A stretch of DNA of 64,000 bases. Origin: Favolaschia claudopus. Taxonomy: Eukaryota; Basidiomycota; Agaricomycetes; Agaricales; Mycenaceae. Positions 1-64,000 of this stretch are shown here, piece after piece. The translations under genes were made by a program, and so were the position numbers. Where the stretch lies: the NCBI GenBank assembly GCA_037176885.1, contig JAWWNJ010000043.1, positions 1,426,001-1,490,000 on the forward strand, read 5' to 3'. The notes below the pieces were generated by a model, which was not told the DNA's origin, searched no databases, and saw nothing but the letters and a program-made list of their open reading frames with translations. Numbering within the stretch: position 1 is the first letter of the stretch; every line of letters begins with the position of its first letter.

Positions 1-3000
1 GCTCACCCGCCCCGCATGGAGAGCGTACACGTACAACGCGTGTGGCGTTCTATCGTGATTTGGTCAGACAAAAAAGATGAAAAAAAGGCATTCGAGAAAA
101 ACGTACAAAACACCGAGCTCGATCTCCCCATCCCCATTCCCACCACCACCAAGCATTCCACCCCGCAAGGGCGGCAAAATCGCGGCGCTCAAAACCGGGC
201 CATACATCTCGCCCTCCCGTTCTCCTACATCCCTTTCTCTACTCTCCCCACCCGCCTTCATCGAATCCCGCCGCTGCCGGTCCCCCGCCTCCACCGCCCT
301 CAGCGTGTCCACGGAAGATCGGGGCACACCCGCGAAAACAGACGAGGCAGGCGAACGCGGATGCTGATGCTGATACGAAGGAGATAGAGGGAGATTCAAG
401 TTCACCACCTCGCTGACACCGCCGAGATGCGTCGCGTCCCAGACTTGGACGCCGGTGGAGTAGGTGAGGGTGAGGAGTCGGCGGGTGGTGGTGGTGCGGC
501 GAGAGCGAGGTTGCGAGGTCGAGGAGGAACTACACAAAAAGAGAAGAAGAAAAAGGTCAGTGTATGGAGAACGAAAGCGGAAGAAGAGGAATCGAAAGAA
601 ATATAGAGCGAAGTAAAAGGAAAGAAGAAGAAGAAAAGACAAAGAGACGAGCGGACGTCAAATCGATGACACAGGTCGCCGTCGTACACCTCTTCCTCCC
701 AGACCTCGAACACCTCCTCATCGCCTCCAAAAGACAAGAGAATCGGCTCTGCATCTCCTCCCTCATCCTCGTCCCTCCTTCTCATCCCCTCTCGTCGTCG
801 ACATCCCCAAATCCTCGCCGATGGTTATCTCGTCATCCGCTGCGCGCCAGAGCAGACAAGACACTAAAAAGGAAAGGAGATGCAGACCGAATCTATCCTG
901 GATATCCAACGCTCATCGAGCGGGGTCGAGAAGCCCGACAACAGCGACATCCACTGGATCATGATCCCAAGCCCCAGCACCAGCACATTTACTACACTAC
1001 AAGCACCATTACCATGACCCGCTGCTGCTCGGCGTTATTCCCCAGCGCATGCGACCGAGAAAGGATCCATCGAGCTAATGCACTAAGCACTAAGCACCGC
1101 CAACCGCTAAGTAGAAAGCGCTCGCGTTCCCGGTCTCGTCTCCCTCCCCGTCCCCAGCCAACGACAAACGACAAGGCGGCTGCACGTCCATGTCCCCTTT
1201 GCCATTGTCGTCGTCATCCACGCCGTCAAGATGATCGCACATAAGGGCCCCGTCAACACCTTACGCCGTAAACCAGTCGGGCAAAGGCGACGGGACGGGA
1301 GGAGGACGGGAGGAGGACGGGGAAAGAAAAGAAAGAAGAGACGAGAATAGAGAAGAAGAATCAAGAAAAGGAAAGAAGAAGGAAAAGAAAGAGAAAGAGA
1401 GATGGAGTAAGCAACGGGCACATCGACTATCGACAGTGACCAGGTATCCACGTCCACAGTCCACGAACGGCGTTGCGTATGACATCTCGGCAGGAGACGC
1501 ACGCACGACAAAAACATCCCTCCAGATCGACATCGTCAAGGACTTGCCTCCACCCTCCCAGTATACGCCCTGGACACGTCTCTCCTCCTCTCCTCTCCTC
1601 TCCCCCCGTCTCGTCTTCTCCTCTCCCCATCGCACCAATCACTTGACTAATTGGCCGATAACCGCTTGGGGGCCCTACTCCTCGCTCTTCCGCGTCTCCT
1701 CAGACACCGGCACCCACACTGAGCTCGAAGGGACCGACAAAAAGCGAAAACGAAAACGAAAACCGAGAACAAAAGAGAAATGCGAAAACCGACGAGAACG
1801 AAAGAAAGAGGCCGCAAGAAGGATACGACAAGCTATGGAAAGAACGAAAGATGCACACGAAAGACGATCTCAAAAGGCAGGAGAGCGACGCGAAAGAGAT
1901 CCACAAAACCGACACTCACCCTTCTCCGCGTACCAGAACCTCAGCCCATCTCGCTTGTACGACTCTCTCCCCCTTCTCCGCGATGTCATCCCCATACCCA
2001 ACCCCTCCTTCGCCACCTCGTTGTTCCCCTCGTTCCCCACCACCATGTCTCCGCCCAGTGTCCTGAGAGATAGAGCCTCTTGAAGGGGAAGACCCGTAGG
2101 CATACGCATACGCCTGCGTCGACGTCGACGCCGCCACGGCGCGGAGGGCCGAGAGCGCGGAGAGGGCGCGGGTGGGTGCGGGTGGGGGTGGTGGGCTGTG
2201 TGTGAGGTGAGTAAGGTGGAAGTGTGAGGCAAGAGAGAAGTGGGGAGGTGAGGGAGAAAGATTGGGAAGTGGGGAACGGGGGAAGAACGCAAGGGAGAGG
2301 TGGGGCGGGAGGAAAGACATTGGGATTGAGATTAGGGAGTGGGGTGGGGAGAGGGTGAAGGAGCGAGTGAGAGTGGGAGTGGGGAGGGGAGGGAGGAGGC
2401 GGGGGATGAAGAAGAGGAGGGCGGTGAAAGAGAAGAGGTGTGTATGGGGATTCTCAAAGAAAGCGAGAGAAGAGAACGTACCGTGGTGCCTCAGGCACCC
2501 TCCGATGTCCCGAAGATACCCGTCTTTCCTGTCTCTCTTCTCTCTCGTGCGTATCTTGTCTGGGCGACGAGGCGCGAGGGGGGTGAGCATCAGCTTGTGG
2601 TGGATGTCGCGTTGGAGCCGGCGCCGATGGTGGTGGTGGTGACGCCTCGCGGTGATGGCGGGGAGGAGACGCAGGTGACGCATCACGAAGTCGTTGCTGG
2701 TGTCGTTGTCGTGGTTGCTGCTGCGCCGGTCCGCGAGCAGACGAAGGCGGAAGCTCCGCCCGATGAGGAGATGGCGGCGACTCTACGTCCACCAACGTCC
2801 CAACGGGCACTTCTCCAGCCCCTCCTCTTCCGTGCATCGCCGGTTCCTCGAGGTCAGCTACTTCGAATACGCCTGCGTCCGCCTCCGCCTCCACCACCGC
2901 TTGACCTCTTTCTCCTCTTGCATCCACGCCCACCCGCATCCCTGCTTCTACTACACCACGCGGATCTTCGTCCTCGTCCTCGTCAGGCAACGGCGTAGGG

Positions 3001-3516
3001 TACTTGCTCGGCGACGCCCGTTCCCGTTCTCTTTCCACCGCCTCTGCCGTCTCCTCCATCTCCGCTGCCTCTCCACCGCGGAAACCCAAATCCGGATCTT
3101 GGGCCGCTGCTGACGATGACACCCGCATAATCCGAATCCCCTCCGTCGGGACCGAGGCAGGTGAGGTCCCCGTCGACACCGGCTCTTCGTCCTCAAGGGG
3201 GAGGGTGGTGCGGAGAGATGCGGGCGTGGACGTCGCGGACGCAGGAGCAGCGGAGCGATTGATCCGGAGCGCCTGACGCTGCTGGCGTTTCGTCAGCCCT
3301 GTCGCTGGGGAAGGTACAGGCGGAGAGGTCCCGGGTGAGGTTGCTGTCGACGGTGTGGTTGATGGTGAAGAGGTAGATGGGTGCCGGTTGCGCGGAGGCA
3401 TTTCAATCTCGTTGTTGTCGTTGCTGGATACGTCGACGTTGAGGTCGGGGAGATAGTCGTCTGACTCGGCGTGCTGCATGTTTGAAGAACAGGAGTGAGT
3501 GGTCGACTCGGAGAAC
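1..3516 (-). CDS. WD40/BCAS3-like protein, 3' end outside window
   Basis: The best anchor is a minus-strand stretch near 420-520 reading LLTLTYSTGVQVWDATHLGG, which looks like a beta-propeller blade of the BCAS3/PROPPIN type. It is followed by MYGPVLSAAILPP, also typical of that group. Upstream, near 1920-1975, GERVVQARWAEVLVRGE ends at a GT donor and would lie directly before that blade in family members. The N-terminal exon (about 2483-3516) is low-complexity, rich in Pro, Ser and acidic residues; ATGs at 3516, 3479 and 3401 are all possible starts. Exon limits between about 530 and 1917 could not be settled, and would require an unusually long intron or small exons I missed. Family members act in autophagy or membrane trafficking; the role here is inferred only. 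The many plus-strand open frames over this stretch are GC-rich shadows. Confidence 0.42.
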
Positions 3517-4742
3517 ATGCGTTGAAGGGGACGCACAATAGTGGTATGAATAGCTCTGCGCAGTTTGCAATGCAATGTTGTGATGCCGACAAAGGAATAC
3601 AATAAGATAACGTCGCCTTCGTTCGTTGCGGTGGATTACAATTAAGAAGATAAAATGTGGTCGTGTGGACTAGCTGGTGAGGTGTGGGTTGAATAGTTAT
3701 TGAAATGAAACTGGAATCGAGTGAGCGAGTGGGTGAATGCGCTTTCATGAATGACCAAGTCAATACGGAGATTCATGAAAGAGATCTCTGTAGCACGCAC
3801 CTGTGTTATTATAGTTCTTCGTCCTTCGTTATCTCTTTCTTCCCTTCAACCCGGCCTCTCCTCAAGCTTGTAGATAGATACTAAGGGTAAGATGAAGTGT
3901 CCTGTCCAAATCAAGGCGCTCTCGTCAGCCTTAGACAAAGAAAGTGTCTGGATCACCCACCGACTGACTAACTAGCTAGGTTTCATCGAGTCAACGATGT
4001 CGCCTGGCTGTAGATATCGCTAGACGATTCGAGAGGTACGATAGAGTGATGACGATTGAGTTGATGCAGTGGATCGAGTCAAGGAGACGGGATGCTTGTC
4101 TATATTTGGCTACCTCCCCCCATCACCCCTCGGTCCGGCTTTGCCGGCTGTCCCGAACGGTCATGTTCTCTGAGGCCAGCAAGCACGTACTTATACCCCT
4201 CTGCTCTGCCGGCCTGGCCATATCTGTGGCAAAGCCTACCCAACGTACTATGACTCGAAACTTCTAGGAATCTCTAGGCGCAGCTCTCGATCGAACGTGG
4301 CACAAATCACAATCTTCTCGCACTTTGCCACTTTCTCGGTCTCCTCGTCAGCCAACGTGTATCAAATTTCCGAAAACCTCCGTGTTATTGGCGCAGAAAA
4401 CCGCTCAAAAATTACAAGTCTCCATGCCGGTACTTTCGAAAATCTAAATCAACATCGAATACTTGATACTTCGAGTCGCTGATTTCTCGGATTCTGCGCA
4501 TCTAATGATTCTAGACTTGTACTTCAAGTAGGATTTTACTAGGATCCTCCTGATTGGATATGCAAGTATTGTCAAATCATAGCCCGGTGTTGCTGTCGTG
4601 CTGTTCAAGCAACTGGACGGCAACACGGCGATCACCACAGCTTTGAAGTTCTTGTTTTTCTTAGCACCACGCCTCGTGTGCGGTGTTAACAGCCTTTCTC
4701 GTTTCTCTCGCAACTTCAATCTGCCCCTCAACGCCCTGAAGC
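3517..4742. other. intergenic region without supported gene
   Basis: Only short open frames without conserved features are present. The region lies between a minus-strand gene and a plus-strand gene, so it should contain both promoters. I see no repeat or RNA gene. Confidence 0.5.
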
Positions 4743-5977
4743 ATGGCTGAAGCTGCGGCTGGCTTTCTCGGTGCTGCCGCTACAGTCGCGGCAGCCACCC
4801 TCGTAGGAGGATCAGGGTTTACTGGACGACACGAAAATAGTCTCCGTGAAGAGATTCAAGCGACGAGAAGAAGTACCGCCGACTTCCTGGAGAACCTCCA
4901 AAGTGGAGATGTCACGGGTGAAGAGGAAGGAGTCTTCTGGAAGACTCGATCCGAGTGAGTGGTTTCTCCAGCCCGGCTTTCAAGATGGGTACTAAATTCT
5001 GGGTCGAAAAGGACCATACAAACGGAACGAGACTACTCTGAAGCCCTCGACCGCTACAAGATCGCGTCGTGGATAAGAAATCCTCTAGACAAGCACACCA
5101 AGAAGATGGAGGTCCGAAGGAGGAAACGTTTGACACGGAGATACAATCAGTCCCTCGACAGTCTGAATGAGGTTCGAAGCGCCGCTCTCAGTTTGAAGAA
5201 CTACCCAATTAAATTGACTACAGTCAATGTATTCAGGGTCAGACACATCGTCCACAACTGCCTCCGCAGGTTCTCCTCCTGGGTCCAACGCATCTGCTGA
5301 GAGCATCGGAGAATGGAGAGACGAGGTTGCCGCACTGGAGAACACGGATGCAGACAGGTGGGCGCTTCAGTCTTTGAATGTTTATCCTATTTTGACGCCT
5401 CGCTGGTGGAAGCGATTTCTCGCCCTCGAACAGATCACAATTCGACTGTCTCCCCTTGTCTCTCCTCCCTTCTAGAAACGAGTCTGGCCCTCTCGTTCCG
5501 CAGCGGCTATGTAGCACGCCGTACGAGAGCGAAACTGGCGAGCTTCATCTCCCAATTATTTTTGACGTCATAAATTCTTCTGAATATGGCATTCTCGTCT
5601 CGGATGCCCTAAACGGTGGGGCTAGATGGCTGCGACACAGCGATGACGAAGTCGTCTTCAGATACGGGCCTAGCCTGTCCATTCAGCTCGAGTGGCCTGG
5701 CTATCAGCAATGGAGCAGACGAATCCGCGTACCGGACTCGCGGAGTCCACCTCGGCGCCCCTTCACGATGGCCATGTTGGCAAGGAGTATCGCAAGATGT
5801 ATTCGACAGTTTGTGCTGCAGTGCTATACAGAACCAATGCAGGCCGACGCAGACGAAAGATGGAAAATCGGTCCTGGACCAAACGAAATCAAATTGGAGG
5901 ATCTCATTCTTGAATGCATAGATGAGGTTGCGAAAGGTTGCTGGCAACCGCAGCTGAAACTGCGGCGTCCCCTTTAA
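4743..5977 (+). CDS. unknown protein, paralogue of 6362-7348 with a different C-terminus
   Basis: Four exons join in frame to 335 aa: 4743-4954, 5012-5171, 5224-5357, 5476-5977. The N-terminus (MAEAAAGFLGAAATVAA) is a small-residue hydrophobic helix, possibly membrane-inserting. It is followed by a charged, probably helical stretch (ENSLREEIQATRRSTADF) and a basic segment (KKMEVRRRKRLTRRYNQSL). The last exon encodes about 167 aa that look like a folded domain, with WRDE, FRYGPSLSIQLEWPGY and GCWQPQL. I do not recognise this domain. A facing gene on the other strand has the same first three exons; its exon 2 is exactly the same length and its exon 3 differs by two codons. Its last exon is unrelated. 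No function can be assigned. Confidence 0.72.
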
Positions 5978-6361
5978 CCCCCGAGTCACGACAGCTACCA
6001 CTTTTCCTCAGCTTGCTGGGCATGGTATGACTCAGATGTTGACTCCCAGATTTCTTGTACTGTGGGCGCCGCATAATATAACGACGTCGAGACATTTTTG
6101 CACTATACCTGAGCGAATCTCCAGAGCCGCCACCGATGGTGATTGAGCGAAATAGCAGTCTGAGAATCGAGCATAAACTAAGCGCCGTCCCACCCTCCCA
6201 CTTCAAACTAAGCTTGGTTACTTGGCACTCGTAGCATAAGTTATAAGGATGCCGAAGATTGTCTTATGATTTCATGATCGCCAGCCCATTGCAGACAAAC
6301 CCGACCATCAGAGGGACTGACCTAAATAGCGGGGTCCCACTCCCACTGTTCTTGAAAATAC

Positions 6362-7348
6362 TCAGTTACAGAGACTATGCAAAAAGAAAAAAGAATTGTG
6401 TGATCTCAACTTTTGACGAGTACCCAAATTTGTCCTAGGCATAATCGTGTCCGCAGACTTTGCACTTGTCGGACCTGCCGGGTCCTGGTCGGCCTTCCCG
6501 CCGAGAGTATCCGAGTCACTAGCAGGGGGGAGGATTGAAGCGCAGGGGGGTTGCAAAATGCTCGACGGCGCGTTCCGGTCATCATCTGCATCAGTCAAGG
6601 TAGTGGTGTGTTGGGGTACTAAGTAGGGCATTTCCCAGTCCACTAGCACTGGGAGGCCGGTGGAATAAAGATCGTTTCCGTCACTATGGAGCAGAGGGCC
6701 GTTCGAATAAAGATCAACATTGAGCCACTGAGGCGCTCACCTGTGCGCATCTGCGTTTGCTGCAACCTCGTCTCTCCATTCTCCGATGCCCTCAGCAGAT
6801 GCGTTGGATCCAGGGGGTGAACCAGCAGAGGCGATGGTGGACGATGAATCGGAGTCTGAATGCATGGACTGCATTAAATTTGATCAATCAGCCTGATTCT
6901 GGACAGAGAAGGATGTGTCGCACCTCATTCAGACTCTCGAGATGTTGATTGTATTGTCGTGCCAAACGTTTCTGCTTTCTCACCTCCGTCTTCTTGTGCA
7001 GCTTGTCGATAGGGTTTTTGATCCATGAGGCATTCTTGTAGCAATCGAGAGCTTCATAGTAATGTTCTGCTGTCTGTACGGCGCTTTTCGACGAGAATTT
7101 ACTGCTCGATTCTGAAATCCTAACTGCTGCACCACTCACTCTGCTCTAGTCTCCCGGAATGCTATTTCCGCTTCGTCCGTGACAATTCCGCTGTGGAGAT
7201 TGGTCAAGAAGTCGGCGGTACTCTTCCTTGTTGCCTGAACCGCCTCACGAAGACTATTTTCATGCCGAGCGGTAAAACCGGATGCTGCTGCAAGACTGGC
7301 TGCTCCAGCCGTCGCGGCGGCACCGAGAAAGCCTGCAACCTCAGCCAT
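6362..7348 (-). CDS. unknown protein, paralogue of 4743-5977 with a different C-terminus
   Basis: Four exons join to 272 aa: 7348-7140, 7083-6924, 6868-6741, 6683-6362. The first three align residue for residue with the convergent neighbour (MAEVAGFLGAAATAGAA, ENSLREAVQATRKSTADF, SASAEGIGEWRDEVAANADA). Exon 2 is 160 nt in both copies. After the last 57-nt intron the protein changes completely. It becomes about 105 aa of low complexity (VLVDWEMPYLVPQ, then Pro/Ser/Asp-rich, ending in LRSHNSFFFLHSLCN). Read without that intron, a TGA at 6737-6739 would truncate it; the intron fits fungal size and restores frame. Function is unknown. The pair looks like an inverted duplication followed by replacement of the 3' exon in one copy. 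Confidence 0.65.
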
Positions 7349-7695
7349 GCCTGGGGGTATTGCGCTGGAAGATGGAAGTCGAGGAGAAAGACAAAAGCTG
7401 TTAACACGAGGCATCGCGCTAAAATAGGACGCTGTCGGGATCACCGTTGTTGCCGGTTCGTTCAACAGCATTGTGACGCTTTTGATTCAAGGCTGCTTGC
7501 AGATCCACCCACTGCAGAGAATTTAGTAAAGTTTGTACTTGCAGGCTGCTTCAGCGAATTGCGTAAATTCATGTTGAACTTGAATCTGCTCCCCGAGGGA
7601 GGTTGAGCTTACTTGTGAGATTTCAGATACAAGCCTGACGGACCGACCAAGAAGCACCTTGCCCAAGAGCAGAAGGATTCGGCTCTGTCAGAAAA
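7349..7695. other. intergenic region between two minus-strand genes
   Basis: It holds the upstream region of the 6362-7348 gene and the 3' flank of the F-box gene. An open frame extends the former upstream to 7471, but MAEVAGFLG aligns with the start of the paralogue, so the shorter start was chosen. Confidence 0.45.
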
Positions 7696-8859
7696 TCAAT
7701 CAAATACCACAGTGAGCAGGCTTCGCTCAAATGTGCGCGGCATCTGGGCCTCAATGAAGGATACACACGTTTTGTAACCAGCACCTCTTACGCAAAAATC
7801 CTTCAACACCACGCGCACTTCCACCTTCCGTAGCAAAGGCATCCTAGCGGAAAGAATGATTTCCTCTAGATCATGAAGCTCCGACTGCCCTCCGCCTGCA
7901 AGATGATACGATACTATTCGAATCGGATTGTCACCTGATTGCTGCATGAAAGACGCCAGAGGTCGGCCAACGCCGCACACTGCGAGGTGCGAGAGTTTAG
8001 GAAGGGAAGAAAAGTTGATGGTTTCGAGTGAAGGGTCTAATACAATTGTTGTCAGCGAGATTTTGAATGAATATTATCTCAATTAGGCCCACTTACCGCT
8101 TCCATCTATGTCTAGACTTTCAACTGCGTCACCTGCCAGATGAAGAATAAAAGGGAGCCACGACCAGCGATCGTCCCGCCCGCGAATATGCCGCACATCA
8201 AGCAGCTCCGGAATCGACTTGAGATGATGCAGAAATCCGCCAAGCACACCTCGACTCCGATCAAAGTCCAGGTGCGTAATTTTAAGTGGATAATCGCTGT
8301 TTGGTCGCAGAGCTGCGTCCTGCTTCGGAGAAGGCGAGGGATTGTAGAGCGGGGCATTCGTGAAGAGTAGTGTATTCAATTGGATGCGCGATATGTCGAG
8401 ACTGCACTTGCCTAGCAAAATGCGGAGTTGGCTGGGTGTCAGCAACCCAGAGTAGATGCATAGATCGCGGAGACAAGGAAGGGATATGAGAGGGAAGAGG
8501 ACTTCAGGAGAAGAGATTACTCCTTTCCCAAGGGAGAGAACCAAGAGCCGAGTCCACGCGATTCGAGCAAGCGGCCGCACAATATGGTCACTACATCGCC
8601 GGAGGTGCAATTCGCGAACGTAAGCAACGAGGCGCGTGTTGTCAAACAGAGCATTGCCGAGCCGTCCGGCGCATACCCAAGCTGCGTCCTCGTCATCAGA
8701 CTCTTTGCCTATCGCGATTGAGCGAAACAGGTGCTTTTGTGCACGGTCAACGCAGGCGCGACAGACACGAGCACAGGCAAGAAGGTCAACGGTGGATCCG
8801 GATAGGTGGTCGATGATTTCTTCCAATAACTCTGGGGGTAACACGTGAGATACCGACAT
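7696..8859 (-). CDS. F-box protein
   Basis: Two exons (8859-8097, 8036-7696) join in frame to 367 aa. The N-terminus LPPELLEEIIDHLSGS followed by LLACARVCRACVDRAQKHLF is a clear F-box, which in the family binds Skp1 and makes the protein a substrate receptor of an SCF ubiquitin ligase. The rest has irregular leucine-rich segments (LLVLSLGKGV, LRDLCIYSGL, ITHLDFDRS, AVESLDIDGSG) of the kind common in expanded Agaricomycete F-box families. Substrate is unknown. A paralogue at 23483-24702 has the same layout, the same intron position and the same ending (F..E..M.R.FE..LL.VVF). The start ATG is the first in frame. Confidence 0.85.
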
Positions 8860-10205
8860 ACCACTGTGCAGTGTGGTGGACGATGAGCGTGGAAAGCAAA
8901 GTGCGATGCCGCGGATGCGGCACCAATGAATATGATGCTCCCACGGTCACGGGCTCAAGCTTGTTGAACTTTTGCGCGTTTCACTTTCAACAGTTTGAAG
9001 CAACAACCTAAAGCAACGGAGTATCAAGCGCTAGAGCTCGTAATAGCTCAAGCATTGATAGGAAGAAACTACGAAAGGACCCAAAATAAAGGAATCCACC
9101 ATCCATTGAAATTCAAGGGCCAAGGCTTCGCCGTTCACTTCGTTCAACGAAAACAGTCACGCAACACACGAAACTTTGATGAAGCTAGATGAACAATTCA
9201 GACCAGGCAAGGGACTGTCAAGTTTCAGTCCTACTACACACCGCAATGGAGCAAAATAGGGGATTTTGAGCGCGGTTGACGAAGATGCGGCATACACAAG
9301 CAGACACAAGCGCAAAATTCGAAGAGGTGAGATTGCCACTGGGGATCTCCGATAAGTACTCAAACTTGTCACCCCATTAATATTTCTTTCATGTGGACGA
9401 TGACAGTTGGGAACAAGAGAGGCAGCCGCTGTAGGACAACAGCCGCAAATTGTTCAACTAATTCCCACGTAAATGTCCACGTGGACGCCACGTGTCTCTC
9501 GGGCCGGAAACAACCTTGAGGCCTCTCATCTTCTTCTCATCTACCACCATGCAGGCTCGTCCATTCGCCAGCTTTCCTCACTCTCGGGTCTCTATCTGCC
9601 GGTACTTGTAGCTCATTTGGCTTCTATCTCCGGAATATCGATGCTTTCGAACGGTTTAGGACTTGTTTGTGAGGGTCTACTATCTATGGACCAATTGCTT
9701 GGGTGAGGACCTGTCTAGGCGTCTCTCAGGACTGTCTTTCTCCAGGAAACGGACAGGTGTTGTAACGATATGATAATGAAAGAAGCGAGTATGGCCTGTC
9801 TCCGTCGCCAGCATCCGCCAAATATAAAACGTGGGCAGACAGCTCTGGAGCTTGTGGGGAATCTGTTCTTGTGCTCTTACCAGTCAATAAATCACCGTCG
9901 AAACGCTACTCTCGGCCGATTCCACGATAAGCAACGCACCTGCTTAAGTCCCACTTTCGTCGATGACTCGGATGTTGTCCAAGGCCGCATCTTCAAGCAG
10001 CAAGGATGAAAATATTACCCTAAATCTGATGATCAGCGCACGCACAAGCTCTTCTTATTCCCGCCACTTATGACCATGTAAGCACAAGATACTTAACAGG
10101 CAGCAACATACTTATAGCCCCCATTAACGACGTCCGCTGCGCTCTCCTGACTCACTCACGTCTATCTAGCCACCTACGTATCTATCTCTCTTCCTTCCCG
10201 CCACC
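8860..10205. other. intergenic region without supported gene
   Basis: Upstream of the F-box gene (minus) and of the glutathione transferase (plus). Open frames here lack conserved features and splice logic. The last ~60 nt before 10206 are C/T-rich, as in fungal core promoters, and the start context is CCACCATGG. Confidence 0.5.
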
Positions 10206-11161
10206 ATGGTCCTCACTTTGTATGGACTCGCTGCCCCGCTAGGAGGAACAGCGACCGTCGCGATGACGCTGGCAGAGAAAGGCATACCCTATACCTTCGT
10301 TTCAGTGGACTTGCAGCATGGAGAACATAAACAGCCCGAGTTTCGCAAGAAACAACCTTTTGGGCTCGTTCCTGCTTTGGTTCGTCCGATCTCCATCATC
10401 CACGATTTAAACCTGAAATCAATGCTGATCTAAATTCAGGACGATGACGGCTTCGTACTCTACGAAAGCCGCGCTATCTGCAGATACCTCGCAGAGAAAT
10501 ACGCCGCGCAGGGCCCCACACTTATCCCCACCGAGCTGAAGGCCAAGGCACTTTTTGAGCAAGCTGCCGCGGTTGAATTCGCCAACTTCGAACCTCACGC
10601 GCGAGCCGCGTATAACGAGGGGGTATTGAAGCCGTATGTATCGAGATTCAAATAATCTCTTCTCTTCTCCTTTACTTGACTGAATGAGTTATGGACAGAC
10701 ACTTCAACCTCCCAATCGACGCCTCGGTGTTGAACACCTGTATGTCGAAGCTCTCCGATAACCTCGACGTGTATGAAGTCATTCTCGGTAAACAACGGTT
10801 CCTTGCGGGTGATGTGCGTTCTCTACTACCATTATCTCGCACAGCAATTCGAACAATATATCACACCCCACAGGAATTCACCCTCGCAGATTTATTCCAC
10901 GTTGCCTTCGGTACAACGCTCGCAGAGGCCGGATGTGATCTCATGACGAGTAAGGGACCCAACGTTAAGCGGTACGTTCTGTTAAAGAACGAACTTTCTA
11001 CTTGTTTTTGCTTCAAAAATGTTAATCATCTCTCCGTTCACCATCCTAGGTGGTGGAAAGAAGTCACCTCGCGACCCGCATGGCTCAGCGTCCTCAACAA
11101 TGGGATCAAAACTACTATGTGCGAGGACGATGCGTTCAAGAGTGGTGTATCCGAACCTTGA
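10206..11161 (+). CDS. glutathione S-transferase, phi/fungal type
   Basis: Five exons (10206-10379, 10440-10633, 10699-10813, 10874-10971, 11050-11161) join to 230 aa, the normal GST length. The N-terminal thioredoxin-like half has LYGLAAPLGGTATVAMTLAE, NPFG-type sequence KKQPFGLVPAL and the glutathione-contacting ESRAICRYLAEKY. The C-terminal helical half has FTLADLFHVAFG and the WWKEVTSRPAW ending typical of phi-class fungal enzymes. It would conjugate glutathione to electrophiles in the cytosol. The Kozak-like start ACCATGG supports the chosen start. It lies near a UbiA gene and a P450, so a role in a small metabolic cluster is possible, but general detoxification is the simpler reading. 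Confidence 0.9.
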
Positions 11162-12927
11162 TCTCTTCTTCTTGTTAGATTTTCATTGTGTGGGTACGTA
11201 CTTACCTCTCTTTCACTTTCATCTCTCCTTCCCACTGCGCCTCAAATTCATTGATCTCGTACGCAGGCCGATCGCCGGAGCAGACTTTCGTTGTAGTAAT
11301 TGCTTACCCTAGATTGCCTCCCTCACGTCTCATTCCTTCCCTCTCTATACCTGAGCGCGTGCGAATTGCGTTAAATGTATGTAACAGTAAATCTTTGAAA
11401 GCCACGCGACGCACACTCTCTTCGATTTTTCAAGTTCTTCCTAACTTATGTCTTCTGAGATTCTTTTTCACTCATTTCACGCCGGGTGCAGTCAAGCTTT
11501 GCATCCGACCTTGCTTTTCGGAAACGTGGCTACGCGTACACGCGATGCTTCTGATGAATCCTGAATCTGATTCAGGAATGTGAAGTATATGTGGTTTGAA
11601 TGTGTCTCCCTCGAACCGTACATCTGTTTTGGTGACTGTTGCATTTGCATCCCATGTCAGCTTCCTTCCAGTGGACTGAACCGTAGGTTCCACTGGCATA
11701 CGGTCATGCGTCCAACCTTCTTTTAAATTCTCTTTGCGGGCCGTCGGCGTCCCGGGTTCTATGCCACGACTCTCGATATAACCAAGTAATTGGCACCGAA
11801 TTGGCTCGATAGAATTCCGTAGTGAGCCCCCATAGTGTGCCTTATGCCAATCTGAATCGACTACGACAGCGCCTGCTCTGTCACGCAGCCGGAAAGTAAA
11901 GCCCCGGTCAAAGCCTAAGCACTCAAAGTAACTCTGGAAGATAAATTTCCTTAGACTCAACTCATTTCCGATTATCTGTCGGAGTGTAAGTAGATATGAA
12001 TTTGGAGGCGGTTTCTCCAACTAGTATAGTCCCAGAAGTATCTCAAGCTCATCCCTAATTGCTTAGCCGTAGGCTGCGTGCGTGCCTAATGCATTTCCAC
12101 CCGTTATTCAAGCTCCCCGAGCAGTAGGTTCTGCCGCCGCGGTCAAGTGGATGGGCTCAGGCGTAGGAGTTCGAAATATGAGTTAAATTCGATGGTTGTA
12201 CTGTAGTTGGAACGATCGTGGATCTCGGCGCGGGAAGTGGGTGGATCTATATAAGTACGGTTTATTCTACCTATTTTTGCTCTCGTCGATAATAAAGACC
12301 ACCATGAATTGATTTTTGAACTTGTGAGTGGCGCGGCGGCAATGTAACTCCGGACCTAGGACAATTAATTCCTTTGAGCATTCAATCGGGCGCTTTATAT
12401 ACTGCCTGTTGAGGATGTGGCTTTCTTCGTGTGGTGCGCGTCTCGCTTTCCTTGGGGAGAACCGTGCCTCCGTTATAAATTATAATGCGCTTCCATAGCC
12501 AGAGCCTAACTCAATTGAATTGCGGTTATTTTTTAGGTATTTCACCTTCTTCTGAGAGTTCGATTTGTGAAGAGTTACAGTACACAGTACGAGAACCATA
12601 GGTATTGTAGTAACCGTTTACAAGAGCCCAAGAACGAAACTTGCTCGCCGAACCGATGCCGCTCTGAATGCCGTGATTGCCGAAATTTCTCGGTGCGTCT
12701 TTCTATCTCGCCATTCCCTCCCTACTGCGGCATTGCTCGGCACCGCAATAAATGTTGAACCGTCGAAAAAATAGTGAATTGTGGAGTATTACAATGAGTA
12801 TGTGCCTCGACACGGAAATCGAGTTTTAGATCTATTGTGTGGTTCCGAGAATTATGCGTGGGAGTGTTAAATACAAAAAGAAAAACCAGGAGCGCCTGCT
12901 CTATCTAACTTTCAAGCCACCGCCCAT
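11162..12927. other. intergenic region with one unsupported open frame
   Basis: A 182-codon open frame on the minus strand (11472-12020) begins with TTG rather than ATG and shows no family motif; I do not call it a gene. The rest is AT-richer than its surroundings with no repeat that I can see. Confidence 0.45.
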
Positions 12928-14322
12928 TTAAACACGGATGAGATTGTGCTTGAGAGTATAGTCGAGCATGAGACCACCCCAGACGATCCAACCCATTTCG
13001 CCGTTGCTGTTGAAGTTTCCTGGCGCGCGCATCAGTTCCGTCGCAATGCAATGTAAAGAAACAAAACGGAGGAATAGACTTACTCCAGCAGCTTTTCGGC
13101 ACGTCAAGGTCGACCGTGCGGTATTGCCAAAGAAGGTGTAGGAACGTGCCGCCGATGGATACAACGAAGTACGGTGTGCCTTGGTTGTTGTAGACACCCG
13201 CGGCGGCGAGGAGGGTGATGAAGCCCAGACCGATGGTGATCAGCAGGGGACGAATCCAGCTACCGAAGAGGATAGCAGCTGCGGAGCGAAGTTAACGTCT
13301 GACATAGGATAGGAGGGAACGGGATTGAATCCGTACTTGAGCGAACACCCATCTTGACGTCGTCTTTGATATCTTGGCAGGCGTAGATAGTGTCTATTTT
13401 TCAGTTGAGTTGAGTAATGAAAAGTTGTTGTAAATTCAGAGTACTAGTAGGAATGACGTACCATATAACATGGTCCAGCACCAGCAGCTAGCCATGGCGG
13501 CCAGGAGGACAGGGTAGTTAATTGTGCGTGCGACCGAAATCCATGCGGTGACGAATCCGAAGTTCATAGCGAATCCGAGCCATGCTTGGGGCCAGTAGGT
13601 CACTCGCTTCATGAGAGGATAGATACCGAAGCTGTAGAATAATAATGGGTAAACGTCCTTTAATCGATTGAAAGAAAGAAAGCTCTTACAGAGGAATAAG
13701 TTGGAACAGCGCAACCCGCAGAGCGAGACCTTGTTCTGTCCGATAGAAGAACGCAACACCGGCGGCGTATTGGAGGAAAAGATATGAGACGGCGGCGAAG
13801 ACGGAGACACGGCCGCTGGCAAGTGGTCGGTGCTTGCAACGCTCTGCAGGAACTGTAAGCCGCAATACCCTAGCGGGAGAACCATTTTCTTCAACTCACC
13901 GACACCGGCATCCATATTGCGGTCGAAAATGTCGTTGATGGTGCACGCAGAGCTACGGAGTAGGAAGGCGGCGACGAAGGCCTTGCCCAAACCACCGAAG
14001 TAGGCATCAAGGGGCATGCCTGCTTTGTAGGCAGCCATCGTCAATCCCCAGGCTGGAAATCATTGGCACATAATCAGACGATGTACGATGCTCATAAAAT
14101 TGGGTTAAACTCACCGAAGGGCCAGAACATGAGAATCGTTCCGGTGGGCTGAATCGGAGTCAATATTCTTCTTGAGTATAAAGACAAAGACGAGGATAGA
14201 CTGACCTTCTCGAGGCGGATAAGCTCGAGGTATGGCCGGAAAGACTCCGGGAACGCAGCGAGAACCGGATGAACCGGCTTAGTCGCAGGCGCAGCCGTGA
14301 TGGTGGTAGTCTTCACGCCCAT
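12928..14322 (-). CDS. UbiA-family prenyltransferase (4-hydroxybenzoate polyprenyltransferase-like)
   Basis: Eight exons join exactly in frame to 323 aa: 14322-14206, 14148-14115, 14052-13900, 13843-13690, 13631-13462, 13393-13337, 13278-13084, 13019-12928. Both UbiA aspartate motifs are present. The first is NDIFDRNMDAGVERCKHR followed by PLASG; the second is YACQDIKDDVKMGVRST. These bind the prenyl diphosphate through Mg2+. Around them are about eight hydrophobic membrane segments. The closest family is Coq2, which prenylates 4-hydroxybenzoate in ubiquinone synthesis. This protein starts only about 40 residues before LIRLEKPTGTILMFWPF, with no evident mitochondrial presequence. It may therefore be a paralogue working on another aromatic substrate. 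It is divergent from a P450 gene. Confidence 0.88.
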
Positions 14323-15184
14323 TGTTTTGTGATTTGCGATAGTGGAGAATTCGGTGCGACTGCTGATTCTGTTTTATAGATCCTCGCAGACCCACCGCGC
14401 GAAATGTTTGCCTTGAAAAACCGTGGGTATCGGAAGTAGAAACGGGCGGGTCCTTATGGCAACGTCGTGGGGATTATGTGAACCCGCAGACTGCAGCACA
14501 GGCGCACGTATAATCATCGCCTGCGAGACACTTTTGAGACCTGCTGTACTTACGTGTGTCGAGAATAGATATGCTGCCAATCAAGTTGTCGAACCTTGAT
14601 ATTTTGGCACCCAGGCGACATTGAACTTGAAGCGCCAAGATAATCGATTTACTTCATACCTACCTTGCATAGAAACGAGCGATAACTCAGCAACACCAGC
14701 TGGCGGTATTCTTGCCTAGAAAAAGTACCCTATACTTGGATGCTCACCAAAATCCCGAACGTCACCGTTTTCAGTTCCCGTCGCAATCCCTGATAGAAAT
14801 GATAAGACTCACTGCATTGATTCGGTGGTATAGGCAGATAGGCTCCAAAATAACTCGACGTTACTTCCCGCTAACCTCGACGCCGATAAAATGAGATCCT
14901 TGTCTTTGTACAAACCGTAGCGGGATGTGGGTAACATTTGACTCCCCTGCGCTTTGCTGGCCATCCGACGACCGAGGACGCTCCGTTGTCAACGCCAGTC
15001 TCGCGAACGTACGTCTTGGGTGACCTTTTCTTGCCCAAAATGTCAATGTATGAATCAGTATGATGTGGCGCGGGTTTCAACAACTTCTGGTTCTAACCTG
15101 TGAGCCCTGTCGCAGAATCACAACGCAGAAATGAGATCCGCTTCTCTGCTTGGCAATGGCTGTTGAATTTCTCCAGGTCCTCGG
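14323..15184. other. divergent promoter region of UbiA and P450 genes, left part
   Basis: No gene is supported. Together with 15652-15937 it forms the shared upstream region of the UbiA (minus) and P450 (plus) genes, now interrupted by a 459-bp transposable element. Confidence 0.45.
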
Positions 15185-15643
15185 AGGACCTCTGTTTATC
15201 CCTATCAATGCCAGATCCCGGTTCGGACAAATTTTGGTGGGGCAGGGCCGGGAAGCCTAGATGCCGTTCGGACAAAATTTGGTGGGAGAGAGCCAGGGTA
15301 CCTAGATCCGGTTCGGACGAAGTCCGGCTGTCGCAGAGGGTTGAGTTGGCCGAGGACAAGCCGAAGGTCGAGGCAAAAGCAAATTTCCTGAAGCCCGTCG
15401 AGAAAATCGCTAAATTTGGTTGAAAGAGCGCAAAAAACAGCTCGGGAAGAAAAATCGAGCATTTTTGATGGCGGAAGGCCAGAAATCACCCGCTTTTGGG
15501 GACTTACGGCATGATAGGCTGCATCCGGTTCGGACAAAAAGCCCCCAATCCAACCCCAATCTGACCCAAAAACCGGTTCGGACAAAAAGTCGGGGTTTGG
15601 GCCGATCCGGGATATGGCCTCCAAAGGGATAAACAGAGGTCCT
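15185..15643. mobile_element. 459-bp non-autonomous hAT-like MITE
   Basis: The element starts AGGACCTCTGTTTATCCCT and ends with its exact reverse complement, a 19-bp terminal inverted repeat. It is flanked by an 8-bp direct duplication GTCCTCGG (15177-15184 and 15644-15651). An 8-bp target duplication is the signature of the hAT superfamily. Inside are at least five same-direction copies of a CGGTTCGGACAAA-like motif (near 15221, 15264, 15309, 15527, 15572), which may be transposase-binding subterminal repeats. There is no transposase frame, so it must move in trans. Confidence 0.85.
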
Positions 15644-15937
15644 GTCCTCGGTCGCCAATGATCAATCGCGATTCAGGCAGAATCCCGCATCAGAAGGATA
15701 TCAACCAGGGCGGGTTTACGAAATGATTGCGTAAGCGTGTCGAAGCGCCCTTCGGATTCGGAAGTATTCAATTGCGGGATGTCGATTCACGGTATCACTC
15801 ACCATCTTGTCCGTCGCGATGTACGGTAGGAATTTGGTCAGAAATGATCCCGAATATATAGGGACGCCGCGTATGGTCATCCCTTTCAATTTCTTCCCTC
15901 GACGCGGGGCCGCCACCATCTTGATACTTACTTACTT

Positions 15938-18162
15938 ATGGATCGCATTCAGACTGCCGTATCCGCTGGGCTTCTGGTCTCGGTGGTCGTCATTTTCTGG
16001 TTAAATCGGCGTAGTAAAGGCCCGCAAATTCCAGGCCCGCCCGCCCACCCGCTCGTCGGCCACACATTCCGCGTTCCTAAAGTGAAAACATGGAAGTATT
16101 TTGAGGACCTATGGCATCAGTATGGTGTGTCCCGTTTCGAATTTATGTTCGGGCTTTCTGGTGGGGCTGACCGCAATTGAAGGTTCAATTGTCAAGGTCA
16201 CTCTCGCCGGAGATGATATAGTCGTTTTGAGCGATCCCGCTGATGCTGAAGAGCTTGTGAGTTGCCGGTTGAGATTCCCGAAACTGAAACCTGCCTAATC
16301 CGCTTCCCTTCCCCCTAGCTCGGTCGTCGATCCAAGATCTACTCCTCCCGGCGACCTCTCGTCTATGCCGGAAAATATTTGTCCAACAACATGCGGCTGA
16401 CGCTCCTCCCGTACGGCGAAAACCTGAAGCGGCAACGCGCTGCTTTCCACTCCATGCTCCAGCCCAGAGGTTCGTTCGCCCGTCTTATCCTCAGCATACC
16501 ACTATACCCGTGCTGAAATCATGTCATCCATGGCCAGTCATCGGCGGATACGAAGAGGTGCAATACAAAACCTCCCTCCAGCTCCTCGTCAACCTCGTCA
16601 AGGACCCCGACAACTACTACACCCACTACCCGCGCTTCCCCGCCTCCCTCATTTTCATCCTGAGTTTCGCCGACCAGCTAGCTGAAGACGGCAAAGATCT
16701 CGCTGCGGTGCAGAAAGTGTTGATGGACTTTGTCACGGCCGCAAATCCCGGGGCGCAGTAAGTCTAAGTCATCTACGATTTCTCTATTACGAATGAATAA
16801 CCACTCACGAGTTTTCTTTGTTTGCCAGTCTCGTGGATACGTTCCCTGTTTTGGATTGGCTTCCTGATATTGTTTCGGCATGGCGGAAGGAGGCGAAGAA
16901 AGGGCACGAGGAGACGCTGGATGTAAGCCTGAGGCGTTATTTCGTGCTTTCGTTGTTGTTCACCAGCTTACGGGATCGGTTAGCTGTACGGACGACTGGC
17001 CCGAAACGTGAAGGCGCGCATGGAAGCGGACCCGGAGTTGGAATGTTTCACCGCTCGTTTGTGGGAGCAGAAGGAGAAGATGAACCTCACAGATGAGGAG
17101 CTCTACTACAGTGCGTGCTTCAGCCTACTCAGTTTCTTGTCAGATATTACTGACTCACTGGAATTAGTCTCTGGTTCAGCGTATGCAGCAGGCACGGATA
17201 CGAGTTCGATCACTCTCCTCTGGTTCGTAATGGCGATGGCTCTGTACCCCGAGGCACAAAAGAAAGCGCAAGCGGAAGTCGACAGCTTCTTCGATGCGCA
17301 CACTGCGCCCAATTTTGAACGCATGAAAGATATGCCGTATGTTCTCGCTCTGATTAAGGAGGTCATCCGGTGCGTACTTTAATGGGTGGTTCGCTCACCG
17401 TCCAGTCTCACTCACTAACTATCCAGGTGGTCACCCATCGCTCCCCTTTCCTTCCCGCACTATCTCGATGCCGACGACTATTACAAAGGCTACTTCGTAT
17501 GCCGTTTCGCATTCTCCGGAACCTAAACAGTTATTAATTAACGGCGGCGTTGGCAGATTAAAAAAGGCACCACCGTCATCTCGTCGCTCTGGAACATGGT
17601 ACGCACTTTTTGCTTTGCTTCCCGCTCCTCGGATCCGACCAACTCATCCCGCACCCGTACAGCACCACACCGAGGAGGAGTACCCCGACTCATACAACTT
17701 TGTCCCCGAGCGTTTCCTGAGCAAGGAACGAGGACCAGAAGACCCCGCTGATTCCATTTCCGAGGGTATCTATGGCTTCGGGTTCGGAAGGTGCGTTAAC
17801 GCGTGTCTGCGAAATGAATAATTTATCACCGGATCGAAACCTGATTTTTGGATTTTGACTTGACTATAGGCGGCGGTGCCCCGGTCAACATCTAGCTGCG
17901 AAGAGCACATGGATTGTTGTGGTTCGGACACTTTGGGCGTTTAGAATTGAGCCTGGAAAGGATGCGAATGGGAACCCGGTCAAACTCGATGTTGATGACT
18001 GCACGAATGGGCTTACTTCGTACGTTGGGCATTTGGAGAGGGCTGAGGCTGTTTGACTGACGATATGAAATTTCTAGGCGACCGCATAAATTCCCTTGTG
18101 ATTTCATTCCTAGGAGTGCGACTCACCTTGAGACCATTATGGCGGGAGAGGGACGTTCTTAG
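15938..18162 (+). CDS. cytochrome P450, class E
   Basis: Twelve exons join in frame to 505 aa: 15938-16124, 16183-16256, 16319-16469, 16538-16757, 16829-16922, 16984-17110, 17180-17369, 17427-17496, 17557-17598, 17663-17790, 17870-18019, 18078-18162. The N-terminus has a membrane anchor (AVSAGLLVSVVVIFWL) and a proline-rich hinge (PQIPGPPAHPLVGH). I-helix oxygen-binding motif is TYAAGTDTSS, K-helix ExxR is EVIR, then FVPERF and the heme loop FGFGRRRCPGQ with its cysteine ligand. Length and layout match basidiomycete P450s often annotated as O-methylsterigmatocystin oxidoreductase-like. It would be an ER-anchored monooxygenase; the substrate is unknown. The divergent UbiA neighbour suggests a prenylated aromatic as one candidate. 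Confidence 0.93.
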
Positions 18163-18350
18163 AGCTTGAGCAGCGGTGTGATTCATAGACGTGAGGAGGA
18201 AATTATCACTGTAGTCAATAGAGCCAGCTTTGCCGAGGGGCAAAGTATTTATATTTGTCGCATTACAGTCGCAAACGTGCAATAAAGAGAAGCCTAAATT
18301 CAAGTGCTAGTCATCATAAAAGTAACCATGATCGAGAGCAAGACGCACAT

Positions 18351-19311
18351 CTACAAGAAAATGCTGAATTTCGGGATGGTGGCAATCGCGTCTTCGATCT
18401 TTTTGCGCCAAGCAGTCAGGTCGTTCTGACAACACTGGGGTACAGGAGCCTCTTCGCGGTAATTATAATGAACAAATGTCTGCTTCAAGCTCATCCAATC
18501 CTGTGAAACATCGAATACCTCGTCCAATGCGCGCAGAGTCTGGATCCCGGAGCCCAACCTTTGCATACAAATGCAAGTGAAAAGTGCCCAAGCATTCTCA
18601 TGGCTTACGCGACTTTCGCAGTCGTTTCCAGTTTCGTGGCTACGACCATTGTGCTTCAAAACAATCGCGGTATGTCGGTGAACCTTAGTCCATTCCTGGA
18701 CATATCGAGTCTAAAACGAGTAGAAATAAGAATGGGGAACATTCGTAAAGCTTGCCAACGAACCCACGGGACAATGAGGTGGGGAGGAAGTATTTCAGCC
18801 ACTTTGATAGGATCCATGCTGATCATCATCGGTGCGACATGGGAGACGAGATACGGATAGTTGTGCTTGGCGGCGTAGACGGAAATCTCGGCAGGATGCT
18901 CGTGGACCATGTCTCTGGGTGCGCATTGGGAAAGTCACCTCAGAAATAGAATGAAAGAAGAAACCTGAGTCGAATATGGCAGATATTCATAGCAGGGAAA
19001 ACTTGATATTTCTCTGAAGCTTCCGCAAGAGGGTAGAGAATGTCGAATGGGGTGGTGTCCAGCGCAGGGTGACGTTGTGGGTAGATGAATTGGAAGAGAA
19101 GCTCCAATGTGGTCGAGGTTTCAGTCAGCTCCACGACTTCGTCTTCGGTGGCAACGACATCGGATGGTGGAAACCCTTCCGTACACACTTCAAGATTCTT
19201 TCGATGAATCCGAAAAAAGACTCCATCCGAAGATTTGAATGTGATATCGGCGGAAGGGGAATTGACTAGAGAAAGGCGGTCAATTACGAACGAGAGCCAT
19301 TTCAATGACAT
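18351..19311 (-). CDS. BTB/POZ domain protein
   Basis: Three exons (19311-18965, 18914-18764, 18710-18351) join to 285 aa. The BTB fold is marked by ADITFKSSDGVFFRIHR, then KNLEVCTEGFPPSD, LELLFQFIYPQRHP and LAEASEKYQVFPAM. The C-terminal part (HPAEISVYAAKHNYP, ILPPHLIVPW, then CQNDLTAWRKKIEDAI and IPKFSIFL) matches the long-tail BTB family expanded in Agaricomycetes. BTB domains dimerise and often act as Cul3 adaptors; the partner here is unknown. The 53-nt second intron is needed because both flanking frames otherwise stop. The open frame extends upstream to a TTG at 19353, but ATG at 19311 is the natural start. Confidence 0.85.
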
Positions 19312-20121
19312 GTGGAGAATATACACATTTTGGGGAGTATCTGGGCTCTTCAACCGACATTGAACTGGCTAAGATTCAGACGAGGTGTGCTTGGGGTGTG
19401 AAAGAGGAAGGCAAAGAGGAGTCGGCGATCAACTTGACACGTGGGAGTGACTGATGTAACGGTCACAATGACTCACATTCCGAATTTTCTGGCTCTTCTT
19501 CTCTTCCGCCACCAAATCATGACGGCCTTGAGCCATTCGGATGCTTGTACTCAGGATCTCTGTCGCGCCAATGACTCTATAGGCGTCTCTGCGAAGAAAA
19601 GGGTTTTCCCCGCGAATCGCGCGTCCAAAGGCTCCTTTGAAAAAGTTTTCGACTCCATGATCCACTCGGAGCCACACTGCGACAGTCTGACCAGTGCCTG
19701 TACCACTGTGCAAATTGCCAACAAGCTGTACCCCTCGCATCTAAACTTCACCCACGACCCAGTGCTAGGATTTTCCTCAAGGAACTTCAATTCGAGACTT
19801 TGACCAGATTCTTTCCGATGCCATTCGCGTACGCGTGCCGCTGAAATCTGACTCGGAGTCGACGACCAGCATACATTGTATCCTATGGCTAACTCTCTCC
19901 CGTCTAAAAACCCTCTTAGCCTTCGGTCTACCTCAATTCTCAAATGTGAACGTTTCAGAAGGCATATCTGACTCACCTCGTTCAAGGTGGCGGGCAGCTT
20001 TCCGTACCATCCTGTCTGCTGCCGATGCAGCGTCGGTTGATAGCGTCGGCTACTGGGGCTTCAGCTTCGAGTTCGATGCTCAGCCACCGATGTTCTCTGC
20101 TTTATGAGATAAACCACTCAC
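19312..20121. other. unresolved region, possible exons of a secreted-protein gene
   Basis: Two overlapping minus-strand frames (19551-19985 and 19429-19740) could each supply exons to the signal-peptide exon at 20122-20182. I could not choose between them: splice sites are available for both and neither shows a known domain. Confidence 0.3.
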
Positions 20122-20182
20122 GTATCGGAGCTGCCAAGACGGTTGTGAGAGCGAGTAAAATGAAGGTGACTGAGAAGCGCAT
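20122..20182 (-). CDS. signal-peptide exon of a probable secreted protein
   Basis: An ATG at 20182 opens MRFSVTFILLALTTVLAAP, a textbook signal peptide with an Ala-x-Ala-type cleavage site. It ends at a consensus GTGAGT donor in phase 1. Downstream exons on the minus strand are uncertain, so only this first exon is listed. The product, if expressed, would enter the secretory pathway. Confidence 0.42.
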
Positions 20183-21248
20183 CTTCGTCGAATGTCTCAC
20201 TGGCAGCGAGGTTTGGTTTCTCAAGCAAGGGAATGGGGCGCCTATATACCTCTAGGTGTGTACGTTAGCTTCAAAGGACCGGAGTTGATGAAGGGTGAAA
20301 TTTAAATGGTGTTCTGCAGACCGAGGTAAGTACCTTGGTAACGAGGGAATCGGATAATACTTACTTGGCATATTTATATGTATAGCGTGTATGACGTTGG
20401 TATGACGCGTGTAAGTCTCCTCCCAAAACATGCTTTGATTCTTGAATCAATTCGAACTTTAAATCTGTGAGCAGGGCTGAATGCCGTCGGCAGCACGGAA
20501 ATGTTGTGGGCGGTCTGGTCACGGAAATCACGGATCTGGTGCCGCATCAGGACGGCCTACGCGGCTGCTAAGACGCGGAGCGAATCACTAGGTTCCGGCA
20601 ACTCGGCAACGTATGACATCTGTTGGCCCGACTCCTGGCCATCAATCGGTCGATGTAAATTGTCAACACATCTCTTGTCTTGTAAATCTCCCATGGCACG
20701 GAAAGAAGGAATGAGGGCAAAGATATTCGCATCGGAATATCTAGTTTTGTCAGTCTGGTGTTCGCTTAGCTTGCTCTTCCAGTTCACTCTCATCACCCGC
20801 AATGACACCCACCCCAAACCCACCCTCTTCATGTCAACCTCTGGCATCCTCGTTGAAGAGCTCTGAGACCAGATCATCAACTCTCTGCGAGACTCCCGCT
20901 CCAGCCTCGTCTTCTGTGACGAAAGTTGAAGTAGGTTGAAGTGCGTGTTATGCTCGCCGCGTATTTTCATCAGGGTGGTGGTGGGATTGGGAGTCGGAGT
21001 CAGTGCGTGTCGCATATGCTGCGCATCTTCGAGAGAGGTCTTCTGGGCGTTGTTTTATATATGATCATGACTTGGGAATTGATTTTCCGAATTTTCGATG
21101 TTATTTAGAGCGGCCACGTTGAATTTTTCCAAGTACGAAAGGATGATTCGGGAAATCATTGATACCTTAGAACTTCGACACTACGAGGTACGTACTAGCT
21201 ATAAATTTGCGCGCTGACATCTTCATCGACTCCGGGCCACCCCACCCT
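20183..21248. other. intergenic region without supported gene
   Basis: Several overlapping open frames of similar length occur on both strands around 20500-21015, but none has conserved sequence, a good start context or coherent splicing. Confidence 0.4.
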
Positions 21249-21683
21249 CTAGCTCAAATAACACTTCGCGCTCTTCCACAACCACCCATCCTTACTCCTT
21301 CCCGGCATGCAGCTCGGGATCTTCGAAAGCGGCGCATACGACGACTTCGCATTCCCCTCACAATTGTACCCGTCCCAAAACGTACAATACCCCGACCACT
21401 GCCCGGGCTCCTTCACCGCGCTATATCCCCACATCGCCACGGTGTTGATGCTCTGCGAGTTATCCGGCATGTTGAGCGAGAAACATTGCGCGCGGGCGAC
21501 GCCCGTGCTAGAGCCAATGGTCCCGACTTCCGGGAAGGTGTTGTGGAAGGCGGCGGCCTCGCCCACGTAGGCGCCTCAGGTGGAGTCTTTGTAGAAGTTC
21601 ATCTGGGCGGCTTTGCCTGGAGACCAGTTGGCTAGGCAGAGGGGGATGAATGCGAGAAGAATGGTGGCAGTGGGGGTGCGCAT
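21249..21683 (-). pseudogene. small secreted cysteine-containing protein, interrupted by in-frame TGA
   Basis: From ATG at 21683 the frame gives a signal peptide (MRTPTATILLAFIPLCLA) and NWSPGKAAQMNFYKDST. It then meets TGA at 21576-21578 and continues in the same frame for 109 codons. That part includes GAYVGEAAAFHNTFPEVG, AQCFSLNMPDNSQS, GYCTFWDGYNCEG and the ending KDGWLWKSAKCYLS. The part after the stop resembles a basidiomycete secreted-protein family that normally has Cys in this N-terminal position, so TGC to TGA is the likely change. No intron that removes the stop keeps the frame. It is either a recent pseudogene or a case of readthrough. Confidence 0.68.
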
Positions 21684-23482
21684 GATGATTGTGGTTGTTG
21701 ATGGATTTGGGTAGGATGCGATGAGTGGGTTTTCGACTGGATTAGTGCTCCGGCTGGTTGACTAATGGAAACATTTGAAGGTCATTTTATACTTCTTGCT
21801 TCGCATTTGCCAAGATGATTTTCCTGTTACAGATCGCCGAATCCTAGGATCCAAGAGACCGCCAAGTTTCGGAGGCTGTGGTTTGCTGTGTCGGAATCAT
21901 TGCAAGGACCCTCCGTGTGTGTTGGGTGTTCAGGAAAATGCCTTAGGAAACGCACTCCCAGCTATACCGAGCGAAACCGAACATCCCATCCAAATTACTC
22001 GCCAAGATCTTTCTGTGAAACATAGCGCGCTGCAGCCTGAGCTTGAGGTCGCAAATGTGCACTCCCAGTCAAAACCGGTCATGCTGGCACAAGTATGCCC
22101 CGAGCGGCTGATTTCTGCTGTCCTGTTGTCAACAGAAATCAGCAATTTTTTCGGACTGGAGCAGGTGAACAACGTGCTGACTTCTGCCAGGAGATGCTAT
22201 ATTCCGCTGAACCTGCTATGGTCTGCTCATATTGGCTCTGCTATCGAGGGTATACAATTGTATCGATAAAATGATATTTATTGCACCTACCTACACATAC
22301 TGTGCTCTACCGCAACCCTCAACACCACAGTGTCGTAGCCCGACTCCACGGAGCATTTTCCCTGACCTCCTGAGCCAATGCCTCGAGTCCTGCTGTGGAA
22401 CCCGGATTGTCTTGCAGGCGGACGCAGGCAGCAACGCTACGGCGTGAACGACCCGTTGCGAATGATACACGAGGGGACGAGGGTCATCGCAGGATCTACG
22501 AGAAGTTTAGAACATGTACCACACAGGAATGGAAATATGGACGTACCGAAGAGGCAAAGTATCCAGATCTACGACCTACCAGAGGTACATGGTAGTGTAA
22601 CGTGGAGATGGCGGTTACCTGCGAGAGAGCGCAACTTTCAAATGAAAATGAAAAAAAAAAAAAAACTAAACTCACCAGTAGAGCGTAAGCGCATCAGACC
22701 ACCTGCTGTCCGTCGAGCTGCAGGAAGCAGTTAGTATGATACACAGCATAGAATAGAAGGAGAGAGAACCTCCGAGAAGCCGCTTTACGACCCTGAAGGT
22801 TCTACCGACTCGGCGAGGTGGAAAACATGGCTGCTACCGAGCGTAACGTGCAGATGAAGTGGGTGGAGAGGGTGTCAGAGGCAACAGGGGAAGCATACCT
22901 GCGAAGAGAACTCACATAGCACGGTGGCGGGATCCGTGGGGACGAAAACGAAAGGGCGGGACGAGAGAAACCCAGCCTCGCTTCTCGGACAATGCGCGGA
23001 GTTTGAGGAGGCCTATGTCGCTGAAAACTTGATTACACAATGCCCGAGACGTATAGGTAGGCGTAAGATGAACCGGCGGCGGCGCGCTCGAGTGAGAGTG
23101 GGGATGGGAGAACGGACATGGTGGTGGTAGCGAAGGAAGATGCATTTCAAAGTCCGACAGCGGCTATGACATCATGTTCTCGCGAGTCGCCGCCTGTTCC
23201 AAAAACTTTGTAAATTTTGCCAAGTCCGAAAATTGTACGATGGGGGACAGTTTTATTATTTAGTTTATCTCCAGACAACAGGTTTTCTACTTGTTTTTCG
23301 CGAAGAAAAAGTCGAGGCTGCAGAAACTAGATCTCAGAATGAAAGTCCAGCCGAAATTAGCCGATTGGCAGCGGCATGCCGACGACGACGTGCCGTCCAT
23401 AATGTGGTCTTATTTGGTTACGGCACCAATCTCTCCTTCTTCTCAACTCTCATCATCAAGCTCTGAGACTCCTCGACGCCGC
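21684..23482. other. intergenic region without supported gene
   Basis: Short open frames only. A poly(A) run lies near 22649-22664. Nothing here could be assigned. Confidence 0.4.
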
Positions 23483-24702
23483 ATGTCGACTTCCAACACT
23501 CTTTTCCAAGAACTTTGGGACGAGATTATCGACTATCTGGGCGGATCTACCTCTGAGCTTACATCTTGTGCCCTTGTATGTCGCGCGTGTGGCAGGAGCG
23601 CACAGATGGTGTTATTTCGCTCCATCGTCGTGGGCAGCGACGACGGAAACTCCGTCAATCCTCGCTCGGAACAGCTAGGTCGGATTTTGACTGAATTTCC
23701 CTATCTAATCGATCTCGTCTCCGAATTACACATCCGCGAATGCGACGACGAAAATGTTCGACCGCTCGTTCAGATCCCATGGACTCATCTGTCGACTCTC
23801 ACGCTGGGTGATCGTTGCAAGCTTGCTCCCGCTTCGCCTTCCTCCATCCAAATCCTCTTCCCGCTAGTATCTCGTCCCAGTCTCCGCGACCTCTGCTGTT
23901 TCTCCAACTGGATATCCCCCGCTGATCTACGCGACCTGCTCTTCAATAGCAATCCTGATATTCCCCGAGTGCGCTTTACAAATGGAACGGGGATAGTTGA
24001 TGATATCCCGATTTACATTCCTCCGCCGCCGCCTCCTCTCGCGCGGACTGGCATATGCACCAACAGCAGTATTCCTCGCGCAAAACTCACGCACCTGGAC
24101 CTCGGCTTTCTTGGCGGGAACGGCTGGGTCGAAATGCTTCGCCACCCAATGTTTCTTCGCCCCTTCATATGGGGCGTAGTCCATGTGCGATGGCGCTTCG
24201 GTCAGCCGGGCTGGTTCCACACTCTCCTCGGGTTGGTCAGCGATACGCTGCAGAGTCTAGATCTGGACGCGAGAGGCAAGTATTCATGTATTCTTGCTCT
24301 ATCAATGAACGAGACAGGCTCTCTCTCATCTTATCTGATCTCAACTGTGCTTACTGTTTATAAACAGATCCCTCCCTGAACATCCTTGATTTCTCCGTGC
24401 TTCCTACGCTCTCGCATCTCATACTGAGTCGCGTTGGGGAGTGTCTTCGCGCGGCCATGACGCGATCGAACTCAAATTCGATCCACACCATCACTTATCA
24501 TCTTGGCGAGGGAGGGTCGGCAGAGTTGAAAGAGATCGAAGAGGTTGTTCTCTCTGCCACGATGCCGTCGTTGAAGAACGTGGAGGTGCGAGTGATGGAG
24601 AGCAGCAAGGAAATACAATGTGCTGGTGGGTACGTTCGTTTCGTCGAGACACATATGTCACGGATATTCGAGAAGGGGTTGCTCGCTGTGGTATTCGAAT
24701 AG
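23483..24702 (+). CDS. F-box protein, paralogue of 7696-8859
   Basis: Two exons (23483-24275, 24368-24702) join to 375 aa. The F-box is LFQELWDEIIDYLGGSTSE followed by SCALVCRACGRSAQMVLFRS. Leucine-rich segments follow (LSTLTLGDRC, LRDLCCFSN, LTHLDLGFLGG, LQSLDLDARG) and the end mirrors its paralogue (HMSRIFEKGLLAVVFE). The frame requires the intron to begin GCAAGT rather than GT. That gives a GC-AG intron at the same place as the GT-AG intron of the paralogue. An open frame extends upstream to 23291, but homology begins at the chosen ATG. Predicted role: SCF ligase substrate receptor, target unknown. Confidence 0.85.
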
Positions 24703-25555
24703 ACAACCCATCTTCCTTTCAGCGAAATCTCGATATCCGACTTCTCGATACTCAGTCAGGCGTTCCAAATTCAATTCACGTCCGAATCCGTCGCCAACAT
24801 CACTTTGCCAACATCACTTTCAGACAAACGCTCAATCCCACTATGCTGCGGCGTTTCTTTCCTCCTGTAGCGCAGCTCAATCATCTCCTTCGGCAACTTC
24901 GGCAACAGCGCTTTCGGCCGGAAGTTTGCGCGGCAATTGCCGGGGCTCAAAATGGCTAGTCGCTTTGTCGCACATGGAGATTCGCACCTGCGGACTGATC
25001 ATGATGCCCACCTTTCATTTTGTGACTAGTCTGTTCTCGAACGCTTTCTGACCGCACAGGCACATTGGTGGGTCGTTTAAAATTGTATAACTGACCAAGT
25101 CGTTGACGGTCATTCAACTCGACAAGATGCTTCACGGTCCCGAACGACAATCCAAACTTACCGCATACAAATGACATCAGAATGCCAGACCCGTGAAAAG
25201 CCTAAGCATCTCCAAGCCCGCCAAGACAGCCTGCGACGTCAAGCAACATTTTCCAAACATTTTCGCCTTCATGCTCTTCAACTCTTGACTCCGGCTTCGA
25301 CCAGCCTGAGACTCATTCAAATAGTCTGGCTACTAAAAAAACTCAGTACTGAGCTCTCATCCCCGTTGCACTAGCAACATCCACCCGGAGTCCTGTGACA
25401 ATTTCTGAATAGACTGAATTTCAATTTCAACATCGAACTGTCGTCAGCAATCACGGATTCAACGGGGTTTCAAGGAGAGGCGGTGCTAGGCTTATCTTCC
25501 CCCACATTCCACTTCTCTCTTTGACGCTGTTTGCCTCAGCTTCTAGGTCACTGGT
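24703..25555. other. intergenic region without supported gene
   Basis: No coherent coding signal on either strand. A short direct repeat of TTTGCCAACATCACTTT-like sequence lies near 24800. Confidence 0.45.
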
Positions 25556-27389
25556 ATGGCTTATAGCGAGGTCGGAGAGTTTGTCTGGACGCCTCATCTG
25601 GTGAACGTCTCGTGCGTATGCAGTTACGAAGAATTGTGTTATGCGACTCACTCGATTTACTTCGCGCAGCAATCAGCTATGGGCCATAACCGCCTCGGTA
25701 GGCGCTGCCCTCTGCGGCACCGTGCTTCTAGTCATTGCTATCCTGGCGTTGAATCCCGTGTCCCGACAATTTCTTGACCGAGTCAGTTTTCGTATCTTGG
25801 TGTGGACTTTATTCGCGAAGTGAGTCAATTGCGCGCGCATTTTTTTGCTCGTGGCCTCAAACTCGAATATTAGCACAGTATTTGGAATAACCAACGCTGT
25901 CGGTGGAAAATTCAAAGGCCCGACCTGGGCATGCGCATTCGACATCTTTCTCCTCCAACTTACGCTCGAGCTATCCGGTTTCCTATTGTTCTGTGTGGCG
26001 CTCAATCTTCAGTGCGTTCTTCGTTTTTCCACCTCGAATATCGTTTATCGTCGGTGTCTCTCTATAGACTGGTGGTGGTCCATCAGGTTAACTGCCTCAA
26101 ACTCGAGAAATTCTACGTCATTGGCTCTATTGCGTTATCTTTGGCTCTGACCATCCCGCCGTATGCTGCGAATCAGTACGGGTGCGTCGTCTGTCATGGA
26201 AATCTTGAGATATGGATGCTCAATCTCGGTAGATGGGATCCGCTGGTAGAGGATTGCTGGTACGCCAATGATGATCCTAAGCAGCGGTTGGCATGGCAGG
26301 TACGTCTCCCTTAGTCTCGCCGTCCACAAACCATCTCATATCGCATTCAATGCCGCAGATTGGGACCCAACTCTTTTGGACCCTCCTGACTGTGACCGGC
26401 GAGCTCGTTACTTCCGCTACCGTTGTCATATACATGCTGCGCCATCGAGTACCTCAACCCACTTCTGAAGCTCATCACTGGAGTGATTACCTCCAGACGC
26501 GAACAAGGAAGAGAATCAAAGGTGCTCCTCCCTCCCAAGGACGATCACGAACGGACTCCATTGGTGGACCGAGCGACTCCGTCTCTCATGTTAATCTGTA
26601 TCGCAATGTTATCTTACGAATTGGTGCGCTTCCATTCCTTTGTTCATTCGGAATTTCTTGGGTTCACAACAGTCCATTCAGTCCTTTACCCCCTGGCCTC
26701 CGCAGTTGTTAACCTAACAAGCGTCGTTTGTGTGATACACGCCACTCGGCACAACGGGGTGCAAAATTGGACGGATTATCGTATTCTCCTTCTCAGTAAG
26801 TTCGGAACGCTGTCCAATCTTTCATCAACCGACAATCATTCAGGCGATTTCATTTATGGAGGCCGTGCGATTCTTTATGCATGTCTTGCTGCCACTGATC
26901 CAGTAAGCCCTGATTTTGTAGAACTTCACCTAAAACCACAAATTAACCCGAATCCAGGCTCTCACCCGTGCCGTCCGCGCCTGGCTCCAATACCACGGCT
27001 TCCTCTCTTCGGGATCTTCCTCAGAACTCGCACACTCGCGCATTGGTGTCTCGACGACGACAAACTCACGACCAAATGCCCTCTCCGTGCACATAGAACT
27101 GGCGACGGTACAGCAAGACGACGACGGGATGATCATTGGGTCGGATCACGGGCATAGTAGCAAGGATTCGTCGGCTTTCGCATTGAAGGCGCCCGCTTCC
27201 GATATCGAAGCATCACCCAATTTGAAGGAATTACCCCCTATTCCCGTGACGGAGGGAAATCGCCGTATTTCGTCTCCGATTTCAATTTCACTGTCGAACG
27301 AGGATGGGGCGAGGTGGCGGCAGCAGCAACAACAGCGGGCAGTAAGCGATTTGGAGAGACAGAGGGAGGAGTTTCAACGACGGATATAG
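25556..27389 (+). CDS. seven-transmembrane receptor-like protein
   Basis: Nine exons join to 464 aa: 25556-25611, 25670-25819, 25874-26011, 26068-26181, 26233-26299, 26359-26623, 26682-26795, 26844-26902, 26958-27389. Seven hydrophobic segments can be read in order, for example WAITASVGAALCGTVLLVI, FRILVWTLFANTVFGI, LLQLTLELSGFLLFCVAL, VIGSIALSLALTIP, FWTLLTVTGELVTSATVVIY, YPLASAVVNLTSVVCV and GGRAILYACLAAT. A conserved-looking loop WDPLVEDCWY precedes TM5. A ~140-residue hydrophilic tail with QQQQQ ends the protein. This is the layout of basidiomycete GPCR-like proteins; ligand and G-protein coupling are unknown. The 51-nt intron at 26182-26232 is a multiple of three, so retention would also keep the frame. 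Confidence 0.8.
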
Positions 27390-27624
27390 GAGGAGAAGGG
27401 TTGAAAGGTGTATCTCAAACCGAATGTATTGTATCTCATGCTTCTGTAGCCTCAATGGTGAATGATTCTGGTGGGTGTAAGCAGAGGCGAAGATATGGCT
27501 TCTAGATTGGAAAAATGAAGCACCAGACAGCAATTCCGAGTCGAACAGAATATTATTCGCATCTATCTTTGAGCACATTTCAGGCATCGTATCGCGAGGT
27601 TTGCGCACTGGAGATATTCACCGG

Positions 27625-28901
27625 TCACTTGTCCGACCCTGGTGGTTTATCCGGTGCCGCGATCACCGAGTCTGGGTCTTGGTTGGAACACGAATCATGT
27701 TCGCTCTGCCCATGCGGACGAAATCGAAGACTGAACGTCTCCGCAGCTGCAGGCCCGTTGGTTGTCTCGGGAATCGAGAGCGGGTCGGTTTCATTTGTTC
27801 GCGATGCCGGGACTCCGAGTAGGAAATTACTCAGTAGTGTTAGTGTGTATATCCGTCCTTGGCAGAACCAAAATATTGTTGAAACTGTTGCAAAAATAAA
27901 TCGGTTTTGTCACCTTTCGCGCGGGATGAGCGCGGGAAGCGAATAATTACCTGAACTACCGGCGGCCAGTAATACCATGTGAATTATTGTGAAGGAGGCT
28001 ACCAGGAGTCCGGATGTTAGGCTGAGAATGAGCATGCGACGAATCAAGCTGTTGAATTGGTGTAGTTAGCTGACGAGAGACTCTGGACGGAAGGTAGGAG
28101 CCGTACGACTGGATCGTGCGCCGCCGAGGGACGACGGGAAGGGACAATTCCATCTTGTAAAATGTCACCGCCAATGCGATTGCGATCAGAAAGTCGGTGG
28201 CAGCACATGTCACCGCCCCAATGCTAGACAAATTAGTTCACGCTTGGTCTACAGGATGCAAAACGACAACGCACTTGCCGAAATTCCTGAACTTCAATAG
28301 CCCTAAAGCGCACACAACGGCAAAAGTGCACGAGAAGCCAAGCTACGCAATAACGATGAGATAAACTCATTCATGACAGACGGAGACGCACATGAACGAA
28401 TATGTTGAGCACGAGAAAACCGGTGAGAAGCCGCTGTCTCGCACTTGGACCGCCTTTCAATACTTGCACGAAAGCTTGGATAACAGACTCACAGAGCATA
28501 GAATATATAGCACAGAAACGCTTGTTCCACAGAAGCTGTGATATACGTTGAAAGTATCGTGAGCGAAGCTTCCCACTGCATAGTACTATCCGCGTAGTGC
28601 GCTTCAAAGTCGACGCCGGGATATTGAATGAGCGCTACGTAGACTTGAGCACAAACGGCGATGGTACAGGCCATGTCAGAGCAGAGCAAGACGACTACGC
28701 CGGCTTTGTGCGAGGCCAAGCGGCCGGGCCGGTGGAAGTACTCCACGGCGAGGACGATTTCCAGCATGTATAGCGCAGCGTTGAGCCATGATGCCAGCAG
28801 GACGAGTCTGGGAAGGAAGGAGTTGCGAGTCGCGAATCGATGTTAGTTTTGCGAGCGCTGTGATTCAAGTGGATGATGACTGACGCGTTGTTGGATAGCA
28901 T
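27625..28901 (-). CDS. DUF6534-type multi-pass membrane protein
   Basis: Eight exons join to 306 aa: 28901-28885, 28807-28493, 28437-28392, 28342-28275, 28223-28107, 28048-27951, 27884-27625 (a very short first exon gives MLSNNA). Membrane segments include LVLLASWLNAALYMLEIVLA, VVLLCSDMACTIAVCAQVYV, LLTGFLVLNIFVH, CTFAVVCALGLL,  ATDFLIAIALAVTFYKM and LILSLTSGLLVASFTIIHMV. The sequence RRRTIQSLIRRMLILSL and GRIYTLTLLSNFL match the conserved second half of DUF6534, a large Agaricomycete family of unknown function. The last ~70 residues are a hydrophilic tail. It converges on the receptor-like gene, with only about 235 bp between the stops. The start could lie further upstream. Confidence 0.77.
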
Positions 28902-29972
28902 TATGGTGGAAGCTGCGCACCATCCACGGATTCGAGCTGGACAATCGGTGGCTTGGGCGAGGGAAGACGACTGGAAGAAAGAGAGACGGAATAGAAGCAA
29001 ATGAATTACGTACCTCACATTCTCGGTGAGACGTTGGTGAGACATTTTAAATTCTGCGATGTCATGCATGGCTGCAGAACCTGACAGACGGAGATTAACC
29101 GGGGAGTTAGAACGGGATTGAAGAGCCTCAAACGATACTGGTACATGATAGAGCTTGTACAGTCGCTGCGAGCCTGCAGGAATTGAGGAGATCGGGAAAA
29201 TTCTCAACAAATGGGGAACATCTGGATGACAACGGCGAGAGTCGAGACAAGCTGCCGAAAAGGTCGCCGATCAAAATACTATTCTTGTTGCATTGTTTTC
29301 ACGAAATCTCACCGTCCGAATTAGAGACCCTAAGCCGCCTTCGTATGTGAATACTGTCAGAGGTGGCAACTAGCTGACATTAGTTTAGTCAAAGGGACAA
29401 ATCAAGGTGTATACCGCTGTCCGATGAGGTGACGGAGCGGACATTGTGGGCGCCTACGAAAATACCAAGGCTAGAGACGGGGAAAAACTTTGCCTCGGGC
29501 AATGAATTCTACATCTGGACCACCAAAATACTGTCGCTGGCCGACATCATTGGCCCTTGGGATTGTCGCCGCCGTAGTACTGTACGTACGCCGCCCGCAG
29601 CGACGCGCACTGAGTCTTAGGCAGAATGTCAAGGTTATCAACGACCTTCCAAGATCTGCTATTATTCTCTCAGTCGAGGAGTCCGGTCGCCATGTACAAG
29701 GAGAGAAAGTGTAGGGAAGACCATGGAGGTTGGGAGCAACGTCAGCGTCACATCATTGCGCCCAGATCATAGTCAGGTGATAGTGTGACTAGTGTGACAT
29801 CCTCCTTCTCTCTGCCCTCAACCACCCAATTCCATCATACGACCGATGGAGAGCTCTTTTCGCGTGTGCTTTTGCAGAGTTCTACTTCTCGCTGCTAGAA
29901 TGTTTGTCGCAACGATCTCCGAACCTATGGGTACCGCAACACCGGGAATGACACTCAGGCTATCTTCAAGTC
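28902..29972. other. intergenic region without supported gene
   Basis: Upstream region of the DUF6534 gene. Short open frames only. Confidence 0.4.
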
Positions 29973-30277
29973 GTGTACCGTACAATTACGTTCAATTCGA
30001 CAGGCCCCAGGGGGTGTGACGCGTGACCCCGTGGAACCGATTCGACAACTCGACAAACGGAAAATTTTGCGTGACCAGGAGCAAAATTTCGGAGAAAAAA
30101 AATTCAAAACCGCAAAATCTTCTCTTTTTTGCATGATTTGGACGCTTTTTCTCTCAGCGTGACGCTAAAGACGTTCGACAACGACCGTCGTGACGGCGGG
30201 ACCAAGACGCAAAGTTCGGATCGACATGGGGGTGCGTGACGCGGGACATCCGAATTGAACGTAATTATACGGTACAC
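29973..30277. mobile_element. ~300-bp MITE-like element with long terminal inverted repeats
   Basis: The ends (29973-29999 and 30251-30277) are 27-nt inverted repeats with one mismatch, centred on CGTTCAATTCG. A TA occurs just inside each end (positions 29976-29977 and 30273-30274), so the mobile unit may be CCGTA...TACGG flanked by a TA duplication, as in Tc1/mariner elements. No protein frame lies inside. Confidence 0.6.
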
Positions 30278-32423
30278 TGTAAGTATTTTCGATTTGATTC
30301 ACACAGCGTTGGACTATGCGTCCAGTCCGGATGGATTACTGTCTGAGCGGCGGCTCACAATCAGCCACTTTGTTCATCATGGCCAGCACATCCGCAAAGA
30401 AACACTCTCCGAAAATATGTTCGACCTTGAAGTATGCAGTATCGGCAGACGCGTGCGTGTAAGTTAGATAACAAGCTATGTGACAAAATGGACCTATACT
30501 TGATTTTCTCAAACCGTCCACAGTCTATCTATCGTTCAGCGTAATTCTAGATATCTAGAACAACAAATCAGTGTTGGGCGAAGCATCATGATCGGTGAAA
30601 CAACGGCTTGCCTTCGCCCACCTCATTCCGTTTTACTCTATGCTTGTCTGAAGAAGAACTGACTCTCGGTGCACTGACAGACGTTCGATTCACGAAGGAC
30701 CAAGACACTCTCTGATAAATCAACTCGTGTCTGGGAACAGCCGAATCTCGTCGTTGGAAGACGAAGAACTCGTGCTCCAAAATAAATATAGGAATGATAT
30801 GGTTCCGACAATCGACAACGCACGCGCGCAGACGAAAATCAATTTGGTTTGGATGATGGAAGCGATTCTTTGGTTCGTACATACTATTCGTTGGAACTCT
30901 GGGTGTTACCGGTATGCACTTTGATGTTCTTCAGTTTTATACCTGCAGCTCCTGTTCAAATTCTCATTCAGGCACTTAGATCGCTTTTGGTATTTATTCC
31001 TCCTTCGCTTCGCTTCGGTCACGGGAGCGAAGGATTTATTCAGCGACACGACTCTTGTTACTGCTATCTCGTTCAACTTTCCTTTCCTGAGTACTTGGTC
31101 TTGACCTATGCTAAATCGGTCAACTCAGACTGGATTGGATTCCGACTGTGACGAACTTTTCGAGTACATAATTCGATCACAACAAGTACTGTCTATTGAA
31201 GTTCTTCGTTTCTTGAACTCGTTTTCAGCGAGTAATGTCACGACTTCAAAGTTAGATTCTTTATCTGTCCCCTTCAAGTCCCCTTTTCCCTCTAACTGCG
31301 CTCTTTCCTCTGAAAAACAAACCGAACCGAACCACCTTCCATATATATTCCCCAAAGTCAAACTCAGGGACAAAGGCTATCCCCGGTATCAGATGGCGCC
31401 ATCTGACGCATCTGACCAACTGACCATCTGATACCCTACCGGCGCGCGGCAGTCGTCTTGGCTTCGGTGGCGGTGCGAAATTCGAATTGAATCCGACTTG
31501 GAATTTATTCATTCCAAACTCCCTTTCGTTTTGTTCTTTTTCGCATGACCATCCCTGCGTGGACATTTTTGCGTGGCCGACAAACCGTCGCACCCAAAGA
31601 AAAAAACCCCTCCACCATCTTCCAGGAACCACGTGTAACGTTACCCACTCCGCAGCACCAATTCAAATCACCAAATCACGCATTCGCAACATAGCAACAT
31701 GGTGAACTGATCACCCATCCGATCGCATCTCCGCGCGGTGTTCGCAACGACGATTGAATCAATGCATGATTTCTCAGTGGCGATTTCCCACACGGCCGCC
31801 GCCACGCATCAGACGCCGAGCCGATGCAAACGGGGATGCAATCAGCCAATCAGCGATTTGCTTGCGGGCCGGTGGGGTCAGCGGGGATGACTGGAAGTAC
31901 CTGCCTCTCCCCGACATTGCCGACGAAGAGTTTTAGGACTGGATAGAAACAAGGGAAAGCGAATCCATGACTGGGATTTGCAAAACAAAGTCTTGGAATT
32001 CAGAATCCTTCTCTTATGAGCATTGAGGGCCCTACGGTATGTAGAGGAGACAAATACGAAATACGATAGCGATTCGTGCACAAAGACGAAGAGAAAGGAA
32101 TAGAGAAGTAATACAGCGAGACAAGGTATCGTCTAAGTAACACTAGGAGGATAGAGAGAGAAGACCAGGAGAAGATAACTGAGTACATGATACATACTAT
32201 GCTTTTAACAGAAAGGGAAGAGGTTTTGAAGGTATGGAGGTACGTATGGGAGTCCCGAAAAGATATCAACGACGGCGACGAGGGCGGTAGCGGGAGACAA
32301 GGGGATGGGAGGGAGTACACATATCTTATGTTATGTTATAACGAATAAATACCGGCGTAGAGGTGCGAAGGAGGGAGCGAAACCGCTCCTATTTTCTCTT
32401 GTGCTGCTTCGCTTCACACAATC
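30278..32423. other. intergenic region without supported gene
   Basis: Over 2 kb without coherent coding signal. The last part is the 3' flank of the GATA gene. Confidence 0.4.
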
Positions 32424-33832
32424 TTAGTCCTCCTTGCCATTCCCATTCCCATTAACCACCGCAACTCCCGCAGCAGGCGACGCCCTCCCACTAGCACTTT
32501 CCGGGACCTTCCCATTCGGACTGGTCTTCGACGCAGGCTTCCCGCTCCCATTCACTTGCGGCTGAGGGGCAGGCGTCCCGGGCTGCGACGGCGGCTGTGG
32601 CGGCGCGGATACAGCGGAAACGGGCGCGGACACAGGCGCATACACCGCAGCGGGGTGCTGCGGCACGGACGGCGGGGGGTACGCGACGGGCGCGGGGGGC
32701 GGGGTGCCAGGTGCGGGGGCTTGGAGGGGGGCGGGGTTCGGTGGGGGGTAGGGCTGTGTAAGAGGGTTAGCGTGAGATCGAAAGAAAGATAAAGACAAAA
32801 ACGAGAGAGGGGGAGAAGAGAGGTGGGTAGGGAAGCGGAAGGGAGGGATGGGGGCGTTTAGGGTAAGGAAGGAAAGAACGAATGGACGAGCGAGGGGAGA
32901 AGGGAGGTATTGAATGGAGAGGTGAAGTCAAGTGCAATCGAGACTTTCCCAAAAAGGAAGTCAAGTCGCCTCGACGAAGGCAAAGAACCAAGAACAAAGA
33001 ACAAAGAAGAGGTAGGGGAAGGAATGGAAGGATAAAAGACTAGAAAGAAAGACACGAACCTGAGCTGCCGAGCGTGCGCTCAAAGTCGAGGACGCTAGCG
33101 GTCCGCGTTTGTGAGGGAACTGCTCGGGTCGGGGACGATTGTGGGTGCGCTCGAATAAGCCGCATTTGTTGCAGAGCTGTGGGCGTCGGGTTAGCATCAT
33201 GTATACAACAAAGAAAGACGAAAGCGAAAGAAGAAAAACACACAAAGACAGAAAAGACATACCACTTTCCCCGGACTCAAATTACTCCTCCTCCACGTAC
33301 TCGTATCCGTCGTACAGCAATTAAAACACCTCCTCCTCACCCGATCGCTCAACTTCGTCGCCGCATCGTCCGTATGCACCACCTGAATCACCCCGCCCGC
33401 GCCCGGCGGCCCACCCACCTGCGGCGGCGGCGGCCCCATCGGCGGCGCGCTCATAATCGCGCCAGGCATCGGGTACGGCACGTACCCACCAAAAGGCGGC
33501 GGCGGAGGCGCATACTGCTGGTGATGCCCCGGGTGGTGGTGCTGCTCGTACGCGTGCGCATGGCGCCCGTCGTCGTGCCCCGGGTGCGGGGCGCCGTACA
33601 TGTGGTGCGTGGGCGGCGGGGGCGGGGGCGCGTACATGTACCCGCCGGAGTAGCCGCGCGACATGTCGTAGGCGGCGTAGTGGTGCTGCGCGGGGTGCGG
33701 GGCGGGCGGGGGTGGTGGGGAGCGGCCGCGGCTGTGGTGGCCGCCGTGGGAGGCCGGGAGGGGCGGGGTGGAGACGTGGGAGGGGCGGTCGAGGGAGGAG
33801 GCTTGAGAGGGGGCGGGGGAGGCTGAAGGCAT
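32424..33832 (-). CDS. GATA-type zinc finger transcription factor
   Basis: Three exons (33832-33263, 33176-33060, 32753-32424) join to 338 aa. The single finger spans exons 1 and 2: CFNCCTTDTSTWRRSNL then SPGKV-LCNKCGLFERTHNR and PEQFPHKRGP. The WRR core and the basic tail contact (A/T)GATA(A/G) DNA. The loop between the two cysteine pairs has 19 residues, longer than the usual 17-18, and the residue after the first pair is Cys where Gly is common. The rest is low complexity: Pro/His/Tyr-rich before the finger and Pro/Ala-rich after it, probably activation or disordered regions. Such factors act in nitrogen regulation, light response or development in fungi; which applies here cannot be told. 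Upstream ATGs exist but sit in non-conserved sequence. Confidence 0.85.
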
Positions 33833-35124
33833 CTGATGATGGGGTTGTTGGTGATGATAAACTTTTCGACTTGAAAGGCGGGTGTGGCGTAGTCTGACAC
33901 TGCCGGCAAGAACGCTATGAGCTCGGTATGGGAGACGACGTCGAGGGGGTTGTGATCGTTGGGCGAGGCAGCGTCGACGAGGGCGCAGAACGGCGAGAAG
34001 GTCTTTGAGGTGGTCAAAGAACGCGGCGCAGAGAGTTGGAGATGATGTGGGTGATGGGGGATCGAAACAGCGAAAACAGCGAGTTTGACGGTTTTTATGG
34101 GTGACAAACAACGGAAAAGAAAAGAAGCCGAAAACCCGAAACAGCGGATCGATGATCGCAACGTGATCAGATGGTCATGATTCTGATCAGTTGCCACAGA
34201 TCGATCCACACAGCCTCCGGTGAGCCGGTTCGCTTCATCGATCGCTCTCAGGGTCCGCTTGTGAGCGAGAGGGGTCTGGACTTCAGTTGAGTTCGAGTTC
34301 ACATGAATCCAGCGCACCGATATCCAGGCGGAAAGACGCCCGCGAGCGTGCCATAAATTTTGGTGGCAGCTCGGCAGTTGCCAACCGAGTCCGAGCCGAA
34401 GAAACTGCGAAGCCATGCCTTCGAAGTTCGCGGACGCCGGACGGTCCCGGTGTGAGGTCTGTGAAAGCCAAAATCGATACAGAAGAAGGCTCGCATTCGT
34501 GAAATTACGCGCTGTAAACCAAAATAGTCCAGACAATAGAGAAGTGGAAGGTAATTTTATGTACATACCTGAGAATTTTGGAATTCAGGTGCATCATATC
34601 AACCGATTTTAGCATCCAGAATGAGCAAGCGAAAGCGAGGAAAATATTGCGCGGGACACTGGTCTTGTACATGTTGTTGAATAAATTCTTTGCGTGTCAG
34701 TGAAGCGGATTGAATGATAGAAGAAATTTACCTCAATGAGAACAGTATACTAAGAGCTGCAATTGAAGTCCAAGCAGGTGAAAGCATTTCGGAGAACATA
34801 GAAGTTTCCAGGAACAGCGCTTGCCGAAGCAGAACGAGACCAGATTGTACGTTAACTTTGCCACAGCTTGCGGCGCGATAATTCCACGCAAGAAAGAACC
34901 GCAGCCAAGTTTCGGTATTTCATGGTCAGTTTCGTGGGTTGTCGGGAGCGTATCATTCTCCCATTTATTTTGTCGTCTTCTAACGACATTCCTGGTACGG
35001 CTGTTGCCAGAAGAAGATTTGAGTCGGCAGTGCGCGTGAGTACTTCGCGAGTAAGTAGAGAATGTTCCTGTCGTCGAGACCAGTCCATGGTTAAGGCGTT
35101 AAAGAGGAATGAGGGGAAGCATGA
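33833..35124. other. upstream region of GATA gene, no supported gene
   Basis: A long minus-strand open frame continues upstream of the chosen GATA start but reads as non-conserved, low-complexity sequence. No RNA gene or repeat seen. Confidence 0.4.
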
Positions 35125-35310
35125 TGTGAGCTCAGCCGTGACGAGCTTGTGAGTGCGGCTGAGTGATAGGCAAGGTAGTCGTGGGAGAGTAGACTTGACA
35201 TCTGATCTCCGTTGACAGCTGTCAAGTCTCTCTTTTCCTTCCGCCGCCGTGTCCGCTGCAGCCTCGACGGCTCATCCTCCTCCCTCGCACCATCTGCGGT
35301 CTTTTTGTCA
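35125..35310 (+). repeat. split direct repeat A1
   Basis: 186 bp starting TGTGAGCTCAGCCGTGACG and ending GGTCTTTTTGTCA. The first 46 bp recur at 40369-40414 and the remaining 140 bp at 40714-40855, with no difference that I can see. Confidence 0.85.
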
Positions 35311-36957
35311 TGTTCCTTGGACCTTTGTTGGCTTCTCTGACAACCCACCATTCTCATACCGGACTCGGAAGTCTTCTCAAGGTCCGACTTCGAAGACGAG
35401 GCGATCACCGCTGCTTTTCAGGACTTATGTCTCCTCGTGCATCCAAATGTTGAATCTAGCCGACCCTCTCAGCGACGCGCGTCTAGTGCACTAGTACTAC
35501 CAGGGGGGTCGTCTGAGAGCACATTATTGGTATGTCATCGCTTCAATGTTTTCTTTCGTTCATCTTCTTCCCACTCGCTGCGTCCGTTAACGTGTTTCTG
35601 GCACTTGAATGTTGTACATTTGAGCCCTGGAACAGCACTGCCGAGACGCCATGCATCCTTCAGTTCATTTTACTTCATTTTATTCGTTTCACGTCGTGTT
35701 ACGTGACTCAAGGAACATGCATCCTCCTTCACTCATACCTGCGTCATCCTTTCCTTTCATCCCTCCCGTTCCCTAGAGATGTCAACGCAACCATGGCATT
35801 TCGATGTTGTGTTTTGGGATTCTGGTATCATGCCCGGTAACGTCACCGTCGCATTTGATTCGTGACCTCATTTGTCCCCTCTTTTGTATCGAGCATGAGC
35901 TCTTTGCATCGATGTTTTTTACTTCGCACAGTGCAAAGGGACACAGCCAGCTATTTTGCTTCCATGAAATAGTGCCATTACGGCGGTGTCTCCGCCAATT
36001 CTATTTCGCGCATCCGACCTCGAGTACGGCGCTGCTGAAACTCCCGCCGCCTTGCTTCTGATTCCCATTTTGTTTTCTTGCCTGTTTTCTGCTGTTCGAA
36101 GCCTGGGCTACTAGATGTTAGTAGCCGACTAACACCCATTATCTCGCACTGTTCGCGGAAAATGATTCCCGCGTTTTCCTGAGTCGTTGACTCAACGTTC
36201 GTAGCAGTTCCATTTTGTACGTCGGATCTCTTGTATGAGGCCGTCGGGAAGCATCTTATCTTGCACTCCATTTTCATTCGTCGTTTCGGTTGCACACACA
36301 CCGGGGCGCCACGTAGCGCTGCCTCGCATCAGGATACCATCCCCCATTCATTTCTGGGGATATTCCCCCTTTTCTCCGTTGTCTGGAGCTGTTCAGGCGG
36401 CGTTTTTAACAATTTCTTGGACGTGTTGTGCCGCGCATTCTATTTCATCATTCCCTCATTGTCCATTCCTATCTGCATTAACACATCGACCCGCTCGAGA
36501 TGACTTTTTGAACCTATTTCTTTGTTGGGCACATGCCCGACCGGCCGCGGTACAAACACTCGTGTGCCGTCTCCTTCATTTGTGTGTACAGAGTCGTGTT
36601 CGCTTCACAGACGGCGTGCATCTCATTGCTCTTGCATCATTATCGGACCCCACACCCCGTTTCGCGCGTAGAGGTGCTCATGCCGGTCATTGACAGCGCA
36701 CATTTCATGAACTCTTTGTTATTCAATTCACCAGCCTCTCATTTAACCATGAATCATTGTCATCATGGACTCCATCTTCATTCCTTGCCTTACCTCGATG
36801 GTACCCCTCATCCTCATCTAAATCTTCATCTGTTCCTATCCCCGCGTTTCTCCTCTCCTTTTGCCACATTCTCATCTTGATGCGGACGCGCACTATGATA
36901 CGATTAATTTGCGGACGCGCATCTATCCTCTACGTGCGGACGCACATGCGGACGTGC

Positions 36958-37310
36958 ACCCTCCTCATCGCGTGCCCGTTTTCAACGGTGCGCTGCCCAT
37001 CATCCATGCGGACGCGCTCATCTTCATCGCGGACGCGCGCCATTCATCATCATCGCGTGCCCGTCTCAGACGGTGCACTGCCCATCATCCATGCGGACGC
37101 GCTCATCTTCATCGCGGACGCGCGCCATTCATCCTCATCGCGTGCTCGTCTCAGACGGTGCACTGCTCATCATCATCCCTGCGGACGCGCTCATCTTCAT
37201 CGCGGACGCGCGCCATTCATCATCATCGCGTGCCCGTCATCGGTGCACTGCTCATCATCTGTGCGGACGCGCCCTCATCTTCATCGCGGACGCGCGCCAT
37301 CATCTATCTA
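36958..37310. repeat. minisatellite, ~85-90 bp period, about four copies
   Basis: Units begin TGCGGACGCGCTCATCTTC (near 37005, 37093, 37181 and, altered, 37261) and contain GCGGACGCGCGCCATTCATC. The array lies inside the 6-kb element. Confidence 0.75.
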
Positions 37311-40162
37311 CTGCTACACAGCCTGATCGGCACCCAGCTCATTTATCATCTATCACTAGTGATTCGTCATTCATGTGCTGCTGGTCGCCCTGGACCGCGC
37401 AGCCCTATCTTCTACCCTCCATCTGCTGCTGCTAGTTCTTCGTTCAAGACGGGCGGCTCACTACCATCTCCTGCTGTTCGTCCTAGACGATGCGCACCCC
37501 CCTATCGTCTATCTACTTCCATCCACCCGCGATTCCTCATCCTCATCAGGACCAAGCTCTTTCCTGTACCCCACACATCTCATCTGATCTTCTTTCCCGC
37601 CCGCAAGAACTTCAACATTGCGCTTCAGCCGAGTCGTCAAGGTTTATTTTGATTCGGCGCCCTGGTGCATGTTTTTCCTTTGTTCTGAATCGTCCGTTCA
37701 CTCGCTTCCTATTTACGGAGATTCGAGGCGATAAAGCTGGCTCGACGGAGATAGCTCTGTCGAGACTGCGTGGCAAGTTCCTGCGAATATCTCCTCCAAA
37801 TCTTGACAGTTTGAGCGATATCACACTCAACGGAGATTTCTCCGTCGAGACGGTTAACTGCCAGGGGCATGTCCCGCTCAGAGATTGCCCGGTTTTCACC
37901 AGTCAGATTCTCATCGATCATCCTGGATGTATCCGCTGTCTGATCAACGGTGCACACCTCCCACTCCATTTTCGATTCTCGAACGCGATTTGACTTTCCT
38001 ATTCTCTCTGTTTCAAACTCATCTTTATTGTTTCATTTCCGTGCATGGCTCCAATTTCCACACATGTCGATTGATTCCAGTATGCTGGCTTCGACGGCGA
38101 TATCTGATTTGATGCGAAGATTCGACCTTCGAAACATCTTGCGCGCATTTCCTTGCGCACCACTTGATGACTCGTTTTCTTCGCTTTCCTCCGCTCCTCA
38201 CCTCCCAGCTATTCAACCCTATTGCGCTCGCCTGGACCGGAACATCTACGGTGACATGTTCAGTTCTGTCAGCCAGTTTGCACCTGGCGTGGTCTTGTGA
38301 CCGGGTTCATTCGTAATATTCCCGTTTCTCCTCACTTTCAATCTCGGCGGCCCGACATTATTGCGTCGGACCTAACGATGGTATCTCTCGAGAGACTTAG
38401 GTTGCTGAGGCACTTGGCGCTCAGCACATCGTGCTTGCCATCCATCTCGCGCACTATCCAGTCGCGGCGTGCAGACCGATGCCGGCCATTTATTCGTGGT
38501 TTGATGCCGTGTTCGTGCGCCGCTTCATTCTATCGCTCTCAAGATTGCACCACATCTTTGAGGGCGCCAACAGCTTGTTTCCCGAGTGTCCTAACACCTG
38601 GTTTCGCGTGTACACGACACCCCTTTACACCACAAACTTCCTCATCACAGACAGAACACATCTCATCTCATTTTATCTTTGTTGACTCATCTTGACGGTT
38701 TCACTGTCGTCACCTCTCATTATGTTGTTTTCCGTTGCGGGCGCACATGTTTGTCGGCTCAATCACCCAGCCTGTTGCTCCTGACGAACCCATCTCATCA
38801 TATCTACGGTTTCTCGTCTCCGACGACACGTACCTCTTTCATCATCACATTCTTTTTATCTGGATGACACTCGTTGCCGCCCTGGACGTATTAATCGTAC
38901 ATCATCTCCTTTCCATCTCATTCTCAACGCTGCGTCGTCAGTTTGACTAAATTCCCTCTTGGAGATCAACAGCTATTGGCCCAAGACCATAGCAATTGAA
39001 TAGTTCTTCCTCTCCTTGGAGAGCGAACAATTTCACAATGCTTATTCTTCTCCGTTCCGACTACCACGAGCTCCGCCCTTCACCCCATCTATATTCTCGC
39101 TTCCTCGAATCTGGCCGTTCTTACTGAACGATCATCTGCTCGGCATGTTGACTTGCCGCGCTACATCGGCATAATAACCTAGTGCCGTGTACATCAGTAT
39201 CGATCCGTCGTTCATCCCAGTCGCAGCATAGCTGCTGCACGTCCCCGCCAACTTCGGCGAAATCGACTGGAACTGGATTTTGCGCCGCGGGAAGTACTCA
39301 CTCCAGCACTCGCGGGTTCTTCATGTCGTTTTGGGCCCGGGGCCGCAACTCACTTCACTTGTTCATGTTCAACTTCATCGCTTTCTTCTGGCCGATACAA
39401 ATCTTGTCGACATGTTCAACGTTACTTGCTCCAAACACCCGTCCATCCTCCCCGCCCCATGTTCCGAATACATTCATCGTCTGGCGACTACAAATTTTGA
39501 TAAGTCCATCCTTCGATATCTCGGGCTTACATCTCACTCTTTTGTTCTTTCTCGCTGATGGTCAGGATTGCGACCTTTCTTTAACCAACAAGCACGCAAA
39601 CAGACTCAGTTCAACCAATCTTGGCGTCATCTTGATGCTTCGACCTCTTCCTCTCCATGCTCAAGTGCCACCGACTTCGTGCAATCGACCCACATTCGTC
39701 TCAAACAGGTTGACAAATCCGCATTTGTTCGTCCGGCTCTTCATCGACACCATTGCTCAATCGACTTTTGCTCCATCAACAATCATCTCCCACTATCGAA
39801 TACACCGCTGGTTGCCTACCCTTGCAGTGGTTCCTCTACATCTCCTCATTCATTTTCAACCACGCGCATTTCAAGCATATCCTTCAACACAACATTTCAT
39901 CGCAGATCCGGTCGAACTGTTCAAAATGGTGTCGCCCTATAGATTGTCATACGATCGAACAGGTGCATCTCTGCCATCCCATACTTCTTCATCATCTCGC
40001 GCATCGCCTATTTCACTCAAGATTGTGTTCCTACACACGAGTTTCCGGTATTATCTGTCCATTGACCTCATCTGCTGCTTTCCTATCCGTTCGCTCTTAG
40101 TGGGACCTCGGGTTCTTTTTTCGCCCTCGCGCGAGTCTACGACTCTTTGAGCTTCACTCCAT

Positions 40163-40370
40163 TGGGTCGCTCGGGGTCTCATTCCGACCCTCAGTGTCCT
40201 TTGCGTACGGTTCGGCCGTGTCTGTAGCTCACGCGGAGCGGCGGGAGACGAAAATTCGTCTCCGCGCCCCGTCCTCGTCGGTTGGAACGGTCGTTCCCCG
40301 CACACACCCCAAAAATCAGCATCGCTCATTTCCCTCTTTTGTCTAGCGATCACACAGACCTACCTTGCTG
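40163..40370 (+). repeat. split direct repeat B1
   Basis: 208 bp from TGGGTCGCTCGGGGTCTCA to CCTACCTTGCTG, repeated exactly at 40899-41106. It runs directly into A2. Confidence 0.85.
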
Positions 40371-40855
40371 TGAGCTCAGCCGTGACGAGCTTGTGAGTGC
40401 GGCTGAGTGATAGGTAGTGCTGGGTCGGAAATGTTTTTGGCCGTGTATAAAATACGGCCGCGCAGCGGCCGCGATGTATGCATTGTAGGGCTTGTATTTA
40501 ATGTATAAATACATGCGCCGCAGGCGAAAATTTTGAGGTATTTAATGTATAAATACATGTATTTTAAGGTGTATTTAATGTATTTAATGTACCTTTTCAC
40601 GCATCCCAGTTGTCTGCATCCCATTCCGCATCGTCAACCGACCACTGAGTTGCTGGGGCCTTGGCCGCTTTCTTGGGTGCAGCTACATCGGCTTTCGGCT
40701 TCTCCTGATCCGCCAAGGTAGTCGTGGGAGAGTAGACTTGACATCTGATCTCCGTTGACAGCTGTCAAGTCTCTCTTTTCCTTCCGCCGCCGTGTCCGCT
40801 GCAGCCTCGACGGCTCATCCTCCTCCCTCGCACCATCTGCGGTCTTTTTGTCACC
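40369..40855 (+). repeat. split direct repeat A2, interrupted
   Basis: Same sequence as A1 but split after its 46th base by 299 bp of unrelated DNA (40415-40713). Confidence 0.82.
40415..40713. repeat. 299-bp insertion within A2
   Basis: Absent from A1. The left half is AT-rich and carries AATGTATAAATACATG twice; the right half is GC-balanced. AGGTAGT occurs at both edges (40412-40418 and 40716-40722) but there is no clean target duplication. No inverted ends and no reading frame of note. Confidence 0.6.
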
Positions 40856-40898
40856 CACCCACCCTTCGCTCACGCTATTCCCTCATTTTATCTTACGC

Positions 40899-41106
40899 TG
40901 GGTCGCTCGGGGTCTCATTCCGACCCTCAGTGTCCTTTGCGTACGGTTCGGCCGTGTCTGTAGCTCACGCGGAGCGGCGGGAGACGAAAATTCGTCTCCG
41001 CGCCCCGTCCTCGTCGGTTGGAACGGTCGTTCCCCGCACACACCCCAAAAATCAGCATCGCTCATTTCCCTCTTTTGTCTAGCGATCACACAGACCTACC
41101 TTGCTG
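40899..41106 (+). repeat. split direct repeat B2
   Basis: Second copy of B; its end is taken as the right end of the 6-kb element. Confidence 0.85.
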
Positions 41107-41400
41107 GTGGGCGAAGACAAGACGTGGGTTTATTTGTTCATCATCAGGTTTTTTTGTTTGCCCAACAGTGATTGGCTGTTCGGGAGTCGGGAATCGGGAT
41201 ACGGGGATTGCCGAACTCGTCTCCGATGACTTTGTGAAAATAACTATGAACATTCCTGCGTCTTGCTTTCCACCACTATCTCGGACTTCCGTGCTTATTT
41301 TAGGAGCAAGTATCCGCATTCAAATTTCAAACTCAATGAACACATCATCAAACAAACACCATCCCCACAAAACATACACCATCCCACCTCCTTCAACCAA

Positions 41401-41922
41401 TCACTCATTAATCTCAATCCCATTCGCCCTATCCGCAGCCTCCGTCTCAATATCCTCCTTCGACCCCTTCGTGAACCCATTCACCGTCCCCTCGTTCTCG
41501 AAACACAACACGCTCTGAATCTTCTTCGCGCCGATGCTCTGCGAGTCGTCGGAGAACTGCTCGAAGACGGCTTGGCCGGCGTTGAAGTCGCAGTTCGGGA
41601 GCCTAGCGGTTTGTAAGTATATCTGAATCGGGAAATGAGAATATAGGAGGGACGCACGGGAACGCCGCACAATCCGCATCGGCATTCAAGACGAGCGATT
41701 GCACGCCGGGGGTGTTGGTGCAGGATTCGAGGGTGATGGGTTTGCATGTTCCACTGCCGTTTGTGCCGGTGCAGAATTGCGGGTTGACGCGGGCGCGTGA
41801 GGCCTACATACATCGATTTGGTTAGCACATGGTGTGGGCAGTGAGGATAGACGCACCAGCGGCGCGCTGAACGCGGAGAGGGAGAGGACAGAGACGACTG
41901 CGATCGACGCAGAGAAGAACAT
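41401..41922 (-). CDS. small secreted cysteine-containing protein
   Basis: Three exons (41922-41857, 41803-41658, 41602-41401) join to 137 aa. The signal peptide is MFFSASIAVVSVLSLSAFSAP. The mature part has NPQFCTGTNGSGTCKPI, LESCTNT, LNADADCAAFP and LPNCDF, six cysteines in all plus one near the end (SVLCFEN), then GTVNGFTKGSKEDIE. A paralogue at 45591-46137 has the same intron positions and an identical last-exon length (202 nt). I do not recognise the family; such proteins are common in the secretome of Agaricomycetes. A TATA box in a conserved block lies about 90 bp upstream. Confidence 0.85.
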
Positions 41923-42011
41923 GGCGAAGAAGGCGAGAAAAGGAAAATTGAAGTGAAGTGAAAAAAAGGCGGAAGAGAAGAGAATGATGGAGTGAGAGAT
42001 GCGAGTCTGCA

Positions 42012-42017
42012 TTTATA
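42012..42017 (-). promoter_or_regulatory. TATA box of the secreted-protein gene at 41401-41922
   Basis: TATAAA on the minus strand inside TTCGCGAAACCTATAAAT, a block shared with the paralogue's promoter. Confidence 0.6.
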
Positions 42018-43260
42018 GGTTTCGCGAAGACGGATGGATGACAGCGGGACGCGCGGTATCCACTTGGCGGGGATCCGGGTGAAATGTCATGGTCGAGTAC
42101 ATACCATCAGGACCGGCGAAGCGCCGGTTGTGCTGTGAGATCTCTCGCATTCCAGTGATGACCCCAGTACTTCCCTGAGCTGCGGTCAGGAGCTTGGTAC
42201 TATAGTTCACTTCGAGATATTGGAAGTAGCTTGCGAGCAGGAGGCAGAACACGTACTTTTTCGGTTCGAACGAACCAGACATGAGATATCAACACAGATG
42301 GGCATCATTCGCATAGTCTCCCCCATGTCCAGCGTTGTCAACGTTGATGATCACCCGGGCTACCTTGGGTCGACTCGACGACTTCAAGGCATATTTGTTG
42401 GCGAGGCGATGTCTGAGGACTTCCGATTCGACAACACACTCACGGCGTGAGAGAAGAAGAAGCAACCCCGAGGAATCATCAATCAGGCTTGGGATGTCGC
42501 AGAATAAGCCCATATCCAACGCTTCGAAAACACAAGGGCGAGTTGCTGCATATGATGAGGGTAAGAACAAGTCGAATCGGCAATGGCCGATGATGGGTGA
42601 CGCGAGGGTTTACGAATATTTACTTTGTTCTCGCTGATTGCCGAATGTCACTTGTCTTCCACTCTCATCACCCTCGTCGACCGTCAGCGTGAATAGCCCT
42701 CGTTCGACTGGATTCTTGGCCAGCAGGGTGGGGTATCTCTCCGTCTCCTTCCATCATTCCCCGAGGAGGGGCTTTTCGCGGCGGATCCGAGTTGTATCGG
42801 ACTTGGGTGTGCGGGCAACGGGACCGAGGTGCACAGGCGAGAGGCAACAGAAGACATTTTCAGATGTGCAATGGGTACTGGTTGCGTCGAGCGGGACATA
42901 CTATTCCCCAGCCCGAGCGAGTCAGCTCTCTTTGTCGGAAGTCTATCACCAATCTATGACAGGCTGCGTGGTTCGCTGTTTCTTTTGGCATATTCGACGA
43001 CGACTCTTCGTAACCTGCGCGCTTCTGTTATGCTGGACTCTTAGGGGTGGCCCACAACGGATGACACGTACCTAGGCTCTGCCGGGCGAATCCAACCATG
43101 AGCCGAGGCACTGGACTGGTCCAGGATTCTGACTTCATTCTTCCGAGTCGAGGGTCAAATATTTGTTTTTAATCATCAAACTTCGGTTTGCTAAACCTCT
43201 GGACAGTGGACTCGAACTACAGTTAACTGGGAGCCATATCTCTTCAATTCACATCTCCCT
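42018..43260. other. intergenic region without supported gene
   Basis: Open frames around 42289-43075 on both strands lack conserved features. Confidence 0.4.
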
Positions 43261-43338
43261 CTAATTCACATCGCTCCGCTCAACCCAAATCGGCTTCACC
43301 TGTCCTCCATTCAAGGAATTAACGCTCCGCTCTTCTTC
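43261..43338 (-). repeat. fifth precursor unit beyond the in-frame TAG
   Basis: In frame with the P1 coding sequence, it encodes EEERSVNSLNGGQVKPI and WVERSDVN before a TAG. It keeps full unit structure, so the upstream stop is probably recent. Confidence 0.7.
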
Positions 43339-43769
43339 CTACGCCTCCTCCACGCTGCGCTCAACCCAAATCGGCTTAACCCGCCCGCCATTGAGCGAAT
43401 TGACGCTCCTCTCAACCCAGATCGGTTTGACCTGTCCGCCATTGAGGCTATCTACGCTGCGCTCGACCCAGATTGGCCTTTCACGTCCACCATTGAGCGA
43501 GTTGACGCTTCGTGTGCCTTCATCTTCAGACTGGAGTTGATTCGGGTGAGTTGTTCTACTGTATTCTCCTTCAAGGGTACGAAAGCACTCACTCCACGAG
43601 CAACCCATCCGTCGTTAGCCTCGTCTACACTGCGCTCGACCCAAACGGGGCGTTCGCTGCCGCCATTGAGGGAATTGACGCTGCGTGCGTTATTGGGGAG
43701 GGTGGGGGCGGCGAATGCACTTAGACTGCTGAATGCGAGGGCGGCGGAGATGAAGATGAAGCTGCGCAT
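43339..43769 (-). CDS. secreted repeat-peptide precursor P1 (candidate RiPP precursor)
   Basis: Two exons (43769-43593, 43530-43339) join to 122 aa. A signal peptide (MRSFIFISAALAFSSLSAFA) is followed by a run of near-identical 17-residue units of the form SVNSLNGG-x-x-x-PIWVER. There is one in exon 1 and three in exon 2, each with one Trp and ending in Glu-Arg before Ser. Reading stops at TAG (43339-43341). In the same frame beyond it lies a fifth unit (43261-43338) ending in its own stop. The layout matches precursors cut by kexin-like proteases and then modified. It is divergent, by about 430 bp, from a UstYa-like gene, the modifying enzyme type of dikaritin RiPPs. Alternatives: an unmodified Kex2-processed repeat protein or a surface repellent peptide. 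Biological activity is unknown. Confidence 0.75.
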
Positions 43770-44197
43770 TGTTAGGACCTCTAAATAGGGGGATGTGATG
43801 TAGGTCGCAGCAGGTATGTACACAGGCGTCTGGATTTTAAGAGGATTTCTCGCACTGAATCATCTGATAGCACCCGACTCCAGCTGGGCCTCAAAACGCT
43901 ATCACGCTGTTGCCGTCCCACGTGTACGATGCGGGGGGAGTTTCCTGCTCCGAGTCTTGAATATCCGACCGCAATTGCCGGCGCCACACAATTGAAGGTG
44001 GGCGGAGATCTACGGAGTCACGAGAAGATCCTTAATATTTATATATAATACAGGGTGGGTGGGTGGGCGTTTGAATTGTGCCTGGATTATCATTCCATGC
44101 TGCCCAAGCCTGCCTGCCAACCGACTACCGTGACGACTCCCGAGAAACGCGAGAGGGCGAAAGATTTCCGCTCTAACTCTTCCACCTCCCCGCCACC

Positions 44198-45274
44198 ATG
44201 TCCGCCGCATACCAGATTCTTCCCAACGACGCTGACGCGTCAGAGGACGGGGAGAGATATCCTTCGCCTCGCAGCGTCAGAAGTCGTACAAGTTTTCGAG
44301 TGGTGCTAGTTTTGATTGGGATAATCTGTGTTCAAGCTCTTGCTATGGTGGTCCTCTTATCTCGACCAACACCATCCCATCCGGATTCAAAGTCCGCATT
44401 ATTACTCTACTGTGAGCACTCTTCAGCACGATTCCCCGCTTACTTTCACCTAAACTCACAGCACCCGTCCAACATCTCGTCGAAGAAACACTCAAAGTCT
44501 ATCGTCTCGGTTTCGGCAAAGATTTGTCGCCTTTTCAAGTTCCCTCCTCTCCCGCCCTCGATGAAGCTTGGGAGGATTTGTATGACTGTGCGTTCATTTA
44601 GCTTCCCTTGTTTTCAAGCTTGAGTAATCGCTACGACAGTCGGGATTTCGCGAATCCCGAAAAGCGAAGCTGCGAAGCTACCCAACAAAACAAGTCCGAT
44701 ACCTGGAGATCCTGGGTACTATATCGCGGAGCTGGATACACAGTGTTTCATGAGTTGCATTGTTTGGTGCGTTCTTAGCCTTTCCTACTTATTCCTGGCA
44801 TTTTTTCATGGGACGCGTGGTAGAATATGATTCGAATGGTATCGTGTTCCAATCATCTCACTGGACCAGGATGCTGAGATTCTGAGATTTGATAGTCCCT
44901 CGACCCGGAATACTACCCAGAGCAGTGGAGTTACATCAAGCTCGTCGAACGCTCGCGGGAGCATGTCAGCCATTGTGTCGACGACTGGCTAACGCGCGTA
45001 GTCGATTATGTGTCATGTTGATACGAGTGTCATTGTGTTCGTCCCATTTTTCCTCCCTTCCTTCCTCCCTGCATCATTCTTGCATCCATCTAACGAATCG
45101 CGATTTGATGTAGATGGCAATGGAACGGCCGCTACGCCGAAAGCAAGGATTCCGCATGTTTGTAGGAAGTTTGAGCCGATATGGGAGTGGGGGAGGGAGA
45201 ATGCGATGAGGGTGGATTATGATGATACGGTTAGGATTGAGGACGGGCTTCCTGAGCCTTCGATCTTGCCGTGA
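44198..45274 (+). pseudogene. UstYa-like (DUF3328) gene copy 1, frameshifted
   Basis: Exons 44198-44411, 44462-44587, 44640-44761, 44824-44838 and one from 44896 follow the intact paralogue at 61909-63007 closely; exons 2, 3 and 4 have equal lengths. An N-terminal membrane anchor (VVLVLIGIICVQALAMVVLL) is followed by the family signature GFGKDLSPFQVPSSPALDEA and the metal-site motif HVSHC. Then the copies part. Between HVSHC and the next block this copy has 7 extra bases. After the last intron, near 45130, it lacks about 11 bases. Neither is a multiple of three and they do not compensate, so the end (IPHVCRKFEPIWEW) is out of frame. UstYa proteins catalyse oxidative cyclisation or related steps on RiPP core peptides; this copy is probably inactive. 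Confidence 0.7.
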
Positions 45275-45368
45275 TGTAGGTTTGGTGAGACTCTCAGAGA
45301 GTTTGCTTTGTGACACAAAACCCTAATTCATCTTGTTTAGCTTCGGTTGACAGTAGATGTTCTAGGTG

Positions 45369-45476
45369 GGACGCCCCGTATCCAGTGGGAATTTGGGTGA
45401 ACTGTCGAGGAGTAGTATACCATCAGGAGTCAGGACGGGCGAAGCGCTGAGTGGGATATCAGATACGGGGCGTCCC
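45369..45476. repeat. 108-bp inverted repeat in a promoter
   Basis: GGGACGCCCCGTATC at 45369-45383 is repeated exactly in reverse at 45462-45476. It could form a hairpin or be the remains of a small TIR element. The paralogous promoter near 42050 keeps only an imperfect version of one arm. Confidence 0.65.
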
Positions 45477-45500
45477 GCTGTTGTGTATCTTCGCGAAACC

Positions 45501-45506
45501 TATAAA
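45501..45506 (+). promoter_or_regulatory. TATA box of the secreted-protein gene at 45591-46137
   Basis: TATAAA in TTCGCGAAACCTATAAAT, 85 bp before the ATG, shared with the paralogue. Confidence 0.6.
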
Positions 45507-45590
45507 TTCGGGCTCGTATCGCTCATTCCAGCATTCTCTTCTCTCCCCTCTATTTTTTTCACTTCGCTTTTCTTTTCGCCTTTTTTCGCT

Positions 45591-46137
45591 ATGTTGTTCT
45601 CTGCGTCGATCGCAGTCGTCTCTGTCCTCTCCCTCTCGGCGTTCACCGCGCACAGCGCGCCGCTGGTGCGTCCATCCCCGCCTACATCATCCGTGTTCAA
45701 AGTTCTGTGTTAATCGAGTCTCTGCAGGCCCCGCGCCGAGTCATCCCGCAATTCTGCACCGGCACAAACGGCGGTGGAATTTGTGAACCCATCAACATCG
45801 GATCCTGCACCGAAACTCCGGACGTGCAATCCCTCATCTTGAACGCTGATGCGGACTGTGTGGCGTTCCAGTGTGTATCCTTTCATCGCGCGTCGATTCC
45901 ATCGTTAATCAGTTGTTTTTCCCGCCTTCTCGTAGTTTCCCAAATTGCAAAGGTAGCAGCGGCGAAGCCCCCTTCGAGCTATTCTCGGACGATTCGCAGA
46001 GTATTGGCGGGAGGCGCGTTAAGAGTGTGTCTTGCGATGAGTTTGAAGGGACGGTGAATGGGTTTACGAAGGGGTCGGCGGCGGATATTGAGCAGGAGGC
46101 GGCGGATAGGGCGAATGGGATTGAGATTCCTGAGTGA
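45591..46137 (+). CDS. small secreted cysteine-containing protein, paralogue of 41401-41922
   Basis: Three exons (45591-45665, 45728-45870, 45936-46137) join to 139 aa. Signal peptide MLFSASIAVVSVLSLSAFTA; mature motifs PQFCTGTNGGGICEPI, IGSCTETPD, LNADADCVAF, FPNCKG, ELFSDDSQSIGGRR, SVSCDEF and the ending EAADRANGIEIPE. Cysteine spacing is the same as in the inverted paralogue about 4 kb to the left. Secretion is inferred from the signal peptide; function is unknown. It lies between UstYa copy 1 and NmrA copy 1 in the left arm of the duplication, and no counterpart is seen at the matching place in the right arm. Confidence 0.85.
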
Positions 46138-46149
46138 AGTGGTCCATGT

Positions 46150-46331
46150 CCACCGTTAAGCGGATCGAGGTTGCTCCTCTTGCCCCAGAGTGGTCTAGCT
46201 ACATTGCGGTTGAGCTTGTCCAGGCCGTGCATGTCTTCTTCTTTGAACTGGATAAATTCGAGCAAAGCTTACTAGTATGGCTCGTTTGATTCTACTCTAG
46301 GAATGCACTCACTCGACGAGCAATCTACAAC
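46150..46331 (-). pseudogene. fragment of repeat-peptide precursor (P3)
   Basis: Minus-strand sequence reads LDKLNRNVARPLWGKR then SNLDPLNGGHGPL, matching exon 2 of precursor P2 at the right end. Just upstream an intron and the last codons of exon 1 (GCTCGTCGA before GTGAGT) survive. The signal-peptide exon is missing, replaced by sequence homologous to another part of the right arm near 61320. A truncated remnant. Confidence 0.7.
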
Positions 46332-47885
46332 TCTCCGAGATGTTCTTACACTTCTGTCGCTCAGCCTCGGCCACCAATTCAACGAATCTCTGTTTTCTTT
46401 TAGTCGGGCTTCTCCGCTCAATTCGGTCCGAAATCAACGCTCTCTGATTCGTCCGCGGAAACGGAAACGATGCGCAATTGGGTAAATTTGGGGCTTTTTT
46501 CTTCCCACCATCATCCCAAGCACAAAACCCGCCGTAGTACACACAACGCAGAGAGACGAGGCCACAAAGAGCCCAAAGTCCTCAAGCTGGTGACACGAGC
46601 CCTTCAATGTGCCGGGAGATGGCTGGTCGATACAACTTTTAATTCTAAATATTGGACGAGTCTACGACATCCACTCCATTATGCGTGCATCCAGCCCATT
46701 TCCAATGCTGCAACACTGCAACTCGCACACGGACCTTGGAAATGTCTATTCTCATTGTATACTCTGGATCATGCTCATTGCTTCCCTGCTCGGCGCCCCC
46801 AACGCTCTGCTCTGAGTCTTCCTGCATAGCTGCTTAGTCAGAAAACACCGCCACATTGATGAATTCGGTGATGCGAATTTTGGACGACGATCTGGGCAGA
46901 AATAATCCAGCAAATCTGCCTGAATACCTCTCTCTACTTTCTAAAAGTCTACCTGATCGCTCTTACATCTCTGAGGCACGCAACATCTGGCGCTACGTGT
47001 ATCCGGAACCTGGGCTTGATTGACAGCGCGTTGAATCCCACAGCGGAAATCCCGCTTTGCGCTGTATTGACCCTCGTCGGCATCCTGGCATACACTCAAC
47101 TAGATGATTGCATCTTACGGAAACTGGGATAAATCCTCGTCAGATTCATTGTTCATTGACTGTTCCCACCCTACCCACTGAGTGCGCCTCTGGCTCAGCC
47201 GTTCGCAACTGCGGGAACAGCGTGAATGAGTGTCTTTCAAGTAAACAATTCTCAAACTTCTCTCAGCGATGACGTGACTGGAGTCATACCCGAAACTGGC
47301 ACCATTCTGCACAGCGAGGTGCAAGGGAAATGTCTTCAAACTATGATTTAGGGTCTCGACTTCGAGCGAGGAATGCCAAGTCGCAGATCGTGCTTTGTTT
47401 TCTCCCCGAATTCGGAGTTTTTCTTGCACCAGCCCTACAAATCATAGTTGAGCTCCATTCACGCACTCTTAAGTGAAGTTTTCTGAACTGCTTGCTTTTT
47501 GAGGTCACAGTTTTTCCGTTTTGCTTCTCACTCTTCCTTTAGTTCTACCGCGGTGCATCGGCGGATGTGATCGTGAGCTCGGCTACGGGTGGTTTGAGAA
47601 GTCCAGGGACCGTACAGTATAGTAGTGCCCCTGTATTGTCTGTTACTCCCTGGGCCCCGGCGTTCCTAAGCGGGACCGTGCCGTGTAATCTACCTACCTA
47701 CCTACCTACCTCCTCGTCATTCGACGGTCTTCCGGCGTGCGACTTTTGGACTGATCTCGTTGGTAAGTCTGCGGAATGCCGCCGACGGAAGCGGTATAAG
47801 TTCGTGACCTGTTCACCTGCAAAAGACAAAGCGGAAAAACAGGAAAACAAATTCTCCACTGCTTCTATTTTGCTCTCTCGGTATC
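46332..47885. other. intergenic region with duplicated segment
   Basis: About 46330-46490 is homologous, inverted, to about 61130-61335 in the right arm. A minus-strand open frame at 47115-47429 starts with GTG and is not supported as a gene. Confidence 0.45.
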
Positions 47886-49215
47886 ATGCCTATCATTACA
47901 ATTTTTGGCGCTACTGGAACTCAAGGTTCGAGCCATTTTTTTTCTTACATGTCGACGGTACCCTGGCTGATGCTGTTTGTAGGTGCCGCTGTGCTCGAAC
48001 ACGTTTTGAAGGACGGGAAGTATACGCCCCGCGCCGTCACGCGCAACGTCGACTCGGACAAGGCGAAGGCTCTGATCGCCAGAGGGATTGAGGTTGTCGA
48101 GGGAAATCTCTGGGACAAGGAGTCGCTCAAGAAGGCGATCAAAGGGAGTGAGGCGGTCTTCGGGGTGAGTGCCATCTCATAATATTTTTGGTGTACATTT
48201 CACCCATTCTCTTTGACATGCCTCGACAGAACACAAACTTCTGGGACCCTGACATTTACCCTGCCAACCCCAAGAGCGAGGTCACTCAAGGCAAGAACCT
48301 CGTCGACGCGGCGAAGGAGGTTGGAGTTAGTTTCTTCCTCTACAGGTGTGCTTCTGCTTCCTGCCTTCAGCTCCTATATATCCTCTGCTTCTCAATTCTA
48401 CCCCTACTACAGCTCCCTCCCCAACGCCACAAAGGAGTCGAACGGACTTTACACCCACTGTTACCATGTGGATAGTGCGCCTTTTTGCCTTGATTCTACA
48501 CCTTAACTCTTTGCTGATGCCTCCACAAGACAAAGCTGAAATCGAGGAATACCTCAAGGCCTCCGGCATCCCCTATGCCACGATCTGTACTGGGTGGTTC
48601 ATGGAGAATCTTTGGAAGTACGTCTTCCCTCGCTTCTCCTCCGTCTCTATGCCGACACCACCCGACAGCTTCGGCTCCCTCGTCAAAATCGACAACGGAT
48701 ACGACATCCCCCTCGCGATATACGGACCCGAGGACAAACAAATCGGGACTTGAATCAGCCATGATTTCGGGCAGGCGGCGGTCAAGGTGTTGAATCGTTT
48801 CAAAGAGAACCGGGAGGAGGTGCTGGGGAAGGCGTATCCGGTGGTGAGCTATCGGTTCACGTATCCGGAGTTGGCGGAGGCGATTGGGAAGGGTCAGTAT
48901 CTTTCTTCCTCGGCTACTTGAAGAGGATTTTGGGGAGCTAATATGTGATTGAATGACTGGTAGCTCTCAAGAAGGAAGTGACGTTTACTACGCTCGAGAC
49001 GACTGGCTCGGCGGAGCTGGACGAAGCGGTGAGTCGCGCCTCATCTTTCTTCCCTTACCCTCGTTTTGACATGTACGATACAGTTCACCTACGGCGCCAA
49101 ATTTGGCATGTACAACAGTACTCCGGCGCCGAACCCTGATCTCGTGGCGCTCGGTGTCAAGTTTGGGACGCTCGAGGAGTTTTTGGAGGCGGAGGTTGTG
49201 CCGAGGTTCGCTTGA
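47886..49215 (+). pseudogene. NmrA-like NAD(P)-binding protein copy 1, in-frame TGA
   Basis: Eight exons keep one frame: 47886-47925, 47983-48164, 48230-48345, 48413-48474, 48530-48617, 48669-48892, 48964-49028, 49084-49215. All eight equal the exon lengths of the intact copy at 59597-60955. The Rossmann start is ITIFGATGTQGAAVLEH; later blocks are TPRAVTRNVDSDKAKAL, YLKASGIPYATICTGWFMEN and VVSYRFTYPELAEAIGK. At 48751-48753 the codon is TGA where the other copy has TGG (IGT-stop-ISHDFG versus IGTWISHDFG). NmrA-like proteins are atypical short-chain dehydrogenases that bind NAD(P), as redox sensors or reductases. This copy would end after about 191 residues and is probably non-functional. Confidence 0.82.
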
Positions 49216-49479
49216 AGATGAAGCATGAGCGGGAGGATAGAACACAGATCTGTTTGTTATGATCAGAATACACAGTATGCATTGTTGAATCGTGGAATGA
49301 GAATCGGAACCATTTCTTAAGTGGATTCGAACCGCGACGACGCATCACGAGCTGAAACAAACTGATCTATTTTCCCCCCTGGATTACAATGCCTGACTCT
49401 GCGAGTCTGTTAACAATGGAGCAATAGGCTTTGAGCTGGAGGGTCTCGTTGAACGAGAACAGAAAACTCACCTACTTGA
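49216..49479. other. short intergenic region
   Basis: Between the NmrA copy and a convergent secreted-protein gene; nothing found. Confidence 0.4.
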
Positions 49480-49815
49480 TCAATGGGTACACCCAGCACC
49501 CTGACCGTTATCGAAGCAGCACTGAATGAACGTCCCCGTTGGACCCTGACTAGGATTCGTTCCGCTAACTAAGTTGCATCGCTGCGAAGAGCAGTCGATT
49601 CAATTTCTACGAACATATCGCAATATAATATAATGTTGAACACGTACATCTGGTTCAATGTTACCGGAAACGCTGCTGCAGCAGTTCGCCATGATTTTAT
49701 CCGCAACTACGCCGTTTGTGGAGCAGGTGCAGAACCAGCCCAGGAGTTGGGCGTTGGTTCGCTCGATGGTGAATAGGAGAAAGAGGAAGGCTGTGAGGAG
49801 GCGGGGGTGCTGCAT
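49480..49815 (-). CDS. small secreted cysteine-rich protein (8 Cys)
   Basis: Two exons (49815-49648, 49581-49480) join to 89 aa. Signal peptide MQHPRLLTAFLFLLFTIERTNA. The mature protein has the cysteine order CxC, CC, C, CC, C (FCTCSTNG, ANCCSSVSG, RCNLVSG, IQCCFDNGQGAGC). An earlier AG would bring in a stop, so the 66-nt intron ending CGCAG is preferred. The pattern resembles small secreted, effector-like proteins of Agaricomycetes; function unknown. It lies just outside the left arm of the duplication. Confidence 0.75.
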
Positions 49816-50324
49816 TGGCGGTGGCGGGTTCTCAATTGAGAATAGGCAGAGACGTCGGTAGGTTGGTTTTATACTTATGCCAGGCCCCGAGTAAGGAGAA
49901 TGAAAATAACCGCTTCCTACATATCCTTGAGGGGTTCATACCGGGCTCGTCACGGCTATCGTGGAATACAGATAACCTGTCAATTGTCAGATCTCGAAAT
50001 ATCTAGACTTGAAGTTAGCTTGAAGGGCTGCATTTTTGCCGTGTTTAGGCCGCACCATGCGCCTATTCCGCAATGTTTCGTGGGAATCAATGCAGAGAAA
50101 ATCCGATTCACCAATTGGTTCACGGAGGTGTGGAGCTGATTTTGTATCGCTTGTTTCGCGCAAAATATAGGTACATGAGTGAGAAGTGCCAGAATCCATT
50201 ATTGCATCTTTTACCCTTTTATATTCGTAGCCCGAGTCCCTATGTATCGGATTAATATCGCTTTAAACGGCGGTGACTTCTTGCACAGTATAAAGTCGCC
50301 CAGACTAGTAACTAACCACAATAG

Positions 50325-52060
50325 AGCATGGATTGCGAAAAGCAACAAAAATAATAGAGTCACAGATTCAAGAATTCCGCACCCCGAGTCGAACCGGCGA
50401 TCAGATTAGGTGGGCGACGTCAAGGCTAAACCGGCCCCGACTTGTGAGGACGTGGTTGGCAAGGCCCAATAGGATCGGTGATGTGGTTTTGTGGGTAGGC
50501 GAGAAAGCATGCGCGGAAAGAACACAAATGTTTGTGTTTCTTCGAGATAGAAAGAAAGAAAGACCAGTAGAAGGACGGGGAACGAACTGGAAATGTTAAG
50601 CTTGGAGCTTGAAGTTCGACTGTTTGAGAAGGTTTTTCCGAATCTAAGGAATAAAAGAGGATGCGATGCTTCAGGTAACGCACCAACGTTGGCCGTTGGC
50701 CGTTGGCGTGAGGGGACGGGTCGCCGGTGTGCAACTAGAGTTTCCATTTCTTTGAAGATGTTGGCTTCTAAGTTACGCAATGCCATTGCGAACACGGGAG
50801 CATGGATGAAAAGCAACAAAAAAAAAATCATCCAATCAGTAAACAATGCCGAACCCCGAGTCGAACCGGTGAGCGGGTCAGCTGGACAAGCTTCAGGCCA
50901 GATGGGCCCTGAACGGCCTGAACTCCTCAGGATAGATAGTTGCGTGGAATATTGAGGAGGACTCGAGGGTCCGATTCCCGGCTATCCTGCATTGCGTGAT
51001 TGAGTTCATGCATGAACGTCGAGAGGGGATGGGTATTTTTTCTCTGTTCTTTTGTCTCCAAGATCTACCATCGCAACAATTTAGTGCTTGCTTCTATTAG
51101 ACCTCGATGGGAAAACTCACCATAACCAAACATGGAGTCCGAAAAACCACAAAAAAATCGCAGAGGACACACAACAATCCCGAAACGCGAGTCGAACGGG
51201 TGAGCGGGTTAGTTTCATCAGCCCCCTAGTCAGCAGGCCGAGGGACTTGTCCTATATTCTCCTCAGGACAGTGGTGTGGATGATATTTTGGTGGGTAGCC
51301 CGAGATAGCATGCGTGCAAAGAAGGGGAATGTTTGTGGTTCTCCAACGGGCCTTAATCAATGATTCTGGGGAGGGTGCGATCCCCGGTTAACCCCATTGC
51401 GTCCTTGAGTTTATGCATGAATGTCGAGAGGGGATGGGTACTTCTCTCCTCCTTTGTCTTCGAGTTCCGCGCTCGTAACAAACGATTAATACTGAGTTGC
51501 TGCTGCTCGACCTCGATCATACGGAAAACTCACCTATAATGAAGCAGGGAATGCGAAAAGCACGAAAAAAAAGGAGGATACAGCCTAATCCCGAACCCCG
51601 AGTCGAACGGATGAGCGGGAGGGTATGTACATAGTTCAAACAGATAGACCTTAGGACCGATTGTGGTATCGCTGATGTACCTTGGGAGGGTGGATGAAAT
51701 AGAATTCAAGCGTAGGATGGGACGGTTTGTGTTTCTCCAAGAAATACAAAATGCGAATCCTTTTCTATGGCCTGGATGCTGTCCGAATTTGAACTATTGA
51801 GTAGGAGGGTGCGAGGGGTTGACCTGCATTGCGTCGTTGAGTTCAGACATGAACGTCGAGAGGCGAGAGGAGAGGTGCCAGTGCCAGTGCCTTCTTCACA
51901 AACCTCTCCATGAGTTGCGCAATGCCAACAAATCAGCGGTTGCTTCTAGACCGCGATAAAAGATAAATATAAACTCACCCATAAAAAAGCATGCATCGCC
52001 AAACGCAACAAAAAATGGCACGGAACCCAACAGTAATCGCGAATCCCGAGTCGAACGGGC
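50325..52060. repeat. degenerate ~330-475 bp tandem array with tRNA-like motif
   Basis: Five units can be followed by a block like GCATGGATTGCGAAAAGCAAC (near 50325, 50803, 51127, 51543, 51985) and by CCCGAGTCGAAC a little downstream (near 50390, 50863, 51190, 51595, 52036). Three carry TTGAGTTCATGCATGAACG followed by TCGAGAGGGGATGG or a variant (near 51000, 51408, 51837). On the minus strand CCCGAGTCGAAC reads GTTCGACTCGGG, a tRNA T-arm/B-box-like string. No unit folds to a full tRNA by eye. Confidence 0.6.
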
Positions 52061-52675
52061 GAGCAACCAGGTGAGCCTTTGAGTGAATCGGCCGAGGTAC
52101 CGATCCTGGCTCCTCGGGGCGGGGCAGTGAAATGTGGTGTCGATGATGTTTTGTGGGTAGCCAGGATGGAATGAAAGCAGAAGGAAAGTTACTGGGAGGG
52201 AAGCATAAGTAAGAAGAGGAGAGAAGAAACTGAAAACGTTGAGGTTGAAGCCTGAAGCTTGAAGGTCGAGACCTTGATATTATAATGAGCACTATTGTAG
52301 TAAAGCTTGAGGCTTTAACTTCAAATTTTACCGTTATTAACGCCTGAAAAACTTTTGACGCTCGTCGCTGATCAACTTGTTTCCTGAATCACCTAACGTC
52401 CAAGTTGCCGAGCTGGGCCTCCAGGAGAGAGATAATTTAAGAGGGAATCATCGCGATCTAAGACATGGCGCAAGCCGCCGCGAATTCAATCGTCGGAGAT
52501 GGTGGTGGTCGGAGAGAAAGATGAAAATCCGATCATTGTGACATAACAGCGTGACTCACACCGTGATCCGTCACCGTGACATCACACCACTCCGTCTTCC
52601 TCACCGCGTCGACGCGCCAGCTCACCCGTCCTCACCTCACCTCCCCTCCTCCTCCTCATCACACCCCACAAAACC
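52061..52675. other. promoter region of EB1 gene
   Basis: No gene. C/T-rich sequence immediately before 52676 (CACCTCCCCTCCTCCTCC) is typical of strongly expressed fungal genes. Confidence 0.45.
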
Positions 52676-54547
52676 ATGGCCGGCGCTTCCCGCACAGAAC
52701 TCCTCGCCTGGCTCAACGACCTCCTCCAGCTCAACTACACTAAAATCGAGCAATGCGGCGCAGGTGGCGCCTACCTCCAGGTCATCGACTCAATCTACGG
52801 CGACGTCCCGATGGCGCGCGTGAAGATGAACGCGAAGCACGAGTATGAGTACCTCGCGAACTTCAAGATCATGCAGAATGTGTTCAAGGCGAAGAAGATT
52901 GATAAGCCGATTTTGGTGGAGAAGCTGGTGAAGTGTAAGATGCAGTGAGTGGGTTTTCGTTTTGGGTTGTGTGTTTCTTGGGCGTGGGTGGCATGGGTGG
53001 GAGGGCGCTCGGAAGGGGAGGGGTCGAGTGGCATGGATGTAGCGTGACACGGATGTCGACGCGTCGACGCGTCGGCGCGCCGATGGGGCATCGATGAAAC
53101 CCCCGGCGGATTGGATGGCCCTGATCATCCATTTATTCCCTCAAATACTAACCGCCACTCCTCTCTAGAGACAACCTCGAATTCCTACAATGGCTCAAAC
53201 GCTTCTGGGACGCCAACTACGCCGGAGGCGAATATGACGCCGTCGCACGTCGCAAAGGCGCTCCAGCCGACCCACCTGCGACGTTGCAGCCTCTTTCGGC
53301 GGCGCCTGCGCCTGTGCGTAGTGCTGGTGGTGCGTCTTTCGTCCTTGTCTTCTCCCCGTCCCGCTACTCCATCACATCTTCCGCTCTTCCGTCCAAAATT
53401 CCTCTTTCATCACATACTAACATGTCGGTAGGCACCGCCCGAGCAGGTGGCGGACGCACGCCCGTCTCAGGTCACCGCGCGGGCACCCCACACGACAGCG
53501 CCCAGGTTGCTGCGCTTAACGAGCAGGTGCGCGAGCTGAGCGGGCATTTGGAGGGGTTGGAGAAGGAGAGGGATTTTTATTTCGAAAAGGTGCGTGCGCG
53601 TTTCTTTTTGACTTTTTGCCTTGTCGTTGTCCTTTTTCCTATTACCTTTATTCTTGCTTTTCGTCGCGCATTCTCGTTCGTCGAGCCTTCTTTCGTTACT
53701 CCTCTCCGTTATTGTTTCCATCTTATATTCCACCTGCGTCCTCCGCGTCTACCAACACACTTCCCTTCCCTATTCCGTCCCTGCACGCATGACCCTACCC
53801 CCACCCGCGCCCCCCTCCTTCCTCCCTACCTTCATTCCTTCACATTGTTGTCATTCTTGCCTTCCTTGTGTCTTTCATCCCCTTCTCTCCTCCGCCTATC
53901 TTCCTCTTCGCTTCCTTCGTCCTACCACGCGTCCCTTATCCTCTCTTCTTGCTTCGTCCGCCCGTCCCACCTCCTCCTACCCACCCCGTTTTTCCCCAAC
54001 AGCTCCGCGACATCGAAATTCTCGTCCAGCAGCGAACCGAAGCGCTCGAAGCAGCCGGGCAAGCCGACGTCGACGAGACGTTTGCGGAGATTCAGAAGAT
54101 TTTGTATAGTACTGAGGTGAGTGGCGTTTTTGGTTTTGTTTTGCGGGGAGGAGGGGAGGGGAAAGGAAGGAGTTGGTCTTTGTACTTGCGCCTACCCCAC
54201 ACCCCTCCTCACTTTGTGTTTCACGATGTCCGCAGCGGCATCGGCAGTGCGTACATACCGACTCTGTGGGCTTGATGTGCATGGGGATCGTCCCCGCAGC
54301 TGCGTCGGCGTTGATCCACGATTGACGCTGCTACCGTCGGTGTCGGTGCCGATTTCAGGATCATTTGACGAGCGATGCTCGCCGTTCGTATTTCCCTTTT
54401 CCTTCCTCCTCGCTTCTCTTCCTCGTCGCTCCCTTTCCGTGCTGATTTGTATTCTTCCTTTCCCCAACCCTGCAGGAGGGCTTCGAAGTCCCCGAAGGTG
54501 ATGCTGCGGGTGGGGAGGCGTTTGCTGATGAGGAGGAGACGTTTTGA
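52676..54547 (+). CDS. EB1: EB1/Mal3/Bim1 microtubule plus-end-binding protein
   Basis: Five exons (52676-52944, 53169-53329, 53432-53589, 54003-54116, 54476-54547) join to 257 aa, the normal EB1 size. The N-terminal calponin-homology domain has RTELLAWLNDLLQLNYTKIE, GAYLQVIDSIYGDVPMARV, NVFKAKKIDKPI and LEFLQWLKRFWDANYAG; it binds the microtubule lattice at the GTP cap. A Pro/Ala/Ser-rich linker leads to the C-terminal coiled coil and EB1 motif (LEGLEKERDFYFEKLRDIE). The protein ends FADEEETF, an acidic-aromatic tail like the EEY/F tail bound by CAP-Gly proteins. A single-copy housekeeping gene in the middle of accessory sequence; introns 3 and 4 are unusually long and pyrimidine-rich. Confidence 0.95.
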
Positions 54548-55855
54548 TCTTGATTTTTCTTCTCTAAAATTTCATCGTCGTCTTTTGTTGCTTGCTGGTG
54601 TCGATACATACTTAGCTATAGATAGACGATATAATGTTCTGCGGTTAGGTACGAAAATCCTGGCCGGGTTGAGGAGTTGAGGCGCTTGGGCGTTGAGTAG
54701 ACTATAATTTCTGAACTTTGAGCCTGAGGTTCTAAACCTTTGAGCGAGGTCTGGTGGGAGTCCGTCGCATTCCTTCCTTCCTAAAGGCTTCATTGTTCGT
54801 CGACAACTAGTCTAATTCCATGCCTACTTCAAGGCTGCTCCTTGGGACCTCCTGGAGTCCTACCGGGCTGTTCTTTACATTTTCTTTCTCGTTTTCGAGC
54901 TTCTCATTCAAAAATGGAAAGCTCTGAATTTGTGATCATCTCGACATTCTCGATTGTTTTAGCGTTTGTCTTCGACTTCTTGAAAAGTTATGCCAGTGGC
55001 TGGTCGAAAAGGGTCGAACCACAATTTCCTGCTCGTGCCGGCCGTGCCGACTGTCCAAACCTTGACAAACAACATCATCTCTTGCTTCCTTCCCCCATCT
55101 CCCGCCTCCGAATCAAATGCTCTGATGCTCGGCCCAACGTCATCATGCTGGAAAACTGCGACTTCCTGAGAGACCATACTGTACTCACCAGCCCGCGATT
55201 CCGCGCTGTCAGCGGTCCGGTACATTCCAGATTCATTCTCAGCGGTTGCCATTTTTATCACCCACTAAGAATCGACTGTAGCCCGCTATCTTGGTAGAGT
55301 TATGGTAGAGCTAAATTAGGCGCTACTCTGCCGGATTCCCTGTTTATTTGCAGCCGCATATAACTTGAACAATTCCCTGCTGAATTCAGGCGGCGCTTCG
55401 ACTCAGAGGGCAATTCGAGGGTGAAAAAAGTTAGTCCAACTCCGAGAGGTGAGCATCGGTCCCGAGTCCCAAATGCATGGCTGGTTTTCTCAGTCTCTTT
55501 CATTCAGATTTCAATTGCCCTCGAACCAGCAATCCAAATCCACTCAAAATTTGACTCAACGGCTATTTTTGACGACCCGTGAGTAACCCCTCCCCAATTC
55601 CTCCCATCCACTCTAAAAACGCCTCAGGAACAGAATCTGTTCGACGCGCAAGAAGGCTGTACAGCGGACCCGACTCTCTGGTTGATCTTTGTTCTCTGTT
55701 CGATATGAATATCTCAACCCACCAATCGCCTCATGCTCCTTATCCCCCTCGACGCATGTGCGCACTGTACGCGTGATGCTGTAGCGTATTTAACCTTTTC
55801 ACTCTACAGCTACTACGGATTCGAGGAAGCACATTTCCCCTCCCCTCTCCGTACG
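54548..55855. other. intergenic region without supported gene
   Basis: An open frame at 54842-55297 lacks family features and splice logic. The end is the promoter of the acid phosphatase gene. Confidence 0.4.
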
Positions 55856-57803
55856 ATGTTATCCGCTCTCGTCCTCTCCGCGTCTTTCATCCAAGTTGCT
55901 TTCGCTGCGACAGCACAGGTCTTCGTCCCCCCATCGACCGGCCCGCTCGTGCAGACGGCGAATTACACGAGTTTCTCGAATGAGACGCTGAATGATAGGA
56001 AGGTTGTGAAGGGGAAGGTGTTTGATAGGATTGTGCAGGTGTGGTTGGAGAATACGGATTTTGAGGTGCGTTGACGTCGATGCCTCTTGCGGATTCAAAT
56101 ACATTTCCTTGGACGGGATTTCGAATCTGGCTTGCTCATTTATTGTGGTAGACTGCCGCCTCGACACCGATATTCGAGTCTTTGGCCGAGCAGGGGATTT
56201 TGTTCACGGATTTCAATTCGGTGACGCACCCTTCGGAGCCTAATTGTGAGTATCTTTCACTGCTACTGCTCTCCAATTGAATTAATTGTCGTTGATTTTT
56301 ATAGACATTGCTGCTGTCGGGGGAGACTTCTTCGGGTGCGTAGATTTTCCTTTGCCATTCCTTTGGATCCCACCTCGAGTCATTCACATATATATTCGTC
56401 CGCAGATCCCACGATGACAACATGTTCCCGTTTCTTTCTCGCTCAAGTTATACAGGGAACTCATCAACTTGATTCAGGTACCACATCCCCTCCAACATAT
56501 CCACCGTCGTCGACCTCCTCGAAGACAAAGACATCTCATGGGCGACGTACCAAGAGAACATGGATGCGGATGGGTTTTACCAATTCGTGTGGGTATCCTC
56601 CTCCTCCTCCTCCACTCCAATCCAATCCCTTCTTTTCATTTATATTTATATATTTCTTTATCGCAAGGTTCACCGCAACCAACTACGCCAACACCACCGC
56701 CCCTCCCTACCCGTACTACATGCGCAAACACAACGGACCCGTCATCTTCGACGCGATCTCCCAAGATGCGAGCCGTGCGAGGAGGATACGGACGTTCAAT
56801 GATTTCGCAGCGGATGTGGTTAATGGGACGCTGCCGCAGTGGGTGTTTGTTACGCCGAATATGGTGGGTCCGATTGTGATAAATTTATTGAATATTCTGT
56901 TTTATTTCATTGAGTCTTGAGCGCTGATGGATTATCATGAATCGCAGGTCAACGACGCTCACGACACCACGATCGACTTTGCCGCGTCCTTCCTCGAATA
57001 CTGGCTCGTCCCGCTCCTTACGGACCCACGGGTGAATGGAGAGAGGACGCTTATATTGTTGACGTTCGATGAGAATCATACGGGGACGGAGCAGAATCGG
57101 GTGTGGACGCTTGCGTTGGGTGCGTTCAACTCCTTTTGCCTCGCTCTAGATCTGTTTTACTGAAAATAACAACTAATACGATATAGGCACCGCGATCCCG
57201 CTGAACCTGCGGGGAACGACGGACGATACGCTGTACACGCATTACTCTACCATTAGCACGGTGGAGAATAATTGGGGGTTGAAGAGTCTCGGGAGGCAGG
57301 ATACGAATGCGTAAGAAACCAGGAATACTTAGATGTCATCCTCGTTGACTCACTCGCCTTCCTTGTAGTTCCGTGAGCAACGTCTTTGCCTTCGTGGCTG
57401 ACAAAACGGGACACAAAAACGTGGTTCTGCCTCCGAATGAAATCCCGCGATTCAATCTTAGTGCGGTTGCTCCTGGGCCACTAAGTACGTCTAGCGCTCT
57501 GCCATCCTGGATTTCCATGTTGATTCTCATTCCTTGCCGGTTGATTCTCATTCCTTGCCCTATACTCTAGACTCCGCCCTCTTCATACCCTTCTCCGCAC
57601 CAAATCTGCACGCCCGTGGTGCTGGAGGCGGCTCCGTCCTGATACGTCCTGGGTTGGATAAAACCTTGACTCCGGACAAGCTACCAAAGGCGGTAAATAT
57701 GATAGCGTTGAACAAGACGACGCCGTTTCAGATGAGCCCATTCACAGTGGATGGGAGGCATATTATTGCGTGTGCGGATGCACAGTGTTTGAATACTTCT
57801 TGA
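55856..57803 (+). CDS. secreted acid phosphatase, phosphoesterase family
   Basis: Ten exons join to 436 aa: 55856-56065, 56152-56245, 56305-56335, 56406-56429, 56478-56588, 56668-56863, 56948-57119, 57187-57310, 57369-57484, 57571-57803. Signal peptide MLSALVLSASFIQVAFAATA. Family motifs of the PF04185-type phosphoesterases appear in order: FDRIVQVWLENTDFE, FNSVTHPSEPNY, SHDDNMFP, VFVTPNMVNDAHDT and LLTFDENHTG. It would release phosphate from organic esters outside the cell. Several N-x-S/T glycosylation sites (NYTS, NETL, NTTA, NGTL) fit secretion. An open frame runs upstream of the ATG, but the signal peptide fixes the start. Confidence 0.9.
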
Positions 57804-58054
57804 GCAAGGGGTCTTGGAGAACCTGTCTGGAAGTCGTATGGGCCGAACTGAAATGAACTATGGAGCGAGAAAAGATTTCTAGATCCAGGAGGCTTCTTGA
57901 ACTACAATGCGTCGATAGTTTGCTAGAGAATCGTTCACAAGTTCATAAGCCCTGTGGAAAGGAAGGAAACAAATCCGCACCTCCCACCACTGTTCCGCCA
58001 TCTCCCACGTCCGGCATACAACCCGAAGCTATGCATCGCGCCAACACTCAATGC
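57804..58054. other. short intergenic region between convergent genes
   Basis: Nothing found. Confidence 0.4.
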
Positions 58055-59184
58055 TCACCCTTGAGAGAGAAATAAACCACATACCCTATTCTGCGATGCC
58101 AATATCGGAAAACGGGATCCCCACTCAATCTGCCATTCATCGCCCCTGCGAACCAATTCGAACTCCACAACGGGCAGCGGAGATGAATCAAAGGAGCCAA
58201 GGATGCCATCCAACACGTCGCATTCATCGTGCTCAAAATTGAGGCAAGAGGCTGTGATAATAATGACACGGGGCGAATATAGGGTCGTGACAGTATGGCA
58301 CAAGGCGGATAGCGTGCAAGCGCGGTCCACGCGGAGGACCGCAAGCTTTGGAAAGATCGATAAATCCACCCAGTCGTCTTCCTAAGTAGTAACATTCAGC
58401 TTATCAAAAAAGCGTGGAAATGGAAACTGGGAAAACAGACAAAGGTGCTCAGACGAAGGTTCAGAATGCGCAGACTAGTACTCTGCATCGTTCTATGCAG
58501 AATCATATTCCATGATATTTTGTCCTCGTGCCAGACGCTGAGGGCCAGTAAGTTTGAGATATCCATAATGCCGAGGTGTAAGCACTGCGCAGGGTCCGCG
58601 TCCAGCCTGAGAGACTTCAATCGCATAGGCGACGCGGCATGACCACCAGCCTGTATCCCACGCAGATCCCATGGGGGACACGCAAGTCTAAGATGCTGAA
58701 TACTTGGAGATAGCCGCCGGAACAGAGTCTCGCATGACGACGGAACGCGCACAGCGCTGTGAATTGCGAGAAATCGTAACGTGGGGAGCGCAAGCACGCG
58801 CACAAACGCTTCACTTTGCCAGTACTCGATCGTATCGTCCACCTCTATTGTGAGTTTCTCCAGATGCGTGAAACCGAGGCCGCAGATCTTTTCGACTGTG
58901 CGGTCAGATCGGACCTGGATGAAGTCCAGAGCACGGACGTGGTGGACGAGATGGGGGAAACTCTGAAGCGCCTCGAAAAGCTTCAGCGCCATTGCATCGA
59001 TGTCTTCGACCTGGGAGCTTTGTGGCGGAACATACAGCGGGTTGCGGAAGAGAAGAGATTGGGCGGTATTGACCCTAGCACGGGCCACGAGAGAACACGA
59101 TAGGAGGGCGGGACGAGATTCTGAGACGAAACCGATACAGAGGTCCAACAATTCTTGGATATTCAATGGATTCTGGAGCGCCAT
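58055..59184 (-). CDS. F-box-like/leucine-rich protein
   Basis: Two exons (59184-58441, 58381-58055) join to 356 aa. The N-terminus NIQELLDLCIGFVSESRPAL followed by LLSCSLVARARVNTAQSLLF is a degenerate F-box of the Agaricomycete type. Leucine-rich stretches follow (LEKLTIEVDD, LRFLAIHSAV, LKSLRLDADP, LRILNLRLST, LAVLRVDRAC). An ATG at 59184 begins at MALQNPLNIQELLD; the frame is open 19 codons further up. Less similar to the two other F-box genes in the window than they are to each other. Probable ubiquitin-ligase adaptor; target unknown. Confidence 0.78.
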
Positions 59185-59596
59185 TACGATGAAGGTGGTG
59201 GGGGAAGAGAAGGTACTCCGGCAATCATTTGGGCCGATCAAAACGAAGATTCCCAGGATCTCATTGGCTCACAGATCGCTCAAGTGTTCGGAAGTTCCCG
59301 AAGAATCCGAAATTTGTGGGATTATTCCACCTAGTGCTGCTCCGATAATGGCCAAGCGTGGTATCACTGGCAAAATAGACTCAAGCCATTCAACAAATTT
59401 AATCGATGTACGGAGTCCAAGGGACCGCTTGCATTTATAGTTCACTATCAAAGCTCGATGCAACTGAAGCGGTCGCAACCTGAGAAAATTCATCGTAAAA
59501 CAACGGCAACAATGCATCCCGGGGCCATAAGTATTCTGAATCACTGATCATAACAAACAACTCTGTTCTACATATCTCATAGCTCAAGGTTCATCT
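59185..59596. other. intergenic region without supported gene
   Basis: Between the start of the F-box-like gene and the stop of NmrA copy 2; only unsupported short frames. Confidence 0.4.
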
Positions 59597-60955
59597 TCAA
59601 GCGAACCTCGGCACAACCTCAGTCTCCAAAAACTCTTCGAGCGTCCCGAACTTGACACCGAGCGCGACGAGGTCAGGGTTCGGCGCCGGAGTGCAGTTGT
59701 ACATGCCAAACTTGGCGCCGTAGGTGAACTGCATCGTCCACGTCAAAACGAGGGTAGGGGAAGAAAGATGAGGTGCGACTCACCGCTTCGTCCAGCTCGG
59801 CCGAGCCAGTCGTCTCGAGAGTCGTGAAAGTCACCTCCTTCTTGAGAGCTACAATTGATTCATTCAATCACATATCAGCACCCCAAGATATTCTACAAGG
59901 AGCCGAGGAAGAATTTAAAGATACTCTACTCACCTTTCCCGATCGCCTCCGCCAACTCCGGATACGTGAACCGATAGCTCACAACCGGATACGCCTTCCC
60001 TAGCACCTCCTCCCTATTCTCCTTGAAGCGATGCAGCACCTTGACCGCCGCCTGCCCGAAATCATGGCTGATCCAAGTCCCGATCTGTTTGTCTTCGGGT
60101 CCGTATATCGCGAGGGGGATGTCGTATCCTTTGGAGGTTTTGACGAGGGAGCCGAAGCTGTTGGGTGGTGAGTGTTGAACGAGGAAAATGGAGAATAGGG
60201 GAAATGGAGAAGACGTGTGACGCACTTCCAGAGATTCTCCATGAACCACCCAGTACAGATCGTGGCATAGGGGATACCGGAGGCCTTGAGGTATTCTTCG
60301 ATTTCAGCCTTGTCTTGCAGGGAAGTTAGCAGAGGGTTGAAGTCTCGAATGAAAGGAGCGGGCTCACTATCCACATGGTAACAGTGGGTGTAAAGTCCGT
60401 TCGACTCCTTGGTGGCGTTGGGGAGGGAGCTATAGCGGTATCATTGAGGACCACCAGATACTTCACAGTTGAAGTAGGGAAGCAGAAGCGCACCTGTAGA
60501 GGAAGAAGCTAACCCCAACCTCCTTCGCCGCGTCAACGAGGTTCTTGCCTTGAGTGACCTCGCTCTTGGGGTTCGCAGGGTAAATGTCAGGGTCCCAGAA
60601 GTTTGTGTTCTGTCGAGGCATGTCAAAGAGAATGGGTGAAATGTGCACCTAAAATTGGTATAAGTTGGTACGCACCCCGAAGACCGCCTCGCTCCCTTTG
60701 ATAGCCTTCTTGAGCGACTCCTTGTCCCAGAGATTTCCCTCTACGACCTCAATCCCTCTAGTAATGAGAGCCTTCGCCTTGTCGGAATCGAGGTTGCGCG
60801 TGACGGCACGGGGCGTATACTTCCCGTCCTTCAAAATGTGTTCGAGCACAGCGGCACCTACAAACAGCATCAGCCAGGTACGTACCGTCGACCACGAGGA
60901 AAAAACGCCACGAACCTTGAGTTCCAGTGGCGCCAAAAATTGTGATGATAGGCAT
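59597..60955 (-). CDS. NmrA-like NAD(P)-binding protein copy 2, intact
   Basis: Eight exons join to 302 aa: 60955-60916, 60857-60676, 60609-60494, 60429-60368, 60313-60226, 60157-59934, 59848-59784, 59728-59597. The glycine-rich nucleotide site is ITIFGATGTQG; downstream blocks are VVEGNLWDKESLKKAIKG, NTNFWDPDIYP, GIPYATICTGWFMENLWK and IGTWISHDFGQAAVKVL. Family members bind NAD(P) but often lack the catalytic tyrosine of classical short-chain dehydrogenases. They act as nitrogen/redox regulators or as reductases in secondary metabolism. It is the right-arm partner of the broken copy at 47886-49215 and lies next to an intact UstYa-like gene in the same direction. Confidence 0.9.
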
Positions 60956-61908
60956 GACAGCGAGAGAGCCAAGTAGAAGCAGTTGAGGATTTGTTTTCGT
61001 TTTTTCTGCTTTGTTTTTTGTGGTGAACAGGTCACGATTTACTTATACCGCTTCAGTCGTCGGCATTCCGCAGACTTACTAACGAGATCAATCCAAAAGT
61101 CGCACGCCGGAAGACCGTCGAATGACGAGGAGAAGATTACCCAATTTTGCGCATCATCTCCGTGTCCGTGGACGAATCAGAGGGCGTTTATTTGGGACCG
61201 AATCGAGCGGAGAAGTCCAACGACGACGACCCCTGAAAGGGAACATAGATTTGTTGGATTCGGGGGTGGGGCTGAGCAGCAGAATATTGATTGTAGGCGC
61301 AAGACCGGTGTCGAAGTAACATCTCGGAGAGTTGTAGAACGTTGGTTGGAGGAAACAGCGGGCGATCCCATCAATGCGTTTAAAATATTAAATCTTCGTC
61401 TTCAACTGTCTTGTAAAGTCCGGTAGCCAATGAACCACGCAGTCAGCAATAGAGCTCTTAGAGATTAGCAGATTGGCAGAGAAAGAGACAGAGTGTTCTC
61501 GTATTGCGCGCTGGTCATGATTTCGACAACAGACATGGTGGCAAAAAGCAAGAGCAGATTGATCGGCAGATGCCGGCTTCAGGCCAATAAGATCATTCCC
61601 ACGGTTGAAAGCAACGTCGCGCTTCAACCAGAAATCATTTCGTTGTCGATCTCACTGGACCTTCAGCCCGGCAAGATTGCGGCCACGCTGAAACTCGGCG
61701 AATTCCGATAGTTAATTGCTCCACGATTGGAGCCAATCTTGAGCCCATCACCAATGTTAATTTGTCGAACCCAAAGAATTATGTACGAATGAAACTCTCA
61801 ATGTTGATATTCCGCATGATTGTGAAAAGAGATATTTAGACTTCGAATGAGCGATAATCCTTCTGAGGAAGAGCCTCAACCTCTACTCCATCCAGTGAAA
61901 TGAACCTT
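60956..61908. other. intergenic region with duplicated segment
   Basis: About 61130-61335 is homologous, inverted, to about 46330-46490. No gene is supported. Confidence 0.45.
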
Positions 61909-63007
61909 TCAAGAGAAAATCGAAGGCTCAGGAAGCCCATCCTCAATCCTAACCGTATAATCATAATCCACCCTCATGGCATTCACCCTCCCCCACTCCC
62001 ATATCGGCTCAAACTTCCTACAAACATGCGGAATCCTTGCTTTCGGCGTACTCTGTTTAATGCGGTCGTTCCATTGCCATCTACAAACAAGTCACGACCC
62101 TCAGTCAAAGGAGATGACGGAAAACGAAGTAAGGGAGGAAAATGGGACGAACACAATAACACTTGTATCAACATGACACATAATCGACTGCCGCAGCCAG
62201 TCGACGCAATGGCTGACATGCTCCCGTGAGTGTTTGACGAGCTTGATGTTCCACTCGGGGTAGTATTCCGGGTCGAGTGCCTATCATCACCAAAGTGTGA
62301 GATGATCGGAATTTAAATACGATACCATTCGAATCATATTCTACCATGCGTCACATGAAAAAATGGCAGGAATAATCAAAGACGAGAATTGATTACTTAA
62401 TGGAACACACCAAACAATGCAGCTCATGAAACACTGTGTATCCAACTCCGCGATATAGTACCCAGGATCGCCAGGTATCGGACTCGTTTTGTTGGGTAAC
62501 TTCGCCGCTTCGCTTTTCGAGATTCGCGAGATTCCAACTACCATATCGATTACTCAGGCTTGAGGGCAAAGGAAGGGAGATTCAACGAGACTCACAGTCA
62601 TACAAATCCTCCCAAGCCTTGTCGAGAGCCGGCGAAGAGGGAACTTGGAAAGGCGACAGATCTTTGCCGAAACCAAGAGGATAGACTTTGAGTTTTTCTT
62701 CGACGAGATGTTCCACAGGTGCTGAAAAGCGATACAATTCCTCTTCTCAGTTGGAGTAATCGGGAGGATGTAGCTTAACGAGCTCACAGTAAATCAACGG
62801 TCGTTTTGACTCCGCAGCCTGAGGTGGACTTGGACCAGGTCGAGATAATACCACGAGTAGAACAAGACTCTGAATGCAGATTATCCCAATCAGAACTAGC
62901 ACCAGTCGAAAGCTTGGACATCTGAGGCTGTGAAGCAAAGAGCATCTTTCCTTGCCCTCAGAGTCCTCTGAGACGTCGTGCGGAAGGAGCTGGTACGTTG
63001 GGGGCAT
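61909..63007 (-). CDS. UstYa-like (DUF3328) protein copy 2, intact
   Basis: Six exons join to 260 aa: 63007-62788, 62721-62596, 62537-62416, 62340-62326, 62280-62153, 62080-61909. One membrane anchor (LVLVLIGIICIQSLVLLVVL) is followed by the family body: GFGKDLSPFQVPSSPAL, GDPGYYIAELDTQ, ALDPEYYPEW, HVSHCVDWLRQSIMCHVD, WQWND and HVCRKFEPIWEW. UstYa proteins carry two HxxHC motifs. The second (HVSHC) is intact, but the place of the first reads CFMSC-INMIRM, so both histidines are replaced; copy 1 shows the same. Family role: copper-dependent oxidative cyclisation, or desaturation or chlorination, of RiPP peptides at the secretory membrane. A peptide precursor gene is divergent from it, about 680 bp away. 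Confidence 0.85.
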
Positions 63008-63687
63008 GAATCCGAGGTGGAAGACTAGACTACTGAGTTAGAGGGGACTCCTCAGGATAGTCGATAGACAGGCGGGCCGGCCGTACGGGTGAATGTACAT
63101 GTAAAAGCCACCCTGCGATAATGACCTACATAGACATAAGTAGTTGGAAATCTTGGCGCCCGCGATTGTTATCTGCTATCGAGACACTTGAGCGGAGAAT
63201 CATCCCCGCTCACTGGCGCGTTGGGGTAATGGCCGACATTAGCGGCTGTTGAGTACGCTGGAGCGGGAACTCATCTCCGTCGACCCTTATCTTTGTGTTG
63301 CAATTCAGGCGCCGGTGATTCAAAGTTTGTACCTTGAAACTATTAAGTAGAGAAACTCATCTCCACCCACTGGCAAGCTGAGATCATGGCCGACATTAGC
63401 GGCTATTGAACACACTGGAGCGGAAAACTCATCTTGCTCTACCTTGGCCTTGTGCTCGAATTTAAGACGCCGGCGATTTCTACCGTGGGGCCAGCGCGGT
63501 AAACTCATTTCCGCCCCGCGAAATCGTCCATGTGGCGACAATTCGACTAGATTTCAGTGAGGAACAGCTGGCCAGCTATTGATATTGTATCAGATAATTC
63601 AAGCTCCCGACGAAGATATTTAAATGGATGGGCTTGAAACTACCTCTCGCGGTTCAATCATCCATCCCCTGCATTTATTCGACACAA
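63008..63687. promoter_or_regulatory. divergent promoter region of UstYa copy 2 and precursor P2
   Basis: No gene. It contains imperfect direct repeats of GGAG-CGGAA-ACTCATC-like sequence (near 63191, 63260, 63350, 63419, 63498) with GGCCGACATTAGCGGCT between some of them (near 63232 and 63386). These could be regulatory repeats shared by the pair. Confidence 0.45.
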
Positions 63688-64000
63688 ATGCGCAGCTTCA
63701 TCTTCGTCTCCGTCGCACTCGCACTCAGCTCCTTTGCTGCCCCAACTCTCCCTAATGACGTACACAGCGTCAAATCCCTGAATGCAGGCCGTGAGCTCCC
63801 CATGGGGCTCGAGCGCAGCGTGGACGAGGCTAACAATGGATGGGTTGCTCGTCGCGTAAGTGCATCCCTAGAACCAAAGGAGCCATAAGCTTAGCGTGAA
63901 TCCAGTCGACAGTGGACAAACTTAACGGCAATGTAGCCAGACCACTCTGGGGCAAAAGGGGCAGCCTCGATCCGCTTAACGGTGGACATGGACCGATTTG
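63688..64000 (+). CDS. secreted repeat-peptide precursor P2, 3' end outside window
   Basis: Exon 1 (63688-63855) encodes a signal peptide (MRSFIFVSVALALSSFAAP) and one degenerate unit (SVKSLNAGRELPMGLERS), then SVDEANNGWVARR. Exon 2 starts at 63906 and has VDKLNGNVARPLWGKR and SLDPLNGGHGPI before the window ends. The signal-peptide region and exon boundary match P1, but the units here carry a Lys-Arg (GKR), a proper kexin site, and a PLW core instead of PIWVE. Divergent from intact UstYa copy 2. Product unknown; same alternatives as P1. Confidence 0.75.

Follow-up and report, generated by a model that had tools for sequence, protein, structure and literature searches.

Dikaritins, as set out in the available text of PMC9233826 and PMC7329392, have been described from the Ascomycota, with mostly tyrosine-based cores and Kex2 sites in their precursors. 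According to the same sources cyclisation of the tyrosine-containing cores of ustiloxin, phomopsin and asperipin-2a depends on UstYa proteins, and victorin is linked through phenylalanine. A tyrosinase is also required for ustiloxin and phomopsin (PMC7329392, text as available). The epichloecyclins (GigA) resemble the system presented below in having a secreted multi-unit precursor with imperfect repeats, and differ from it in their ascomycete origin and Tyr-Ile cross-link (PMC9233826, in the portion available). In plants, a copper enzyme links the indole of tryptophan in the ribosomal peptides of the lyciumin-type burpitides (PMC12186524, in part); this is an analogy only, since the cyclases there are BURP-domain proteins.

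UstYa genes are also plentiful in basidiomycetes, 16 being given for Pleurotus in the accessible part of PMC8893723. Kex2-repeat proteins were defined by Umemura 2020 as having at least three repeats, each no shorter than 8 residues, between KR, KK, RK or RR, and 103 of the 1680 found in basidiomycetes were near DUF3328 genes (PMC7329392, available text). The type P-3 of that survey, from Fonsecaea, Cladophialophora, Galerina, Psilocybe and Coprinellus, is like the precursor reported here, by description only, in having basidiomycete members, a tryptophan accompanied by proline in the repeat and DUF3328 near four of its seven members (PMC7329392, same portion). The idea of a basidiomycete system of this kind is thus less new than first thought, as the available text of Umemura 2020 already has basidiomycete repeat precursors in the neighbourhood of DUF3328 genes, and also a type that combines tryptophan with proline (PMC7329392). 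Mycena is absent from the main text of that paper, as far as that text is available (PMC7329392). No account of DUF3328 in Mycena, of UstYa in Favolaschia or of a UstYa-modified tryptophan peptide was found in a literature search that covered little of the subscription journals.

The DNA analysed here is a window of 64,000 nucleotides (C43:1426001-1490000) from the 264.6-Mb assembly of Favolaschia claudopus (Mycenaceae). It probably carries one copy of a dikaritin-like RiPP system that the Mycenaceae encode in two genes, one for a precursor with tryptophan-centred units and one, divergently placed, for a UstYa protein; the gene anatomy, the conservation of the repeats, purifying selection and linkage on the same contig were observed, and secretion, cleavage, modification and a product are inferred.

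The precursor gene and its units

The features of the left locus (C43L) are as follows.

43593..43769, minus strand: left precursor exon 1, encoding a signal-type N-terminus (judged by inspection), unit 1 SVNSLNGGSERPVWVER and the type-2 unit VDEANDGWVARG
43531..43592, minus strand: left precursor intron, 62 nt, GT-AG
43339..43530, minus strand: left precursor exon 2, units 2-4 followed by the stop, with the 17-residue periodicity
43261..43338, minus strand: fifth type-1 unit, in frame, beyond the TAG stop and so outside the ORF
44198..45274, plus strand: left UstYa (DUF3328) gene, six-exon layout aligned to the intact C226 copy, frame disrupted in exons 3 and 5
44749..44763, plus strand: first HxxHC motif (HELHC) of the left UstYa, not in frame with the portion of exon 3 that precedes it
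44962..44976, plus strand: second HxxHC motif (HVSHC) of the left UstYa

The left precursor, encoded on the minus strand in two exons, is a secreted-type protein of 122 amino acids. Its hydrophobic N-terminal stretch ends, by inspection, in AFAAP, and the Ala-Pro that closes this stretch is invariant in 10 aligned precursors. It is followed by four type-1 units (SVNSLNGGSERPVWVER, SVNSLNGGRERPIWVER, SVDSLNGGQVKPIWVER and SVNSLNGGRVKPIWVER) and the single type-2 unit. The type-1 units are 17 residues long and centred on tryptophan, with a start-to-start spacing of 51 nt where they adjoin. The ORF has a repeat score of 28, whereas 20 dinucleotide shuffles of the entire window never exceed 6. Support for the intron model comes from the copies on contig C226 and at the right end of the window (C43R), for which the identical model gives the very proteins of the database entries P0130 and P0131. 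In the precursor on contig C17 the frame stays open across the counterpart of the fifth unit. The left UstYa gene starts 428 bp from the precursor start in divergent orientation; it is matched in the genome by the family profile at C43:1470416-1470991 (E 7.6e-10), and one of its exons is matched by Pfam at E 3e-4, below the cut-off. The arrangement originally predicted, a signal-type N-terminus and four 17-residue tryptophan units divergent from a DUF3328 gene, is therefore present where it was proposed.

Across the family the type-1 units follow the consensus S-V-N-S-L-N-G-G-x-x-R-P-[VI]-W-V-[EK]-R, in which the two residues after LNGG vary from unit to unit, and the type-2 units follow V-D-x-A-N-D-G-W-x-x-[PR]-R, DHANDGWAIPR-like stretches being pattern-matched in 9 of 12 proteins. 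An anchor blind to proline and tryptophan, [LFW][NS][GA], occurred 47 times in the 12 proteins, with tryptophan within 9 residues in 42 cases and P-x-W in 38; of the five anchors that lack tryptophan, four belong to the C226 and C43R copies (two diverged units and two tail stretches) and the fifth to an N-terminal stretch of P0009. The ends of the units were compared in a set of 40 from 11 proteins, with P0009 left out and the pattern requiring proline and either tryptophan or glycine. Here the closing position is arginine in 37 of 39, and the residue before it is E in 27 (25 of which read ER), K in 9, H in 2 and G in 2. A KR end is found in register in nine of the 40 units, five of them in M. 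rebaudengoi and M. vulgaris (three in the M. rebaudengoi precursor), and one more, VGKR, lies out of register. All four type-1 units of the left precursor end in ER and none of KR, KK, RK or RR falls between its units, so that it lies outside the Kex2-repeat definition of Umemura 2020; a survey with that dibasic requirement misses ER-type precursors such as this one (PMC7329392, text as available).

None of the four F. claudopus precursor models contains a tyrosine. The few tyrosines of the Mycena entries fall outside the units, and one non-unit anchor stretch of P0009 has a tyrosine. Judged from these sequences, tryptophan would be the only conserved aromatic residue open to the UstYa protein, if that protein does act on the precursor.

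Copies of the pair and the state of the UstYa genes

The right end of the window carries a second version of the pair, diverged and inverted (61909-64091), and an isolated exon fragment of the same precursor lineage is found near the left locus.

61909..63007, minus strand: right UstYa gene, 76% DNA identity to the left UstYa, with the exon-3 insertion in common
63688..63855, plus strand: right precursor exon 1, lineage B, diverged units; the protein equals P0131
63906..64000, continuing past the window to 64091, plus strand: right precursor exon 2, with PLWGKR and PIWTHR units
46141..46222, minus strand: lineage-B precursor exon fragment, 82 nt, 91% identical to 63913-63994

A search of the F. 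claudopus genome with the precursor gave 13 matches, 12 of them on contigs C43, C17, C226 and C143; the weak thirteenth, on C237 (E 0.067), looks unrelated. The DNA pattern of the unit matched 12 times in the 264.6 Mb (six on C43, five on C17 and one on C143) and its reversed control not at all; there was no match on C226, where the units have diverged. All four contigs have UstYa matches next to the precursor. As the copies on these contigs are related segments, the four pairings are not independent.

Several other features surround the two loci. A large inverted duplication (43261-49266 and 59544-64000, about 10 kb apart) takes in the precursor, the UstYa and a block whose right copy has an NmrA-like gene; the block itself (47710-49266 against 61132-59544) is 87% identical. 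Beside the left locus, a second inverted pair (41401-42060 and 45462-46137, 74% identical) surrounds a small secreted-type protein with several cysteines; ORF 41484-42086, the one ORF of this pair that was tested, had no match in Pfam. The window also holds 100% identical repeats of 208 bases (40163-40370 and 40899-41106) and 140 bases (35171-35310 and 40714-40853), a minisatellite at 36965-37304 (85-base period, 4 copies, 90% matches) and a UbiA prenyltransferase-like ORF at 13439-14059 (E 6e-14).

The C226 UstYa copy is intact, with 254 amino acids and a match to PF11807 (UstYa) at E 1.2e-50. The predicted structure (pLDDT 85) has one membrane-type helix at the N-terminus. In an alignment of 49 sequences the four histidines and the first cysteine of the two HxxHC motifs are invariant and the second cysteine is conserved in at least 90%. 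In the left copy a short insertion in exon 3 shifts the frame before HELHC and a further shift follows the second motif; this broken UstYa frame leaves the left pair short of an intact system. HELHC is absent from the database models of the C43R (P0011) and C17 (P0021) copies. The intact C226 gene adjoins a diverged type of precursor, and the best-preserved precursors, those of C43L and C17, the latter with the most units of all copies, adjoin disrupted UstYa genes. One identical 5-nt insertion (44738-44742 in the left copy) precedes the first HxxHC motif in the left, right and C17 copies, which are 0.30-0.47 apart in dS and of which all pairs look constrained; recent gene conversion might be guessed at as the source of this sharing.

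It is quite possible, if short of probable, that the copies in the window are decaying relics of a segmental duplication, the system being real in the family and dead at this locus, a reading compatible with a dikaritin-like explanation for the family. The frame-disrupting insertion common to both UstYa copies of the window and the further shifts in the left one would fit with this, as would the TAG that precedes the last unit of the left precursor and the more broken pieces nearby: a third, broken precursor with UstYa remnants lies just outside the window (C43:1491548-1492016 and 1495512-1495822), and further pieces lie on C143. On the other hand the right precursor is intact, and so is the left precursor ORF, the mature part of which is constrained. 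Comparison of the C43L precursor with that of C17 gives a dN/dS of 0.17 for the mature region (17.5 synonymous against 11.5 nonsynonymous changes; Fisher 7e-6) and one of 0.74 for the signal part, values that homogenisation of the units could bias; the C226-C43R pair, with 3 synonymous and 4 nonsynonymous changes, is too similar for a reading of dN/dS. For UstYa dN/dS lies between 0.15 and 0.26 in all ten pairs, disrupted copies included, so that the UstYa copies in the window were under selection for most of their history and any death is recent.

Recurrence of the pair in Mycena

Among the matches listed, the precursor was confined to Favolaschia, Mycena and a single metagenome contig, with 7 proteins from the sequence search and 10 from a profile search that scored only 7995 candidates. 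The holders are Mycena olivaceomarginata, capillaripes (two), rosella, vulgaris, rebaudengoi and crocata, together with two F. claudopus proteins and one metagenome protein. In all six named Mycena species the main precursor and the highest-scoring UstYa of the species (among the best 120 of 139 UstYa matches) lie on contigs of equal size: 117150 in olivaceomarginata, 1708565 in capillaripes, 248372 in rosella, 982824 in vulgaris, 570808 in rebaudengoi and 332214 in crocata, where the locus tags of the pair are 1034021 and 1034024. Since the sizes are equal, precursor and best UstYa are very probably on the same contig in each species, which is a looser relation than the adjacency directly observed in F. 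claudopus alone. If each precursor is taken to fall on one of the UstYa contigs listed for its species, the chance of reaching the contig of the best UstYa six times is 1 in 3780, from hand-counted contigs taken as equally likely (4x3x5x7x3x3, in the species order above).

The original prediction was to be abandoned if homologues of the precursor were routinely found away from any UstYa gene, and this is not what the Mycena genomes display. The exceptions are a weak second match in M. capillaripes (P0009, contig 1087408), with no UstYa on that contig among the best 120 of 139 matches, and the metagenome contig of 2702 bases, on which no UstYa partner was seen. Conversely, the 13 closest UstYa proteins (P0010-P0022, among the best 120 of 139) come from 11 species, four of which (venus, leptocephala, alexandri and latifolia) gave no precursor. 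In a tree of the 120 these 13 are strongly clustered, their label needing 3 changes against a mean of 12.6 in shuffles, and they are not one clade, M. rebaudengoi P0022 falling outside and two paralogues inside.

The constraint on the C43L and C17 precursors beside disrupted UstYa genes would be accounted for if the precursor were an ordinary secreted repeat protein that yields linear peptides, in the manner of Rep1 or MiSSP8, and the UstYa a conserved neighbour without action on it. Nor is tryptophan diagnostic, as it is about equally frequent in repeats with (20.5%) and without (24.5%) DUF3328 neighbours in the available text of Umemura 2020 (PMC7329392). Such a protein would seem unlikely, however, in view of the equal contig sizes in the six Mycena species and of the divergent layout at C43L, C43R and C226, where a few hundred bases separate the start codons. 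A chance meeting of a repeat protein with one of many UstYa genes, for which the 53 exon-level PF11807 matches in the 264.6-Mb genome and the related segments that hold the F. claudopus copies might speak, is very improbable and close to refuted by the recurrence of the arrangement, by contig, in six other species at the best-match contig each time.

A probable dikaritin-like system and its proposed working

The preferred reading is a dikaritin-like pair. The likeness lies in a secreted-type precursor with several near-identical core units that adjoins a UstYa/DUF3328 gene with two HxxHC motifs, an association found at C226 and, by equal contig size, in the six Mycena species, the first motif being disrupted at the two loci of the window. 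The differences are the basidiomycete host, tryptophan as the conserved aromatic residue, units free of the tyrosine that would serve a side-chain ether cross-link in the F. claudopus precursors, and junctions that are mostly ER, the left precursor having no Kex2 dibasic sites between its units. At least 19 matches to the tyrosinase family PF00264 are present in the F. claudopus genome, none of them on C43, C17, C226 or C143, and no tailoring enzyme of the known pathways was evident in a Pfam scan of 26 ORFs of the window, a scan weakened by introns. What has been found is a conserved precursor-UstYa pair, so far only in the Mycenaceae, that is dikaritin-like and lacks, of the features tested, the tyrosine core and, at the locus in the window, the dibasic sites and the tyrosinase. 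The original prediction of a basidiomycete RiPP with a tryptophan-centred core accordingly stands as regards the linked repeat precursor and UstYa, the tryptophan-centred units and the lack of tyrosine in the four models, and falls short in the broken frame of the left UstYa and in the lack of a dibasic Kex2 site in most units.

Kex2 cleaves at KR and perhaps also at PR. We infer that the precursor, with its two kinds of tryptophan-centred units, would enter the secretory pathway and be cut after the arginine that ends nearly every unit, presumably by Kex2 at KR and, at ER, by a protease that is more tolerant or of another kind. A membrane-anchored UstYa with two HxxHC motifs, in the ER or Golgi, may then oxidise the core using the tryptophan, and the modified short peptides would be secreted. 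The first motif is disrupted in both UstYa copies of the window, so that any modification the left precursor still undergoes would depend on an enzyme from another locus, for instance C226.

A more specific proposal is tentative and on balance doubtful: that the pair may represent a RiPP class particular to the Mycenaceae, in which UstYa modifies or cross-links tryptophan instead of tyrosine in two kinds of core and in which processing at arginine only (ER, KR or PR) has hidden the precursors from Kex2-based mining. If true, this would be the first UstYa-dependent peptide of a basidiomycete, as far as the literature found can tell. Surveys that require dibasic sites will miss precursors of the ER type. 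Basidiomycetes have many UstYa genes, and a conserved pair in which tryptophan is the sole conserved aromatic residue offers a concrete candidate substrate with which the UstYa proteins of mushrooms could be tested. Its recurrence in related mushrooms points to a candidate family of peptide natural products.
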